Virus record (IMG/VR): IMGVR_UViG_3300002933_000016
Location: 1-51,594 of that record
DNA: 51,594 nucleotides
Reading direction: 5' to 3' (one strand)
Source: a virus
Of this stretch, positions 1 to 51,594 are shown piece by piece. Position 1 is the first letter of the stretch. Each line of letters begins with the position of its first letter. The notes under the pieces are model-generated. The model made no database searches, was not told the origin of the DNA, and worked only from the letters and a program-made list of their open reading frames with translations. A program made the translations under genes and the position numbers.

Positions 1-78
1 CAATGATCCATCCCTGGATTTGATAGATACGGCGCATGTATTCGATCTTATCGGCTTGAATTTTAGCCATTAGGATAG
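1..78. repeat. Terminal redundancy, left copy (circular genome)
   Basis: Bases 1-78 are identical to 51517-51594. The copy contains the first 23 codons of the small terminase gene (start codon at 70-68, minus strand), so the window opens inside that gene. This is what a contig from a circular or circularly permuted phage molecule looks like. The unique length is 51,516 bases. It could instead be a true short terminal repeat, but a repeat that starts inside a gene and has assembler-like length makes that less likely. Confidence 0.93.
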
Positions 79-302
79 AGCACTTTTATTGTTGTTAAGA
101 TATCTTCCTGCTCTTGCATTACAGCGCGAAGTCTTGAAGCTTCTTCTTCTCTTGTTTTCCTGATGGACTCAGGTAAATTTTCAATAGATTGACTGCTCAA
201 TGTATTGAGTAAATCAAATCTGGATTTTCGCCTTTCTTCGATAAACTGAATGATCGGCTTTACTGTTGCTGCCATGATTTCAATTTTTTGTTTGTCGTCC
301 AT
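63..302 (-). CDS. Small hypothetical protein upstream of terminase
   Basis: A 79-residue, charged, mostly helical protein rich in Glu, Arg and Gln, with no recognised family. The central part (EERRKSRFDLLNTL, then RKTREEEASRLRAVMQEQ) looks like a short coiled coil. Its stop overlaps the start of the small terminase by 8 bases on the closed molecule, which suggests translational coupling and a role in packaging or its regulation. It follows the tRNA-Gly-like gene on the minus strand. The function is not known. Confidence 0.75.
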   Translation of the reverse strand: MDDKQKIEIMAATVKPIIQFIEERRKSRFDLLNTLSSQSIENLPESIRKTREEEASRLRAVMQEQEDILTTIKVLYPNG

Positions 303-335
303 CTTTACGAATTTATTTCATAAAGATATGATTTG

Positions 336-406
336 AGCGGCAAGGTCGATTCGAACGCCATCTTCAGTCTGGAAAGACTGACACTCTACCATTAAGCTAT
401 TGCCGC
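336..406 (-). tRNA. tRNA-Gly-like gene (anticodon TCC), with defects
   Basis: The minus strand folds as a cloverleaf. It has a perfect 7-bp acceptor stem (GCGGCAA/TTGCCGC), a D-arm with GGTAGAG, an anticodon arm TCAGTC-TTTCCA-GACTGA, TTCGAAT in the T-loop, and a T at the discriminator position, as is usual for tRNA-Gly. The anticodon reads best as TCC. Two things are odd. The anticodon loop is one base short, with 6 unpaired bases where 7 are expected. The T-stem has two mismatches (TGGCG against CGACC). No CCA is encoded. Its 5' end overlaps the last 15 bases of the Mom-like gene. It could be a decaying or unusual tRNA rather than an active one. Confidence 0.7.
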
Positions 407-1012
407 ATGTAATATTTTAGGATAAGGCATTGAAAGTTTTTTACAAACCGGGATCATTGCTTTATCCAATGGAAAAATGTATTTGTGCTTATCTGTTCCT
501 TTTACTTCGATGCAGTCTGAAACTTTCGGGCACCGTTTTGAATGGTTGTCTTTGAAACCAGTTACAGAAACGTTTCTGTTATGGTATTTTCTTCCTGTTT
601 CCTTGTGGATGTAACTTGGCGTGTCTCCTTTTGAAACACCTGTATAATACCAGTTTGTTGCCTGATAAATGATGCCTTTGTGATTCTGGCCGGTATCGGC
701 ATAACTCACGATCAGTTTTACCAAAGGATTTAACTTCTTAACCATTGTCAGGCTGATGGAAACTGCTTTGCTGGTGCTTTCCTGTTTTCCGTTCAATGCT
801 ACTCTGACCAATTCAATAACCTGACCTTGGACCAAACCATAAGGCATTGCAATCCTGTTGGTAGCACCTTTTGAATAAACGATCACTCCGCACCATTCGT
901 TGTTATTATTGAAAACTGAAAAACTGCAACCGCATGGAGGCATAGTCTTGCTGTAATGAAAATTCATTATTGCATACTTCGTGGCCTGATATGTTGCAAT
1001 TTCTAATTTCAT
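392..1012 (-). CDS. Mom-like DNA-modification protein
   Basis: This 206-residue protein resembles the phage Mu Mom family, GNAT-fold proteins that modify adenine in phage DNA and protect it from restriction. Visible family features are the N-terminal FHYSKTMPP segment, CGVIVYSKGATN, the VQGQVIELVRVAL strand, IVSYADTGQNHKGIIYQATN, and a C-terminal GRKYHNRN. The start overlaps the stop of the upstream ParB-like gene by 4 bases (ATGA). Mu gpMom acts late and needs host-derived precursors. Here the gene sits between the early region and terminase, a position suited to modifying DNA before packaging. The family call rests on motif recognition. Confidence 0.8.
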   Translation of the reverse strand: MKLEIATYQATKYAIMNFHYSKTMPPCGCSFSVFNNNNEWCGVIVYSKGATNRIAMPYGLVQGQVIELVRVALNGKQESTSKAVSISLTMVKKLNPLVKLIVSYADTGQNHKGIIYQATNWYYTGVSKGDTPSYIHKETGRKYHNRNVSVTGFKDNHSKRCPKVSDCIEVKGTDKHKYIFPLDKAMIPVCKKLSMPYPKILHAAIA

Positions 1013-1635
1013 AGTTCACCACCGCTTACTGAATAATATGCACCGGGACAATGATCATCCAAAACCTGTTTGATCAGATTTTCTGCTGTGTCGAATTGTG
1101 CTTTATCCTTGAATGTGATTTTTATTGTGAGTGGGTTGTTTTTAAGCAAACCAATAAGATCTTCTTCATTCGGCTCCGGGAGAAACCAATCTTTCATCGT
1201 GTTCAGGTCCAAACTGCTCAAAGACATTGTTTCCTTTATATCGTCAAAAGACAAATCAAATTGTTTAATATGCTCGAATAATCCCTGTTGTGTGATGCGT
1301 GCATATGCAGAAGAATAGACCAAAACAAGTTCTGCAGCTTCTTTCATGTCGGTGCAATCAATAAATGTGGCGGGAAGTAGATCAGGAACAGAAACACCGC
1401 TTTCAATCACTTTTTGCAAATCTGTGAAACGATGTTTGCCATCTAAACAGTATAAAACACCCTCATTTTCCCAAACCTTGAAAGGATCAACAAACTGATA
1501 CCTGACAAGGCTTTGCAATAATTTTTTGTCTCCAGCTTCCAACCATTCCTTAAATTCCTCATGCTGAATGAATTGAAGCTCTCTCCATTTGATCAATTCC
1601 GTTTTGATTATCCTTGAGTTTATTTCCTGATTCAT
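1009..1635 (-). CDS. ParB/sulfiredoxin-like domain protein
   Basis: A 208-residue protein whose first half has the ParB N-terminal-like pattern: a KWRELQFIQ segment, then YCLDGKHRFTDLQK, in the place of the GxxR-type nucleotide-binding motif. The arrangement LDGKHR followed by a helix is common in phage ParB-like NTPases and nucleases. The C-terminal third (LTIKITFKDKAQFDTAENLIKQ) has no call. It overlaps the Mom-like gene by 4 bases, so the two are probably co-translated. A palindrome (1667-1679) lies 32 bases upstream of the start. It may help target the modification or act in packaging, but this is inference from position. Confidence 0.62.
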   Translation of the reverse strand: MNQEINSRIIKTELIKWRELQFIQHEEFKEWLEAGDKKLLQSLVRYQFVDPFKVWENEGVLYCLDGKHRFTDLQKVIESGVSVPDLLPATFIDCTDMKEAAELVLVYSSAYARITQQGLFEHIKQFDLSFDDIKETMSLSSLDLNTMKDWFLPEPNEEDLIGLLKNNPLTIKITFKDKAQFDTAENLIKQVLDDHCPGAYYSVSGGEL

Positions 1636-1666
1636 TTTTGCTCCGACTTGTTATGACGTGAAATTA

Positions 1667-1679
1667 CTAAATAATTTAG
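1667..1679. promoter_or_regulatory. Palindromic operator-like site A
   Basis: CTAAATAATTTAG is a perfect 6+1+6 palindrome in the leader of the ParB-like/Mom-like pair. Four related 13-mers lie just upstream of minus-strand genes at 30757, 44038, 45102 and 49561. On the minus strand a weak TAnnTTTG-like box (TTAATTTG) precedes it, so the site may cover the transcription start. With one central base it cannot form an RNA hairpin, so a dimeric DNA-binding protein is the likelier reader. Confidence 0.6.
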
Positions 1680-1735
1680 CACACCAAATTAAAAAATTCA
1701 GGGGATAGCCACTGAATTGATTTTGCTGCTGTTAA

Positions 1736-2134
1736 TTAAAACTTCAGAGTAATATTCGAATCGCTGCAGATTGCAGATGTAATCGTTGTATTTTGAGTTG
1801 TGACATTACCATTTGCCGGTGCTGTAGTTGTGTAATGCTTCCACGCTCCTGTCACTCCTTTAGGGATTGTATCGATGTCGGTAAATGTCGTTGTCTTGTT
1901 TGCTACCGGATCCACTGACTGAAACTGAATTGTAACATAGATTGGCTGATTCGCTGAGGCCTTATCAACTGAACAGATTGTCCAATAAACAGTTTGTGAG
2001 GTGCTGGGATTGTTTCCAAATCCTGAAGCTGCTGCATTTAGTGTAATTGTCACCGGTGTGACTGTTGGTGTGGGACTGCTTTTGCTACATGCGATCAATG
2101 TGATCATTAACAAAGAAATGATTGTTGTTTTCAT
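1736..2134 (-). CDS. Small exported lipoprotein
   Basis: A 132-residue protein with an N-terminal lipoprotein signal (MKTTIISLLMITLIACSKSS, Cys16 in a LIAC lipobox). A Pro/Thr linker and a Thr-rich beta-type domain with three further cysteines follow. It is probably anchored in an envelope membrane. It is the last gene before the palindrome-controlled Mom unit and downstream of a Xre gene. Phage lipoproteins in such positions often act in superinfection exclusion or lysogenic conversion, but nothing in the sequence proves that. Confidence 0.75.
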   Translation of the reverse strand: MKTTIISLLMITLIACSKSSPTPTVTPVTITLNAAASGFGNNPSTSQTVYWTICSVDKASANQPIYVTIQFQSVDPVANKTTTFTDIDTIPKGVTGAWKHYTTTAPANGNVTTQNTTITSAICSDSNITLKF

Positions 2135-2167
2135 ATATTTTGAATTATGGTTTAAAAATATGCTTGT

Positions 2168-2479
2168 TTATTTTAATTCTAATAAAGTTTCAACGGCTTT
2201 TTTAATCTTGGAATCTGCATTTATATAATTCTGATAAACCAGATCTTTCTTATTTATCTTTTTCTGTGGCTTTGTTGATAAATCTGTTTTTATAAAATCA
2301 GTTAGTGATACTCCGGCTATTTCTGAAAGTTTGATCAACATATCCAATGACGGACGAATTTTCCTTTTATCGCACCAGGATTGATATGTGCGATAATTCG
2401 TATTCAAAAGATGTGCCATTTCTAAGGAAGTTGCCTTTTTCTTGCTCTGCAGCCACCTGATATTTTTCTGAATGAACAT
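2168..2479 (-). CDS. Xre-family HTH protein
   Basis: A 103-residue protein with an HTH at about residues 15-45 (TSLEMAHLLNTNYRTYQSWC), followed by a second helix pair (PSLDMLIKLSEIAGVSLTDF) typical of Xre/Cro proteins. The tail is Lys-rich (KINKKDLVYQNYINADSKIKK). It is the last recognisable regulator of the early operon and may control the neighbouring lipoprotein or late genes. It lies 5 bases after the stop of the gene at 2485. Confidence 0.75.
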   Translation of the reverse strand: MFIQKNIRWLQSKKKATSLEMAHLLNTNYRTYQSWCDKRKIRPSLDMLIKLSEIAGVSLTDFIKTDLSTKPQKKINKKDLVYQNYINADSKIKKAVETLLELK

Positions 2480-2484
2480 ATTTT

Positions 2485-2946
2485 TTAGTTTTCTGATGAT
2501 GGCAAAGCTTTAAAGCCGCCTTCTTTTAATTGTTCGTAGAATGTTTGGTCCTTTGCAGGATTATACGCATAAGGCAAAAACACCTGCAACGGTTCTGCTT
2601 GCTCAAGCAGGATCATAGAGAGCTGGATATCCACCCAATCAGATATTATCTTCCAGGCTGTTCTTTCTGCCTGTTCCTGAATTGCCTGTTTTGTTTCCGG
2701 GCGTGGGCGCTTCACTTCTGCCCATAATACTTTGAAACAAGGTTCGATCTTTGCCGGCAGCTGGAAAAACATTGGCATCTGGCCAGCGATGATCATGCGG
2801 AAAGTGATCGCTGTGCATGTCTTTGTTGTGGTATCATATTTCATGCTGATATCTGTTGCACCGGCTTCAACCAAAGCCTTTTGAATTCTTCCCATAGATG
2901 TTACTGCAGGAACTGTTGATGTGTAGTTTTTTAAGTTGATAGCCAT
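2485..2946 (-). CDS. Conserved phage hypothetical protein
   Basis: A 153-residue soluble protein. The N-terminus (MAINLKNYTSTVPAVTSMGRIQKAL) leads into strands with TTTKTCTAITFRM and then a helical half with KQAIQEQAERTAWKIISDWVDIQL. I recall similar proteins from Bacteroidetes prophages but know no function. Its start shares a base with the stop of the ASCH-type gene, so it belongs to the same operon. Confidence 0.75.
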   Translation of the reverse strand: MAINLKNYTSTVPAVTSMGRIQKALVEAGATDISMKYDTTTKTCTAITFRMIIAGQMPMFFQLPAKIEPCFKVLWAEVKRPRPETKQAIQEQAERTAWKIISDWVDIQLSMILLEQAEPLQVFLPYAYNPAKDQTFYEQLKEGGFKALPSSEN

Positions 2947-3770
2947 TATATAAAATTTAAAGGTTTTTCAATGCGTTCAAATTCAATTACCCATACCCAC
3001 GGGTTTTCATTCCAACTATCTTTCCCGTTTATTAATCTCCAAAGACTTTCAAAACTTCCAACTGCTGTACTGGAATAAAAAGCAGGATCGTCCGGGTTAT
3101 CAAAATCAGAATATATCTGATAATGGGTAGGATTACTTTTCAGCCTATCGTCAACCCACCGTTCAACACCCTCTGCTTTAGCATCTTCTTCGCTTATATC
3201 CTGTAATCGTTCAACTCGAACAGATTTAACTTTTAAGAATATCCTGCTTGTCCACTTTGGCATGTGAATGGAAGGAATAAGAGGCTGTTTTTTATCTGAA
3301 AATTCGAATCTTTCCTGCTCCTCATCATCACACTCAACCAATTTTAAAATACCACTATCCCGCAATTTTTCAAACTGCTTAACAGTCCAATTATAACTGT
3401 CATCATCACCTATAAAATATTCTTCGATATCTCCATTCTCATATTTAATCCTTGCTTCTCCATCCTCAAAATCCCATCCCGCTAATTGGCCGTTTTCACG
3501 TACCCATAGTACATCTCCGGTTTTATATGGACACTTTACAACATAAGCAACCATATTGCTATTTGTAAGTTCAAACTGATAATAAACCCTATCATCATAG
3601 GGTATCGCCAATCTCGGTACATCTATTTCATCTGAATTTCCGCAATACCGGAAACGATCAGGTGTTTCATTTACAAGTTCTAATCCTTTTGTTCGCCTCG
3701 TCATTGTTTTACGATCTTCTAAAATTGCCTGCACCATTGCGGTGCTGAATAATATTGGAATAAATTTCAT
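2946..3770 (-). CDS. ASCH-domain-like phage protein
   Basis: A 274-residue protein starting MKFIPILFSTAMVQAILEDR followed by KTMTRRT. This is the usual N-terminus of phage morphogenesis-associated ASCH-like proteins, where a short strand and KTxTRR precede a beta-barrel. Further family-like segments are CPYKTGDVLWVRE and LKVKSVRVERLQDISEEDAKAEG. The end has FESLWRLINGKDSWNENPWVW. ASCH domains bind RNA or modified nucleotides, and the phage versions have no proven role. It lies one base after the broken gene at 3772-4056. Confidence 0.72.
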   Translation of the reverse strand: MKFIPILFSTAMVQAILEDRKTMTRRTKGLELVNETPDRFRYCGNSDEIDVPRLAIPYDDRVYYQFELTNSNMVAYVVKCPYKTGDVLWVRENGQLAGWDFEDGEARIKYENGDIEEYFIGDDDSYNWTVKQFEKLRDSGILKLVECDDEEQERFEFSDKKQPLIPSIHMPKWTSRIFLKVKSVRVERLQDISEEDAKAEGVERWVDDRLKSNPTHYQIYSDFDNPDDPAFYSSTAVGSFESLWRLINGKDSWNENPWVWVIEFERIEKPLNFI

Positions 3771-3771
3771 G

Positions 3772-4056
3772 CTATTGCTTTTTTATTTTTCTCAATAATA
3801 ATCCTCCCTTTCTTACATGTTCTTTTTCTCCTGGGTTTAATCCTTTTAAAGAATCCGGTTTATACCATTCATATTCAGGAGGCAGCATTTGATTGCAATT
3901 GTATCAAGCTGATATGGCCCATTCAGTACAGTTATGTTTTCCGTCATCATCTTTTTGGCGGCACATTAGCATCATTGGAGTAGTACCCTCATCTGTATCG
4001 ATCGTAACTGTTTTATGTCCTTTTGGACAAGTGTAAACATTGATTTTATTTTCCAT
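3772..4056 (-). pseudogene. Zinc-ribbon-like small gene with in-frame TGA
   Basis: The reading frame runs from ATG at 4056 to TAG at 3772 (94 residues) but has one TGA at 3906-3904 (codon 51). Before it are a CPKGH knuckle (Cys10), Cys32 and Cys43. After it are YNCNQMLPPEYEWYKP and a basic tail. The same frame stays clean on both sides. The context SA-stop-YNC suggests an original Trp codon (TGG to TGA). Without readthrough only a 50-residue fragment is made. Alternatives are a sequencing error or UGA readthrough. Confidence 0.7.
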
Positions 4057-4058
4057 TT

Positions 4059-4385
4059 TTATCGTTTTAGATATTGTTGTGCTCTTTTTTCTGCTCTGGA
4101 TAATCGTTTTGATAAGTTCGATTGTCTTTTTTTATGATATGATCGCAACACCATTTCCATATCAATTTTTTCACCGATTCTGTCAATCCAATGATCTTTT
4201 ATTATTGCTCCGGTTTTATCAATTGCAACAAGATCTCCTCTATGTAAATCCGTCACTTCAAACTTTTCTCCATTTCTTACTTCAATTCTGGTTGTATGGC
4301 TTGCTTCTTTGGTCCAGTAAATTCTGAATCCACAATAAGTCTGCTCATAGCGACCAAATCTGTTTGCTTCGGTAATCCAGCTCAT
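4059..4385 (-). CDS. Hypothetical protein, basic C-terminus
   Basis: A 108-residue protein with a beta-rich first half (YCGFRIYWTKEASHTTRIEV, DLHRGDLVAIDKTGAII) and a very basic helical end (YHKKRQSNLSKRLSRAEKRA). The tail suggests nucleic-acid contact. I recognise no family. It is tightly packed between the HTH-like gene at 4394 and the broken zinc-ribbon gene, so it is part of the early operon. Confidence 0.65.
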   Translation of the reverse strand: MSWITEANRFGRYEQTYCGFRIYWTKEASHTTRIEVRNGEKFEVTDLHRGDLVAIDKTGAIIKDHWIDRIGEKIDMEMVLRSYHKKRQSNLSKRLSRAEKRAQQYLKR

Positions 4386-4393
4386 GTTTTTTT

Positions 4394-4786
4394 TTAATTT
4401 CCCATTCCCGGATTAGCGATTCCCATAGGACTGTGATTTGAATATTGTGCTTTTGGTCGTACAATTTGTTTCGGACCATCATCAGAAAACCGAATTATTT
4501 TCTTTTCATAAACCGGCACCTGCAGTTTTCTTTTTTCCTTTGGAAATTTGATCACTTTTGCTGATGGGCTCGGTTGAAAGTTTTTCAGCTTTTCGAAATC
4601 AACTTTTATTTTAATCAGCTCTTCTTTTGGAAGTGTGTCACCAAATTTTTTCAATGCTTCGGCATATAATCTTTTGTATTCATCCTGTCTGATATTTAAC
4701 AACACACAGATCTGCTTATAATTCAATTTGCTTCTGTGAACAGCATCCCAGACAAACCTTATTTTGTCGTTATCAAGATTTTTCAT
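4394..4786 (-). CDS. Putative HTH protein
   Basis: A 130-residue protein. Residues 5-45 (DKIRFVWDAVHRSKLNYKQI, then VLLNIRQDEYKRLYAEALKK) read as a helix-turn-helix. A long, basic, proline-containing and probably disordered tail (KVIKFPKEKRKLQVPVYEKK) ends in PMGIANPGMGN. It overlaps the upstream nuclease gene by 4 bases. A role in DNA binding or replication control is possible but unproven. Confidence 0.65.
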   Translation of the reverse strand: MKNLDNDKIRFVWDAVHRSKLNYKQICVLLNIRQDEYKRLYAEALKKFGDTLPKEELIKIKVDFEKLKNFQPSPSAKVIKFPKEKRKLQVPVYEKKIIRFSDDGPKQIVRPKAQYSNHSPMGIANPGMGN

Positions 4787-5196
4787 ATTTCAATAAGTTG
4801 TTTTAGTTCTGAATAGAATTCTTTATAGTTTAAAGCTGTGTATCGTAATATTTTCCATCCATACAATTGAGCCTGGTTATACTTTCTGCAATCATTAGAA
4901 AAACCGACTATCGTTGTATGCCTGCTTTTATCTGAACTGATCACACCCTCATATTCAATTGCAACTTTATGTTCCGATATCGCCACGTCGAACCGCCATT
5001 TCCGGGCAGGATGGAAAATGTATTCTGTTTCATAAGGCACTTTCAAAAGCCACAATACTTCTTTGATGTGGATCAATGCTGCAGGTTCTTTTTTGCACGC
5101 TTTCTGTACTTTTTGTAACAGTTTTGGTGCAATATGTTGCGCAACCATGCCTTTTTGTTTCAATTTTTCAATATCTGCTTCACTCCAGCCTTTCAT
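4783..5196 (-). CDS. PD-(D/E)XK-type resolvase-like endonuclease
   Basis: A 137-residue protein. The C-terminal two thirds match the restriction-endonuclease fold seen in small phage Holliday-junction or VSR-like nucleases: an RKWRFDVAI strand with the acidic residue, VAIEYEG with the second acidic pair, then NDCRKYNQAQLYGWKILRYT. The pattern D...ExE...KYNxAxxxGWxxLRYT is typical of these enzymes in Bacteroidetes phages. It would cut branched DNA before packaging or during recombination. It overlaps its neighbours on both sides by 4 bases. Confidence 0.72.
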   Translation of the reverse strand: MKGWSEADIEKLKQKGMVAQHIAPKLLQKVQKACKKEPAALIHIKEVLWLLKVPYETEYIFHPARKWRFDVAISEHKVAIEYEGVISSDKSRHTTIVGFSNDCRKYNQAQLYGWKILRYTALNYKEFYSELKQLIEI

Positions 5197-5501
5197 TCTT
5201 GTAATTTTGAATGCATTTGGTCCATGTGTTTCAATCCGGTGTTATAACCATCGTCATAGATCTTACAAACCAGCTCTACGACTGAAATGTCGAAATGAGC
5301 CTGCGGGTTAATATGATCAGTGCTTTTTGATAAATTATTCATCAGCACATACATCGATGCCACGTGTTTTATCAGATTCGGACGATCACAAATAATCTTC
5401 GTCGGTAATGGATAAACTTCATGAGTCGGACCTGATCCGTTTAAACGGATTGAAATCTCTTTGCGGATATTTCCGGTCTTGTCATCCCTATATTGTTTCA
5501 T
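5193..5501 (-). CDS. Hypothetical protein in replication operon
   Basis: A 102-residue protein with no recognised family. The N-terminal part is polar (MKQYRDDKTGNIRKEISIRL), and the middle is helical (LIKHVASMYVLMNNLSKSTDHI). The end has HFDISVVELVCKIYDDGYNTG. It follows the DnaC-like gene by one base and overlaps the nuclease gene, so it is translated with replication proteins. Confidence 0.65.
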   Translation of the reverse strand: MKQYRDDKTGNIRKEISIRLNGSGPTHEVYPLPTKIICDRPNLIKHVASMYVLMNNLSKSTDHINPQAHFDISVVELVCKIYDDGYNTGLKHMDQMHSKLQE

Positions 5502-5502
5502 G

Positions 5503-6327
5503 TTATTTCCTCCTGTCAGATCCTTTTAATTGAATAATGTTGAACATCTCCCGGATCCTGCTGCGCATGCGGTATCCATACCTTTTTTCAATCAATTCTC
5601 CATTTAGGTTTGTAGTGATATGAAGTGAATAAAAAGGAATGACATCTTTTTTCATATAGCGCTCATGAATGATCCTTTCCATCACATCTAAAGTGTTCCC
5701 ATAATCTTTGATCACTTCCTCAGTGCCCAGATCATCAAACATCCATCCAATATTTGGCTGATAAAAAACATCCTTGGAATGGCCTCGGCCTGGAACATAT
5801 CCTGTATATACCTGCCAAAAATTTAATCCTTCGATTCTGCAACGTCTTTCCACTTCATTAACTGTTTCAGGGAAAAAGCATAGCCGTTTATTTTGACTGA
5901 ATGCTTTCAACAGATCTGTTTTACCCACACCTACATCTCCAATCAACATAATTCCTTTGCTTAATAGCATTCCATCCTTTTCGAATCCGGGATCATTGCT
6001 GAAATATTGACTCAGTTGTTTAAAAACCGGATCTGTAAATTCATCAATTTGATACTCTTTTTTTCCTGATGATTGTACAAGTAAATTCGCCCTAATTTTT
6101 GCGTGGATAAACATATCCTCTGCATTCCAAGGCCTTGTGATTTCAATTAATTCTTTCTTTTTCCTTTCCTTCTCCTTTTCTTCTTCCAGTCGATAATATT
6201 TATTTCTCTTAGCTTCAGAAATTGCAAAGTCAATCTCTTCCTGAGTTAACTCAACTGAATCATATAGCTGCTGAATAGTCGATGGAGTTGGATATTTGCT
6301 TAATTCCTTTTGAATCGTTGTTTCCAT
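5503..6327 (-). CDS. DnaC-like ATPase, helicase loader
   Basis: A 274-residue AAA+ type protein. The N-terminal part is helical and charged (KEKERKKKELIEITRP). Walker A is GDVGVGKTDLLK at about residues 130-141 and Walker B is IGWMFDDLG. Further on lie HITTNLNGELIEKRYGYRMR, with sensor and arginine-finger character, and SRIREMFNIIQLKGSDRR. This layout is that of DnaC/IstB-type loaders, which place a replicative helicase on the origin. The start overlaps the replication-initiator gene by 68 bases in another frame. No phage replicative helicase of the DnaB type is seen, so the host helicase may be recruited. Confidence 0.85.
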   Translation of the reverse strand: METTIQKELSKYPTPSTIQQLYDSVELTQEEIDFAISEAKRNKYYRLEEEKEKERKKKELIEITRPWNAEDMFIHAKIRANLLVQSSGKKEYQIDEFTDPVFKQLSQYFSNDPGFEKDGMLLSKGIMLIGDVGVGKTDLLKAFSQNKRLCFFPETVNEVERRCRIEGLNFWQVYTGYVPGRGHSKDVFYQPNIGWMFDDLGTEEVIKDYGNTLDVMERIIHERYMKKDVIPFYSLHITTNLNGELIEKRYGYRMRSRIREMFNIIQLKGSDRRK

Positions 6328-7159
6328 TTAAATTTTTGTTAGTTATTGAATTAAATTTTGTCAGAAGATTTCCAAGCTCAAAATTTTTACGGATCCACTC
6401 ATCATGATTCCATCCTTTTTGAAAAAAACCTTTTAGGCAATAGACCGCATATTCTTCGGTCCAATCCCTTTTTGATTCAGTTGCAATTTTTTCAAGATGA
6501 TCAATGATTTGTTTTAAAATACCGGCTTGGGTTTTATTGAAAATTGGTTTCGCAGGAGAATTATCATCTTTTTTGAATCTTTTTCCATAAAACTCAAACC
6601 AAGCATCTACCAATTTTTTCCAATACTTTGTCGTTTCTTTAATTTGGACCGGCGCTTTAGCTCCGGAATGAGATTTAGATTTTTTAATTTTATTTCTTTT
6701 ACTTTCCTTTTGTGTACTAAATGTCTCTGGCAGATGAGTTTCTTCGGAACTTATTACCGTTTCCTCAGAGTTAACCAACCATATTGATTCATTTATTATA
6801 ACTTTTCTTCTCATTAGCTCCATCACTTCAAGCCATCTTTTTTGAATTCCGCGTGAAGTGAGGATAGATTTATTTGTGAAAATTTCCTTATTGAACAGAT
6901 TGTTTTTTAAGCAGGATTTTAATACTTCTACCACTAATGCACTGGTAATACCATTACCAACACGTTTTGCAATAGACACCTCCTGATTATTCATCCATTC
7001 AATAAAGTATCCCTGTTCATAAACCATAGCCATCAAACGAAGAGCTATGTACCCGCCTTTGATACCAAATTCTTCTTCAATCATTAAAACTTTATGATCT
7101 TCAAAAAATGTAACGTCTAAAGGAAAGTATTGAAGGTTTACTTTATTAGGTCTGGCCAT
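6260..7159 (-). CDS. DUF4373-type (Lin1244/Lin1753-like) replication initiator
   Basis: A 299-residue protein. The N-terminal 100 residues (MARPNKVNLQYFPLDVTFFE, then GIKGGYIALRLMAMVYEQGYF) are the winged-helix domain found in phage DnaD-like replication proteins. A basic linker and a C-terminal helical part follow (LLTKFNSITNKNL). It would bind the phage origin and hand over to the DnaC-like loader encoded next. The order initiator-loader is the standard one. No origin repeats were recognised in or near the gene. Confidence 0.78.
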   Translation of the reverse strand: MARPNKVNLQYFPLDVTFFEDHKVLMIEEEFGIKGGYIALRLMAMVYEQGYFIEWMNNQEVSIAKRVGNGITSALVVEVLKSCLKNNLFNKEIFTNKSILTSRGIQKRWLEVMELMRRKVIINESIWLVNSEETVISSEETHLPETFSTQKESKRNKIKKSKSHSGAKAPVQIKETTKYWKKLVDAWFEFYGKRFKKDDNSPAKPIFNKTQAGILKQIIDHLEKIATESKRDWTEEYAVYCLKGFFQKGWNHDEWIRKNFELGNLLTKFNSITNKNLNGNNDSKGIKQISNSIDYSAAI

Positions 7160-7169
7160 AATTCCTTTC

Positions 7170-7454
7170 TTAGTTTTTAATAAATTCGTATAATGAGTAT
7201 TCTTTTATTTTACTTCCGCCGCTTGTTGTTATAAACCTGTCGTACACTACTATTTTCGACTTGTTTCTCAGATCTGATATCCTGCTATTCAAGGCAGTGA
7301 TTCCTAATTCCTGTGCCTGAATAGTATTGATCGTTTTGCCAGTGCTCAAATAATCGAACACTAATTTATTTTGCCCGGAAAGAGCCACATTGTTGATCGG
7401 CGAAGCAGATTTAAAATCGATCGCCGCACTAAAATCAATTGATAACTGCATCAT
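7170..7454 (-). CDS. Winged-helix protein
   Basis: A 94-residue protein if read from the ATG pair at 7454/7451 (MMQLSIDFSAAIDF). A longer frame starts at 7502 but overlaps the helicase more heavily. Residues 40-85 (NKLVFDYLSTGKTINTIQAQ, then LNSRISDLRNKSKIVVYDR) form a winged helix of the type often placed after phage helicases. The C-terminal wing ends SLYEFIKN. A DNA-binding role in replication or regulation is likely. Confidence 0.7.
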   Translation of the reverse strand: MMQLSIDFSAAIDFKSASPINNVALSGQNKLVFDYLSTGKTINTIQAQELGITALNSRISDLRNKSKIVVYDRFITTSGGSKIKEYSLYEFIKN

Positions 7455-9114
7455 GATCACTGATTTTATTTTTCTGCATGAATAGATTAATGAACTCATC
7501 AACCATATTGGTTTCTACATTATCCTCAGCACCGGTGATCTGGTTCACTATATTCCTTTTCTTTTCAATGATGTTGTAGATATATTCATCGATAGTTTCA
7601 TGGCCAAGGAAATAAGTACATTGAACACTATCCTTCTGGCCAATACGGTGACAACGGTCTTCACATTGTTCACAGTCTGCAGGATGCCAAGGCAATTCGA
7701 TGAATACAACACGACTGGAGGCAGTTAATGTGATCCCTACACCACCGGATTTGATATTACAAATGATCACCTGTGTTTTTGGGTCACTTTGGAAATCATC
7801 AACTGATTTTTGTCTTTGATCCATTGAATCATCACCAACAATTGTTACAGCCCCGGGAATGTTCTTTTTCAGTTCCTGGACCATTTCCTTATGCCAAGCG
7901 AATACAACCACTTTTTCGCCTGCTTCCACCACTTCCTGAATATGTTCCAGTACTTCTTCCACCTTTCCGCGGGCTGATATTTTTTTGAGGATGCCGATCA
8001 GTACCATTGTTTCACCACGAAGCGCTTTTGTGATCTCTCCATCAGATTTTTTTAGGTTCTCTTTCAGATAATCCACCAAGTGCTGTTCTGCTTTATGATA
8101 TTCTGCACGATTCTTAATTTCAACACGAACGATATTTCTCATCTTATCAGGAAGATCTTTCAGCACTTCTGTTTTTTCTCTCCGATAAAAGCAATATTTA
8201 TGCATGAGGAAGTTCAGCTCCTTTAAATTGCTTGCCTGATTATATCCTTGGCAATATCTGTCTACGAATCCTTTGTAGCTTCCAAAGACATCCAATTTCC
8301 CAATGATGTAGAGCTGAGGAATAAGATCTATTGGTTTATTAACCACTGGTGTTCCTGTAAGTGCTAATACCCATTCTTTGCCTCTTGTAATTCCCATCAC
8401 AAACTTTGCCTGCTGAGTACGGCCATCTTTACAGCGATGCACTTCATCAATGATCACTGCATCGAATAAATCGATAAGTTCACGAAACTTGATGTGATTC
8501 AAACGAAGCGGTTTGTCTTCAGGCTTGTTGATCGATTCAACAAAATATTTTTTCAGGCTTTCATAATTCACGATAAACACATTGCACATTCCTACTTTGT
8601 AATAAGTATGCCATGTCGTTTTAACCCTGTCATTCATGATCATCACATCTTTGCCGGTCCAGATCTTCCATTCTCTTTTCCAGTTTTCACGAAGTGTGGC
8701 CGGACAGATAACAAGGATGCATTTTACTTTGGCTGCCATGAGTGTTGCAATAGCCTGAACAGTTTTTCCAAGTCCGGGCTGATCACCAACGATCAATCTT
8801 TTTTTATCCAGTGAATAGGCCACTCCTTTTTTCTGATAATGGAACATTTCCTTTTTCAGCGGAATATCAATTGTCAATTCCGGGAGTGGATCTATTTCAC
8901 CAATTTCAATTGCTGTGCTTTTAACCTTTGTTCCTTGGAAAGAACTTGCCCAATTCAATAAAGCTGTTCCTGATGATTGCGGAACAAACCAAAACTTCTC
9001 ATTTCCACGTGAACGAAATCCGGCACCGGGTATTCTTTTTATGGCATCAACTAACCAAGGTTTATACTGGAAAGTGACTTCATACCCGTGATTTGTTTCA
9101 ACGATATCTAACAT
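7435..9114 (-). CDS. SNF2-family DNA helicase/translocase
   Basis: A 559-residue superfamily-2 ATPase. The N-terminal part has a HARP-like KFWFVPQSS segment as in SMARCAL1-type annealing helicases. Motif I is VGDQPGLGKTVQAIA and motif II is IIDEVHRCKDG. Motif III is LALTGTPV and motifs V/VI are SGGVGITLTASSRVVF and DRCHRIGQKD. The catalytic motifs look intact. Such proteins remodel or anneal DNA at forks, and phage copies are usual in replication operons. It is followed by the overlapping winged-helix gene and preceded by a basic coiled-coil protein 5 bases away. Confidence 0.92.
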   Translation of the reverse strand: MLDIVETNHGYEVTFQYKPWLVDAIKRIPGAGFRSRGNEKFWFVPQSSGTALLNWASSFQGTKVKSTAIEIGEIDPLPELTIDIPLKKEMFHYQKKGVAYSLDKKRLIVGDQPGLGKTVQAIATLMAAKVKCILVICPATLRENWKREWKIWTGKDVMIMNDRVKTTWHTYYKVGMCNVFIVNYESLKKYFVESINKPEDKPLRLNHIKFRELIDLFDAVIIDEVHRCKDGRTQQAKFVMGITRGKEWVLALTGTPVVNKPIDLIPQLYIIGKLDVFGSYKGFVDRYCQGYNQASNLKELNFLMHKYCFYRREKTEVLKDLPDKMRNIVRVEIKNRAEYHKAEQHLVDYLKENLKKSDGEITKALRGETMVLIGILKKISARGKVEEVLEHIQEVVEAGEKVVVFAWHKEMVQELKKNIPGAVTIVGDDSMDQRQKSVDDFQSDPKTQVIICNIKSGGVGITLTASSRVVFIELPWHPADCEQCEDRCHRIGQKDSVQCTYFLGHETIDEYIYNIIEKKRNIVNQITGAEDNVETNMVDEFINLFMQKNKISDHDAVIN

Positions 9115-9119
9115 GATAG

Positions 9120-9638
9120 TTATTTTAGTGGCTTAAACTTTTTTACTTCAACATAGTTTTTTGGATTCTGTAAAATCATTTTCCTGTCCCACATTCGCTG
9201 CAGCGCTTTCTTTCTCACCTCTTCAATATCTTCACCAGGTTTTGCATAAACAACAGTTTTATCATCAATACGAATCGCAATCATTTTCGAATAATCAACT
9301 GATTTTGTTTGATACTTTTCTTTTTCTTCCCGGATCTTACGTTGAAATGTTTCATTCGCTTTTGAAACAGAAATACGAACCGGCTTTTCCTGTCTTGATT
9401 TTATATTTTTAAGTTGCAACTGTTGCTGTCTGGCTTTAGCTTTTTCATTTTTCTTTTGTTCCTTGGCCAATACCTTTTCTTTGAATGTGATCACATTATG
9501 TTTGCGTGCAAACAATTCAATGTATTCGGCTACGGGAGCAATTGGTTTGCGGATCAGCTGAGCGATATCTTCAGCTGCCATCTTGGTTACATTCATTTGA
9601 ATGACCAAAATTTCCATAAAAGAAAAATCATTATCCAT
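9120..9638 (-). CDS. Basic coiled-coil hypothetical protein
   Basis: A 172-residue protein. Residues 15-60 look like an HTH-type helical unit (KMAAEDIAQLIRKPIAPVAE). A basic stretch follows (KEQKKNEKAKARQQQLQLKN), then a small C-terminal beta unit (MIAIRIDDKTVVYAKPGEDI). No family is known to me. Its start overlaps the 82-residue gene upstream by 8 bases, and the SNF2 gene follows closely. Confidence 0.65.
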   Translation of the reverse strand: MDNDFSFMEILVIQMNVTKMAAEDIAQLIRKPIAPVAEYIELFARKHNVITFKEKVLAKEQKKNEKAKARQQQLQLKNIKSRQEKPVRISVSKANETFQRKIREEKEKYQTKSVDYSKMIAIRIDDKTVVYAKPGEDIEEVRKKALQRMWDRKMILQNPKNYVEVKKFKPLK

Positions 9639-9879
9639 TGTTTAGTTGCTTGGTTGGTTTGCCATTATGTTTTTGATGCATAAGTGTAACACGGGCCTGA
9701 TCGATTTTTACTTTTTGTGCATTGATGATGATGGTACCTGCAGCAGAAAGTGCCTGTGCTCTTTTTATTTCTTTTTCCATGTCCAGTGTATCATCACTGA
9801 GGCGTTTCATTTGCGCAAACATCATTTCCTGCAACTGTGTGCCGGTGTTGTCGTTTTGATCATTGTTTTTTGTTGCCAT
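9631..9879 (-). CDS. Small helical hypothetical protein
   Basis: An 82-residue protein of helical character (TLDMEKEIKRAQALSAAGTI, then NAQKVKIDQARVTLM). The MEKEIKRAQAL segment resembles small phage proteins of unknown function found beside replication genes. Both ends overlap neighbours (20 and 8 bases), so it is part of a coupled operon. Confidence 0.65.
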   Translation of the reverse strand: MATKNNDQNDNTGTQLQEMMFAQMKRLSDDTLDMEKEIKRAQALSAAGTIIINAQKVKIDQARVTLMHQKHNGKPTKQLNNG

Positions 9880-10669
9880 TTGATAACTGTTTTATTTGTC
9901 GGTTAAGTAATAATTGTTGTCTTTTCATATTCAAAATATCAGGTGACTGCTTTAGTATATTTCTCAAATCAGGATCATTGAAGCTCATGATGGATGCTAC
10001 ATAATTATCTGAAAGAAGACCGTGTGCTTTGTGAGAATTTCTTCTTGATAATTCAGCTTTATCAATACATTCGATATCATCAATACTTTTTATTTCTGTG
10101 ATACCCACTTTGGTTGTAATAACCTTACCTGCAGGAATTGATCTGCCTGCTTGCTGCCATAACCATCTTCCGTATTGAGTAAATCGTCCATTTATTTTTA
10201 TCCATTGAGTTGGCCACTGTGTATTGGTTGCCCATATCACAACAGATCCTTCAGGAGCAGCACCTCTTTTCATCCATGTTCTTTGCAATCCCAAAACATA
10301 AACACCTTTTGCTTTGGCCTTTTGTTTGATATGAAATAGCTCTTCTTTTGTTCTTTTTAAACCCAAGTACTTGCGCTTCTTTTCAATATGCTTTAATGTC
10401 CATCCCTTTTTTTTGGTCCATTTCTTTTGAAATATTTCTGCTAATTCCAGATCGCCGCAGGTATGATACATCTTCTTTAAAAATCTTACCTGGGCAGGTG
10501 TCCAGTATTCCATTTCCATTCTCAGCAATCCCATTGAATACAACTGTACACGCATAGTATGGATATGAACATTGAAATGCCGGGCAAGAGATTTATTATC
10601 CATTGTCGCGAAGTGATCACGAATGAATTTCTGCATTTTATTAGTCCATATAATTTTATCACTTCTCAA
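9860..10669 (-). CDS. Tandem SANT/Myb-like DNA-binding protein with degenerate HNH-like end
   Basis: A 269-residue protein. Residues 8-95 hold two helical repeats (WTNKMQKFIRDHFATMDNKS and YWTPAQVRFLKKMYHTCGDL). These match the neighbour at 10659-11240 segment by segment. Residues 150-215 (GRFTQYGRWLWQQAGRSIPA, then KSIDDIECIDKAELSRRNS) resemble a phage HNH domain of the GxIPxGxVV type. The usual first catalytic His is replaced: YGRWLWQQ stands where HRLVWE-type sequences are expected. It is probably a DNA-binding protein with a dead or divergent nuclease. Confidence 0.68.
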   Translation of the reverse strand: MRSDKIIWTNKMQKFIRDHFATMDNKSLARHFNVHIHTMRVQLYSMGLLRMEMEYWTPAQVRFLKKMYHTCGDLELAEIFQKKWTKKKGWTLKHIEKKRKYLGLKRTKEELFHIKQKAKAKGVYVLGLQRTWMKRGAAPEGSVVIWATNTQWPTQWIKINGRFTQYGRWLWQQAGRSIPAGKVITTKVGITEIKSIDDIECIDKAELSRRNSHKAHGLLSDNYVASIMSFNDPDLRNILKQSPDILNMKRQQLLLNRQIKQLSNGNKKQ

Positions 10670-11240
10670 TTACCAATGCTTTTTTAATGGCTTGATTCAA
10701 TTTGATCACTGCTGTTTTTTCTTCGATCAGTTCCGGATGATTCTCGATGATCTCTTTTTGCAATTCCGGATTTCTCCATGCTATTTGTTGTGCTACCCAT
10801 GTTGGATGAAAATTCAAAGAGCTGCTGTTCTTTTCGATGGTAAATGAAGGACCGCCACGCTTCGTATTTTTAGCAACAATTGCAGCAATCTGTTCTTCGG
10901 TTCTGTGCAATCCCAAATAGTTTCTTTTTTTTCTGATAGCATTGCGTTTCCATCCCTTTTTCTTTGGAAAATATTGTTTGAAATAATTCATGATTTCCAC
11001 ATCACCCATCGTTTGATAATTGTTGATCAAATACACTTTCATTTCTTCACTCCAGTATTCAAGTTCCATTCGTTTCAAACCAAGTTCACGTAACTTATTT
11101 CTGGTAACTGTTAATTTCAATCCGAAATGATCTGCTAATTGTTGATTGGTCATGCTCTTGTAATTATTGATTAAAAAGTCTTTCATATCATCAGTCCAAT
11201 CAATCATATTCCAAACAATATTTCCGTTTTTGTAAGGCAT
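10659..11240 (-). CDS. Tandem SANT/Myb-like DNA-binding protein (paralog)
   Basis: A 193-residue protein with two helical repeats (WTDDMKDFLINNYKSMTNQQ and YWSEEMKVYLINNYQTMGDV) and then KKKGWKRNAIRKKRNYLGLH. The last segment closely matches KKKGWTLKHIEKKRKYLGLK in the following gene. The two adjacent genes are thus duplicates, with the second gaining an HNH-like C-terminus. This copy ends in a short helical tail (NHPELIEEKTAVIKLNQAI). It follows the ParB-like gene by 5 bases. Confidence 0.72.
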   Translation of the reverse strand: MPYKNGNIVWNMIDWTDDMKDFLINNYKSMTNQQLADHFGLKLTVTRNKLRELGLKRMELEYWSEEMKVYLINNYQTMGDVEIMNYFKQYFPKKKGWKRNAIRKKRNYLGLHRTEEQIAAIVAKNTKRGGPSFTIEKNSSSLNFHPTWVAQQIAWRNPELQKEIIENHPELIEEKTAVIKLNQAIKKALVIEK

Positions 11241-11245
11241 TGATG

Positions 11246-12898
11246 CTACTTTTTCTTAGCTGCTTTTTTTACTGCCGGTTTCTTTGCTTTTGGTTCTGCC
11301 TTTACTTTCTTTTGTGCCTGCAGCGCTGCTATTCTTTGTTTGGCACGTTCCTCACGTTTATCGCGTTTCTCTTTCTGCTCAGCTTCAAAAGTTTCAATTG
11401 GAATATCACCATAACTTTCAGCCATCATCCGCATGAACACTGCAGCAACCTGAGTAGGATAATTACCAGAATGCTTTGCCCAGAATGCTTTGCGGATTAA
11501 ATAAGTAATTTGTCGATGATTAAGTTTCAGTAAAGCCTCAGCAAAATCTTTTCTTTTATCTGTAGCATCAGAGGGAAGTCCCAATGCTTTTCTAACAGGA
11601 TCATTATTCCATCCTAAATGTTCAAATATCAGATAAAGCATTGCTCCCCATTCTGCTTTTGGAATAACAGTACCAACACCACTTTCTACAGGTAATATTT
11701 TATTTTGTGTAGGATGTTCACTTACTGCCTGAAGGATCCGGGCATATACTTTTTCTTCATCCAATTCAGCAGCTCTTTTGGTGCGTTGTTTAATGCCTTC
11801 AATTTCTTCATCTATAGCTGCATTAGAATTATTGCCGGCAGCTGATAAATTTGATTTAATAGATGCAGTTTTGCTTTCAACATATACAATATCTTTTTTA
11901 CCCGCATCACTTCCATTCACCCAAATGCAATTTGTTTTAACAGCATTTCCATACTTACTTTTATTGATAGGCTCATTCATATAACTATGAATTTTTACAC
12001 CATGTTCTTTTGCCAAATCAATAATAAATTTTGGAACAGTACCACCGGATGCCAAAAGCATTGTATTTGGTTCTTCTACGATAACTCTACTTATTTCGGT
12101 CAATAAGTAAGCATTCATTTTTATAGTAAAACAGGCAGGATCAAAACATCTGTCATCCTGTTTAATATCATCGAATAATAATTTGTTGCTTCCGGAACGT
12201 TTTAAACAGGTAACACATGATCCTGCTTTTGGATTAAGCGTTAGATCATCCTTTTTAAATGGAACAGATGATAATTCACGAAGAATGCTGTTATTGATAT
12301 AACCTCTGATTGCATTAATGCTTTTATAATCTTTACTCTGCCATTCCTTACATTGTTTTGCAGCTTCTTTTTGATCTGCCGGAGATAATCTGGAAAACAA
12401 AACTGCAACTCCGATCAGGAATTTACCGGACCAAAAATCTTTCTGTAATTCCGGGATCAGATTATTAAGTGATAATCGGTGTGCAACAAAGGTTTCGGGT
12501 TTATTTATTTTGGCAGCAATATCAGCAATGGAATATGGTTTAACTTTATTTTCCATCATTGATTTAAAGGTTACAGCCTCATCCATTGGATGCACATCCG
12601 TACGTTGTAGGTTTTCTGTAAATTGTAATTCAATTACTTCTTCATCAGTCAATACTCTTACAATTACAGCTACAGTTGTCATCTTTGCAATTACTGATGC
12701 TCGTAATCTTCGTTCTCCGCAAACACATTCATATTTCCCTGTTCTGTCTGGTTGTTCACGAACCGTAATTGGCTGAATCAATCCATGCTTTTTGATGCTT
12801 TCAGAAAGTTCTTTTAATTCTTTCTCATCAAAATGTTTTCTGGGATTAGTTGGACTTGGATAAATATCCGCCAACTTAATTTGTACAATGTTGTTCAT
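11246..12898 (-). CDS. ParB/Spo0J-family protein
   Basis: A 550-residue protein. Residues 1-100 form a ParB N-terminal domain (LADIYPSPTNPRKHFDEKEL, ESIKKHGLIQPITVRE, CGERRLRA, TENLQRTDVHPMDEA). An HTH region follows (SIADIAAKINKPETFVAHRL). The middle has a cysteine cluster (CVTCLKRSG...CFDPACF) that may bind zinc, and the end is Lys/Ala-rich (KAEPKAKKPAVKKAAKKK). In phages such proteins can aid plasmid-like partition, act as CTP-dependent clamps or regulate transcription. No ParA partner is present here, which argues against classical partition. Confidence 0.85.
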   Translation of the reverse strand: MNNIVQIKLADIYPSPTNPRKHFDEKELKELSESIKKHGLIQPITVREQPDRTGKYECVCGERRLRASVIAKMTTVAVIVRVLTDEEVIELQFTENLQRTDVHPMDEAVTFKSMMENKVKPYSIADIAAKINKPETFVAHRLSLNNLIPELQKDFWSGKFLIGVAVLFSRLSPADQKEAAKQCKEWQSKDYKSINAIRGYINNSILRELSSVPFKKDDLTLNPKAGSCVTCLKRSGSNKLLFDDIKQDDRCFDPACFTIKMNAYLLTEISRVIVEEPNTMLLASGGTVPKFIIDLAKEHGVKIHSYMNEPINKSKYGNAVKTNCIWVNGSDAGKKDIVYVESKTASIKSNLSAAGNNSNAAIDEEIEGIKQRTKRAAELDEEKVYARILQAVSEHPTQNKILPVESGVGTVIPKAEWGAMLYLIFEHLGWNNDPVRKALGLPSDATDKRKDFAEALLKLNHRQITYLIRKAFWAKHSGNYPTQVAAVFMRMMAESYGDIPIETFEAEQKEKRDKREERAKQRIAALQAQKKVKAEPKAKKPAVKKAAKKK

Positions 12899-12923
12899 AG
12901 TTTTTTTTTAGTTATGAAAAAAG

Positions 12924-13442
12924 TTATTCTGTTTCTTCTGTAGCTGCTTCTTCATTTCCATCACCTTCAAAATTCATTTCAAGCTGTTGTTCCGGAGCTC
13001 TCTTTCCTTCAAATAAGTATTGCTCAACTTCATACACTGCAGCCTGAATATCTCCTCCTAAATCGGTGATGTAGGGATATTCTGTGTCTTCGTATTTTGT
13101 GAATGGAGTATTGAGATTTACTGTTCCATATTTACCATCTTTCGCACCTGAAATTGTCACGCCTTCGTTTTCGTCATTACCACCGATGGAAAAACCACGA
13201 ACAGTAAAATCCGGGAATGAGGACTCAGCAAACTGTCCTTTCTTTGGTGCATTTACTTCATCGCAAAGGATGGCCAGATGGCGATGCAGTTTATCGAATG
13301 CGGCTTTTAAATCTTCATGCACCGGAACAGTACATGAAAACTTTGAATCTTTTTTACTGTGTCCCTGCAGCTCTTCGCTGTATTCACCTTCCAGGAACAA
13401 ACCATCTTTGATTTTCGCTTTTTTAATTTTTACATTACTCAT
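12924..13442 (-). CDS. Acidic-tailed protein, possible SSB-like
   Basis: A 172-residue protein that starts basic (MSNVKIKKAKIKDGLFLEGE) and has a beta-rich core. Its tail is strongly acidic (EGDGNEEAATEETE), similar in design to ssDNA-binding proteins. A segment QLEMNF before the tail resembles a sliding-clamp hexapeptide. It lies inside the recombination operon between NinB-like/RecE/RecT genes and ParB, where many phages carry an SSB. No SSB family signature is certain, so this is a functional guess. Confidence 0.62.
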   Translation of the reverse strand: MSNVKIKKAKIKDGLFLEGEYSEELQGHSKKDSKFSCTVPVHEDLKAAFDKLHRHLAILCDEVNAPKKGQFAESSFPDFTVRGFSIGGNDENEGVTISGAKDGKYGTVNLNTPFTKYEDTEYPYITDLGGDIQAAVYEVEQYLFEGKRAPEQQLEMNFEGDGNEEAATEETE

Positions 13443-13722
13443 AAAATAGTGATTGTTGTTTAATTGGTGCAGGCTTGGCTTTTGGGGGTCGAGCCGCCAC
13501 CTGCACCGGTTTTATAATTATTTTTTCTTCAATTTTTACTGGTTCTTTTATTTCAATTTTTTCTTCAGTCAATTTTTCTACTCTGCAGGAAAATCTTTTT
13601 TGATCATTCGTTTCAACTATTGCAATTCCATCTGTTATACTGATCACTTTCACTTCATCATTTGCTTTGCCATAAAAAACCTTCGGATTGCAATGGCTGA
13701 TGATATCATCCTTTAATCGCAT
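13435..13722 (-). CDS. Small protein with C-terminal clamp-like peptide
   Basis: A 95-residue protein. The first half is a small beta unit (DEVKVISITDGIAIVETNDQ). The rest is a flexible Lys/Pro-rich linker (PVQVAARPPKAKPAPIK) that ends QQSLFYE. QQSLF fits the bacterial beta-clamp-binding pattern (consensus QL[SD]LF). That suggests recruitment to the replisome by a tethered tail. The body is not recognised. It overlaps both neighbours by about 8-10 bases. Confidence 0.66.
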   Translation of the reverse strand: MRLKDDIISHCNPKVFYGKANDEVKVISITDGIAIVETNDQKRFSCRVEKLTEEKIEIKEPVKIEEKIIIKPVQVAARPPKAKPAPIKQQSLFYE

Positions 13723-14171
13723 TGTTCAACAGTTTTACTTTCCCATCCTTCAAACTCTGCCATCTGTTCATAAGGTGAAGGAATATAGATACTCAGATAT
13801 TCACTTGCCCACCTGCAAACCCTTTCTATGAACTCATTAAATTCAGGAATTGATAAAACAGATGAACTGCCTGCAACATCGATCACATCACCAGTTTGTT
13901 TACTCACCATCTGCTTTTTTAAATGAACATGCTTTATTATTTCATGTGCATCATCATTGGTCCTTACTTCATCAAATCCTGATTCATATAAACCTTTTCT
14001 GATCATGGGAACCATCACACCCCAGTAGTAAGAATTTTGAGGAATGGATCTCTTTCTGATATCTTTCACAGTAACCAGGTGCTTTCCATCTTTCAATTGA
14101 TTGAATGCTTCCCGGAACTCTTTCATGTTCACGACTTTCTTGTTACTGATATTGATGATTACTTCTACCAT
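13713..14171 (-). CDS. NinB/Orf-like recombination protein
   Basis: A 152-residue protein with the segment KRSIPQNSYYWGVMVPMIRK, which matches the RxxPQNxxYW core of lambda Orf/NinB proteins. The rest follows the family plan, with DAHEIIKHVHLKK in the middle and FIERVCRWASEYLSIYIPSP near the end. Orf binds ssDNA and helps RecA or Red-type annealing load at gaps. It sits just downstream of the RecT/RecE/methylase-like genes. Confidence 0.82.
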   Translation of the reverse strand: MVEVIINISNKKVVNMKEFREAFNQLKDGKHLVTVKDIRKRSIPQNSYYWGVMVPMIRKGLYESGFDEVRTNDDAHEIIKHVHLKKQMVSKQTGDVIDVAGSSSVLSIPEFNEFIERVCRWASEYLSIYIPSPYEQMAEFEGWESKTVEQCD

Positions 14172-14173
14172 GG

Positions 14174-14935
14174 TTAAAAAAGCAATAGCTGATTCTTTTT
14201 ATTTACTTTCAATTGCTGTTCGATCGGTTGTTCTGTTTTTATTTCCTGCTGCATTGAATTCTTTAAGCGCTCAATAAATTTTGTTTCTCCCGGACCGGTT
14301 GTGATGTAATAAGGCAGATATCCAACTCCGTTAAAAACCTTTTTAATGTGCCAACTTTTCCAATGCTCCATCGATAAAGAATTCATCCAAGCAACCTCAC
14401 CTTCCATTGTGTTTAGAATAAAATTGATCGCTGTCATCTTGCAACAATTCAAATCGATATCACCTGCATAAAAAATCAATCGTCTGTTTATTTTTGCTGC
14501 TGATAAAAGCATTCGGCCACTTCCACACGTTGGATCACAAACCGTTGATTTATCTTCTGCATTTTCTAATCCTTGCATTTTCGCCATCATATCACAAACA
14601 CATTCAGGAGTAAAAAATTGACCTTTGAACTTATTTCCAAAATGCTCCATGAAATAATCTCCAAATGGATCCGCAAAACCTTCTCCGTCATTGTCCGCGA
14701 TATCTGCCATGGCACAAAATGCTTCTGCAAAGAGCTTATACTGTTCTTCTTTTGGATAATGTTTCCTGAGTTCATCAAAATCACTTTCCTTAACTTCTTG
14801 CCACCGAAACATTAATAAAGCATAATCCAAAAAATCTTCAAAGACCGTCCATAACTGCTGCGTGTATGCTAACCGATCAAGAGCCTTTGCGAAGTCATTT
14901 TTTGCTTGAGCTGATGATCTGGTTATTTGCTCCAT
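14174..14935 (-). CDS. N6-adenine methyltransferase-like protein lacking NPPY
   Basis: A 253-residue protein with an HsdM-like helical N-terminus. The SAM-binding motif I is CDPTCGSGRMLL, preceded by GQFFTPECVCDMMAKM, and motif II region is FYAGDIDLNCCKM. The catalytic [ND]PP[YFW] tetrad expected after it is absent, and the corresponding place reads MNSLSMEHW. The C-terminus NQLLLF looks like a beta-clamp peptide. It may bind SAM or DNA without methylating, or use a different chemistry. It overlaps the RecE-type gene start by one base. Confidence 0.78.
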   Translation of the reverse strand: MEQITRSSAQAKNDFAKALDRLAYTQQLWTVFEDFLDYALLMFRWQEVKESDFDELRKHYPKEEQYKLFAEAFCAMADIADNDGEGFADPFGDYFMEHFGNKFKGQFFTPECVCDMMAKMQGLENAEDKSTVCDPTCGSGRMLLSAAKINRRLIFYAGDIDLNCCKMTAINFILNTMEGEVAWMNSLSMEHWKSWHIKKVFNGVGYLPYYITTGPGETKFIERLKNSMQQEIKTEQPIEQQLKVNKKNQLLLF

Positions 14936-15612
14936 TATGCAGTTTGTTTTAAGTCACCGAATAAATACCAATATCTAAAAGCCAATTCCTGGTACTTCTT
15001 TTTCCCATCTGTATAGATGGAATCATTCCTTTTGATGGGAACTTTAAAAATTTTGTAATTGACTTTTGAAATGAAAATCAGAATATCATTATTCCTGTTT
15101 TCCAGATCCATGTACCAGGCCCGGGATCTGTCGTAAGCAAAATATCTGAGTGCCTCTTCTACCTGCTTCTGTGTTGTGCATGCAGTTGATTTTATATCAC
15201 CGCTCAAATCGATATCCGGACGGAATAGATCCCATTTGCATTTTGCAGGTAATGAGAATTCAAAGCCTTCATAATTGATACTGAATGAAGGATTATAGCT
15301 GATGTGTTGAAATTTGCATTGCTTAACAAACTGACTGCAGAATGGATCTTTATAAAAAGCCTTCTTCATTTCCTTCGCACATTCAAATTCTTCTTTGCTA
15401 TAATTATAAGTTTCACCTTCAACAGTCAGTTTGAAGAAATTAACCTTTTCAGGTTCAGTGATCATTGCATCAATCAATGTACCGTTAGCATATGCCTTTT
15501 GTAAGTCAATGTATTGTTGAGCAGGCATCCAATACTTTTCCAGCCATGATAGATCACTGTTGCTCACAGCTGGAAAAGAACGGTAGTTGGTATCGTTGAT
15601 TTGTTGAAACAT
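14935..15612 (-). CDS. RecE-type PD-(D/E)XK exonuclease
   Basis: A 225-residue protein whose core resembles the PDDEXK family of phage exodeoxyribonuclease VIII-like proteins. FSLPAKCKWDLFRPD carries the first acidic residue. SGDIKSTACTT carries the DxK pair, followed by EEALRYFAYDRSRAWYM. These enzymes resect double-strand ends to feed a RecT annealase, encoded two genes upstream. It shares a base with each neighbour (start/stop overlaps). Confidence 0.8.
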   Translation of the reverse strand: MFQQINDTNYRSFPAVSNSDLSWLEKYWMPAQQYIDLQKAYANGTLIDAMITEPEKVNFFKLTVEGETYNYSKEEFECAKEMKKAFYKDPFCSQFVKQCKFQHISYNPSFSINYEGFEFSLPAKCKWDLFRPDIDLSGDIKSTACTTQKQVEEALRYFAYDRSRAWYMDLENRNNDILIFISKVNYKIFKVPIKRNDSIYTDGKKKYQELAFRYWYLFGDLKQTA

Positions 15613-16922
15613 TATTTCACTTTGCGATTTACAGCCTTGAATGATTCTTCATACTTCAAAAATTTGCTTTCGATTTTGGTACCATCTTTATGGGCTTTCT
15701 TTTCTGCCCAGGCTTTCATCTGATCAAGTTTGGTATTACCAATTTTGTCTACTGGCAAATTCTTTCCTTCATTCTCAAACCACAATGCGAATAATTGAGT
15801 ATATCCAACAGGATGTAAAACTGTTATTTCAAAACCCTGACGAACTTCAGGAGCTGGAGTAGTTTCTGCAAGAGCAGCTTCCTGATCAAACATTACCATG
15901 GTTTGTTCACCTTGTGCTTTGATATCAATTTCCTGTTGTTCCTTGGCCTTAAATTCTTCAGCCTCTTTTTTCAACCGTATCTGTTCTTCTTCTTCCCGGC
16001 GCTTCTGTTCTTCCTGAAGCTGCAATTCTCTTTCCTTGGCCATCCGGAGATTTTCTTCTGCAATCTTTCTTTGTTTTTCATCACGTTCTGCAGCAGCTTC
16101 TTTTTCCAAACGTTCTCTTTCATCAGCCAATCTTTTTTGCTCGATCAGTTCTGCATGCTTGGATGGAAGTTGTTCAACAATCGTTGTTTTAGTTGCAATC
16201 ATTTCAGCTTTGTACTTATCATTCAATCTTTCATAAGCACCTTCCAAAGCATCTGTTTCAATGGCTTTTAATTCCTCTGCATTATGCAATGAAGAATAAA
16301 GACCGGCAGAAAATTGATCGAAATGTTTTTTGCTGTATGTGGGTTCGTATTGTCTGATCGCTGCAGCATTATCAGCGAAGTTTTCCAACTTCAAATCATT
16401 GAGCTGATTTTGGAATTTTGTTTTTACTGACAGTAAATAATCATTGAAGTATTTGGAAAGCTTTGATTCAACAGAAGATCTTAATTCAATTGCTTCTTTC
16501 TTTTTTGCAGCATCCCTTTCCGCTTCTCTGCGTTTACGTTCCTGTTCTTCTGCCATTTTTTTTGCATAGGCATTTCTTTCTTCCTGAATTCTTGCAGGAA
16601 TGGTTCCAGGCTTTTTAACATCCAAATCATTTTCAACTGTAGTGAACATTCCTTTCAGTTGGTCCATGATCTGAGTCACAGCTGCTCTGCTTTCATTCAT
16701 TTCTTTTTTTGCAGTAGCAATATTTGTCAGATACTTCATTGCTCTTTCGTCCAGTTTCGGATTCATACCGGTATTTGCAATTGCCGAAAGAATGTTGTTC
16801 CCAACAATAATCGCTTTGTCTTTTCTTGTCTGATTCGCTAATAAAATTTCAGGACCGGTCTTTAAGACATCCAGAGAATTTTCGATAATAGCTACTTGAT
16901 TATTTTCAATTGTTGTTTCCAT
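15612..16922 (-). CDS. Long coiled-coil protein of the RecT operon
   Basis: A 436-residue protein. The N-terminal 100 residues are helical. The middle (about 130-340) is a Lys/Glu/Arg-rich coiled coil (RKRREAERDAAKKKEAIEL; ERELQLQEEQKRREEEEQIR). The C-terminal 90 residues are compact (ITVLHPVGYTQLFALWFENE). DUF1351-like coiled-coil proteins occupy this place next to recT in other phages, and this may be one, but I cannot confirm it. A structural or accessory role in recombination is possible. Confidence 0.7.
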   Translation of the reverse strand: METTIENNQVAIIENSLDVLKTGPEILLANQTRKDKAIIVGNNILSAIANTGMNPKLDERAMKYLTNIATAKKEMNESRAAVTQIMDQLKGMFTTVENDLDVKKPGTIPARIQEERNAYAKKMAEEQERKRREAERDAAKKKEAIELRSSVESKLSKYFNDYLLSVKTKFQNQLNDLKLENFADNAAAIRQYEPTYSKKHFDQFSAGLYSSLHNAEELKAIETDALEGAYERLNDKYKAEMIATKTTIVEQLPSKHAELIEQKRLADERERLEKEAAAERDEKQRKIAEENLRMAKERELQLQEEQKRREEEEQIRLKKEAEEFKAKEQQEIDIKAQGEQTMVMFDQEAALAETTPAPEVRQGFEITVLHPVGYTQLFALWFENEGKNLPVDKIGNTKLDQMKAWAEKKAHKDGTKIESKFLKYEESFKAVNRKVK

Positions 16923-16953
16923 AACATGTAAATGGGTTTGTTAGAAATATTGT

Positions 16954-17898
16954 TTAGAAATCATCATCATTAAACACCTTTCCGTTAGTGGCTGCAGGTG
17001 TTTCCTTTTGCATAAATTCTTCATCATCTACAGGAGGACTTACAACCATAGCAGGTTTAAATTTTGCATCTGCTGCAGGTGTTGGTAATGATTGTTCTTC
17101 CAAACCATAAATGTCCTGTTCAACAACATCGGCATCTTCATCAACTGTATCAGAAGCCAATGCAGTGAATTTTGATTTTTCGAGTATGCGGAGTTTTGGA
17201 TAACTCTTAAAGGCGTGCTTAATTGTTTTCGCCTGAACCATTCCGGGAAGACCATCAGTCCAAGCTTTAGAATTCGGGTCTTTGGAAAACTTACGAAGCT
17301 TTTCAATTTCCGGCATTGTCAATACCTTATAATCAACTGAATCATCGTTTCGAGTGATACGGAGATAACAAGCAATGATCACTTCACTCTTTCTTGGAAT
17401 GGTAGCTTCATGATCAACAAAAACATTTCCGCCACGTGTTCCAATTTTGAAAAGATCACCTTCATAAACTAATACCGGATTATCAGCATATTTGATTTGG
17501 CCTTGTTTCATGCGAAGAAGTAATTCGCCCTGGCCACTGATTTGTAATTGTGCTCTGCTCTCCCATTTAGGAGAATCTTTTGTTCCTGCATTTACATTAT
17601 AAGGAACCATGTACATGTGCTTCATGGTAGGATCAAAACTTAATCCGTTTACAGCTCCATCGAGAAAACAACCATAAAGACTAAGCTTGCTACATAAAGA
17701 AAGCTTTTGATTTTCCTGCAGCATTTTTGCGAAGTGAAATTTTTCAGCTTCGTAATATCGTTCTCCGGATTTACCGTTGAAAGTCACATACAGACTTTTG
17801 AATCTGACAGCGACTTCAGGAACATTTACAATTTGAGTTGGTGCTGCAGCTTCCAACTTTTGAATAATTGTAACTTTTTGACTTACATTTGTGTTCAT
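16954..17898 (-). CDS. recT: RecT-family ssDNA annealing protein
   Basis: A 314-residue protein with RecT features: FHFAKMLQENQKL at the start of the fold, YGCFLDGAVNGLSFDP, and MYMVPYNVNAG. Later come RAQLQISGQGELLLRMKQG, GLPGMVQAKTIKHAFKSYP and an acidic, probably disordered C-terminus ending NDDDF. RecT anneals complementary ssDNA with the partner exonuclease (here 14935-15612). It is the first large gene of the recombination operon, and a GC-rich hairpin lies 31 bases upstream of its start. Confidence 0.9.
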   Translation of the reverse strand: MNTNVSQKVTIIQKLEAAAPTQIVNVPEVAVRFKSLYVTFNGKSGERYYEAEKFHFAKMLQENQKLSLCSKLSLYGCFLDGAVNGLSFDPTMKHMYMVPYNVNAGTKDSPKWESRAQLQISGQGELLLRMKQGQIKYADNPVLVYEGDLFKIGTRGGNVFVDHEATIPRKSEVIIACYLRITRNDDSVDYKVLTMPEIEKLRKFSKDPNSKAWTDGLPGMVQAKTIKHAFKSYPKLRILEKSKFTALASDTVDEDADVVEQDIYGLEEQSLPTPAADAKFKPAMVVSPPVDDEEFMQKETPAATNGKVFNDDDF

Positions 17899-17928
17899 AT
17901 ATATATGGTTTAAAATTTTTTTGTGAAT

Positions 17929-17950
17929 AAAGCCGCCGGCAAGCGGCTTT
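17929..17950. terminator. GC-rich hairpin upstream of recT
   Basis: AAAGCCGC and GCGGCTTT pair in 8 bp around the loop CGGCAA. On the minus strand only a weak U-run follows (CTTTATTC); the longer T-run (ATTTTTTTCT) is on the plus strand. It lies between the acidic microprotein and recT, so it could partly stop early minus-strand transcripts or block antisense ones. Confidence 0.6.
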
Positions 17951-17973
17951 ATTTTTTTCTCTCAATTCACTTT

Positions 17974-18099
17974 TTAGTCAACGGCAGTTTCATCACCACC
18001 ACCTTCTTTCTCATCATTTTCTTCATTTGTTTCTTCTGAAGCAGATTCTTCAACTTCTACTTCTTCTTCCTTTTCTTTTGGATCGAAATTGTTATTCAT
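17974..18099 (-). CDS. Acidic 41-residue microprotein
   Basis: ATG at 18099 to TAA at 17974 gives MNNNFDPKEKEEEVEVEESA followed by SEETNEENDEKEGGGDETAVD. About half of the residues are Glu or Asp. Small acidic phage proteins can mimic DNA or inhibit host nucleases, but none is matched here. It sits alone between a strong terminator (18162-18200) and the hairpin before recT, so it is expressed from the same leader as recT or from its own promoter. Confidence 0.55.
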   Translation of the reverse strand: MNNNFDPKEKEEEVEVEESASEETNEENDEKEGGGDETAVD

Positions 18100-18161
18100 G
18101 TTTGTTCGGTTTTCCCAGAGCCGATATGGTTTAGATTTCAATATTTTGAGTGTGCTAATTT

Positions 18162-18200
18162 TTAAAAAGCCATCCTCACGTTCACGTCCCGTAAGGATGG
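18162..18200 (-). terminator. Intrinsic terminator
   Basis: On the minus strand CCATCCTTACG pairs with CGTGAGGATGG (7 bp, one mismatch, 3 bp) and is followed directly by CTTTTTAAAAA. This is a good intrinsic terminator. It would end the transcript carrying the Cro-position gene, the small-gene cluster and tRNA-Met, and separate it from the recombination/replication operon. It could serve as an antitermination point. Confidence 0.75.
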
Positions 18201-18319
18201 ATGATCAGTTACTTTCCAATTTTTCTGACACGATAGTCAGTCCGACGTACTTCTTCTCTGATTTTTCATTCAGCTTTTTTAATTACTAACCATTAAATGA
18301 AAGCTGAATAATTTATTTG

Positions 18320-18391
18320 TTGCGAGGGCGGGAATCGAACCCGCGACCTGAGAGTTATGAGCCCTCCGAGCTACCGCTGCTCTACCTCACG
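18320..18391 (-). tRNA. Initiator-type tRNA-Met (CAT)
   Basis: The cloverleaf is complete: acceptor CGTGAGG/CCTCGCA, D-arm GAGC-AGCGGTA-GCTC, anticodon arm GAGGG-CTCATAA-CTCTC, variable AGGTC, T-arm GCGGG-TTCGATT-CCCGC and discriminator A. Position 1 is C and position 72 is A, which do not pair; this is the hallmark of bacterial initiator tRNA. The A11-U24 pair (GAGC/GCTC) and the G29-G31 run facing CTC also fit, although pair 30-40 is G-U. CCA is not encoded (ACAA follows). Confidence 0.88.
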
Positions 18392-18396
18392 ATGTA

Positions 18397-18420
18397 GTCA
18401 ATCCGTGGAAACAGATTGAC
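18397..18420. other. Perfect hairpin before tRNA-Met
   Basis: GTCAATC and GATTGAC pair over 7 bp around a 10-base loop. The hairpin ends 5 bases before the mature tRNA 5' end on the minus strand. It may assist processing of the tRNA or be part of its leader. No U-run follows, so it is unlikely to be a terminator. Confidence 0.5.
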
Positions 18421-18468
18421 ATTTTCCTTTATCCAAAACCCTATATTTAAAAGAACTTTTTTCAATTC

Positions 18469-18490
18469 TGGAGGAAGTGAAAACCTCCTC
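18469..18490. other. GGAGGA/TCCTCC hairpin
   Basis: A 6-bp GC-rich stem with a 10-base loop lies in the non-coding stretch 18421-18552 between the broken membrane gene and tRNA-Met. I see no gene of useful length there. No U-run follows on the minus strand. Confidence 0.45.
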
Positions 18491-18552
18491 CGTTTGTTTT
18501 TACCTCTAACATTTATTTATGAACAACCTTCTTTATTCGATTTTAGAAAATG

Positions 18553-18798
18553 CTATTTTACATCCCATTCGTTCCAATCATCCGGATCGCGTTCTGTATA
18601 AATTTTTTTAGTCGGCTGTTTGCCTTTATGAAATCCGAACATATCTTCATATCCTTCCGGGATTTTATCAATTAAGTTTCCAATCCAAATACATGCAGCA
18701 ACTGTTCAAATCAGAATAACTGCGAGTGTTTTAAGATTTTCTGCGTCTGTTGCAGTGTGTGTATTTGCGGCGATAATTAAGTTGATTATACTTCGCAT
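18553..18798 (-). pseudogene. Small membrane gene with in-frame TGA
   Basis: A frame from ATG at 18798 to TAG at 18553 would give 81 residues but is broken by TGA at 18708-18706 (codon 31). The sequence around it is LKTLAVILI-stop-TVAACIWIGNLIDKIP. With Trp in the gap this is one clean transmembrane helix followed by a polar tail (KKIYTERDPDDWNEWDVK). The frame is clean on both sides, as expected after a recent TGG to TGA change, a read error or UGA readthrough. It overlaps the gene at 18731 by 68 bases in another frame. Confidence 0.6.
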
Positions 18799-18907
18799 AT
18801 GGCAGAGATTTTTTATAGTTAAAAATGAATTTTGAAATCAGTAATAACATAACTGCAATCACAATCCCGAATAATGCATCATTACTATATGGTGCTGGTC
18901 CAGTCAT
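18731..18907 (-). CDS. Small membrane protein, 58 residues
   Basis: ATG at 18907 overlaps the stop of the upstream gene (TGATG). The product has one transmembrane helix (ALFGIVIAVMLLLISKFIF) and a basic cytoplasmic tail (YRRKYTHCNRRRKS). Its second half overlaps the start of the interrupted gene. The start coupling supports it being real. The function is unknown. Confidence 0.55.
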   Translation of the reverse strand: MTGPAPYSNDALFGIVIAVMLLLISKFIFNYKKSLPYAKYNQLNYRRKYTHCNRRRKS

Positions 18908-19074
18908 CAGTTAAGCAATGCAGCTACTTGAAAATATTTGTTAGCCATTCTGATCCGGCTCTCAATATCTAAACCAACTTTCCAGCCTCTTGCAACTGCC
19001 ATCATCGGAGCCAGAGTCATCATGATCTTAGTTGCCGGCATCGGTACTAATTGAACTTTGTTTGCTTTAAACAT
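18907..19074 (-). CDS. Small hypothetical protein, 55 residues
   Basis: ATG at 19074 overlaps the upstream stop by 8 bases, and its own TGA overlaps the next ATG. The product is Met-rich and basic (MFKANKVQLVPMPATKIMMT, then WKVGLDIESRIRMANKYFQV) with no clear membrane span. It is part of a chain of coupled microgenes; the role is unknown. Confidence 0.6.
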   Translation of the reverse strand: MFKANKVQLVPMPATKIMMTLAPMMAVARGWKVGLDIESRIRMANKYFQVAALLN

Positions 19075-19198
19075 TTTTCGCTTTTTTATAATTAAGAAAT
19101 ACGATCAATCCTACAACCGTAAGAGATAAAACTCCCATCACTACCATTCCAACGATGATGATAAATTCGATTTCTTCTTTTGTTAGTTGTTGATTCAT
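19067..19198 (-). CDS. Small membrane protein, 43 residues
   Basis: ATG at 19198 to TAA at 19067. A short polar N-terminus (MNQQLTKEEIEF) leads into a hydrophobic helix (IIIVGMVVMGVLSLTVVGLI) and a Lys-rich end (NYKKAKNV). It lies 3 bases after the stop of the 88-residue gene. It has the form of phage membrane microproteins that can affect superinfection, but there is no family match. Confidence 0.6.
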   Translation of the reverse strand: MNQQLTKEEIEFIIIVGMVVMGVLSLTVVGLIVFLNYKKAKNV

Positions 19199-19201
19199 CG
19201 C

Positions 19202-19468
19202 TTAATTCATTTGTGTTTGAAGTGGTGCAAACCGTACTAATTCTTTGTAAGCATCCTTTGCAGCAACATTTACTGTTTTAAATGCTTCGATGTTGTCGGT
19301 CACATTGATCAAATCCATAGGATTGAAAATGACCTGATCAATAATTACTGATGGAAGATTGTCGTTTGTCATGAAGCCATGACACCAGGCTCGAATAACA
19401 GTGACCTGAGAAGGTTTGATTAACAATTCGTCTTTAATTCTTAATTCAATCAAAAAACGTCGTTTCAT
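19202..19468 (-). CDS. Hypothetical early protein
   Basis: An 88-residue soluble protein (MKRRFLIELRIKDELLIKPS, then FNPMDLINVTDNIEAFKTVN). It is a mixed alpha/beta sequence with no recognised motif. It is the third gene after the Cro-position gene in the early transcript. Confidence 0.65.
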   Translation of the reverse strand: MKRRFLIELRIKDELLIKPSQVTVIRAWCHGFMTNDNLPSVIIDQVIFNPMDLINVTDNIEAFKTVNVAAKDAYKELVRFAPLQTQMN

Positions 19469-19481
19469 AATATAGGGTTTA

Positions 19482-19682
19482 TCAATGAATAATCTCTTCT
19501 CTCTGCAACTCTGCTTGTTGCTGAAACCATTGACTCAATTCTTCTGCTGTAACAAAACCATTTTCAAAATCAATATTCTCGTCAACCATATGAGCATCTT
19601 CTGCAGTGTGCAATAATCCATCTGCACCTACATAGTTGCCATGCTTTTCGAGTTGATATTTGATATATGGATCCATTCTCAT
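19482..19682 (-). CDS. Hypothetical early protein, acidic
   Basis: A 66-residue acidic protein (NYVGADGLLHTAEDAHMVDE, then VTAEELSQWFQQQAELQREE). The end may be a short amphipathic helix. Its start overlaps the preceding gene by 4 bases. No family is recognised. Confidence 0.6.
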   Translation of the reverse strand: MRMDPYIKYQLEKHGNYVGADGLLHTAEDAHMVDENIDFENGFVTAEELSQWFQQQAELQREEIIH

Positions 19683-19897
19683 TTTGCTCTTTTTAATTCA
19701 GCAGGTTTTCTAACTGAACCTGTTACTTCATTCATTTCAAAATGATTTCTCAAAGAAGATTTTCTTGAACTCCGGGAAGTGCTTGCTTCACTCCCCAGGA
19801 TATGTTCAAGACTTTCCAATCTCTGCAGATTGGCAATCGTGCTTTTGCGGAGCGTCGATATTTCTTTTTTGATAATATTTTGCTGTGTAGTTGTCAT
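19679..19897 (-). CDS. Hypothetical early protein, basic
   Basis: A 72-residue protein with a helical N-terminus (IIKKEISTLRKSTIANLQRL) and a Ser/Arg-rich middle (SEASTSRSSRKSSLRNHF). It shares one base with the end of the Cro-position gene. The coding sequence contains a 21-base stretch (19838-19858) that recurs with one mismatch beside attP (21206-21226). It stands where phages often place an excisionase or antirepressor, but no such fold is visible. Confidence 0.6.
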   Translation of the reverse strand: MTTTQQNIIKKEISTLRKSTIANLQRLESLEHILGSEASTSRSSRKSSLRNHFEMNEVTGSVRKPAELKRAK

Positions 19898-20127
19898 TAT
19901 GCTACTGCTTCTTCTAATACTTCAGTTAATAAATCATCAACATTCACGTTCACAGATGCTGCGATTATCACCAAAACAGAATACATGGTGAGCATTTCGG
20001 AATCGTTATAAAACCAATTCCTAACAGTTCCGATACTCTTTTCAGTCACCTTAGAAATGGCATTTAATACATCGCCATTATTCCTTACCTGCTGGTTGTA
20101 GTCGGATTTAAGCCTTTGAATTCTCAT
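19897..20127 (-). CDS. Cro-position HTH-like protein
   Basis: A 76-residue protein divergent from the Xre repressor. Residues 18-45 (DVLNAISKVTEKSIGTVRNW) read as a helix-turn-helix, followed by MLTMYSVLVIIAASVNVNVD. Position, size and divergence fit a Cro-type regulator that opens the minus-strand early operon. A TATATTTG box 24 bases upstream of its start is a good Bacteroidetes -7 element. Confidence 0.68.
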   Translation of the reverse strand: MRIQRLKSDYNQQVRNNGDVLNAISKVTEKSIGTVRNWFYNDSEMLTMYSVLVIIAASVNVNVDDLLTEVLEEAVA

Positions 20128-20150
20128 GTTTATTATTTATTTTCGTTTCA

Positions 20151-20196
20151 CAAATATATGACACTATTTATAGAAATTCTACTTTTTATGGAATTT
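20151..20196. promoter_or_regulatory. Divergent early promoter and operator region
   Basis: On the minus strand TATATTTG (20151-20158) matches the Bacteroidetes -7 consensus TAnnTTTG; no clear -33 TTG is seen. Upstream of it AGAAATTCT (20172-20180) is an odd-centred palindrome, and AAATTC/GAATTT (20174-20196) form a wider inverted repeat. These lie between the Cro-position gene and the repressor gene, where both proteins would bind. Confidence 0.6.
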
Positions 20197-20222
20197 ATTT
20201 TTATTAACACGAAATCCACAGA

Positions 20223-20594
20223 ATGTCAGTAAGTGATAACTTGAAGGTGATAAGGAAGCGTGAAAAGCTTACACAGGAAGCCTTTGGGACATTATTTGGC
20301 TTGAAGCGGAGTACTTATGCGGCATATGAAGACGGTAGAAATGAGCCGGATTTGGAATTTCTACAAAAAGTAGCAGAGAAATTTAAGGTCTCAATAAATG
20401 AATTATTAATAGGGAAAAGGGGGGATGATCATCGTAGTGATTCCCATTTTAATATTGTAGACCGATCAATGATAATTGTAAACAGAAGGGAATTGGCCAA
20501 ACTTATGTCGAAAGTTTACGGGAAGCCTTTGCAACAAGTTTTGCACGAACTTGAAGAAAATACCACAATTCAAACGAACGAACTTTTGAAGTAG
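20223..20594 (+). CDS. Xre-family lysogeny repressor
   Basis: A 123-residue protein. Residues 5-62 are a standard HTH_3 domain (MSVSDNLKVIRKREKLTQEA; FGLKRSTYAAYEDGRNEPDL). The C-terminal 60 residues (MIIVNRRELAKLMSKVYGKP) probably dimerise. There is no S24 self-cleavage domain, so induction would need another route than RecA-driven autocleavage. It is transcribed away from the early operon, towards the integrase, which is the usual immunity layout. Confidence 0.85.
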   Translation: MSVSDNLKVIRKREKLTQEAFGTLFGLKRSTYAAYEDGRNEPDLEFLQKVAEKFKVSINELLIGKRGDDHRSDSHFNIVDRSMIIVNRRELAKLMSKVYGKPLQQVLHELEENTTIQTNELLK

Positions 20595-20768
20595 ATTTTG
20601 ACTTTTTTTTCTTTTGCATAGAATTGAGATTTAAAAATTAAAAATAAGACACCTTCTTTAATTACTAAGAATTTTAGCATTGAATGTGAAAAAAATTTTA
20701 ATGGGGACGGCAAATTAATATGCAATATTTTTCAACGAAGATGATTTTCGTCATGAATATTTAACGAT

Positions 20769-21047
20769 ATGGAAGAACAGATTAAATGCCCAAAATGCCA
20801 ATCAACTCAAGTGTCAGCACATAAGAAAGGCTGGAGCTTAATGACCGGATTTATAGGCTCCGGGAAAGTAAAAATCACTTGTTTAAAGTGTGGGCATAAA
20901 TTCAGCCCTGGCAGAGATTATGATAGTATTCAAAAACAGAATGAGAAAGCTGAAAAGTTTAAAAAGGATCACCCTGTTATCTTTCGTCTGATCATGGTCG
21001 GCCTTTTTATCTTGATGGTAGTTATTGTATTTAAGGCATGTTCCTGA
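20769..21047 (+). CDS. Zinc-ribbon membrane protein
   Basis: A 92-residue protein. CPKCQSTQ (residues 7-14) and CLKCGHKF form a four-Cys zinc ribbon. The end is one transmembrane helix (VIFRLIMVGLFILMVVIVF). It lies between repressor and integrase and is likely expressed in the lysogen. A role in superinfection exclusion or host conversion is plausible but not shown. The 174 bases before it hold no recognised promoter. Confidence 0.75.
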   Translation: MEEQIKCPKCQSTQVSAHKKGWSLMTGFIGSGKVKITCLKCGHKFSPGRDYDSIQKQNEKAEKFKKDHPVIFRLIMVGLFILMVVIVFKACS

Positions 21048-21053
21048 TTATTC

Positions 21054-21253
21054 CTCAAACAAAAACTCAAACAAACAGCTTGAAAAAGCGATAAAATACA
21101 ACGTCGACAGTTTTATAAAATGCTGGTAATCAATTTCAATTTATAAGGAGATAAAGGTCTTGCTAAATCCCTCTCTCTCCGCTTTTTTTTGAAATCCTTT
21201 ACTGGCGTGCATTTGCGGAGCGTCGACGTTGAAACTCAAACAAAAACTCAAAC
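21054..21253. promoter_or_regulatory. Candidate attP with core and arm repeats
   Basis: The core candidate AAATCCCTCTCTCTCCGC (21165-21182), followed by a T-run, looks like the T-arm/acceptor 3' end and terminator of a tRNA-Ser gene. It is flanked by two exact copies of a 19-mer, CTCAAACAAAAACTCAAAC, at 21054-21072 and 21235-21253. It is also flanked by an inverted pair, CAACGTCGAC at 21099-21108 and GTCGACGTTG at 21222-21231. Core plus arm sites directly in front of an integrase is the expected attP plan. Confidence 0.75.
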
Positions 21254-21263
21254 GTCACGTTGT

Positions 21264-22481
21264 ATGTCACAAAGGATTATTTACACCTCGCCTGCTATAT
21301 GCAGCTACGACCAATCTATTGAAAAGAATTGGTTTGTTTACTTCGATATCACAGATCCGGAAACAGATGTCACCATCCGAAAGCAATTTCGCGGAGGCAT
21401 TAACTATTACAAAACCGTGAAGGATCGCTCATTCGCTGCAGAGCAGCTCCGTCGGCATTGGGAAGAAAAATTAAAGAATGGCTGGTCTCCTTTTGTACTT
21501 TCCATCAATACATTGAATAAGATGCGATTCAATGAAGCAATTGATTTCGCACTCAGTAAATGTCAGTTAGCTAAAAAAACAAAAGCTGGTTATTCCGGGA
21601 CTGCAGAATTTTTTAAAGCAGCTGCAAAAAAATCAAATCTCGATAATGCATTGATGATCGGAATAAAACGGCAGCACATTAAATTATTGTTGGACCAGAT
21701 CAAAGCTGAACGCTCCTGGTCAAATCATGCCTATAATAAAAATCTTGGTTACTTCGCAGGGATCCTTTCTCGGTTAGTTGATTTTGAAATCATCGAACAT
21801 AATCCTGCACATAATATTAAATTTCTTCCTGTTACAGAAACAAACAAATATGAAGCTTATACTGAAGATGAAAAGATAAGAATTAGAGAAAAGTTATTGG
21901 CTATTCTTCCATCTTTTTTTACTTATCTCATGGTAATTTATCACACCGGCATCAGGCCAAAAGAAGCACTTGCATTGAAAATTCGGGATATAAATTTTGA
22001 AAGGCGACTCATTCTGATCAAGCCGGATCTGGAAGAAGAAAACAGTAAAACAAAAACTATCCGGATGGTCCCTATTAATGAATATTTAGCAGCATTGATC
22101 CTGCAGCATGTATCAGGATATCAGGAAAAGGAAATGTTTGTTTTTGGAAGTCCTTTTGATTCTGGCAAGGGAAACAGAGGATCAGAAATAGGACACAACG
22201 GATCTACCCGGACTGATTATTTTAAACCATCATTCACTCATTTAAAAAGAGATACTGCAACCAAGCTTTGGAAAAAGATTGTGATCGATGGAATGAAAAT
22301 TAATAAGTACATGTATGCAATGAAACACACCGGAGCTGATGATAAAATTCTTGCCGGTATCAGCTTGGATGCATTGCGTCATATGTATGGCCATACCAGT
22401 AAATTAATGACGGAAAAATATGCAAGAAAAGTGAAAGATGTTTATCGAGAACAAATTGTTGTGAACTCTCCAGACTTTTAA
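21264..22481 (+). CDS. int: Tyrosine recombinase (integrase)
   Basis: Read from ATG at 21264 this is 405 residues. An upstream TTG at 21189 would extend the frame into the attP repeats and is less likely. A core-binding domain precedes the catalytic domain. Visible catalytic parts are HTGIRPKEAL (Arg), then YAMKHTGADD in the HxLR position with Lys in place of Arg, and MYGHTSKLMTEKYAR with the His and the Tyr nucleophile. The KHT variant occurs in Bacteroidetes integrases. It would insert the phage at a tRNA-Ser gene using the adjacent attP. Confidence 0.9.
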   Translation: MSQRIIYTSPAICSYDQSIEKNWFVYFDITDPETDVTIRKQFRGGINYYKTVKDRSFAAEQLRRHWEEKLKNGWSPFVLSINTLNKMRFNEAIDFALSKCQLAKKTKAGYSGTAEFFKAAAKKSNLDNALMIGIKRQHIKLLLDQIKAERSWSNHAYNKNLGYFAGILSRLVDFEIIEHNPAHNIKFLPVTETNKYEAYTEDEKIRIREKLLAILPSFFTYLMVIYHTGIRPKEALALKIRDINFERRLILIKPDLEEENSKTKTIRMVPINEYLAALILQHVSGYQEKEMFVFGSPFDSGKGNRGSEIGHNGSTRTDYFKPSFTHLKRDTATKLWKKIVIDGMKINKYMYAMKHTGADDKILAGISLDALRHMYGHTSKLMTEKYARKVKDVYREQIVVNSPDF

Positions 22482-22541
22482 TAAAAAAGCCCGCTGTGGA
22501 AACAGAAGGCCGTAAATTTTAAACCCCATATGAAAACGACT

Positions 22542-23195
22542 TTAGAAATACAATTTCAATTTCGGATAATACGATTTGATCAACTTCTTTAATGTCGGAA
22601 GATCTGTTTTCATTTTACTCCAATCAGTATCTTTTGTTTCTTCATTCTTTCCGAGATATGCTTCGATTGAACCATTGTAAACAATCACTTTCCAGTAATA
22701 ATCCGGAACCGGTACATCAACCATTTTTTCATTACCGTACAAACAACCGGTGTAAACATAAATGCTGTCATATTTGAGTGCAAGAGTCTTTAAAACATAT
22801 TGCTCCAGCTCTTCCCATGGGTGTTCATTGAAGAAACTAAATTGAGGTGCAGTATTTGGATAAAGCATTGATTCCTTAGCTGCTTCCAATTCAAACCCGA
22901 ATGCTGTGTATGGTGAAAGATGACCTTTATCATAATGACCATTATTCCGATATTCTTTATCATTTGCCACTTGGTATTTTTCATCGATCAATGGATCCTG
23001 ATGGAAGCTGGCAACTGTTGACCGATCAATCTTAGTGGATGAAGTTGCATGAGCAGTTGTTTGAATGTATGAGCTGATCAGTGGCGATCGCAGTGAGGTA
23101 TCAAAGTCAAGCGTGTAATACTTATGTGTCACTTTGATAGTGTGTTGGCTGAAAGCTAACACCGGTAATAATAAAAGAAAGATGATTTTTTTCAT
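22542..23195 (-). CDS. Exported DNA/RNA non-specific endonuclease
   Basis: A 217-residue protein with a clear signal peptide (MKKIIFLLLLPVLAFSQ, cut after Gln or before it). The body matches the NUC1/Endonuclease_NS family: NNGHYDKGHLSPYTAF holds the DRGH-type active site (here DKGH), and YPNTAPQFSFFNEHPWEELE holds the metal-binding Asn. Such enzymes cut DNA and RNA in the periplasm or outside the cell. It is the last gene of the lysis cassette and converges with the integrase. It may clear host DNA at lysis or block incoming phage DNA. Confidence 0.85.
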   Translation of the reverse strand: MKKIIFLLLLPVLAFSQHTIKVTHKYYTLDFDTSLRSPLISSYIQTTAHATSSTKIDRSTVASFHQDPLIDEKYQVANDKEYRNNGHYDKGHLSPYTAFGFELEAAKESMLYPNTAPQFSFFNEHPWEELEQYVLKTLALKYDSIYVYTGCLYGNEKMVDVPVPDYYWKVIVYNGSIEAYLGKNEETKDTDWSKMKTDLPTLKKLIKSYYPKLKLYF

Positions 23196-23205
23196 TTTAG
23201 GTTGT

Positions 23206-23529
23206 TTATTGATTTTCGAATAATCCGTTAATCCATCCTCTCAAAAAAGGGCTGAATTTCTTTGGATTTTTATTTGTGATGGTTCGATAATAATTAACAC
23301 GGATCTTGAAAAAGTTGGCCCGGGTTAATGCAGTTCGAAGTGAATCATTTTCATGTTTCAGACTATCATATCTTCTATGAGCAACGATAAAAGCACTGTC
23401 ATAATTATTTATCGTAATTGGAATAGTGTCTTTATCTACTATCATACTTATAGGTTGTTTATGAAACTCGCCACAACCAAAAGAAGCAATTAAAATAAAA
23501 ATGAACACAGTTAATAATATTTTTCTCAT
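23206..23529 (-). CDS. Small lipoprotein of the lysis cassette
   Basis: A 107-residue protein with a lipoprotein signal (MRKILLTVFIFILIASFGCG, Cys19). A short periplasmic region with a helical stretch (HRRYDSLKHENDSLRTALTR) follows. The size and place beside the endolysin resemble an Rz1-like outer-membrane spanin subunit. A second candidate spanin is encoded at 24022. It overlaps the endolysin gene by 4 bases. Confidence 0.7.
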   Translation of the reverse strand: MRKILLTVFIFILIASFGCGEFHKQPISMIVDKDTIPITINNYDSAFIVAHRRYDSLKHENDSLRTALTRANFFKIRVNYYRTITNKNPKKFSPFLRGWINGLFENQ

Positions 23530-23939
23530 AACTTATTGTTGAGATGATTTAAAGTGTTGTTATCCATTTTCCCTGTAACTATCAAACCAGCAGCTTCCTG
23601 AATTTCTCTGATCCCGGTTATCTCACCCTGATTAACACATGCATCGTATAAATCATTGGCAATTCCCTGATCATTGATTTCATCGCCTCTGAACTGATCC
23701 CAATATTCAGGTTTGAAAATGGCTATTGCATGTTCACGAGGCAATGCTTTCATTTCTTCAATTGAGGCTTCGTGTCCTAAGAATTTTGAATATTCTGGAG
23801 CAGTAACTCCTCTGTTTGTGCCTACTAATTTTCCGACACCCTGCTTTCCACCGGTCCAGTTGCCATCATCTTCTGGTTCATTACTCCAACCGCCTTCGAT
23901 TGGTTCTCTGCGTTTGAATGCGATTTCAAAATTTGCCAT
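23526..23939 (-). CDS. Endolysin, GH108-type N-acetylmuramidase
   Basis: The best start is ATG at 23939 (137 residues), which overlaps the stop of the 28-residue gene as TGATG; a TTG lies one codon upstream. The N-terminal part has EGGWSNEPEDDGNWTGGKQG, the GH108 motif with the catalytic Glu in EGGW. The second half (QGIANDLYDACVNQGEITGI) continues into the peptidoglycan-binding_3 type end (VTGKMDNNTLNHLN). It cuts the glycan strands of the wall. No signal peptide is present, so it needs the holin. Confidence 0.88.
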   Translation of the reverse strand: MANFEIAFKRREPIEGGWSNEPEDDGNWTGGKQGVGKLVGTNRGVTAPEYSKFLGHEASIEEMKALPREHAIAIFKPEYWDQFRGDEINDQGIANDLYDACVNQGEITGIREIQEAAGLIVTGKMDNNTLNHLNNKL

Positions 23940-24025
23940 CAATCATCATTTTCTTTGTGAAGAATAAAAGCCAAGATTGTTGCGATCACTGCAATGCCGA
24001 TTATTATAGGCATCACAACTTTCAT
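23939..24025 (-). CDS. 28-residue membrane microprotein
   Basis: ATG at 24025 overlaps the upstream stop as ATGA, and its TGA overlaps the endolysin ATG. The product starts MKVVMPIIIGIAVIATILAF and ends ILHKENDD: one hydrophobic helix and a short charged end. Coupling on both sides in a lysis cassette makes it likely to be expressed. It could be a pinholin, antiholin or lysis regulator; no homology is visible. Confidence 0.6.
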   Translation of the reverse strand: MKVVMPIIIGIAVIATILAFILHKENDD

Positions 24026-24726
24026 TTTATCAACTTTTCGGCTTCACTTATAACACTACTTGCAACTCCTGAAGCTGCTCCAGCTGGTGTTGCTCTATAA
24101 AAAAGTTTGAAAGCAGTAAATCCGATAACTGCCGCGCCTATTCCGATCACAATCCACATCCACATATTTTTTGCAGCTGTGATATCATCGATCTCTTTTT
24201 TATCATCAATGTTTTTTTGTGCTAACTGGCCTTTTAAATTACTTGCCTGTAATTGCCATTGTGCAGATTCGTCCCTGGCTTTTTGCAATGAATCTTTCGC
24301 TCTGGCCAGCTCTGCAAAATCTTTTATGTATTTTGGTTGATAAACAGTATCTGGCTTTTGATTCGGAACAAATAATGATATCAATCCGGATGTATCAACA
24401 GTTAAATGAACTCCTGACATGATAGTATCAACAGCTTTGAATTTTGTAATTTGAACAGTTGACTTTACAGTGTCTTTCTTTCCTGGAAGAAATTGAACGG
24501 GACCAAGTATTGTATCTCTGGTTGGTGGATGAGTAAGAAAATATGCATTCATTACACGATCCTGAAGTACTACATTTCCCAAAACACGATTAACTGCTGA
24601 AGTATCTTTTTTTGCAACACTGCATCCCATCACACTCGCCATCAGATAAATCAATAAAATAGCAAGCGCTATTTGAATAACCTTCGGAATTTTGGGCATT
24701 TGAATGAACCCGTTTGCTGTGTTCAT
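24022..24726 (-). CDS. Candidate single-chain (u-)spanin
   Basis: From ATG at 24726 this is 234 residues; starts at 24765 or 24699 are possible. A signal segment (VIQIALAILLIYLMASVMGC) ends in a lipobox with Cys. A long periplasmic part has a helical stretch (ELARAKDSLQKARDESAQWQ). Near the C-terminus is a transmembrane helix (MWMWIVIGIGAAVIGFTAF). An N-terminal lipid anchor plus C-terminal inner-membrane helix is the design of unimolecular spanins, which fuse inner and outer membranes at lysis. At this length it would be larger than T1 gp11. Confidence 0.65.
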   Translation of the reverse strand: MNTANGFIQMPKIPKVIQIALAILLIYLMASVMGCSVAKKDTSAVNRVLGNVVLQDRVMNAYFLTHPPTRDTILGPVQFLPGKKDTVKSTVQITKFKAVDTIMSGVHLTVDTSGLISLFVPNQKPDTVYQPKYIKDFAELARAKDSLQKARDESAQWQLQASNLKGQLAQKNIDDKKEIDDITAAKNMWMWIVIGIGAAVIGFTAFKLFYRATPAGAASGVASSVISEAEKLIK

Positions 24727-24774
24727 GATAAAAAGTTTAAAGTGTGCGACGCTAATGAGTCGCACACTTATTAA

Positions 24775-25146
24775 TTACTTTGATACCGGTACACCCAATG
24801 TTGATTTGAGGGTAGTAACAATATGTGTTAAGATGATACCGCCAATCATTATTGCCAAAGCTTTAAGATCAACGGGCTGTCCTGTAACCCATGATGCACC
24901 CCAATTAGATAAGGCTGTGCTTACTGCCATCAGTAAAGTTTTGAAGGCATCCAATTGATTGTACTTTCCAAGCAATGAAGTTGACGGCCAGATGTAGTGT
25001 TGGGCAATATAGCCGACAACGTTACCTGCTGTAATGATCCCCAATACTTCCAAACAAGGAAGTGATAAACAAGGGCTTGAATTTGTGAAATACGATAGTA
25101 ATAATGTTACGATCGCAATGAGTAAACCTTTCCAAAAAGTGTTCAT
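24775..25146 (-). CDS. Holin-like membrane protein
   Basis: A 123-residue protein with hydrophobic segments at about residues 6-20 (GLLIAIVTLLLSYF), 32-52 (EVLGIITAGNVVGYIAQHYI) and 95-112 (LAIMIGGIILTHIV). Size, topology and position upstream of the endolysin suit a holin that opens the inner membrane. No named holin family is certain. Confidence 0.65.
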   Translation of the reverse strand: MNTFWKGLLIAIVTLLLSYFTNSSPCLSLPCLEVLGIITAGNVVGYIAQHYIWPSTSLLGKYNQLDAFKTLLMAVSTALSNWGASWVTGQPVDLKALAIMIGGIILTHIVTTLKSTLGVPVSK

Positions 25147-25176
25147 AGTTGTATTTTTTAAGTGATTGAAAAAAAA

Positions 25177-25446
25177 TTATTTTTTCAAGTAAATGGCTGC
25201 CAGTGACAATGCTGCCATTCCCATTGCTCCAAGAATGATATAAATAACTCTGTCACGGCCACGATTCACATCTTTGTTTTCTTTCAATATCTCAACATGA
25301 GCCTCCGTCTTTTCAAATCTCGATTCAAGGGATGTCACTCGGCCATTAGTCTTGGTTGTCTGTATTAATATTTTATCGAGTTTTTCATCGAATTTTCCAT
25401 CTATAGCTTCGAGCCTTTCTATTAAGTAGCTTATCCCTTGTTCCAT
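25177..25446 (-). CDS. Coiled-coil membrane protein, XhlA-like
   Basis: An 89-residue protein: an N-terminal coiled coil (YLIERLEAIDGKFDEKLDKI) and one C-terminal transmembrane helix (VIYIILGAMGMAALSLAAIY) ending in KK. This is the plan of XhlA/holin-accessory proteins. It is encoded directly upstream of the holin-like gene. Confidence 0.65.
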   Translation of the reverse strand: MEQGISYLIERLEAIDGKFDEKLDKILIQTTKTNGRVTSLESRFEKTEAHVEILKENKDVNRGRDRVIYIILGAMGMAALSLAAIYLKK

Positions 25447-25480
25447 GCTGTTGATTTTTTGAATTAGTTATTGAAATTTT

Positions 25481-25798
25481 TTACTTTTTAAACACAGGAT
25501 TATTCTTTGGATCAAGAATGTTACTTGTTATACCGTTGACGATTCCAAAGATTGTATCGGTGTAAAGCCTGCTGTGAAGTGTATCGATATTTCCGGCACG
25601 GAGACGAAATGCATTCGCCCTGATTCTATCTAATTTCCATGCCCAAATTTTTGATGTGTCTTTTGCGATCAGCACATCATTTGTATCACAAATAACATTT
25701 CCATACTGATCAATTTTTTTAGCCGTTGAAGGCTTTAAAAAGTAGGTTGCAGTGATGCAGATAACTGCTGTGATTACGATAGCGATGATTGTTTTCAT
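25481..25798 (-). CDS. Small membrane-anchored protein
   Basis: A 105-residue protein with an N-terminal hydrophobic helix (TIIAIVITAVICITATYFL) and a soluble part (WAWKLDRIRANAFRLRAGNI, ending NPVFKK). It is either anchored in the inner membrane or exported. It links the fibre genes and the lysis genes. No family is recognised. Confidence 0.65.
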   Translation of the reverse strand: MKTIIAIVITAVICITATYFLKPSTAKKIDQYGNVICDTNDVLIAKDTSKIWAWKLDRIRANAFRLRAGNIDTLHSRLYTDTIFGIVNGITSNILDPKNNPVFKK

Positions 25799-25812
25799 TT
25801 TGGTTTATTGTT

Positions 25813-26736
25813 TTAGTTAGGAATATAATTTTGAGTTGAACTTGATGTTGGTGAAGTGGTTGAAACATAAGCGCTATTCGGTGGATAACCGCTTCCTGAT
25901 AATCCACTATTGAATGTGACTGTATGCGTGCCACTGCTGATCACTCCCGTTGCAGTCCAAGTGTTGCCGTATAAATCTTCGAAGTAAACAGTAACGGTTA
26001 CATTGGTATCTGTATTAACGGTTGTTGTGTTTCCTGCATCGCTGTAAGTTGTAACGGTTGTGCTTTGGCTTCCCGGTGTGAAAGCAGAAACGTGAACATA
26101 AACATCAGTTAGACCGCCTGAACAATTTGTTAGTCCTGAAACGTGGTTGCTTCCATCAATAGAGAAGTATTGTCCTGCTATAAAGAAATAATTTCCTGTT
26201 CCACCTCCGCCGCTTCCATAAGCAAGTGCAGTTGTTCCGCACACATCACCGTATAGTGTAATGCCATTGGCGAAAGTTCCATTCCAATAGATAGTTGCTG
26301 TTTGTGATCCTGAATGCGTGCAAGCTGCTGTAGAAGATGCCCAACCCCATGAATAACCCCAGCCATCATTTGACAGAAAATAAAGCGTTCCCGAATGCGT
26401 TTGAGCCGTACCTGAAGAAGTTGCTCCTCTCTTTTCTACAAATGAAGAACTATATGGCAATGCTGTGTAATAACTATTTGTTTGATCTATGCAAACAAGT
26501 GTGGGTAGTTCAACTTTTGTGACAAAATTACTATCATCAGGTATGGATGAAATTGCTGTGAAATACCCATTAGCAGCAGCCCACTTTAATTTGTGATGAT
26601 TAAAAAAAGATGTTGATGTTGTTGAACTCCAATAATCTGTTGGTGCAGGCGGTGCAGTTACAATTGGTTGTTTGTTACCGCAAAATATTGCGAGTAACGA
26701 AAATAAAATGGGTACGATTAATATATACTTTTTCAT
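25813..26736 (-). CDS. Exported beta-rich protein downstream of fibre genes
   Basis: A 307-residue protein with a signal sequence (MKKYILIVPILFSLLAIFCG). The Cys19 context AIFC is not a good lipobox. The body is Ser/Thr/Gly-rich beta sequence with a GSGGGGTGNYFF linker and a Thr-rich C-terminal half (TVTTYSDAGNTTTVNTDTNV). Its start overlaps the S74 fibre gene by 4 bases (ATGA), so it is made with it. It might be a surface-exposed adhesin or fibre partner. Confidence 0.68.
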   Translation of the reverse strand: MKKYILIVPILFSLLAIFCGNKQPIVTAPPAPTDYWSSTTSTSFFNHHKLKWAAANGYFTAISSIPDDSNFVTKVELPTLVCIDQTNSYYTALPYSSSFVEKRGATSSGTAQTHSGTLYFLSNDGWGYSWGWASSTAACTHSGSQTATIYWNGTFANGITLYGDVCGTTALAYGSGGGGTGNYFFIAGQYFSIDGSNHVSGLTNCSGGLTDVYVHVSAFTPGSQSTTVTTYSDAGNTTTVNTDTNVTVTVYFEDLYGNTWTATGVISSGTHTVTFNSGLSGSGYPPNSAYVSTTSPTSSSTQNYIPN

Positions 26737-29666
26737 TTAATGCGTTTTTCGAATTCAATCATTTTTGTTTCTAATAATTTTATTTTTTCATTCAGTTCGT
26801 GTATTTCAATATTCTGCAAATCGTCATACATAATTGCTTTAATTCCTTTATCGTTTGTAAGCACTAAATCAGGATAAAACTTTTCAACTTGCTGTGCAAT
26901 GTTTCCATAACGAAGTCTTGAAAGATTGTCCTTCATGTTGTACTGAATGAAGTCTATTGAATCGAGAATTGAGATTGAAGGATTGTAAACTATATTTGTT
27001 TTCAACCTTATATCAGAAGTACCTGCACCGCCTGGTACTGTGAGATAACCTGCAAGTGTAACTGCATCATTACTTGTTGATATTGTTATAGCATCATGCC
27101 CTGTTGTCTCATTATAAACAATATAGTTATTTGATGTAAGATTTTCACGCATTCCAACCATCCAATATTGAGTTCCGTTGGTTTGTAAACCTGTTCCTGT
27201 ATAATTAGAAGTAGATGGACGATTTAATATTAATCCTCGAACACTTGTATTTATAGTGACAATTCCATTGTATGTTCCGCCTGCAAAAGTTGGACTGTTC
27301 CCTGTTCCTACACTTTGATTGATTGTATAAGCTGTGATGTTTGCTGCCGTTCCAGTCGTATTCTGATTCCATGTTGGAACTGTACCTGTCAATAAAGAAT
27401 AAGGAATTGAGCCGCTTGAAAGTGTGCCTACTGTTGTCAAATTAGCACTACCCACCCAAGTAGATAACGCTGTATTTTCAACAAGAGAAAGACCAACCTT
27501 GCTTTTTGATATTGAAAGCCATGAAGGGTCAGAGTAACTTCCTGTTGTATAAACACCATTGCTTACGGTTCCTGCATTACCAGTTGTATTTTGATTGAGT
27601 GTTGGAATATCAGCCGCAACAATTGCTCTGAAGGATGGTGTTCCTGAACTTCCATTCGGTGCTGCAAAGAAATAATTTGCAGTTTGTGAAGTAAAAGAAG
27701 CTTGCGCTCCAATAGATGCAGGCGTGATCGTTCCTGTGCTTACTGCTGTAATCAAACCCTTTCCATTGACGGTTATGATCGGCACAACAGAAGTGCCGCC
27801 AAATGATCCCGTATTACTATTGACGGTAGCTAATGTTGTTGCAATAGATGTCGCTCCTGATCCAGTGATGTCGCCTGTTAAAGAAATAGATTGATTGCCT
27901 GTTAAATATCCCTGTCCCGTAACATAACTCTGTGTTGCTAATGTTCCCGATGTTGGAAAAGTAACAGAAGTTATTCCAGTGAAAGTAAACGTGGAAGCAT
28001 AAGCACCTGATAAAGTATGACTGCCACCCATTGTAAGGGTAGCACTTCCATTATTCACACCCGTACCGCCATAAGTAGGGCTGATAATTGTTGCCTGCCA
28101 TGTGCCTGTTCCTAAAGTTCCAACAGAAGTCAAAGACGAAGAAACAACAGTTGAATTTAAAGTTGTTCCGGTAAGTGTTCCGGCTGCAGCTGTGATTGTG
28201 ATATTTGCTGATCCGTCAAATGAAACTCCATTTATTGTTCTGGCTGTTGTAAGTGTCGCCGCTGATCCTGTTGTGTTCTGATTGAAAGTTGGAACACTTG
28301 CAGTTAATGTTGCCCCACTCTGTTCAGTAAATGTAAAAGTTGATGAAGTAAAAGTCAATCCTGTTCCTGATCTATTATAAGCTGTATTCCAGTTGGAAGA
28401 ATAAGTCGAACCAACATCGAACACATTTCCGGTTAATGAAAGATAAGTTCCATTGGTGTAAACACCTGCACCTGCAATCTGTGCGAATGTAATTGCATCA
28501 GTGCCCAAGGTTGGAGAAGTTGTATTGCTATTGCTCCACTGCGTGCCGCCATTGACTGTTCCTCCGTTATCGATAAAGATTGTCGCTCCCCACAATTCAG
28601 TTCCGGTGTTTGCATCGGTTGATCTGCTCCATGCTCCAGATGCTACAACATAAATTCCATTCTGTGAACCTGTTGATTGATTCTTTACCAATACACGATC
28701 ACCAACACCCACAGCAACACCGTCAATGGTTTGCGTTCCTGATAGAGTGATGTTCGCTGTTGTTGCTGCGTGTGCAGAAGCTTTCCAATAAAGGCCTGTA
28801 ACGAGATTGTCAACATAATTCTTTGTAGCCGGTTGGTAAGCTGTTGAAGGATCGCCGCTTAAAGTAAATAGTCCGGTCATTGTAACACCGCCAGCTTGAG
28901 GAACATAAGTGCTCGATGCGCTGCTGGTTGTTAAGTATGTTGAGTTATCATAAGAAATTGATGTTCCTGAAATCTTTACGAAACCTGTTCCGGATAAAGC
29001 GGATTGCTTTGCATTCCATGCACTCTGATCACTTGTACTTGGTAAATAATATCCTGATGCAATAGAAATACTCGGTGTTGTTCCACCTGAAGAACTTAAA
29101 CCAGTTCCCGCACCTACAGAAGTTACCTGAGCAACATTTGAAACGTTTCCTAATCCAACAGCAGAAGCATTCAACGTTTGCCAAGTTTTATCACCTCTCC
29201 AATATTGACTTGTTGTGCCTGCTGTGATGGATGGTTCTCCACCTAAGCTGCTTAATGATATTGTCCAACTTCTATTAGCTGACAAGTCGTAGCCTATACC
29301 GTTTATGGTTAAGGTAGTTGCTGCATTTGCCGGTGTATATCCTAAACCTGCAACGATAGCTGCATAAGTAATTGTTGGACCGAATTTATATTTTACAAAA
29401 TTGCTGTTTGCAGTTCCTCCATGAAGTACCCAAAAAGATGAATCAATCGTTGTAAGAACGAGCAATGTTGTTGTATCGCGATAATATGCAGGTATTGCAT
29501 TTCTGGCCGTTGTATCATAAACGATCTTAGTTCCTCCCTGCATGAACATCGCATAATATCCGGCGTATGATCCTGATGGCTGAACACCTCCTGAAGAAGT
29601 AATAAATACCTGACTGAATGAAGCTGTGCAGATAAATAATGATATGATGAATAGTATCTTTTTCAT
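26733..29666 (-). CDS. Tail-fibre-like protein with signal peptide and S74 chaperone
   Basis: A 977-residue protein. The N-terminus is a Sec-type signal (MKKILFIISLFICTASFSQ). The body is Gly/Ser/Thr-rich fibre sequence with repeated NQNTTG units and a KNYVDNLVTGLYWKASA segment common in phage fibres. The C-terminal 94 residues are an intramolecular chaperone of the Peptidase_S74 type, starting SDIRLKTN at residue 884. Its Ser-Asp start and Lys are the self-cleavage residues, and the end is a coiled coil. A fibre made in the cytoplasm needs no signal peptide, so either it is exported to the host surface or export is part of its maturation. Confidence 0.82.
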   Translation of the reverse strand: MKKILFIISLFICTASFSQVFITSSGGVQPSGSYAGYYAMFMQGGTKIVYDTTARNAIPAYYRDTTTLLVLTTIDSSFWVLHGGTANSNFVKYKFGPTITYAAIVAGLGYTPANAATTLTINGIGYDLSANRSWTISLSSLGGEPSITAGTTSQYWRGDKTWQTLNASAVGLGNVSNVAQVTSVGAGTGLSSSGGTTPSISIASGYYLPSTSDQSAWNAKQSALSGTGFVKISGTSISYDNSTYLTTSSASSTYVPQAGGVTMTGLFTLSGDPSTAYQPATKNYVDNLVTGLYWKASAHAATTANITLSGTQTIDGVAVGVGDRVLVKNQSTGSQNGIYVVASGAWSRSTDANTGTELWGATIFIDNGGTVNGGTQWSNSNTTSPTLGTDAITFAQIAGAGVYTNGTYLSLTGNVFDVGSTYSSNWNTAYNRSGTGLTFTSSTFTFTEQSGATLTASVPTFNQNTTGSAATLTTARTINGVSFDGSANITITAAAGTLTGTTLNSTVVSSSLTSVGTLGTGTWQATIISPTYGGTGVNNGSATLTMGGSHTLSGAYASTFTFTGITSVTFPTSGTLATQSYVTGQGYLTGNQSISLTGDITGSGATSIATTLATVNSNTGSFGGTSVVPIITVNGKGLITAVSTGTITPASIGAQASFTSQTANYFFAAPNGSSGTPSFRAIVAADIPTLNQNTTGNAGTVSNGVYTTGSYSDPSWLSISKSKVGLSLVENTALSTWVGSANLTTVGTLSSGSIPYSLLTGTVPTWNQNTTGTAANITAYTINQSVGTGNSPTFAGGTYNGIVTINTSVRGLILNRPSTSNYTGTGLQTNGTQYWMVGMRENLTSNNYIVYNETTGHDAITISTSNDAVTLAGYLTVPGGAGTSDIRLKTNIVYNPSISILDSIDFIQYNMKDNLSRLRYGNIAQQVEKFYPDLVLTNDKGIKAIMYDDLQNIEIHELNEKIKLLETKMIEFEKRIK

Positions 29667-30757
29667 TAGTTGAATGTTATTGTTGATGTTGCGGAAAGTG
29701 CATTGTTGGAAATAATTCTTTCATACGAAGAAGCATATCCCTGAGCATTTGTGAATGTTACTGTGGTGATTGTAAATGCCGATGTGGACGGAAATCCGTT
29801 TACTGTGATAGTTGAAATACTTCCCAAGCTTGTCGAATGGTAATAAACAAAATATTGACTCCCGGACGGAGTTGTATTTGTTACCGTCAGCGATAATCCG
29901 TTACCATCTTTATTCAATCCCTGCACTGTAGCATCTGAAGGGCTGGAGCTGCTCACCCATCCCCAGTAACGATAATAAAACGGAGTGATATAAATCGTTC
30001 CACTATTGACGCCGCCTGCTGTAATCCTTCCGTAACAATCCTGCACACCCAGATTATTGTTTTTGCATGCACCCTGAGCATAGGCCTTATTAACATAAAA
30101 TGATTGCTGTGATGTTAATGAGGAAATGGTCGTTGTATTTCCGCCCAAAGAAGACCCATTCTGATAATAAGTAGTAGTGGACAATGATCCTGCATCATTC
30201 TGCGTGAATGTTGATGATAAAGTCACTGTTCCTATGTTCGTTCCGATCTCATATAATCCGCCTCCGGGACTGGAAGAAATTCCTGCTGTTGGTGCTGTAT
30301 ATGTTGGATGGATCGCTTTGATCAGTAATCTTCTGAAAACTGCATCAAGTGTTGTTCCTCCGGGTAAAGTATCTCCCGTATTTAATCCGCCATTCGTTCC
30401 ACCGGGGCCAAGCTGAACAACTAAGTTTGAATCCAATACAGGCTGATTAACTGCAATGACTGAATCAACCCAACGACGTGTTGCATAAGTTAGGGAATCA
30501 GAACTAAGTAATGTCCACTTAACTCCATTGCCATAATAAACTTTGTTTGAAATTTGTGCGAATCCTAATTTACTGAATGCAGTATCTAATGGTGGCTGCA
30601 ATACTTTTTGAAAATAGCCTCTATCAGATCTCAAACTATCCTGCACTTTAATCCATGTCAAAAACCATTGCGATCTGGGAACCTGAACCGGAGGTTGTTG
30701 CGAATAGCAATTTATACTTAGAAAGAATAGTATTAAGATATATAAAAGCTTTTTCAT
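29666..30757 (-). CDS. Fibre-like protein with signal peptide
   Basis: A 363-residue protein with a signal sequence (MKKLLYILILFFLSINCYSQ). Next come a DSLRSDRGYFQKVLQPPLD segment and a Ser/Thr-rich beta body. The RRWVDSVIAVNQPVLDSNLV part resembles fibre proteins. The end is repetitive and beta-rich (TITVNGFPSTSAFTITTVTF). Its stop shares a base with the S74 fibre start. Palindrome site B lies 5 bases upstream of its start, so this gene begins its own unit. Confidence 0.72.
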   Translation of the reverse strand: MKKLLYILILFFLSINCYSQQPPVQVPRSQWFLTWIKVQDSLRSDRGYFQKVLQPPLDTAFSKLGFAQISNKVYYGNGVKWTLLSSDSLTYATRRWVDSVIAVNQPVLDSNLVVQLGPGGTNGGLNTGDTLPGGTTLDAVFRRLLIKAIHPTYTAPTAGISSSPGGGLYEIGTNIGTVTLSSTFTQNDAGSLSTTTYYQNGSSLGGNTTTISSLTSQQSFYVNKAYAQGACKNNNLGVQDCYGRITAGGVNSGTIYITPFYYRYWGWVSSSSPSDATVQGLNKDGNGLSLTVTNTTPSGSQYFVYYHSTSLGSISTITVNGFPSTSAFTITTVTFTNAQGYASSYERIISNNALSATSTITFN

Positions 30758-30761
30758 TTTA

Positions 30762-30774
30762 CTAAATTATTTAG
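30762..30774. promoter_or_regulatory. Palindromic operator-like site B
   Basis: CTAAATTATTTAG, extended to ACTAAATTATTTAGT (7+1+7), ends 5 bases before the start of the fibre-like gene at 30757. It is the copy closest to perfect symmetry of the five sites. It would overlap the ribosome-binding region and the transcription start of a short leader. Confidence 0.62.
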
Positions 30775-30797
30775 TATTTCCGATTAAAAAAATTTAT

Positions 30798-31889
30798 TTA
30801 GAAATGGAACACAACCCAATCAATAGAAATGTCTTGCACAACACTTGCTACCTCATGAAACAGTACATCAAAACCAGTTGTTGTTTTATTATGAACAACA
30901 AAAATTGTTGTTGCATCATTGCCCGGAGTGCCAAGTGATATCACTGTGATCAACACCAAATAATTATTATCAGCTAATGTTGTTCCGAGTGATACAGTAA
31001 CATTTGTATTACTCGATGAGATATCTCCCACAACTGTATTTCCAGAAACCAATCTTTTAGCACCTTGGCTATCTACATAACTTTTTGTTGCGGCACCTTT
31101 TGCATCAGTTGGATCAGCATTTAAAACTAAGGGTCCAGTCATTGGTCCATTTGAACCATCAATTTTTAAAAATCCATTAGAAATTTGAGTCTTGGTATAT
31201 AAATTATCCCAATAAGGAATTTGTCCTGCGGTTGGAGTATTGGTAACAGTTTTAAAAGCTGCGGAACCTAATGAACTTGTTGTTACTACCAATGCCTGGA
31301 TCAAAGTGTTTATATATTTCAATCCAATTCTGTAGGCATTCATATTTCCTAAAAATTCAGGAGTTGTGGTACCTGAAGGAGTTGATGTAGTTACTGCCTG
31401 CATCAATGTATAAATATTCCTTGAATTACCATCGCCAAAAGGCTGTGGCATTGTATCAGTAGGATTTGCAGCTAAATAAAGGCCTTCCGTAAACGGTGCA
31501 TTTATAATATAGAATTGACCTTGCAAATAAAAGATTCCCGGATTGAAAGTATTTGTAACACCGCCAATAAAATCCAATCCGCTCACAATAAAGAAATCAT
31601 TCGATACTACATAACCTCCTGCAGATGTGGTGAAGGTTGTAAATCCAGCTACTGCAGTAAATACCTGCCCTACTGTATAAAGCGAAGAATTATAAGTAAT
31701 GGATCCACCCATCACAACATAAGATTGACCAATAATTAAAGTGCCACCTGCAGCAATATTTGTTGTTCCGATTATTGCGGCCAATGCATCATTGATCGCT
31801 TCATTTGCTGCAACGATATCACCTACAAAACGTGGATTACCAAGTCCTGCATATTGTTTTCTTTTGAATGGCCATGTGAATAAAGACAT
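30798..31889 (-). CDS. Baseplate-distal/fibre protein with inserted 50-residue domain
   Basis: A 363-residue protein following the I-like baseplate gene by 2 bases. The N-terminus (MSLFTWPFKRKQYAGLGNPR) has no signal peptide. Residues 49-98 are a domain also found in the tail sheath (GGSITYNSSLYTVGQVFTAV pattern). The C-terminal half is fibre-like (KIDGSNGPMTGPLVLNADPT, then AATKSYVDSQGAKRLVSG). It probably links the baseplate to the fibre and is the best candidate for a virion-bound fibre. Confidence 0.7.
   Translation of the reverse strand: MSLFTWPFKRKQYAGLGNPRFVGDIVAANEAINDALAAIIGTTNIAAGGTLIIGQSYVVMGGSITYNSSLYTVGQVFTAVAGFTTFTTSAGGYVVSNDFFIVSGLDFIGGVTNTFNPGIFYLQGQFYIINAPFTEGLYLAANPTDTMPQPFGDGNSRNIYTLMQAVTTSTPSGTTTPEFLGNMNAYRIGLKYINTLIQALVVTTSSLGSAAFKTVTNTPTAGQIPYWDNLYTKTQISNGFLKIDGSNGPMTGPLVLNADPTDAKGAATKSYVDSQGAKRLVSGNTVVGDISSSNTNVTVSLGTTLADNNYLVLITVISLGTPGNDATTIFVVHNKTTTGFDVLFHEVASVVQDISIDWVVFHF
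31596..31745 (-). repeat. Shared domain, copy in the fibre protein
   Basis: This segment encodes residues 49-98 of the 30798-31889 product. It aligns without gaps with residues 250-299 of the tail sheath (39513-39662). The common pattern is GTLI-G--Y-V-GG-ITYNS--Y--GQ-FTAV-GFT--TTSA-GYV--N. Confidence 0.85.
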
Positions 31890-31891
31890 AA

Positions 31892-32395
31892 TTAAAAAGT
31901 TTGAATTTGATAAGGAATACCAAGCATCCGGATTTGTTCAATTGTCGCAACCATATCAGATAACGAAGCTGTAGCAACTGCCACCGGAACATTTATTGTT
32001 ACCAATGTTTCATTAACCCGGTCCGTAAATTCCACTTCATCGATTGCCGGTGTTGTGGAAAAATCACTGTCGTAATTTGTTGGATGATATTGAAACATTG
32101 GATCTGAAATAACTGAAACAATGCTCTGAGTAATGAATATCCTTTTAGATATCGCATCATAAAGCATGTTTAAAACATTTGTCAATTGTCCTATCTGCCA
32201 TTTGCAATTGGCAATCAACATTTCTTTATTTCTGAAAGTCACAAAATCAGCGAATGGCTGCTGGAATGGTTGAACAAAAGCCGATAAATATTTATACAAA
32301 TAAGAAACGCTCCCGGAGGCATTGATGGAAAAGAAATTGCGGAGGCTTTCAAAAAGCATCTTTGGATAATCAATATTTCTGAAGTTCGTTCCCAT
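31892..32395 (-). CDS. Baseplate protein, tail protein I-like
   Basis: A 167-residue protein between the J-like and fibre genes. The N-terminus (NIDYPKMLFESLRNFFSINA) and the VQPFQQPFADFVTFRNKEML region fit small baseplate proteins of the gpI or gp48 type in P2/Mu-like phages. The assignment rests mainly on gene order: wedge - J - I - fibre. It shares one base with the J-like gene. Confidence 0.62.
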   Translation of the reverse strand: MGTNFRNIDYPKMLFESLRNFFSINASGSVSYLYKYLSAFVQPFQQPFADFVTFRNKEMLIANCKWQIGQLTNVLNMLYDAISKRIFITQSIVSVISDPMFQYHPTNYDSDFSTTPAIDEVEFTDRVNETLVTINVPVAVATASLSDMVATIEQIRMLGIPYQIQTF

Positions 32396-33171
32396 TAAAT
32401 TCCGGTATAAGAAATTTGATTTAGAATATTGGCGACATAATTAAAATAACCGCTTCCAAGTGTTGTGCTTCCTGAAAATGCAACACCATCGATTAAAGTA
32501 TTATCAATAAAGAAATCTTTTACGCCTGGTACATTCGCTTTAATATAATCATTCAGATCTCCATTATAAAACACACCATCAAAACCAAATGATTTTCTGA
32601 ATGCAGATAATGCATTGGAAAGGTTTGTTTGCAATGTAGCCAGATCATAAGTTGAATAATAAGTACAAATTGCAGAGAAGGAAAGCACGTTTGCATTATT
32701 CGAAATGATTGTGACCGGCAAGCCTGGTATTTCAAAATTCTGAAAATAACTTGTGAATGCTGTGAACTGTGGAATAGAAAGTGCAACTGTGTTTCCACTG
32801 GCATCCAATGTCGCTACTTTCAAAAATAATTGAGATGAATTCCCTGAAGCGATATTTTCAAAAGCTGCCTGAGCAATGATTTGTTTTGAAGTATCGATAT
32901 TCGCATAAACAGGATTTCCATCAGCATCTTCAGTTAAGTTGTCACCATATTGAAATGCTAAAGCTGCTGCAGTATAATAAGCTGATTTTCCATAACGCTG
33001 CGTGCTGATCACATTTAATATTGAAGCTTTAGTATTGCTGAATTCCTGCAGAGTATTGTCCACGATTGTTCCTAATCCTTCCGCAATTTTATTTACTGCA
33101 GCTGCTGCACTCGGATTATCAAAACCAAGTGCGATTAAATTCGATTGTATCGTGTTTGCTGTTGTTGACAT
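32395..33171 (-). CDS. Baseplate J-like protein
   Basis: A 258-residue protein. The last 120 residues fit the end of baseplate J/gp6-like proteins (PQFTAFTSYFQNFEIPGLPV; YDLATLQTNLSNALSAFRKS; DYIKANVPGVKDFFIDNTLI). J-like proteins form the wedge ring around the tail tube. It is somewhat short for the family. Confidence 0.7.
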   Translation of the reverse strand: MSTTANTIQSNLIALGFDNPSAAAAVNKIAEGLGTIVDNTLQEFSNTKASILNVISTQRYGKSAYYTAAALAFQYGDNLTEDADGNPVYANIDTSKQIIAQAAFENIASGNSSQLFLKVATLDASGNTVALSIPQFTAFTSYFQNFEIPGLPVTIISNNANVLSFSAICTYYSTYDLATLQTNLSNALSAFRKSFGFDGVFYNGDLNDYIKANVPGVKDFFIDNTLIDGVAFSGSTTLGSGYFNYVANILNQISYTGI

Positions 33172-33172
33172 C

Positions 33173-33544
33173 TTAGAAATAGTTTGATAAAATATCTATT
33201 CGAATATTTACGGTACCGGTTCCAGTCATTGTGATATAAAAAGTTGTAGCGGATCCGAAATACTGTTTAATTGATGCAGTGGCCACGGTTGCTGAAGTGG
33301 TATCTTCTAAAATATCTGTTCCGTTAGGAGTGGTTCCGATACGAATTGTTGGAGATCCAGCAGTTGTGATCACCGACAGTTGCTCCACCCATGTATTGGC
33401 GGCAATAGCTTCTGTTGTATTACCGGTTACACCTTCCAATTTTATTGGAATAGTGAAAGCTCCGTATAGTTCTGAAAACATATCATTTAGATTTGTGCGA
33501 ACTGTTAATCCAGAATCGCCATTATTTATAGTTTGCTGACTCAT
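33173..33544 (-). CDS. Small structural protein, beta-rich
   Basis: A 123-residue protein (MSQQTINNGDSGLTVRTNLN, then ATASIKQYFGSATTFYITMT). The start is typical of small phage structural proteins that attach to longer fibres, and the rest is a Thr-rich beta unit. It lies between the LysM and J-like genes. The exact role is unknown. Confidence 0.6.
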   Translation of the reverse strand: MSQQTINNGDSGLTVRTNLNDMFSELYGAFTIPIKLEGVTGNTTEAIAANTWVEQLSVITTAGSPTIRIGTTPNGTDILEDTTSATVATASIKQYFGSATTFYITMTGTGTVNIRIDILSNYF

Positions 33545-33554
33545 ATTTTTTTAT

Positions 33555-33899
33555 TTAATCATTCCAATTTTTGTTGTCTTTCCATGTTGCAATGTCATTC
33601 CAATAACCTGTTGTTAAAATCCAGAAATTGTTCAACGTGTTAAAAACCGCATTGATCAAATTGGATATTCCGACTGTGATATTATTCACAGCTTGATAAC
33701 TGCTCAATTGCCTTTGACTATTACTATCGACTGTTACTCCATCAGGAATGATCACAACTGTTCCGGGAATAAGATCCGGTGTCCAGTCAGTGAAATTATT
33801 TGCAGCACAAACAGCATCTAAGTTTGCTAATGAGCCTGTGGCATTTAAAACCACATCCCATAAACTCATTCCCTGCTTTACTGTATAAGTGCTACTCAT
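33555..33899 (-). CDS. LysM-domain tail protein
   Basis: A 114-residue protein with a LysM domain at residues 3-52 (YTVKQGMSLWDVVLNATGSL, then DLIPGTVVIIPDGV). The C-terminal part is Trp/Asn-rich (NNFWILTTGYWNDIATWKDN). LysM tail proteins (like P2 gpX or T4 gp53) link tail tube and baseplate or bind peptidoglycan. It overlaps the wedge gene by 8 bases. Confidence 0.8.
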   Translation of the reverse strand: MSSTYTVKQGMSLWDVVLNATGSLANLDAVCAANNFTDWTPDLIPGTVVIIPDGVTVDSNSQRQLSSYQAVNNITVGISNLINAVFNTLNNFWILTTGYWNDIATWKDNKNWND

Positions 33900-34212
33900 A
33901 ACTTATCTGCGTTAAAATTTTGACCGTTGTTATTGAACCTCCTGAAATTATACTGCTGCTCCATTTTGCAAGCGTTGCACCATCTTGAATACATTGAGCC
34001 TGCCACCTGTTCATTTCATAAGCTGTTTTGGTATTGTTTGCATTTACAGCATCTTCCATTCCGATTCCTAACATTGGATTTGTAGGAAAAGAAACTCTGG
34101 AATATTGAATGATACCGGCATTTTGCACTGAGGGATTTTCAGTTATTGCAAAATCCATATCCGGAGTCATTACCAGATCACGAGCAACAATATCAAAATT
34201 CAGATCTTCCAT
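33892..34212 (-). CDS. Baseplate wedge protein, gp25/gpW-like
   Basis: A 106-residue protein in the expected place between spike and J-like genes. DIVARDLVMTPDMDFAITEN and GIGMEDAVNANNTKTAYEMN followed by RWQAQCIQDG fit the small lysozyme-like gp25/W or Mu gp46 baseplate family. It shares one base with the spike gene. Confidence 0.65.
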   Translation of the reverse strand: MEDLNFDIVARDLVMTPDMDFAITENPSVQNAGIIQYSRVSFPTNPMLGIGMEDAVNANNTKTAYEMNRWQAQCIQDGATLAKWSSSIISGGSITTVKILTQISYE

Positions 34213-34814
34213 TAATGTGTGATTGTTGTGTCTTCAATTTCTGCCTGTTCAGTTTTTGTCAACTTATCTCCGGCCCAAGTTGCAGCTGCAGTTTTTAAAG
34301 CTGCCCCACCATCTGATGGAACCGGTGTCCATCCTGTAAAAACATCTTTCAAATTGTTTACATCATCTTCCAGGTTATTGAGCTTTTGAGTTAACTCGGC
34401 CACTTTTGCCAATCCTCCATTCAATCCTTCATTAAAAATTGTACTCTCACTGTTGATAATAAAACTATTTGTTTCAATTTTAATACTACTGCAATTTACT
34501 AATATTTTTAGCACGCTATCGACAAATAAAATCTGTGGTCGATCCTTATTACCATCTCTGAAACTGATAAGACAATAACTATCCATATTCGGTATTTCAA
34601 TGAACGAAGCTTGACTTCCCTGCAGCACTTTGAGAGGAACTTGTAAATAAGTAGGATTACCATCAGTAAGCATCTGCACATCACAAACAAATTTTGTTTC
34701 TGCTTCAGCTATATTCACAATCTTTCCTTCACAGATCAAAGAATATTTCATCATATTCTTAATTGCTCTGATCAGGCCTTGTTCAATTTCATTTTCTTTA
34801 TTACTCTCATTCAT
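34212..34814 (-). CDS. Baseplate spike protein (gpV/gp45-like)
   Basis: A 200-residue protein. The first 110 residues fit the OB-fold part of tail spikes (YSLICEGKIVNIAEAETKFV; SYCLISFRDGNKDRPQILFV). A short beta-stalk (CSSIKIETNSFIINSESTIF) follows, then a helical end (KVAELTQKLNNLEDDVNNLK). It would form the trimeric membrane-piercing tip below the hub. It overlaps the hub gene by 8 bases. Confidence 0.7.
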   Translation of the reverse strand: MNESNKENEIEQGLIRAIKNMMKYSLICEGKIVNIAEAETKFVCDVQMLTDGNPTYLQVPLKVLQGSQASFIEIPNMDSYCLISFRDGNKDRPQILFVDSVLKILVNCSSIKIETNSFIINSESTIFNEGLNGGLAKVAELTQKLNNLEDDVNNLKDVFTGWTPVPSDGGAALKTAAATWAGDKLTKTEQAEIEDTTITH

Positions 34815-35928
34815 TCGTATAAAACTTTTGAGTTAAATAAGAGAATTTTACTTTATGCCGATACCCGGAGGCATCAACTGTTGTTTCATATCCACTTGTC
34901 ACATAATTCCCGGTCCTGTCCGGATATCTTATATCTGTATAATTGGCCTTTGCAAATAAAATCGGCATCGGATAAAGTAGTGTTGTGATCGTTCCGCCAT
35001 AAACTCTCTGTTTTGCTTTATTCAAAGCTTCGTTGGCCAGCTGTGTATATTTAGTCACGTTCCTGGTACCACCGAACATTGCTTGCGTGAAAAATACTTC
35101 CACCAATTTTCCGTTCGTATCTCCTACTTCGATCGAATCTTTCAATCCGTTGTTCTGCAGGAAATAAGCTTTCACTTTAAATGTCTGAAAAACTGCTTCG
35201 GGTTTTTGTAGATCACATTTTAAAACATTGGTGTCGCTTCTATACGTTACGCTTGAAATCGTTGTGGATGCAACGTTGCAATAAAGCTGATTATCCATTA
35301 ATGTGATATTGAAAAGCAATTCTTTTCTGAAATAATTCAGAATGGCCAGCGGCGACATCATCGCGAATGTGATATTTACTAAAGTGATATCAGGAATATT
35401 ACCCGGTTCGAATAGAACAACATGATCAGTGTCAGTTGTTGCTCCGTCGATTGTATCATTTACGAAATTCACAATGTTCTGCAGAAGATCTTTCAACTTG
35501 ATCGATGCATAAAAAGCACCGGCATTATAAAATCCTTTCGTTCCTTTTTTATTTTGCTTTACAAAAACTCTCTGCGTTCCGAACATTCCTAAATTGAAAA
35601 AATAAGAATAGTCCAAACATTTTATTGTCATCGGAGTACCTTCAACAAAATCAAAAAGAAAACCTTTGAATAAAGTCACTTGAGGATAACCATCATAGCT
35701 CGCAGTTATTAAAATCGGATCTCCTACCGCAAAAGTTTGTTGGGAATTAACGGAGTACTGAGTCAAAAAATCGTGTGAGCCGTCTTTGTATTGAATAGTG
35801 CTGATCAACGGTAATACAAGTGTACAATCAGAACCAATTTGATGGCCATCATTTTTTACATGCACTGAAACAATTGTTTTCAGCAGCTTGTTTGCAATTG
35901 TAACTTCTATATGTCCGCTTAAATACAT
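34807..35928 (-). CDS. Baseplate hub protein (gpD/gp27-like)
   Basis: A 373-residue protein whose size, position before the spike and beta-barrel pattern fit tail hub proteins: VEGTPMTIKCLDYSYFFNLG, SPLAILNYFRKELLFNITLM, YSVNSQQTFAVGDPILITAS. The hub adapts the sixfold tube to the threefold spike. It shares one base with the DUF6046-like gene. Confidence 0.75.
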   Translation of the reverse strand: MYLSGHIEVTIANKLLKTIVSVHVKNDGHQIGSDCTLVLPLISTIQYKDGSHDFLTQYSVNSQQTFAVGDPILITASYDGYPQVTLFKGFLFDFVEGTPMTIKCLDYSYFFNLGMFGTQRVFVKQNKKGTKGFYNAGAFYASIKLKDLLQNIVNFVNDTIDGATTDTDHVVLFEPGNIPDITLVNITFAMMSPLAILNYFRKELLFNITLMDNQLYCNVASTTISSVTYRSDTNVLKCDLQKPEAVFQTFKVKAYFLQNNGLKDSIEVGDTNGKLVEVFFTQAMFGGTRNVTKYTQLANEALNKAKQRVYGGTITTLLYPMPILFAKANYTDIRYPDRTGNYVTSGYETTVDASGYRHKVKFSYLTQKFYTNE

Positions 35929-36389
35929 TAGCTGATGATTAATGTTTGTCCTAAAACATTTTCCCAGGCCTTTATTCTTAAACCAATATTCTTACTACCT
36001 CTGAAAGTCATAGGTGTTATTCCTCTTATCACAACCTGTTGAATGCCTAATCCGTTTAAATAAGTACTTTGAACATTCTGCACGCTGTCCGGAAGCCAAG
36101 CTTTCTGCCAGATCTGTTCCAGGGCTTTTTGAGGAAAAATATATTGAGTCAAATCACTATTCAAAGAACCATCCGCATTTTTTTCACGAATTACACATTC
36201 AAACTCTATTTCATAAGGTTCACGACTTACTCTTTCTATAATTGATACACCATCCAATATTTTATCCATCACCAAAACTTTCTCACCGTTGATATAAATA
36301 ACTACATCGTTTGGGAGTGTAATGCCACCAATCACAACTACTGAAGGATTGTTTGTCTGGTCCGGTGATGATTGTATATTAAATGCCAT
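35928..36389 (-). CDS. DUF6046-like baseplate protein
   Basis: A 153-residue protein between tape measure and hub. NPSVVVIGGITLPNDVVIYI and VLVMDKILDGVSIIERVSRE, with GSKNIGLRIKAWENVLGQTL near the end, fit the DUF6046 proteins found here in Bacteroidetes myophages, which probably act like a tail-initiator or LysM baseplate part. It shares one base with both neighbours. Confidence 0.66.
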   Translation of the reverse strand: MAFNIQSSPDQTNNPSVVVIGGITLPNDVVIYINGEKVLVMDKILDGVSIIERVSREPYEIEFECVIREKNADGSLNSDLTQYIFPQKALEQIWQKAWLPDSVQNVQSTYLNGLGIQQVVIRGITPMTFRGSKNIGLRIKAWENVLGQTLIIS

Positions 36390-37996
36390 TATTGAACACC
36401 TCCCTGGTTTTCGCTTAAATTATTTATTGCTCTGATCATTACTTCAACTCCTTCCTGACTCTTTTCTCTCATTTCTTTTGGAACCACTCCGATATTTTTC
36501 TGCAGTGCATCATGAAAATGAATATTTATCATTTTCGCAGATCCTAAACCTCCTGATGCACCGGAAAGATTTGAAGTATTGAGTGCAGTTTGCTTCGCCG
36601 CTGATCCGGCTGCACCACCAGCAAAATTTTTCGATGGTCCTGATTGTTCTGATCCTTTGAAAGTGAGAAGATTTCCAAATTTGAATTCACTATTTCCTGC
36701 AGCTTCCTGACCTTTTTTTACAGCATCAACAATGCCGGTGGTTATTCCTTTAGAGAAATCCGCCATTGCCTTTTTCCCATCTTCAAAAGCTTGCTTGAAA
36801 TTGAGAGTGAACACATCTTTGATCACTTTTCCTAAGTTGATAAAGTGATTGATCACTGTTTTGATTGCCTGCACAATTCCGGCCCACATTCCTCCCATAA
36901 ATTCTCTAAAGCCTTTGAATTTATCCCAGCAATACATCAATGCAGCCACAAGGGCTACAATTAACATGATCACCCATGTAATTGGATTTGCTGCCATTGC
37001 AGCGTTCCAAGCCCAGGTTGCAATTGTTACCAATTTAGTTGCTCCTGCAGCCAATAAAACATATCCGTAATAAGCAGCTACTGCAGCTGACACCGCAATC
37101 ATTACATCTTTAAAAATCATTGCTGATTCAGATGTGCTCTTAAAGAAATCAATCACTCCTTTGAGTGCTTTTATAATTCCATTCAGTATCGGAATAAGTG
37201 ATACTTCTAATTTGCTCACCAATTCTCCTACAGTAATTTTTATTTCTGCCCATCCCTTTTTGGCCATTTGAACTTTACCTTCATCAGTTTTGGTCATTGC
37301 TTCAGCTAATCCTCCGAATTCGGTTTGTAATTCCTGCAGGATTACAGATTGTGCTTTTGCGACCTGACCGGTGGCCATGAAATTTTTAATTGTTTCCCTT
37401 TGTGCTTCATTGAAAACAACACCCTGACGTTGCAGTCTGGTCATACCTTTTGCCGGATCATTGAGCGCCTTACCTAACATATTAGCAGCTTCAGGAAGAT
37501 CCATTTTAAAACGAGTTGCAAAATTTTCAATGGCCGGTAAAGTCTTTTCGTAAATTTCTCCGCGGATCTGTGTGAAAGTTAACAGCATTGATTCCGCATC
37601 TTCAATATTGGCACGTCCGAAAAGAACCTTCCCGGATTGCACCTTCGCCATTCTTTCTAACTCATCAGCTGATTCTCCTGCAATGCCTTTGGTTGATGCA
37701 AGTGCAGCATTAACTTTCATTGCGGATTCTTCCAGCTTATCAAATGATTCCTTTGATTGTTTAATGAATTCAAAGCCTTCGAAAAGTGCTGCAATACCTA
37801 AGCCACCCAGGATCATACTTTTCAATCCTCCGAATATTCCTTTCATTTTTTCACCCATGCCGGCCAATGCAGTTTCAGTTTTTTCAACTTCCACTTTTGC
37901 TTTCATTCCCATGGATGACAATGACTCTTCGATCTGCTTCATTGCCTGAAGCGCTGTTTGATTTTCTACTGATATTGTAAAACCGTATGTTGCCAT
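36389..37996 (-). CDS. Tape measure protein
   Basis: A 535-residue protein. The N-terminus is helical (NQTALQAMKQIEESLSSMGM). A TMP repeat-type domain follows (LLTFTQIRGEIYEKTLPAIE; LPEAANMLGKALNDPAKGMT). Hydrophobic stretches at about 300-355 (AVAAYYGYVLLAAGATKLVT; ITWVIMLIVALVAALMYCW) come next, then a Gly/Ala-rich C-terminus. It sets tail length. The small size suggests a tail of roughly 80 nm by the usual 1.5 Angstrom per residue rule. Confidence 0.9.
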   Translation of the reverse strand: MATYGFTISVENQTALQAMKQIEESLSSMGMKAKVEVEKTETALAGMGEKMKGIFGGLKSMILGGLGIAALFEGFEFIKQSKESFDKLEESAMKVNAALASTKGIAGESADELERMAKVQSGKVLFGRANIEDAESMLLTFTQIRGEIYEKTLPAIENFATRFKMDLPEAANMLGKALNDPAKGMTRLQRQGVVFNEAQRETIKNFMATGQVAKAQSVILQELQTEFGGLAEAMTKTDEGKVQMAKKGWAEIKITVGELVSKLEVSLIPILNGIIKALKGVIDFFKSTSESAMIFKDVMIAVSAAVAAYYGYVLLAAGATKLVTIATWAWNAAMAANPITWVIMLIVALVAALMYCWDKFKGFREFMGGMWAGIVQAIKTVINHFINLGKVIKDVFTLNFKQAFEDGKKAMADFSKGITTGIVDAVKKGQEAAGNSEFKFGNLLTFKGSEQSGPSKNFAGGAAGSAAKQTALNTSNLSGASGGLGSAKMINIHFHDALQKNIGVVPKEMREKSQEGVEVMIRAINNLSENQGGVQ

Positions 37997-37999
37997 TAT

Positions 38000-38260
38000 T
38001 TAATCTTCTTTTTGAAATGGTGCATGCCATAGTTTTAAAACCTCTCGAAGCATGATCACATTATCCATATAATCACTAATTGTCAATTCATCAACTTCGT
38101 TCTTGCTATAACCCAAAAAAGCCCGGAACATGGTTTTTTGATATAAAACCGGGTCCCGGGCAATTAATTTATCCTTAGCCTTATCCGGCTGATCATTTAT
38201 TTCATTTAAGTCTTCTTCAATTGAGAAAAAAAGGGGGCGATTTTCTCGCCAAAGAACCAT
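38000..38260 (-). CDS. Tail assembly chaperone, frameshift part (gpT-like)
   Basis: An 86-residue frame in the -1 phase relative to the preceding gene, overlapping it by 55 bases. The sequence (SIEEDLNEINDQPDKAKDKL, then RAFLGYSKNEVDELTISDYM) fits the second part of a gpG/gpGT chaperone. Its own ATG at 38260 could be used, but the usual product is a fusion made by frameshifting. The tape measure gene follows 3 bases later. Confidence 0.72.
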   Translation of the reverse strand: MVLWRENRPLFFSIEEDLNEINDQPDKAKDKLIARDPVLYQKTMFRAFLGYSKNEVDELTISDYMDNVIMLREVLKLWHAPFQKED

Positions 38261-38610
38261 GTGCCGAAATTTAGCACCGCGATATTGTCATTTAAAAACT
38301 CTGCTTTGTCCTGTTCAGTAAAATCCTTTGCATCAACTTGTAACAATGTTTCTATTGCTGCATCAGTTAAATCGGCCAGTCCATCAGTATCTAAATTTAT
38401 TTTTCCTTCCTTCACATCGATGCCGCCAGTTTCAATAACAGATAATATTTTAAATGTCAATTTTCTTTGGTTCCTTTCCGTTCTGCTCAATTCATGGAAT
38501 ACTGCAGTTTTGGTTATCTCTTCTTCTTTCCATTCAACAGTATTACCATCTGCACCTGCAGTTGCTACTTTAGAAATAAAAGTCAGGTCTTTTTTAAAAA
38601 CTTGTATCAT
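38206..38610 (-). CDS. Tail assembly chaperone (gpG-like)
   Basis: Read from ATG at 38610, which overlaps the tube stop as TAATG, this is 134 residues; the frame opens 8 codons earlier. It has a beta-rich first half (EEEITKTAVFHELSRTERNQ) and a helical second half (LADLTDAAIETLLQVDAKDF). In the overlap with the next frame the messenger holds a C5-T7 run read GCC CCC TTT TTT TCT, a plausible place for -1 slippage. The chaperones coat the tape measure during tail assembly. Confidence 0.78.
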   Translation of the reverse strand: MIQVFKKDLTFISKVATAGADGNTVEWKEEEITKTAVFHELSRTERNQRKLTFKILSVIETGGIDVKEGKINLDTDGLADLTDAAIETLLQVDAKDFTEQDKAEFLNDNIAVLNFGTWFFGEKIAPFFSQLKKT

Positions 38611-39026
38611 TAAATAACATTTGTTGCAGTCCAATCAATATTCACCAGGGTTTCTTTATCCTTTGCCTTAACACTTACTTTTGATGTGTTCAAACACATG
38701 TTCAGATAAGTATAAGAAGGACCACCAACTAATGAAGTGATCGATAAGATCGCGTTAGGAATTTGTGTTGCTGATTTCAAACCTGCTTCACTTAAAATGC
38801 TGTCCATTTCACCATTCTGTAATGAGAAAGCACCGGCAAATTTGTAAGCGTTTTGTTTATTGCCTACTGCATATTGTTCACCAACAGCATAGATTAGTTC
38901 ATTTTCAACACTATCATCCCAACCAATGGTATTTACAGTGCCAAGCATATAAACACCGACACCGGGAATATTTAAAGCAACCTTGTATTCGGCTGCAGTG
39001 ATGATTAATAAATTTTTATTAGGCAT
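38610..39026 (-). CDS. Tail tube protein
   Basis: A 138-residue protein directly after the sheath. It has the small beta-barrel pattern of tube proteins: AAEYKVALNIPGVGVYMLGT, GWDDSVENELIYAVGEQYAV, and NAYKFAGAFSLQNGEMDSIL. Position between sheath and tail chaperones is diagnostic. Confidence 0.82.
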   Translation of the reverse strand: MPNKNLLIITAAEYKVALNIPGVGVYMLGTVNTIGWDDSVENELIYAVGEQYAVGNKQNAYKFAGAFSLQNGEMDSILSEAGLKSATQIPNAILSITSLVGGPSYTYLNMCLNTSKVSVKAKDKETLVNIDWTATNVI

Positions 39027-39029
39027 ATC

Positions 39030-40409
39030 TTATAAAGTTGAAGTGAATTCAATTGTACCATTAACAGTTCCCAGGATCGGTGTAGGCACAATCTTCAATG
39101 TAAAATTCATTGTCTTTGTGCTGTTGAAATTAGGAGCTGATAAAATCAATGATGCATCACTCAGATCACCACTACCGGAAGCAACATTCAATGGTTCTAT
39201 AAATTCATTATAGAACTGCTGTTGTTTTGCATTCAGATATGATTGTGCAACTGCTCCGGTCTTCGTATCAATTGGAAGATTCTTGCCCATTTCATCAATG
39301 AAGAATGCTAAAGCATCTGCACTTAATGCATTGGCAACTCTGTTGAATTCCTGAGTGCTCAATTGTAAAGTTGAACTTGTACAAGTAGCTCCATCATTCC
39401 AATAGAAACCTGAATGATTAGACCAGGTGCGTAAGAACATAAACTGTTTAGATCCCAGTTGACCAATGTCACCAGTTCCGTTTGCATAGGATGTTAGATT
39501 TTGAACGGGGCTGCAATTATCAGCTACATAACCATTTGCTGAAGTAGTATAAGAAGTGAATCCTGTTACTGCAGTGAATGATTGTCCGGGATTATAAACA
39601 ACTGAGTTGTATGTGATCGCTCCACCGAAAACAGTATATACATGGCCAACGATTAAAGTTCCGGATGCCGGAATAACAACACTATTGGTCAAAAATGCTG
39701 TTGGTGTGTTTACAGCTCCATCTTCTACCGCTCCAAATCCATGGCCGATAGTAATGCGTGCAAAACGACCTAATGCCAAACCAACGGCTGAAACACCGTT
39801 TGGTTGTGTGCCGGTAATACAGAGAGAAACTGCGAAAGCAGAATTGGTTGCCTGTGTACCGATCGTTGAAGGAGTAACAGAAGAACTCATGTTATAACCA
39901 TCAACAATACAAGAGAATTGAAATCCCTGTTGGAATAAATTCTGTTGTGCTGTTTGCAATGCGGTGATTGTTGCAGTTACATCAGCTGGAAAATCTGCAG
40001 AAGATTGTAAAGCGCTTGGAACATCATAACAGAAGCCAATCATCTTTACTCTGTTTGCAGGATCTGCTTGAGCAGTGAACGCTACAAAAGCATTGAAAGC
40101 ATTACTGGCCACAAATGTTGCAAATGCAGTGGCTTTACTTATTCCATAGATCCAAAGCAATGCACCGGCACCAGCTTGAGCATAAAACTCACTTACCTGC
40201 TGATAAACGGCAGTTTTATTTGTTGCATCATAAGCCGCATCAATACCTAATGCAGTTAGATCGCTCAACTGAGTAAGTAAATAAGGCGTATTAAGTGCGA
40301 AATTATTTGATACAGCAACGGCCTTAAAAACTATGCCCATAATTCCATTACTTGATGGAGCTATTCCGACAGAATTATTAAGGACGTTGATTACAATTGG
40401 ATGATTCAT
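39030..40409 (-). CDS. Contractile tail sheath protein, DUF2586-like
   Basis: A 459-residue protein that defines this as a myovirus. Family-like parts are SSNGIMGIVFKAVAVSNNF, LGRFARITIGHGFGAVEDGA, FMFLRTWSNHSGFYWNDGA, and the C-terminal FNSTKTMNFTLKIVPTPILG. Residues 250-299 carry an inserted domain shared with the fibre protein at 30798. The insertion falls between GAVNTPTAFL and PVQNLTSYANGTGD, probably on the outer surface of the sheath. Confidence 0.85.
   Translation of the reverse strand: MNHPIVINVLNNSVGIAPSSNGIMGIVFKAVAVSNNFALNTPYLLTQLSDLTALGIDAAYDATNKTAVYQQVSEFYAQAGAGALLWIYGISKATAFATFVASNAFNAFVAFTAQADPANRVKMIGFCYDVPSALQSSADFPADVTATITALQTAQQNLFQQGFQFSCIVDGYNMSSSVTPSTIGTQATNSAFAVSLCITGTQPNGVSAVGLALGRFARITIGHGFGAVEDGAVNTPTAFLTNSVVIPASGTLIVGHVYTVFGGAITYNSVVYNPGQSFTAVTGFTSYTTSANGYVADNCSPVQNLTSYANGTGDIGQLGSKQFMFLRTWSNHSGFYWNDGATCTSSTLQLSTQEFNRVANALSADALAFFIDEMGKNLPIDTKTGAVAQSYLNAKQQQFYNEFIEPLNVASGSGDLSDASLILSAPNFNSTKTMNFTLKIVPTPILGTVNGTIEFTSTL
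39513..39662 (-). repeat. Shared domain, copy in the sheath
   Basis: This segment encodes residues 250-299 of the sheath (GTLIVGHVYTVFGGAITYNS, then FTAVTGFTSYTTSANGYVAD). It aligns without gaps with residues 49-98 of the fibre protein encoded at 30798-31889 (DNA 31596-31745). Confidence 0.85.
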
Positions 40410-40459
40410 TTTGAATTTTTATCGAATGATAAAAAATATTTTTATAGCCGCCAATTAAG

Positions 40460-40816
40460 CTATTTCTGTTCCTTTGGTTCCTTTGGTTCCTTTGCAGGCT
40501 TTTCATCAGGAATTTCAACATCGAATGTTGCTACAGAAGAACTTTCTTTTGGTTTTGCTGATTCAACAGCTTCTTCACTCTTCGCAGCCAATAACATTTT
40601 GTTTAATTGTTCTAATGAACTTGGAACCTCTTTCCCACCTTTGCCAAATTTTACACGGTATGTATGCGAACCGGTAGGATCATTTGAAAAATCTTTTCTG
40701 AAATCAGAATCTTCCTTTTTATGATAGATGTTACCATCACCATGGAAATAAACTGTTTCGTGAGCTTTTACAGCTGCCTTGATACCGTGAATATTATTAG
40801 GATGAGTCTTGAACAT
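40460..40816 (-). CDS. Small structural protein with charged repeat tail
   Basis: A 118-residue protein. The core (ETVYFHGDGNIYHKKEDSDF, then SHTYRVKFGKGGKEVPSSLE) is small and beta-type. The tail is a Pro/Glu/Lys repeat (KPAKEPKEPKEQK), encoded by a TTCCTTTGG repeat on the plus strand. It lies between the capsid unit and the sheath, where head-tail connectors are found. No family is recognised. Confidence 0.62.
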   Translation of the reverse strand: MFKTHPNNIHGIKAAVKAHETVYFHGDGNIYHKKEDSDFRKDFSNDPTGSHTYRVKFGKGGKEVPSSLEQLNKMLLAAKSEEAVESAKPKESSSVATFDVEIPDEKPAKEPKEPKEQK

Positions 40817-40900
40817 AAAAATCGATTTGGTGATTAAAATTTTGCGTTGTTTTATTCTTACTGTTTGCTATTGAAAATCTAAATACTTAAATGATAAATT

Positions 40901-41410
40901 TTACTTCATTGCAGAGCTGACGACCGTATTGACCGATCCGGAAACACTTGCTGTGCTGGATGTCATGAATTGTACTTTTAGATATCGCCCGGAGACTTTC
41001 GCCGAGTCCGCTAAAAAGTCAATGAAGTTGGTCCCGCTTGCAGACAATGTAAATGTTTTTGTATAGACGGAATTTGCTGATCCGGCTTTTACCGAAACAA
41101 AATTGTAAGGAGTATTGCCCTGGTAAAATGATGCCGTAACTGTCGCTGTGCCTGATCCAATTTTGGTCCAACCGAAAGAAACGAAAGGGATATATTGATA
41201 TGATCCTGTAAAAGGAATCACATAAGCAATAGTATCTGAAACTGCCAATGTATCGGCAGTACCAATTCCGTTAACGGTATAAGGCAAAGAACCCAATGTA
41301 ACAGAACTACCTCTTTGTACAGGAGCAATATTCGAATTAGTTCGTAACTGAGCATTTACAGCAACACTGAAAGTTGCCGAGATCAATAAAAGTGCTAAAA
41401 TCTTTTTCAT
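40901..41410 (-). CDS. Exported protein between capsid and tail genes
   Basis: A 169-residue protein with a strong signal peptide (MKKILALLLISATFSVAVNA, then Gln). A Ser/Thr-rich beta domain without cysteines follows (FTLSASGTNFIDFLADSAKV). Its place right after the major capsid gene is usual for decoration proteins, but a signal peptide points to the envelope or outside. It is preceded by a strong hairpin (41435-41458). Confidence 0.75.
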   Translation of the reverse strand: MKKILALLLISATFSVAVNAQLRTNSNIAPVQRGSSVTLGSLPYTVNGIGTADTLAVSDTIAYVIPFTGSYQYIPFVSFGWTKIGSGTATVTASFYQGNTPYNFVSVKAGSANSVYTKTFTLSASGTNFIDFLADSAKVSGRYLKVQFMTSSTASVSGSVNTVVSSAMK

Positions 41411-41434
41411 CTGTATTATTTTTTAAAAAGGTTT

Positions 41435-41458
41435 AAGCCCTCTTGTTATCGAGGGCTT
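41435..41458. terminator. Strong hairpin between capsid and exported-protein genes
   Basis: AAGCCCTC and GAGGGCTT pair in 8 perfect bp with an 8-base loop. The T-run (7 T) is on the plus strand; on the minus strand a run of A precedes and only CTTAAAC follows. It may reduce minus-strand readthrough from the capsid gene or protect the capsid messenger's 3' end. It would be a full terminator for antisense transcripts. Confidence 0.65.
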
Positions 41459-41473
41459 TTTTTATTTTATTTT

Positions 41474-44038
41474 TTATGCATTTGAAGGATTAGAAACAGC
41501 ACCGTAAGTCAACAGTGATGTACCGCTGAAATCAGCACGCAATGGAGCGATGCCCATTCTTATATCGGCACTCATTCTGTAACCGTAGCTGGTAGGATCC
41601 TGAATCATAAACACATCCAACATACCAAGACCCATTCCGATTTGTGAAGGAATAAATCCTAAAGCTGCAGAGATAGCAGTTGAAGGAATTGTACCGTTCG
41701 GATCTTTCACCTGTCCAGTTGCTGGATCGTATATTGCTACACGGCTTCTTTGAGGTAAAATAGTGCTTCCGAATTTCACAAACTCTCCACCGTCCTGATT
41801 AACCCAACGAGTTAATAAAGATTTGGTTTCAGGATCTTTCTTCAACATTGCATCCATGATAGGATCAAGAACTAATGTTGGTTTTTCACCTGCCAGTTCG
41901 AAGTTTTGATAATTGTAGATCTGTTCAATTGTGGTGATATCATTCAATACCGGAGCAAGTAAGCTACCTGTAAATGAAGGATTATAATAGAACTTATTGT
42001 AAGCTGCATTACCTCCAACTGGGAATGACATTGGTGAAGTTTGATAACCACTCAATCCTGAAGTAGTAACGATAGAAGCTGCAGGAACTGTAGAAGCTAA
42101 AGTGTAGATCAGATTATCATCAATAACTGCATTCCATTTTGCAAAAGCCTGTGCCCAACCTGTTCCCATTTGATCATACCTCAATTGATGCATGGTTAAT
42201 GGGGTCCAGAGCATTGGTTGTAACCAATACGGAGTCAAAGAAAGGCTTACGGCAGTATCAGAATAACTGTAAGATGCAGGATTTGAAGGCTGTGCTCCTT
42301 TGTAGATCGTAGGATCAGCAGCTACATTTGCCCATATAATACCAGTATTTTTTCCAGTCATTTCAGCACCGAAAATTGGAATTTCATTTTTCCATGAACT
42401 GTTAGGGAACAGTTTAAAGATTGCCAATGAAAGCCATTCGATTGTATTCAATGCAGGTGAAGCCAGAGCATTATCTGTAGAAGATAAAGTACTGATTTTA
42501 CGCATCACATTGTCACGGCCCATCATGTCGATTTCACCGCGACCAAATTGTGAAGCCAATTCATGCAATGTTATACCGGCACGTGCATTTGGATTAGCCT
42601 GGAAAGCACTTATTTGACTTTCAGCAACATTCATCATGATCCTGGTCTTGTCAACTAAAGCTTTGTACTTACCATCTGCCATGATAGCATTCAACACTGC
42701 TGCATAATCAGCAATATCTTTTGTACCGCCATCATTCGTAAGAACACGACCCATCAGGCGTTTGTCATTTTCTTCTTTGCTTGATGCCAATTGGCTGAAG
42801 GTTTTTCCTTGGCCAATTGATCTAACTCTTGCAGCATGTGAAGGAGCTGCAGCAAGCTTCAGATCTTCTTTAATCTGGGCAGCAGTTTTAATTTCCGGTT
42901 TCATAGCCGATTGGGTTGATTTTGTTTTTGCGGAATTATTTTTAGTCTTAGAAGATTCCTTTTCATCTTCTTCGTCTTCATCATCGTCATCATCCGCTTC
43001 AGTAGCTTTTTTATGTGCTTTTTCAGCAGCTTCAAATGCAGATGCAGCTTCTTCAGCTTCTTCTTTGGCTTTTTTATATTCTGCCTTGTCTTCTTCAGTG
43101 GCATCATCTTTTTCAGCCTTTTCTTTACATTCCTTCACCTTTTTTACAGCTTCTTCAGCTTTTTCCTTGGCTTTTTCCATTTCAGATTCAGCTTTTGCAG
43201 CCTTCTTTGATTTCAAGCCTGTTGGTTTAGGTTGAGGGTTAGTAATTTCTTTTTCTTTTTGCTGAGTAGACTCAGGTTTATCTTTTGGAGCAGGTGCTGC
43301 TTCGGTTTCTTTTTCAGAACCGCCGAACTTAATAACACCGCCTAAAGAAATGATTTCTTTCATCCATTTTGGTAACCCGGTACCATCAGACGAAACAGAA
43401 GCAGATAAAATTTCTTTTGCAGATGTTTTTTCTTCTTCAGAAGTTTCATTGTCTGCAATGATTGCTTTCATCTCTTCAATCTTAGCTGCTTTTTCTTCAG
43501 CGCTAAGTTTTGCGAATTCTTTTTTCGTAATCATTGTATTAGAATTGAATTTTAAACTAAGAGTGGTTATGGTTTTAGAAATATTTTCGATTTCACCAGA
43601 GGAGTAAATTTTTGCTTGCAATTCAACTGCATCTTCCTGAACAGCATCTTCATTTGATGGAAGTGTTACGATAGAAATTTCATACAAGTAGAATTTTTCA
43701 CAGATCCTGTTTCCATCTTTATCTAATTCGTACTGATTTGCGGCTGTCATTTTCCAAACTGCTTCACCACCGATACTTGCTGCACGAATAAAACCTTTAT
43801 CATATTGGGCTTTGGTGGATTTGCTTTCATCTGTTAATCCGTGGAACACCGGCTCTCCGGTCCATTTGCCACCTTCGAGTTGAATATCTTTCCACATTCC
43901 GATCGGATCAGCATTCCAGTTGTGTTGTTTCAACATCACCGGATTTTTATTGAAGCGTGTAAAGTCAATAACGTTATTGGGAATAACACCGCCTTGATCG
44001 TTTGGAGTTGCTGTAGAAAAAATTATTCTCTTCGACAT
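41474..44038 (-). CDS. Prohead protease - scaffold - major capsid fusion
   Basis: An 854-residue protein with three parts. Residues 1-145 resemble the S78-type prohead protease (LKQHNWNADPIGMWKDIQLE with the His; FIRAASIGGEAVWKM with the Ser; FYLYEISIVTLPSNEDAV). Residues about 170-390 are a Lys/Glu/Ala-rich coiled region with an acidic DDDDEDEEDE run, as in scaffolds. Residues about 400-854 are the HK97-type shell (HELASQFGRGEIDMMGRDNV; LDPIMDAMLKKDPETKSLLT). Self-cleavage would free the shell protein. Fusions of this type are known in some Mu-like phages. Confidence 0.85.
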   Translation of the reverse strand: MSKRIIFSTATPNDQGGVIPNNVIDFTRFNKNPVMLKQHNWNADPIGMWKDIQLEGGKWTGEPVFHGLTDESKSTKAQYDKGFIRAASIGGEAVWKMTAANQYELDKDGNRICEKFYLYEISIVTLPSNEDAVQEDAVELQAKIYSSGEIENISKTITTLSLKFNSNTMITKKEFAKLSAEEKAAKIEEMKAIIADNETSEEEKTSAKEILSASVSSDGTGLPKWMKEIISLGGVIKFGGSEKETEAAPAPKDKPESTQQKEKEITNPQPKPTGLKSKKAAKAESEMEKAKEKAEEAVKKVKECKEKAEKDDATEEDKAEYKKAKEEAEEAASAFEAAEKAHKKATEADDDDDEDEEDEKESSKTKNNSAKTKSTQSAMKPEIKTAAQIKEDLKLAAAPSHAARVRSIGQGKTFSQLASSKEENDKRLMGRVLTNDGGTKDIADYAAVLNAIMADGKYKALVDKTRIMMNVAESQISAFQANPNARAGITLHELASQFGRGEIDMMGRDNVMRKISTLSSTDNALASPALNTIEWLSLAIFKLFPNSSWKNEIPIFGAEMTGKNTGIIWANVAADPTIYKGAQPSNPASYSYSDTAVSLSLTPYWLQPMLWTPLTMHQLRYDQMGTGWAQAFAKWNAVIDDNLIYTLASTVPAASIVTTSGLSGYQTSPMSFPVGGNAAYNKFYYNPSFTGSLLAPVLNDITTIEQIYNYQNFELAGEKPTLVLDPIMDAMLKKDPETKSLLTRWVNQDGGEFVKFGSTILPQRSRVAIYDPATGQVKDPNGTIPSTAISAALGFIPSQIGMGLGMLDVFMIQDPTSYGYRMSADIRMGIAPLRADFSGTSLLTYGAVSNPSNA

Positions 44039-44074
44039 GCTTTTTTATTTCTGTATTAAAAGTAGAATGGATTA

Positions 44075-44087
44075 CTAATTTATTTAG
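44075..44087. promoter_or_regulatory. Palindromic operator-like site D
   Basis: CTAATTTATTTAG on the plus strand keeps four outer pairs and one inner pair of the 13-bp palindrome. It lies in the 95-base gap between the divergent capsid gene (starts 44038) and the plus-strand HTH gene (starts 44134), 4 bases from the TTG of the HTH promoter. This is the one copy placed to control both a late gene and a regulator. Confidence 0.6.
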
Positions 44088-44090
44088 CAT

Positions 44091-44116
44091 TTGTAAAAGA
44101 GATTTTACTATATTTG
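44091..44116 (+). promoter_or_regulatory. Promoter of the plus-strand HTH gene
   Basis: TTG (44091-44093) and TATATTTG (44109-44116) match the Bacteroidetes -33/-7 elements, with a 15-base spacer that is slightly short. Transcription would start near 44123, about 11 bases before the ATG at 44134. Confidence 0.6.
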
Positions 44117-44133
44117 AATAACCCATTTTTAAT

Positions 44134-44349
44134 ATGTCTCCAATTGAATTATCTGATTTAAGAAAGAAAAGAGCGTCAGCATTATTGTTTGCGCGAAAGA
44201 GATTAAGAATTACAAAATTAAAATTGTCTCAAGTAACAGGCCTCAGCCGGCCAACGATTGATCGCATTGAAAGCGGCGAATACTCCTGGAGCATCGATAC
44301 TGAAATGATTTATTTATCCGGATTGAAATTGAATGAAGTGAAAAATTAA
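44134..44349 (+). CDS. Lone plus-strand Xre-family regulator
   Basis: A 71-residue protein on the strand opposite to all its structural neighbours. The HTH is clear (ITKLKLSQVTGLSRPTIDRI, then ESGEYSWSIDTEMIYLSGLK). The N-terminus is basic (LRKKRASALLFARKRLR). It has its own promoter-like element next to palindrome D and converges with the gene at 44346, overlapping its stop by 4 bases. An independently expressed regulator inside a late operon behaves like a moron; it is the best candidate reader of the palindromes. Confidence 0.8.
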   Translation: MSPIELSDLRKKRASALLFARKRLRITKLKLSQVTGLSRPTIDRIESGEYSWSIDTEMIYLSGLKLNEVKN

Positions 44350-44888
44350 TTAAAAGGCGGGTTGTCAATTTGATCAACAGTTTCAAGCGGTGCAGTTGAA
44401 TCAACTTCTGAAGATGTGCCGTCATCAACTCCTACAGAATCAAAAATAATTTTATATCCCATTATCAAACCATCCTGATCCAATGCATCTGCAGAAGTAA
44501 TACCTGACAAAGTAAATTTGAAACAATAATTATTTAAGATGTCGATCATTGTTGGTGAAGTAGTATTCAACCAAATTCCTTTTGAAAAATGAGAACGTAT
44601 TTTATCGATGATATCTAAAAGCTGCATTGAATAGCCGGTAGGATCATCGGCTTTAGGATCCGGTGCATAGTTGTAAGAATTCATTGCAAAATTCCAATCA
44701 ACTCTTGTGAGGCCTCCGGGATATTGAAGTGAGTCTGGAGCATCCAATAAATCAACAAGCAATAATGGCATTGTGTATGATGGAAGATTGCTGGTCTTGT
44801 AATCTGTTTTCAGCATGATGGTACCACCTTCATCTACTAAGAGAGCTTTACATTCTTGCATTACTGCATTTAAGATATCTCCGATCAT
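44346..44888 (-). CDS. Tail-completion/head-tail joining-like protein
   Basis: A 180-residue protein. ILNAVMQECKALLVDEGGTI, YTMPLLLVDLLDAPDSLQYP, and MQLLDIIDKIRSHFSKGIWL fit small tail-completion proteins placed between capsid and virion morphogenesis genes. The last 30 residues are acidic and probably disordered. Confidence 0.6.
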   Translation of the reverse strand: MIGDILNAVMQECKALLVDEGGTIMLKTDYKTSNLPSYTMPLLLVDLLDAPDSLQYPGGLTRVDWNFAMNSYNYAPDPKADDPTGYSMQLLDIIDKIRSHFSKGIWLNTTSPTMIDILNNYCFKFTLSGITSADALDQDGLIMGYKIIFDSVGVDDGTSSEVDSTAPLETVDQIDNPPFN

Positions 44889-44892
44889 AATT

Positions 44893-45102
44893 TTAGGCTT
44901 TAGCCATTGGAATGATTTTGTTTTTCTTTTCCTCAGAATGCTTTACTGCATTCAACCATTGGAATAATTGGCCGAGTTCGATCTGTTCTTTATGAGTTTG
45001 AAGCAAATCAGTTAAAGGAAGTTTGGCACTATCAACAATGTGCTTTTCATTCTCGGATATTTTTTCCACAACTAAATTTATGTGCTTGTCTACGTTACTC
45101 AT
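44893..45102 (-). CDS. Small helical hypothetical protein
   Basis: A 69-residue helical protein (INLVVEKISENEKHIVDSAK, then LFQWLNAVKHSEEKKNKIIP). Palindrome C ends 2 bases before its start, so it opens a transcription unit with the next gene (44346). No family is recognised. Confidence 0.62.
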   Translation of the reverse strand: MSNVDKHINLVVEKISENEKHIVDSAKLPLTDLLQTHKEQIELGQLFQWLNAVKHSEEKKNKIIPMAKA

Positions 45103-45104
45103 TG

Positions 45105-45117
45105 CTAAATAATTTAG
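45105..45117. promoter_or_regulatory. Palindromic operator-like site C
   Basis: CTAAATAATTTAG, identical to site A, lies 2 bases upstream of the ATG at 45102. Any transcript starting in it would be nearly leaderless. It separates the zinc-ribbon gene from the small helical gene. Confidence 0.62.
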
Positions 45118-45137
45118 TATAAAAGTATAAAAAAATA

Positions 45138-45356
45138 TCAGGCCTTCAATAATGTTTTTTCAGGCTTAAGCATATACACACGCTTTGTATTGCATGTTCT
45201 GCAGGTGAATTGAATCTTATTGATATCAACGGGCTCTGCTTCCCAGTTCGGATCATTGTAACAATCAACCAACTTCTGAACTTTATGCTTTTCGCATGCA
45301 GTCGGTGTTACTTCTTCACGAATGAGTTTATACTCCGGATGGTTTTCTGTTTCCAT
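45138..45356 (-). CDS. Small zinc-ribbon-like protein
   Basis: A 72-residue protein with Cys-containing TACEKHK and FTCRTCNTKRVYML segments, plus VDCYNDP between. CRTC with the first Cys/His pair could bind zinc. It sits between virion morphogenesis and connector genes. It may be a small connector or regulator; no family is certain. Confidence 0.65.
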   Translation of the reverse strand: METENHPEYKLIREEVTPTACEKHKVQKLVDCYNDPNWEAEPVDINKIQFTCRTCNTKRVYMLKPEKTLLKA

Positions 45357-45358
45357 AA

Positions 45359-45856
45359 TTATTTTTTAAAAATATTCATTGCTTTGTCTCTTTCAAAATC
45401 CACTTTCTTATAAATAGCTTTTAATATTTTGGGATTCGGCGGTTCTCCGGGACCAGGAATATATTTTCTTGGTGGAATTCCACCGCCGCCTTCATTCATT
45501 CTTTTTGCATAAGGTATCAAACCAAGATCAACACCAATATTCACAAGCTTATTCATCACTGCATATTTCACACTATTGTAAAGATTTCTTGTCTGCTCCA
45601 ATAATGGATTGCTGCTTTGATAAACAGATCCTTTCACACCATGACGTTTATCATAAGCCTTATCTGTTTTTGGATTTCTTGCTTCCCATCCATTAACACC
45701 GGTCCCGGAATCATATCCCTGCAGCTTAAAATTTTCTTTTACAACTTTAACTGCAGATGTGCCAATGATCCTTGGAAGATTGTTGTTCAATGTTTCCATT
45801 GCCTGGCGAGATTGTCTCCAATCAGTTAATAATTGTGAAAGTGATTTATTGGCCAT
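45359..45856 (-). CDS. Virion morphogenesis protein (Mu gpG-like)
   Basis: A 165-residue protein with the family pattern: SLSQLLTDWRQSRQAMETLN, GYDSGTGVNGWEARNPKTDK, LYNSVKYAVMNKLVNIGVDL, and PYAKRMNEGGGGIPPRKYIP. Proteins of this family (Phage_tail_S/virion morphogenesis) help head-tail joining in Mu-like phages. It lies 3 bases after the minor head gene. Confidence 0.85.
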   Translation of the reverse strand: MANKSLSQLLTDWRQSRQAMETLNNNLPRIIGTSAVKVVKENFKLQGYDSGTGVNGWEARNPKTDKAYDKRHGVKGSVYQSSNPLLEQTRNLYNSVKYAVMNKLVNIGVDLGLIPYAKRMNEGGGGIPPRKYIPGPGEPPNPKILKAIYKKVDFERDKAMNIFKK

Positions 45857-45859
45857 GAT

Positions 45860-47095
45860 CTAACTAATTACTCCTTTGCGATATTTATTTGCGGCTTTCT
45901 TACTAATGGCGAACGCATCAACAATAACTCCATCCTGCGTTTGTACGATGTAACAAGTCTTTCCAAATTTAATATAATTTCTCAAAACTACTTTTTGATT
46001 TTCTGCATCCTTCCAGCTCATCCAGATCTCGTCAGGACGTTGAACAGTTTTAGGAATATTTTCAAAGCCTCTGCTATGCTTTTGCACCTCATGAAGTGAG
46101 TTGGCCGTAAATCGAATATTCGTTAAAGTTTGTTTGTTCTGGAAAATAACATCACCTGATTTATTGGTTTCATATTTCTCTTTCCATTCATTCACTGTCT
46201 CAATAAAATAATGCAAACCGGTTGCCGCTTTTATGATCGCTCCAAGGCCTGTTAAGGATTCATCGCTTTCGATATCACCTTCATCAAATAATTCTGCATT
46301 TGCTTTATTCGCATTTCCCAACACTTCAAAATAACTATGCTTATCATTCGGGAACATTCCTTGCTCTGCAGGATTATAACGGAACTGTTCATCAACATGT
46401 TCATCGAGCAATTGTTTTGCTTCTGAATTCGTGTTTACTTTTCTATTGGCGAGTTCATCATCATCGAGTTCATCACCGCTGCATCTGCAGTTCCAATCAT
46501 CCGGAGGAAAGCATGCATCACCTGCAGGATCTCCTATTTTAAAAATCTGTCCTTCCAATTCTACATGCTCTTCACGTTCACGATCATCCATCACACCTTT
46601 ATAAATCCAATATGGATAAAGATCAGAATCTTCCATCATACTTCTGAATCGTTCACCTTGCACGCTGGATCGTACACAGATATCTCTTTCAACTCTTAAC
46701 CAGGTTTCCTGAAAAATATCAGTTACTTCTTTTGCTTCTTTATTAAACTTCGAAGGTGATTTTATTTTTTTATCTTCATCATATACCAATGATTGAAGTG
46801 TCTTGGCTTCTGCAGCTGACTTTGCCGCACTGAATTGAAACACGTTTAAAATATAGCGCTCAAAAATAGATGTGTCCCGGAAAGCTTCGAATGAAGTTTT
46901 GATTTTTGTATTGTCAACAATATCCTTGAAGAAATATTTATTATATTGTTTATAAACGGGTGTGAAGATTACTTTTCCTTTTGGATTTTGATAGATGTAT
47001 TTTCTTTCATCTTCGGACAGATCATCCTCGATCAGTTTTTTCTTTTTGGTTTTCTTTTCACCTTTCAGAAAGGCATATTCTCTACCGATTAGAAT
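45860..47095 (-). CDS. Mu F-like minor head protein with PBECR-like nuclease end; no normal start
   Basis: The frame is open from 47143 down to 45860 but holds no ATG, GTG or TTG before a GTG at 46843, which lies inside the fold. I place the start at the first codon after a ten-A run (ATT at 47095); a -1 frameshift from the portal would enter here. The MuF core is present (DDREREEHVELEGQIFKIGD; CFPPDDWNCRC at about residues 195-205). The last 100 residues (FTANSLHEVQKHSRGFENIP; RPDEIWMSWKD; FGKTCYIVQTQDGVIVDAFA) resemble a PBECR-type barnase/EndoU/RelE-like nuclease. It probably enters the cell with the DNA. Confidence 0.75.
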   Translation of the reverse strand: MLIGREYAFLKGEKKTKKKKLIEDDLSEDERKYIYQNPKGKVIFTPVYKQYNKYFFKDIVDNTKIKTSFEAFRDTSIFERYILNVFQFSAAKSAAEAKTLQSLVYDEDKKIKSPSKFNKEAKEVTDIFQETWLRVERDICVRSSVQGERFRSMMEDSDLYPYWIYKGVMDDREREEHVELEGQIFKIGDPAGDACFPPDDWNCRCSGDELDDDELANRKVNTNSEAKQLLDEHVDEQFRYNPAEQGMFPNDKHSYFEVLGNANKANAELFDEGDIESDESLTGLGAIIKAATGLHYFIETVNEWKEKYETNKSGDVIFQNKQTLTNIRFTANSLHEVQKHSRGFENIPKTVQRPDEIWMSWKDAENQKVVLRNYIKFGKTCYIVQTQDGVIVDAFAISKKAANKYRKGVIS

Positions 47096-48558
47096 TTTTT
47101 TTTTGAACCGAATAAAGATCTTTCCGGCAATACTGCAGCGAAATCACCGTCATCGATTGGTTTACCTGCAGCTGGTGTTGGAGCATCTTCGAAAAATTCT
47201 TTTACTAATCCATTTGCTTCAAAGAATTCATCAGTCAATCGTTTACCATTGGCAGTAAGAACATCAGAGAGTTGTTTGATATCTTCCATGCTCATTTGCT
47301 TTGCCTTATTAGCAACAAACTTTCCGCCTTCAGGAAGATTTTTATAAAACTTCTTTATCTTTTTGAGATACTCGTCATTCAAATAATTTTCTACGAACTC
47401 CGCAATATCTTCAATGATGGTTTCAAGCTTATCGGCATGCACATCGCCAAGCGCTCTGCTTCCTGATTTTGCTGTGGAGCTTGTAAGTGTTCCGCCCAGG
47501 ATCATTTCCCGGATCTCATTCTTTTTATCTTCATTGAAATCAAGATAAATGGAATGTGCTTTTGCTGCAGTGCCGGTCTTTTCAAATTCAATCTCTAAAG
47601 ACTTCTGAATATTTCCCTGAGGATCCAATGTATAAGGATAAACCAATCCTTTTGTCGGATCAGCTGTGGCCACTACATTTTCTGCCTGAATTTTGAAAGG
47701 ATTATAATCATTCCCTGCAGCATCTTTTTCATTGCTGTTTTGAGGATATCCAACAGTCATTAATGGAAACGCTAATCTTCTACCTGCAGCGATCCAGCTA
47801 TTATCATTCAGATTCATTTGGATGAACATTCTTGATATCGGTTGCATCCATCCGAGGAATGCTTCATATGCTGTTGATGGCTGAACAAACAATAAATTAT
47901 CATGCTCACTGAAATTCACACCATCATAAAATGAATAAGTGTTTTGTTTCAACAAACGATTGATAGGATCAATGTCCTGCATCGGATATTTATAAACCTT
48001 GCCATTAATCGGATCAAAGTTCAATCCCAAAAATCCCCAGAAATGAGCAAGTGCAATTTGTTTTCTTAAATCTTTGTGCCAGCTTTTATTACATAATTCT
48101 TCGGTCCAATCCATTAACTCATTTCCTTTTTCATCAACAAACAAATATGGTATTTTTCCGATCGGAGATTCTATTGCCCGGAATAAAGATTGTATAAACG
48201 GTGAAGATTCAAACACCCATGAAACGAGTGTTGCATAAGACATTGTATATCCCTGTTTGATAGCCTGATCACAAGCATATCGCCAGGTGCTTAAATTCCA
48301 TTCAACAAAATAATTAGAAGGAAATGTTTGAGAGATAACATTCAAGCCTGCACCTTTTGGAATCATGAAAGGATTCACTGCTGGTTGGGTACCGGTTGCA
48401 GGTTTTGATTTTTTATTACCATTGCCCCATCCGCCGCCATTACCTTTTCCATTATTTCCTATTCCCGGGATTGACAAAGGACCACCACCGGCAAGTTGGT
48501 GCTGTTCTCTTTTTGCTTGTATTGCAGGATCATTTAATCTGCGTTCTCTTCTGCTCAT
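47089..48558 (-). CDS. Portal protein, DUF935-like
   Basis: A 489-residue protein. The N-terminal 60 residues are Gly/Asn/Lys-rich and probably disordered. The body matches the Mu-type DUF935 portal: SYATLVSWVFESSPFIQSLF, HFWGFLGLNFDPINGKVYKY, ILGGTLTSSTAKSGSRALGD. The end is DFAAVLPERSLFGSKKKF. The portal forms the DNA channel and packaging vertex. The KKK codons lie in a run of ten A, one codon before TTC TAA. A -1 slip here would extend the product into the minor head protein. Confidence 0.88.
   Translation of the reverse strand: MSRRERRLNDPAIQAKREQHQLAGGGPLSIPGIGNNGKGNGGGWGNGNKKSKPATGTQPAVNPFMIPKGAGLNVISQTFPSNYFVEWNLSTWRYACDQAIKQGYTMSYATLVSWVFESSPFIQSLFRAIESPIGKIPYLFVDEKGNELMDWTEELCNKSWHKDLRKQIALAHFWGFLGLNFDPINGKVYKYPMQDIDPINRLLKQNTYSFYDGVNFSEHDNLLFVQPSTAYEAFLGWMQPISRMFIQMNLNDNSWIAAGRRLAFPLMTVGYPQNSNEKDAAGNDYNPFKIQAENVVATADPTKGLVYPYTLDPQGNIQKSLEIEFEKTGTAAKAHSIYLDFNEDKKNEIREMILGGTLTSSTAKSGSRALGDVHADKLETIIEDIAEFVENYLNDEYLKKIKKFYKNLPEGGKFVANKAKQMSMEDIKQLSDVLTANGKRLTDEFFEANGLVKEFFEDAPTPAAGKPIDDGDFAAVLPERSLFGSKKKF
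47092..47106 (-). other. Probable -1 slippage site joining portal and minor head frames
   Basis: On the minus strand the messenger reads TCA AAA AAA AAA TTC TAA in the portal frame; ten A stand in a row. In the -1 frame it reads AAA AAA AAA ATT CTA ATC GGT and continues 412 codons to the end of the minor head gene. A7 or longer runs support both ribosomal and polymerase slippage. A homopolymer read error that splits a true fusion gene would give the same picture. Confidence 0.65.
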
Positions 48559-48566
48559 GGTTGTGA

Positions 48567-48881
48567 TTATTGTAATACGCTTTCTTGAATAGATTCCTGT
48601 GTTCCTTCAATCATCACTTCTGATGCATATTTATTTACAGCATTCATTCCTCCATCAGCGTATAATTTTTTTAAATAGCGATAATGATTATAAGCAACCT
48701 GAACCGGCATTGCAATGATGTATTCTTTTGTAACATCGATTGGTTTTCCTTCAATTTCTTTATACTCTGTTTCATCCAAAACTTCTTGGCCAGTCATCAA
48801 ATGATTTTCATGGCTTTCAACAAACCAAATAGGTAATCTGTCTGCAATTGCACGAAGTTGTTTTTGAACAGCTTTATTCAT
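48567..48881 (-). CDS. Hypothetical head-region protein
   Basis: A 104-residue helical protein (MNKAVQKQLRAIADRLPIWF, then TKEYIIAMPVQVAYNHYRYL). It lies between the DUF1320-like adaptor and the portal and shares a base with the adaptor stop. The family is unknown; a packaging or connector role is likely from position. Confidence 0.65.
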   Translation of the reverse strand: MNKAVQKQLRAIADRLPIWFVESHENHLMTGQEVLDETEYKEIEGKPIDVTKEYIIAMPVQVAYNHYRYLKKLYADGGMNAVNKYASEVMIEGTQESIQESVLQ

Positions 48882-49561
48882 TATCCCAATGTTTTGAAAG
48901 ATTGTTCAACTAAAAATGATTCAGAAGAAACACAAATATTCACGCCTGGTAATGGTAAGTTTTGTTGGCCATTACGAAGATCTCTCAATGTTTGGTCCGC
49001 CCATTTAAACATCGCTGTCATCTGATCAGAAATATTTTCCATGTTGCCAAGGATGTTCCTGATCGCCAATAAAGAAATTATTTTAACTAAAAGATTGCTT
49101 CGTGTATCTGCACTCTGTCCACCAGTGAAGTTTATTTGTGGAACAGAAGTGTACAATGTTCCTCCGGTATTTACTACAATGGATCCAACAGTATTTCCAT
49201 TTAATACAGCTGTGGCCGTTGCACCACTTCCACCGCCACCAACGATACTGATCACCGGTGCTGCAGTAAAATTGTTTCCCGGTACCAAAATATTTATCGC
49301 TGTAATTATTTGTGATGTAACTATTGCAATTGCTGCAGCTGGCATGTTTCCTACCTTGGCCAATTCAGCACTTAGATCGTATCTATTTTTTAAACTTGCG
49401 ATCACTTCTGATTCAGCAATACTGCATCCGGATTGAATACAATTGCTGTTGACGTTGTACTGTTTGATAAGAAATTGAGGTGAGCACCATTGTAAAAGAT
49501 CATATGCTGACAGATAGCCGAAACTACCATAACTCAATACTTTTAATTGATCTGGTGTCAT
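48881..49561 (-). CDS. DUF1320-like head adaptor with Gly-rich insertion
   Basis: A 226-residue protein. The two halves of a DUF1320 (Mu gp36-like) protein are visible: AESEVIASLKNRYDLSAELA at residues 49-68 and LVKIISLLAIRNILGNMENI, MTAMFKWADQTLRDLRNGQQ at 158-200. Between them, about residues 72-148, is an inserted beta unit (VISIVGGGGSGATATAVLNG; NTGGTLYTSVPQINFTGG). The GSGATATA...PQINFTGG pattern is a common surface repeat in Bacteroidetes. Site E lies 9 bases upstream. Confidence 0.75.
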   Translation of the reverse strand: MTPDQLKVLSYGSFGYLSAYDLLQWCSPQFLIKQYNVNSNCIQSGCSIAESEVIASLKNRYDLSAELAKVGNMPAAAIAIVTSQIITAINILVPGNNFTAAPVISIVGGGGSGATATAVLNGNTVGSIVVNTGGTLYTSVPQINFTGGQSADTRSNLLVKIISLLAIRNILGNMENISDQMTAMFKWADQTLRDLRNGQQNLPLPGVNICVSSESFLVEQSFKTLG

Positions 49562-49569
49562 ATATTTTG

Positions 49570-49582
49570 CTAAATTCTTTAG
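49570..49582. promoter_or_regulatory. Palindromic operator-like site E
   Basis: CTAAATTCTTTAG has five perfect outer pairs around TTC. It lies between the terminator after the large terminase gene and the adaptor gene starting at 49561. A new transcript for head genes probably begins here. Confidence 0.58.
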
Positions 49583-49654
49583 CTAAAGTAAGAAATATTT
49601 ATTTATCTTCGAATTCATTTGTTTTTTTATCTTACTTGTTGCTATTGGATTTTT

Positions 49655-49682
49655 AAAAGCCTTTCTTCGCGGGAAGGCTTTT
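49655..49682. terminator. Bidirectional-type hairpin after terL
   Basis: AAAAGCCTT and AAGGCTTTT pair in 9 bp around a 10-base loop. It begins right after the stop of the large terminase gene. T-runs stand on both strands (four on minus, six on plus), so it can stop transcription of the terminase unit before site E. Confidence 0.7.
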
Positions 49683-51131
49683 TTATAGGGTAATGTTCCC
49701 GGTGCGACTAATTTGTGATATCCCTCCCGGAATAAGTTTTTTGTGACGATTGACGTACATCTGATATTCCTGATAGAATGCCTGCACCATGAAATCTTTT
49801 AAAGTATCTGTTAAGTGGCCATTCTTTTCCATTGTGATTCCTTCAATGGTTGGATGTGGAACACGAATTTTTAAAATGGTACCGTCTTTGTCTGTTTTGG
49901 TTTCAATATAATCGTTGATTGATTTTTTACAGGTTTCACCGATCACAATATCTATTCCCTTCACTTCTCCGGCAAATATTGCATTTACAAAATCTCCAAT
50001 CGATGAAACAGATGGAGCATAAGACAGGATCTTGTCTACTGTTTTAAATCCTGCATTCAGAATCGTTTCATTCACGATTTGAAAAAAGCTTCGTTTATTA
50101 TCATCGATATTATTCCTGTTTTTTGTGGACCGGTCACCATACAGAAATACCTTTTCATTATAGCCGATATCATTCAACCATTTCACAATTGATTTCCCTG
50201 CCCATGATGCAGTGTTGTAAGGATCTTCACAAGGGATTTCATGAACCTGTTTTACTTTCCAACCGGTATCGGTCCTGAATAACTGCCAGCAAGTAACTGC
50301 GATGTAAGGATAAACGTTGCTATCTAATGAAATATGAACTGTTGTTGATTCATCATAGGTAACAGCTTTTACATGCTGATCCAGTTCAAAGTTTCGTAAG
50401 AACTCTCCGCCGGTCTTTAACTGCACATCCCAATTGCCTTCAACGAAAACTTCATATTCATAATGATTCAGATTTTCTTTTAGCTGTGGAAGATAATCTG
50501 GCTGTTCTGCCAATAATGGAACGTTGTCATAGATCCTTGATTGTATATAATGCCAGGAAGGTTTTAATGTTTTGTTTTTCCATGGTGTATAAACCAAATC
50601 CTTGAACCATCCGAATGTCGGGTTACAGGTTGCAACGATCAATGGCTTTGGCTGTATTTTTAATCCTTTGATGATATAAGATCCGGCACGTTCAAAAGCT
50701 TTGAATAGTGTGGCCTGCTGACATTCGTTTATTTCTTCAAATCCAAAACCGTTCACTTCAAAACCTTTCCATCGGTCCAAGTCTTTATCTGTGTCATAGC
50801 TCTCCGGGAAGAAAATTATCTGTGAACCATTTTTAAAAGTGCAGATATGTTGGTCCATCGGATGCGACTTGATGAAGTTTGTCGGCTTTATTTTATTCCA
50901 TGATGGATAAAGATTCTTTTTGATCGTAGGAAGGTTTTTTCTCACTATCGCCCAGCGGGATCCGGGAAACACTTTGCAGAGTAAAATGAAAAGAGCAAGC
51001 AAAGCATATGTCTTGCCTCCTCTGATCGCTCCGCCAAATGTGATAAATGTATAATCTCCGGATAAGGCAGCATCTAAGAATTCCTGCTGCTTTTGAAATG
51101 GTTGGAATAATATTTCTTTTGCTTCTGCCAC
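49683..51131 (-). CDS. terL: Terminase large subunit
   Basis: A 482-residue packaging motor. Walker A is GAIRGGKT at residues 34-41. The hydrophobic strand with catalytic Glu is VNGFGFEEINE, and the coupling motif is IVATCNPTFGW. The nuclease domain shows VHISLDSNVYPY and KVFLYGDRSTKNRNNIDD with metal-binding Asp residues. All expected motifs are present and length is normal. The small subunit gene lies 2 bases upstream. Confidence 0.95.
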   Translation of the reverse strand: MAEAKEILFQPFQKQQEFLDAALSGDYTFITFGGAIRGGKTYALLALFILLCKVFPGSRWAIVRKNLPTIKKNLYPSWNKIKPTNFIKSHPMDQHICTFKNGSQIIFFPESYDTDKDLDRWKGFEVNGFGFEEINECQQATLFKAFERAGSYIIKGLKIQPKPLIVATCNPTFGWFKDLVYTPWKNKTLKPSWHYIQSRIYDNVPLLAEQPDYLPQLKENLNHYEYEVFVEGNWDVQLKTGGEFLRNFELDQHVKAVTYDESTTVHISLDSNVYPYIAVTCWQLFRTDTGWKVKQVHEIPCEDPYNTASWAGKSIVKWLNDIGYNEKVFLYGDRSTKNRNNIDDNKRSFFQIVNETILNAGFKTVDKILSYAPSVSSIGDFVNAIFAGEVKGIDIVIGETCKKSINDYIETKTDKDGTILKIRVPHPTIEGITMEKNGHLTDTLKDFMVQAFYQEYQMYVNRHKKLIPGGISQISRTGNITL

Positions 51132-51133
51132 AT

Positions 51134-51586
51134 TTAGAATTCTATCTCTTTACCATTGATGATGATTACTTGTTTTGGTGGTTCTGGCAGTGTATTGCCT
51201 TCGGCATCTGTCGGAGCAACTTTTATCGGTTTGCGCAATCCTTCCAACATAATGATTTCTTTATCCACGGCCACTAATGCTCTGATCCCGGACGGAGTTC
51301 CTTTATGTGCTTCCTTCAATGTTCGTTTGTATTGCTGCAGCTCGGCAATTTTCATTTTTCGTTTCTGTTCCAATTCCATTTCAGGAACTTCAGTCCACAA
51401 GTCACGGGCAGCTTTGAGCATCCGTTCTGCATGTCGTTGTTTATTTTTTTCTGAATTCGCGTTGGTCCATCCGTTCTGCAGTATCTGACGAATAATCAAT
51501 GAAGTTTGATGTCCCTCAATGATCCATCCCTGGATTTGATAGATACGGCGCATGTATTCGATCTTATCGGCTTGAATTTTAGCCAT
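51134..51586 (-). CDS. terS: Terminase small subunit
   Basis: A 150-residue protein. The first half holds an HTH-like helical region (GWIIEGHQTSLIIRQILQNG), the middle a coiled coil (ELEQKRKMKIAELQQYKRTL), and RALVAVDKEIIMLEGLRKP is typical of small terminases. The end is VIIINGKEIEF. It recognises the packaging site and recruits the large subunit. The first 23 codons lie in the duplicated terminal segment. Confidence 0.85.
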   Translation of the reverse strand: MAKIQADKIEYMRRIYQIQGWIIEGHQTSLIIRQILQNGWTNANSEKNKQRHAERMLKAARDLWTEVPEMELEQKRKMKIAELQQYKRTLKEAHKGTPSGIRALVAVDKEIIMLEGLRKPIKVAPTDAEGNTLPEPPKQVIIINGKEIEF

Positions 51587-51594
51587 TAGGATAG
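51517..51594. repeat. Terminal redundancy, right copy
   Basis: Exact duplicate of bases 1-78. The complete small terminase gene is read from this end. The gene upstream of it (63-302) is joined to it only when the molecule is closed at this overlap. Confidence 0.93.

Follow-up and report, generated by a model that had tools for sequence, protein, structure and literature searches.

A run of ten A (A10) at the 3' end of a phage portal gene leads into a MuF frame that has no start codon of its own, and the two would together form one recoded gene. A programmed portal–MuF fusion is strongly supported, and the whole explanation, in which RNA polymerase slips on the run, is likely, with no RNA or protein data as yet. 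The run, its phase and the stops behind it are conserved among relatives, a start codon is missing, the MuF frame is under purifying selection, and in a sister clade the signal is replaced by a ribosomal one. The fusion protein itself, the ratio of free to fused portal, and the control of nuclease copies are inferred and remain unproven.

Gene layout of the window

The window is the whole of an IMG/VR virus record (IMGVR_UViG_3300002933_000016; 51,594 bases). On its minus strand, a terminase gene (49683-51131) is followed by two small genes, the portal gene, and the frame of a MuF–PBECR2 protein (Table 1). All three profile matches at the locus exceed their Pfam cut-offs: Portal_Mu with 75.4 bits (curated cut-off 23.9), Phage_Mu_F with 49.7 bits (curated cut-off 29.6), and PBECR2 with 41.5 bits (cut-off 27.1). 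The locus has the layout of MuF polymorphic toxins, namely a MuF domain beside the portal with a toxin-type domain C-terminal to it; toxic activity and delivery with the DNA are predictions only. An AlphaFold model of MuF was set aside (mean pLDDT 48.5).

Table 1. Features of the portal–MuF locus in the window.
Feature	Position	Strand	Details
Portal gene	47089..48558	-	489 aa; Portal_Mu (PF06074), Pfam 6.6e-21; default product of locus
Slip site, A10 in sense strand (T10 on +)	47095..47104	-	portal frame TC[A AAA AAA AAA] TTC
Portal stop TAA	47089..47091	-	one codon past A10
MuF frame 3' of slip	45860..47095	-	411 aa plus stop; first residues ILIGREY
Phage_Mu_F domain (PF04233)	46478..46750	-	residues 116-206 of MuF part; Pfam 7.3e-13
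PBECR2 predicted nuclease domain (PF18810)	45866..46180	-	residues 306-410 of MuF part; Pfam 1.8e-10

Genes for a tyrosine integrase (21189-22481, plus strand), RecT (16954-17898, minus strand), and a ParB-like protein (11246-12898, minus strand) suggest that the phage is temperate and that its replication is not Mu-like, despite the Mu-type head genes. Scans of genome contigs for relatives of the window found none, so the host phylum is an inference from relatives only. At 38000-38634 on the minus strand, two overlapping frames lie between a sheath-like gene and the tape measure, with a -1 shift at C5T7 (GCC CCC TTT TTT TCT); this may be a recoded tail chaperone pair, which it resembles.

The junction and its conservation

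The portal frame crosses the junction as GGT TCA AAA AAA AAA TTC TAA and the MuF frame as TTC AAA AAA AAA ATT CTA ATC GGT AGA GAA TAT, which is -1 to the portal. The MuF frame is open upstream as far as 47143, and its first ATG, GTG or TTG is a GTG at 46843, 84 codons past A10 and within the conserved protein; the third frame stops 3.3 codons past A10. With one added A, the junction reads S-K-K-K-I-L-I-G-R-E-Y and the fusion would have about 899 aa. A10 is the sole homopolymer of 10 in the window. Three claims of an earlier note, made from the sequence alone, thus held: MuF has no ATG, GTG or TTG upstream of its conserved part, it is exactly in the -1 phase to the portal, and the ten-A run lies one codon ahead of the portal stop.

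In homologues at about 47-63% portal identity, the portal ends in a run of 9 to 11 A directly before its stop, and MuF is in -1 except in L012 and L013, where it is in +1. The conserved first MuF residues of these homologues (e.g., ILIGREY, LIGTEY, ILVGKEY) begin at the run. An HMM-based survey identified 25 IMG/VR lineages with 9-12 A, 24 of them in -1; those survey members that lack a run (L070, L075, L079) carry an ATG in the MuF frame, and FPSV-S1 likewise has no slip signal and its own start. More distant alignments added 160 loci, which with the earlier loci gave 139 junction clusters (only run-bearing lineages of the first survey enter this tally): 75 with an A run, 56 with U UUU UUC, three with A AAA AAG, and five without a signal. 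L169, tallied as A8, was assigned to the U UUU UUC class, and L094, L133, L144, and L180, whose portal frame or match stops early, were left uninterpreted.

Within the A-run class, MuF is in -1 in 57 clusters (p 5e-14 vs an expectation of one third), in frame in 16, and in +1 in two. The runs comprise 9-12 A, none shorter and mostly exactly 10, and A10 dominates in all three phases. The 575,317 bp of A-run loci contain nine other sense runs of at least nine A and no other of at least ten; given a run at the junction in 75 clusters and such rarity elsewhere, chance is excluded. Elsewhere in the first-survey portal genes, 63% of Lys codons are AAA, and none of the four KKK found elsewhere in first-survey portal or in MuF is AAA AAA AAA. 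Two criteria for a transcriptional slippage gene are satisfied at the locus: its frame transition falls on an A/T run at least nine long (A10 in the window), and the same ORF layout recurs in at least two non-identical related sequences (57 clusters in -1).

Cultured phages share the layout. At the portal end, the run is A10 in Winogradskyella phage Peternella_1 and A9 in Flavobacterium phage fF4, and both have MuF in -1. We came across no virion proteomics in the text of the Peternella paper (PMC8776804).

One rival explanation is a homopolymer read or assembly error in a truly continuous fusion gene. Homopolymers are error-prone, and in-frame portal–MuF fusions are known in Porphyromonas phages and Microbacterium phages (PMC7302621). 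Yet the identical A10 junction occurs in IMG/VR contigs from three other metagenomes (L002, L003, L004), hence in four assemblies with the window, and both the preponderance of -1 clusters and the cultured genomes speak against error. This explanation is all but excluded.

Some relatives differ in other ways. In the distant relative L047 (3683-3740), MuF is in -1 with no ATG, GTG or TTG and no recognised slip site, and its expression is unexplained. Just past the conserved NCxC region, an in-frame intein breaks the MuF frame of L009 (2736-4655) and L031 (3772-5664) (Pfam Intein_splicing 4.8e-06, below cut-off, and 6.7e-10, respectively), and L065 carries a similar insertion. In five loci (L025, L026, L067, L072, L074), a separate frame or ORF behind MuF encodes the C-terminal nuclease part, and a second MuF-profile match falls in another frame; the nuclease or toxin part may have been uncoupled or swapped there.

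Coding in the MuF frame starts at the run

Nine pairs of related loci, not all of them independent, gave a pN/pS of 0.18 for the MuF frame over the first 35 codons past the run, and values of 1.09 and 1.78 for the remaining frames. The MuF frame is thus under purifying selection and coding straight from the run onward. For 46 of the 57 -1 lineages, the stretch reaching from 30 codons before the run to 20 codons past it holds no ATG, GTG or TTG. The codon on which the run ends varies (AAG, AGC, ATT, AGT, ATC, and others), so no start is conserved. The annotated MuF starts of Peternella_1 and fF4 both fall downstream of the run. Stops follow the run closely in the other frames, at a median of 3.0 codons for the portal and 2.7 codons for the third frame, compared with a median of 8 codons for off-frame stops in the control region.

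These data bear on a rival in which MuF is a separate protein whose translation begins at the run, on ATT or some other codon, or re-initiates past the portal stop, with the A-rich leader drawing ribosomes. In its favour, Shine-Dalgarno pairing is rare in Bacteroidia ribosomes (PMC6847099, PMC9976891), 11 of the 57 -1 lineages have an ATG, GTG or TTG within 20 codons past the run, and run-less relatives possess their own start. Against it stand the 46 lineages without a start and the unconserved run-end codon, the in-frame fusions that retain the run though they need no start (below), and a sister clade that relies on a frameshift signal. We regard this rival as very unlikely.

In-frame fusions retain the run

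All 16 in-frame portal–MuF clusters of the A-run class keep the run, which is A10 in 15 and A11 in one. One added A leads to a stop after 4-15 codons and one lost A to a stop after 5-12 codons, so slippage in these clusters would yield free portal. The gut contig L088 and the distant fusion L042 behave in the same way, with longer tails in some cases. Run length is equal for both default products, free portal and fusion, which suggests selection for a slip site rather than for one frame. In-frame fusions without such a run also exist (Porphyromonas phages, L043, L046).

This independence of run length from phase argues against read errors and also against phase variation, in which reversible changes in the DNA length of the run would toggle genomes between free portal and fusion. 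Ten-A runs do mutate easily, and one close pair differs (L219 with A10 in frame, L220 with A9 in -1), which may be a real change or a read error. Yet A10 dominates the -1, in-frame, and +1 classes alike, and the four assemblies of the window lineage agree; there is very little to recommend phase variation.

A sister clade carries a ribosomal signal

The sister clade, 56 clusters, carries U UUU UUC at the portal end, followed nearly always by an Asp codon and a stop, and in nearly all of these clusters an 8-bp hairpin starts five bases past the heptamer. In an alignment of 54 hairpin sequences (53 distinct; L099 and L249, which lack the hairpin sequence at that place, were excluded), 98.6% of cells are paired, and 46 cells are changed on both sides, against a mean of 14.9 after shuffling. 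Covariation scores 0.290, compared with 0.078 for shuffled alignments and at most 0.034 for slid versions. The mean structure z-score is -3.24 past U UUU UUC and -0.34 past the A run. In the cultured Elizabethkingia phage TCUEAP3, U UUU UUC lies close to the end of the portal, MuF is open in -1 from the heptamer although its annotated start is at 2657, and the hairpin scores z -4.1. With a heptamer and a conserved, covarying stem-loop, the sister clade meets the criterion for programmed -1 frameshifting and probably makes the same portal–MuF fusion through a canonical ribosomal signal, for which there are no protein data. With an A run in one clade and U UUU UUC in its sister, the same fusion would be reached through two different signals at the same place.

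Three further clusters (L200, L222, L237) have A AAA AAG without a long run, L237 with an ATG near the portal stop. In L200 (4741-4748) and L222 (4654-4661), the portal ends with A AAA AAG TAA, MuF is in -1, and there is no nearby start and no clear hairpin; A AAA AAG is possibly a third slip signal there.

Proposed mechanism

We propose that A10 read normally gives free portal of 489 aa. RNA polymerase slipping on A10 would add one A (or drop two), giving an mRNA that runs in frame into MuF and encodes the portal–MuF–PBECR2 fusion. Third-frame transcripts would stop within a few codons and give a portal of near-normal length. The portal ring is inferred to consist mostly of free portal with some fused subunits, which would keep MuF and its nuclease tethered within the head, at the vertex of DNA entry; delivery of the nuclease is likewise inferred. 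In phage SPP1, one to two copies of gp7 are complexed with the portal (PMC5576092).

That polymerase rather than ribosome slips at the window A10 is a likely inference, made without RNA data. We favour polymerase because the class always has at least nine A, mostly ten whatever the phase, includes two +1 members, and lacks a stimulatory structure. In many bacteria, A/T runs in genes are selected against from length nine, bacterial polymerase slips on nine A, and slippage on A9 in Thermus dnaX affects half of the product (PMC1088944). Single-nucleotide insertions are the main outcome in A/T runs, and they increase exponentially as the run lengthens (PMC5574713); one inserted A is just what the -1 target needs.

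In the closest rival, the same fusion arises when ribosomes slip by -1 on the A AAA AAA inside the run. The window does meet the heptamer criterion X XXY YYZ, with A AAA AAA in the zero frame, sister phages have a ribosomal signal at the same place, and L200 and L222 carry A AAA AAG and then a stop. However, seven A would be enough for a ribosome, yet runs are of 9-12 A and mostly exactly 10; the A-run class shows no consistent downstream stimulatory structure (z -0.34, same as control, p 0.30), and the window locus does not meet that criterion (z -0.58 and -1.59 downstream of the run); and two lineages require +1, which -1 slippage cannot supply. We consider the rival unlikely as the sole cause, though a ribosomal contribution at the in-frame heptamer remains possible. 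The A AAA AAG members without a long run, and L070, L075, L079, and FPSV-S1 without a slip signal, also count against the proposed explanation as a whole.

Of the three options in the earlier note, a programmed portal–MuF fusion is supported by the conserved run, phase and stop, by purifying selection, and by the sister-clade signal; its slippage claim is refined, as an extra A added to the mRNA by RNA polymerase is more probable than ribosomal slippage. An ATT start failed, since the codon is not conserved across relatives, and a homopolymer read error is excluded in practice. The homologue alignment it had suggested shows run and phase conserved, and its proposal that slippage controls the number of injected nuclease copies is still an inference.

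Significance and comparison with known systems

On balance, if by a narrow margin, we favour a bolder reading: that portal rings across a large phage group with Mu-type heads, probably infecting Bacteroidota, are built from two products of one recoded gene, free portal and portal–MuF, and that polymerase slippage on A10 and ribosomal -1 slippage are exchangeable in evolution as means of setting the ratio. If so, polymerase slippage sets the make-up of a dsDNA phage virion, which would explain a small, controlled number of MuF or nuclease copies at the DNA exit vertex, an open question for MuF toxins, and would be a viral counterpart of dnaX, with polymerase and ribosome slippage replacing each other. 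On this reading, the muf genes of such phages, including cultured ones, have misannotated starts or have been missed; Peternella_1, fF4, and TCUEAP3 are cultured test systems on hand.

In-frame portal–MuF fusions (PMC7302621), ribosomally recoded phage structural genes (PMC5009743), and MuF toxins (PMC5576092) are already known. In the open-licence literature searched, supplements excluded, we found no report of a recoded portal–MuF or of polymerase slippage in phage virion genes.

The closest parallel is dnaX, in which, as in the window, a long A run gives two products (polymerase slippage on A9 in Thermus thermophilus, ribosomal -1 on A AAA AAG in Escherichia coli) and, as in the phage clades, a ribosomal signal substitutes for the A run in relatives. 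It differs in that slippage shortens a polymerase subunit, whereas in the window it would join two virion genes. Polymerase slippage in Shigella mxiE and spa13 likewise joins two frames into a longer product (PMC5009743, PMC1088944), but in type III secretion genes rather than a phage head. Recoding sets the ratio of short to extended protein in lambda G/G-T, T7 and T3 10A/10B, and the A2 and PSA capsid genes (PMC5009743); these cases are all ribosomal, and none concerns portal and MuF. In SPP1 gp6/gp7 and the MuF polymorphic toxins, MuF adjoins the portal and there is a C-terminal nuclease domain (PMC5576092), but the genes are separate. The in-frame fusions of Microbacterium phage clusters EA and EB (PMC7302621), Porphyromonas phages, and PHROG 220 and 35074 have the same domains in the same order, yet they would place MuF on every portal unless processed, whereas the window is expected to make both forms.
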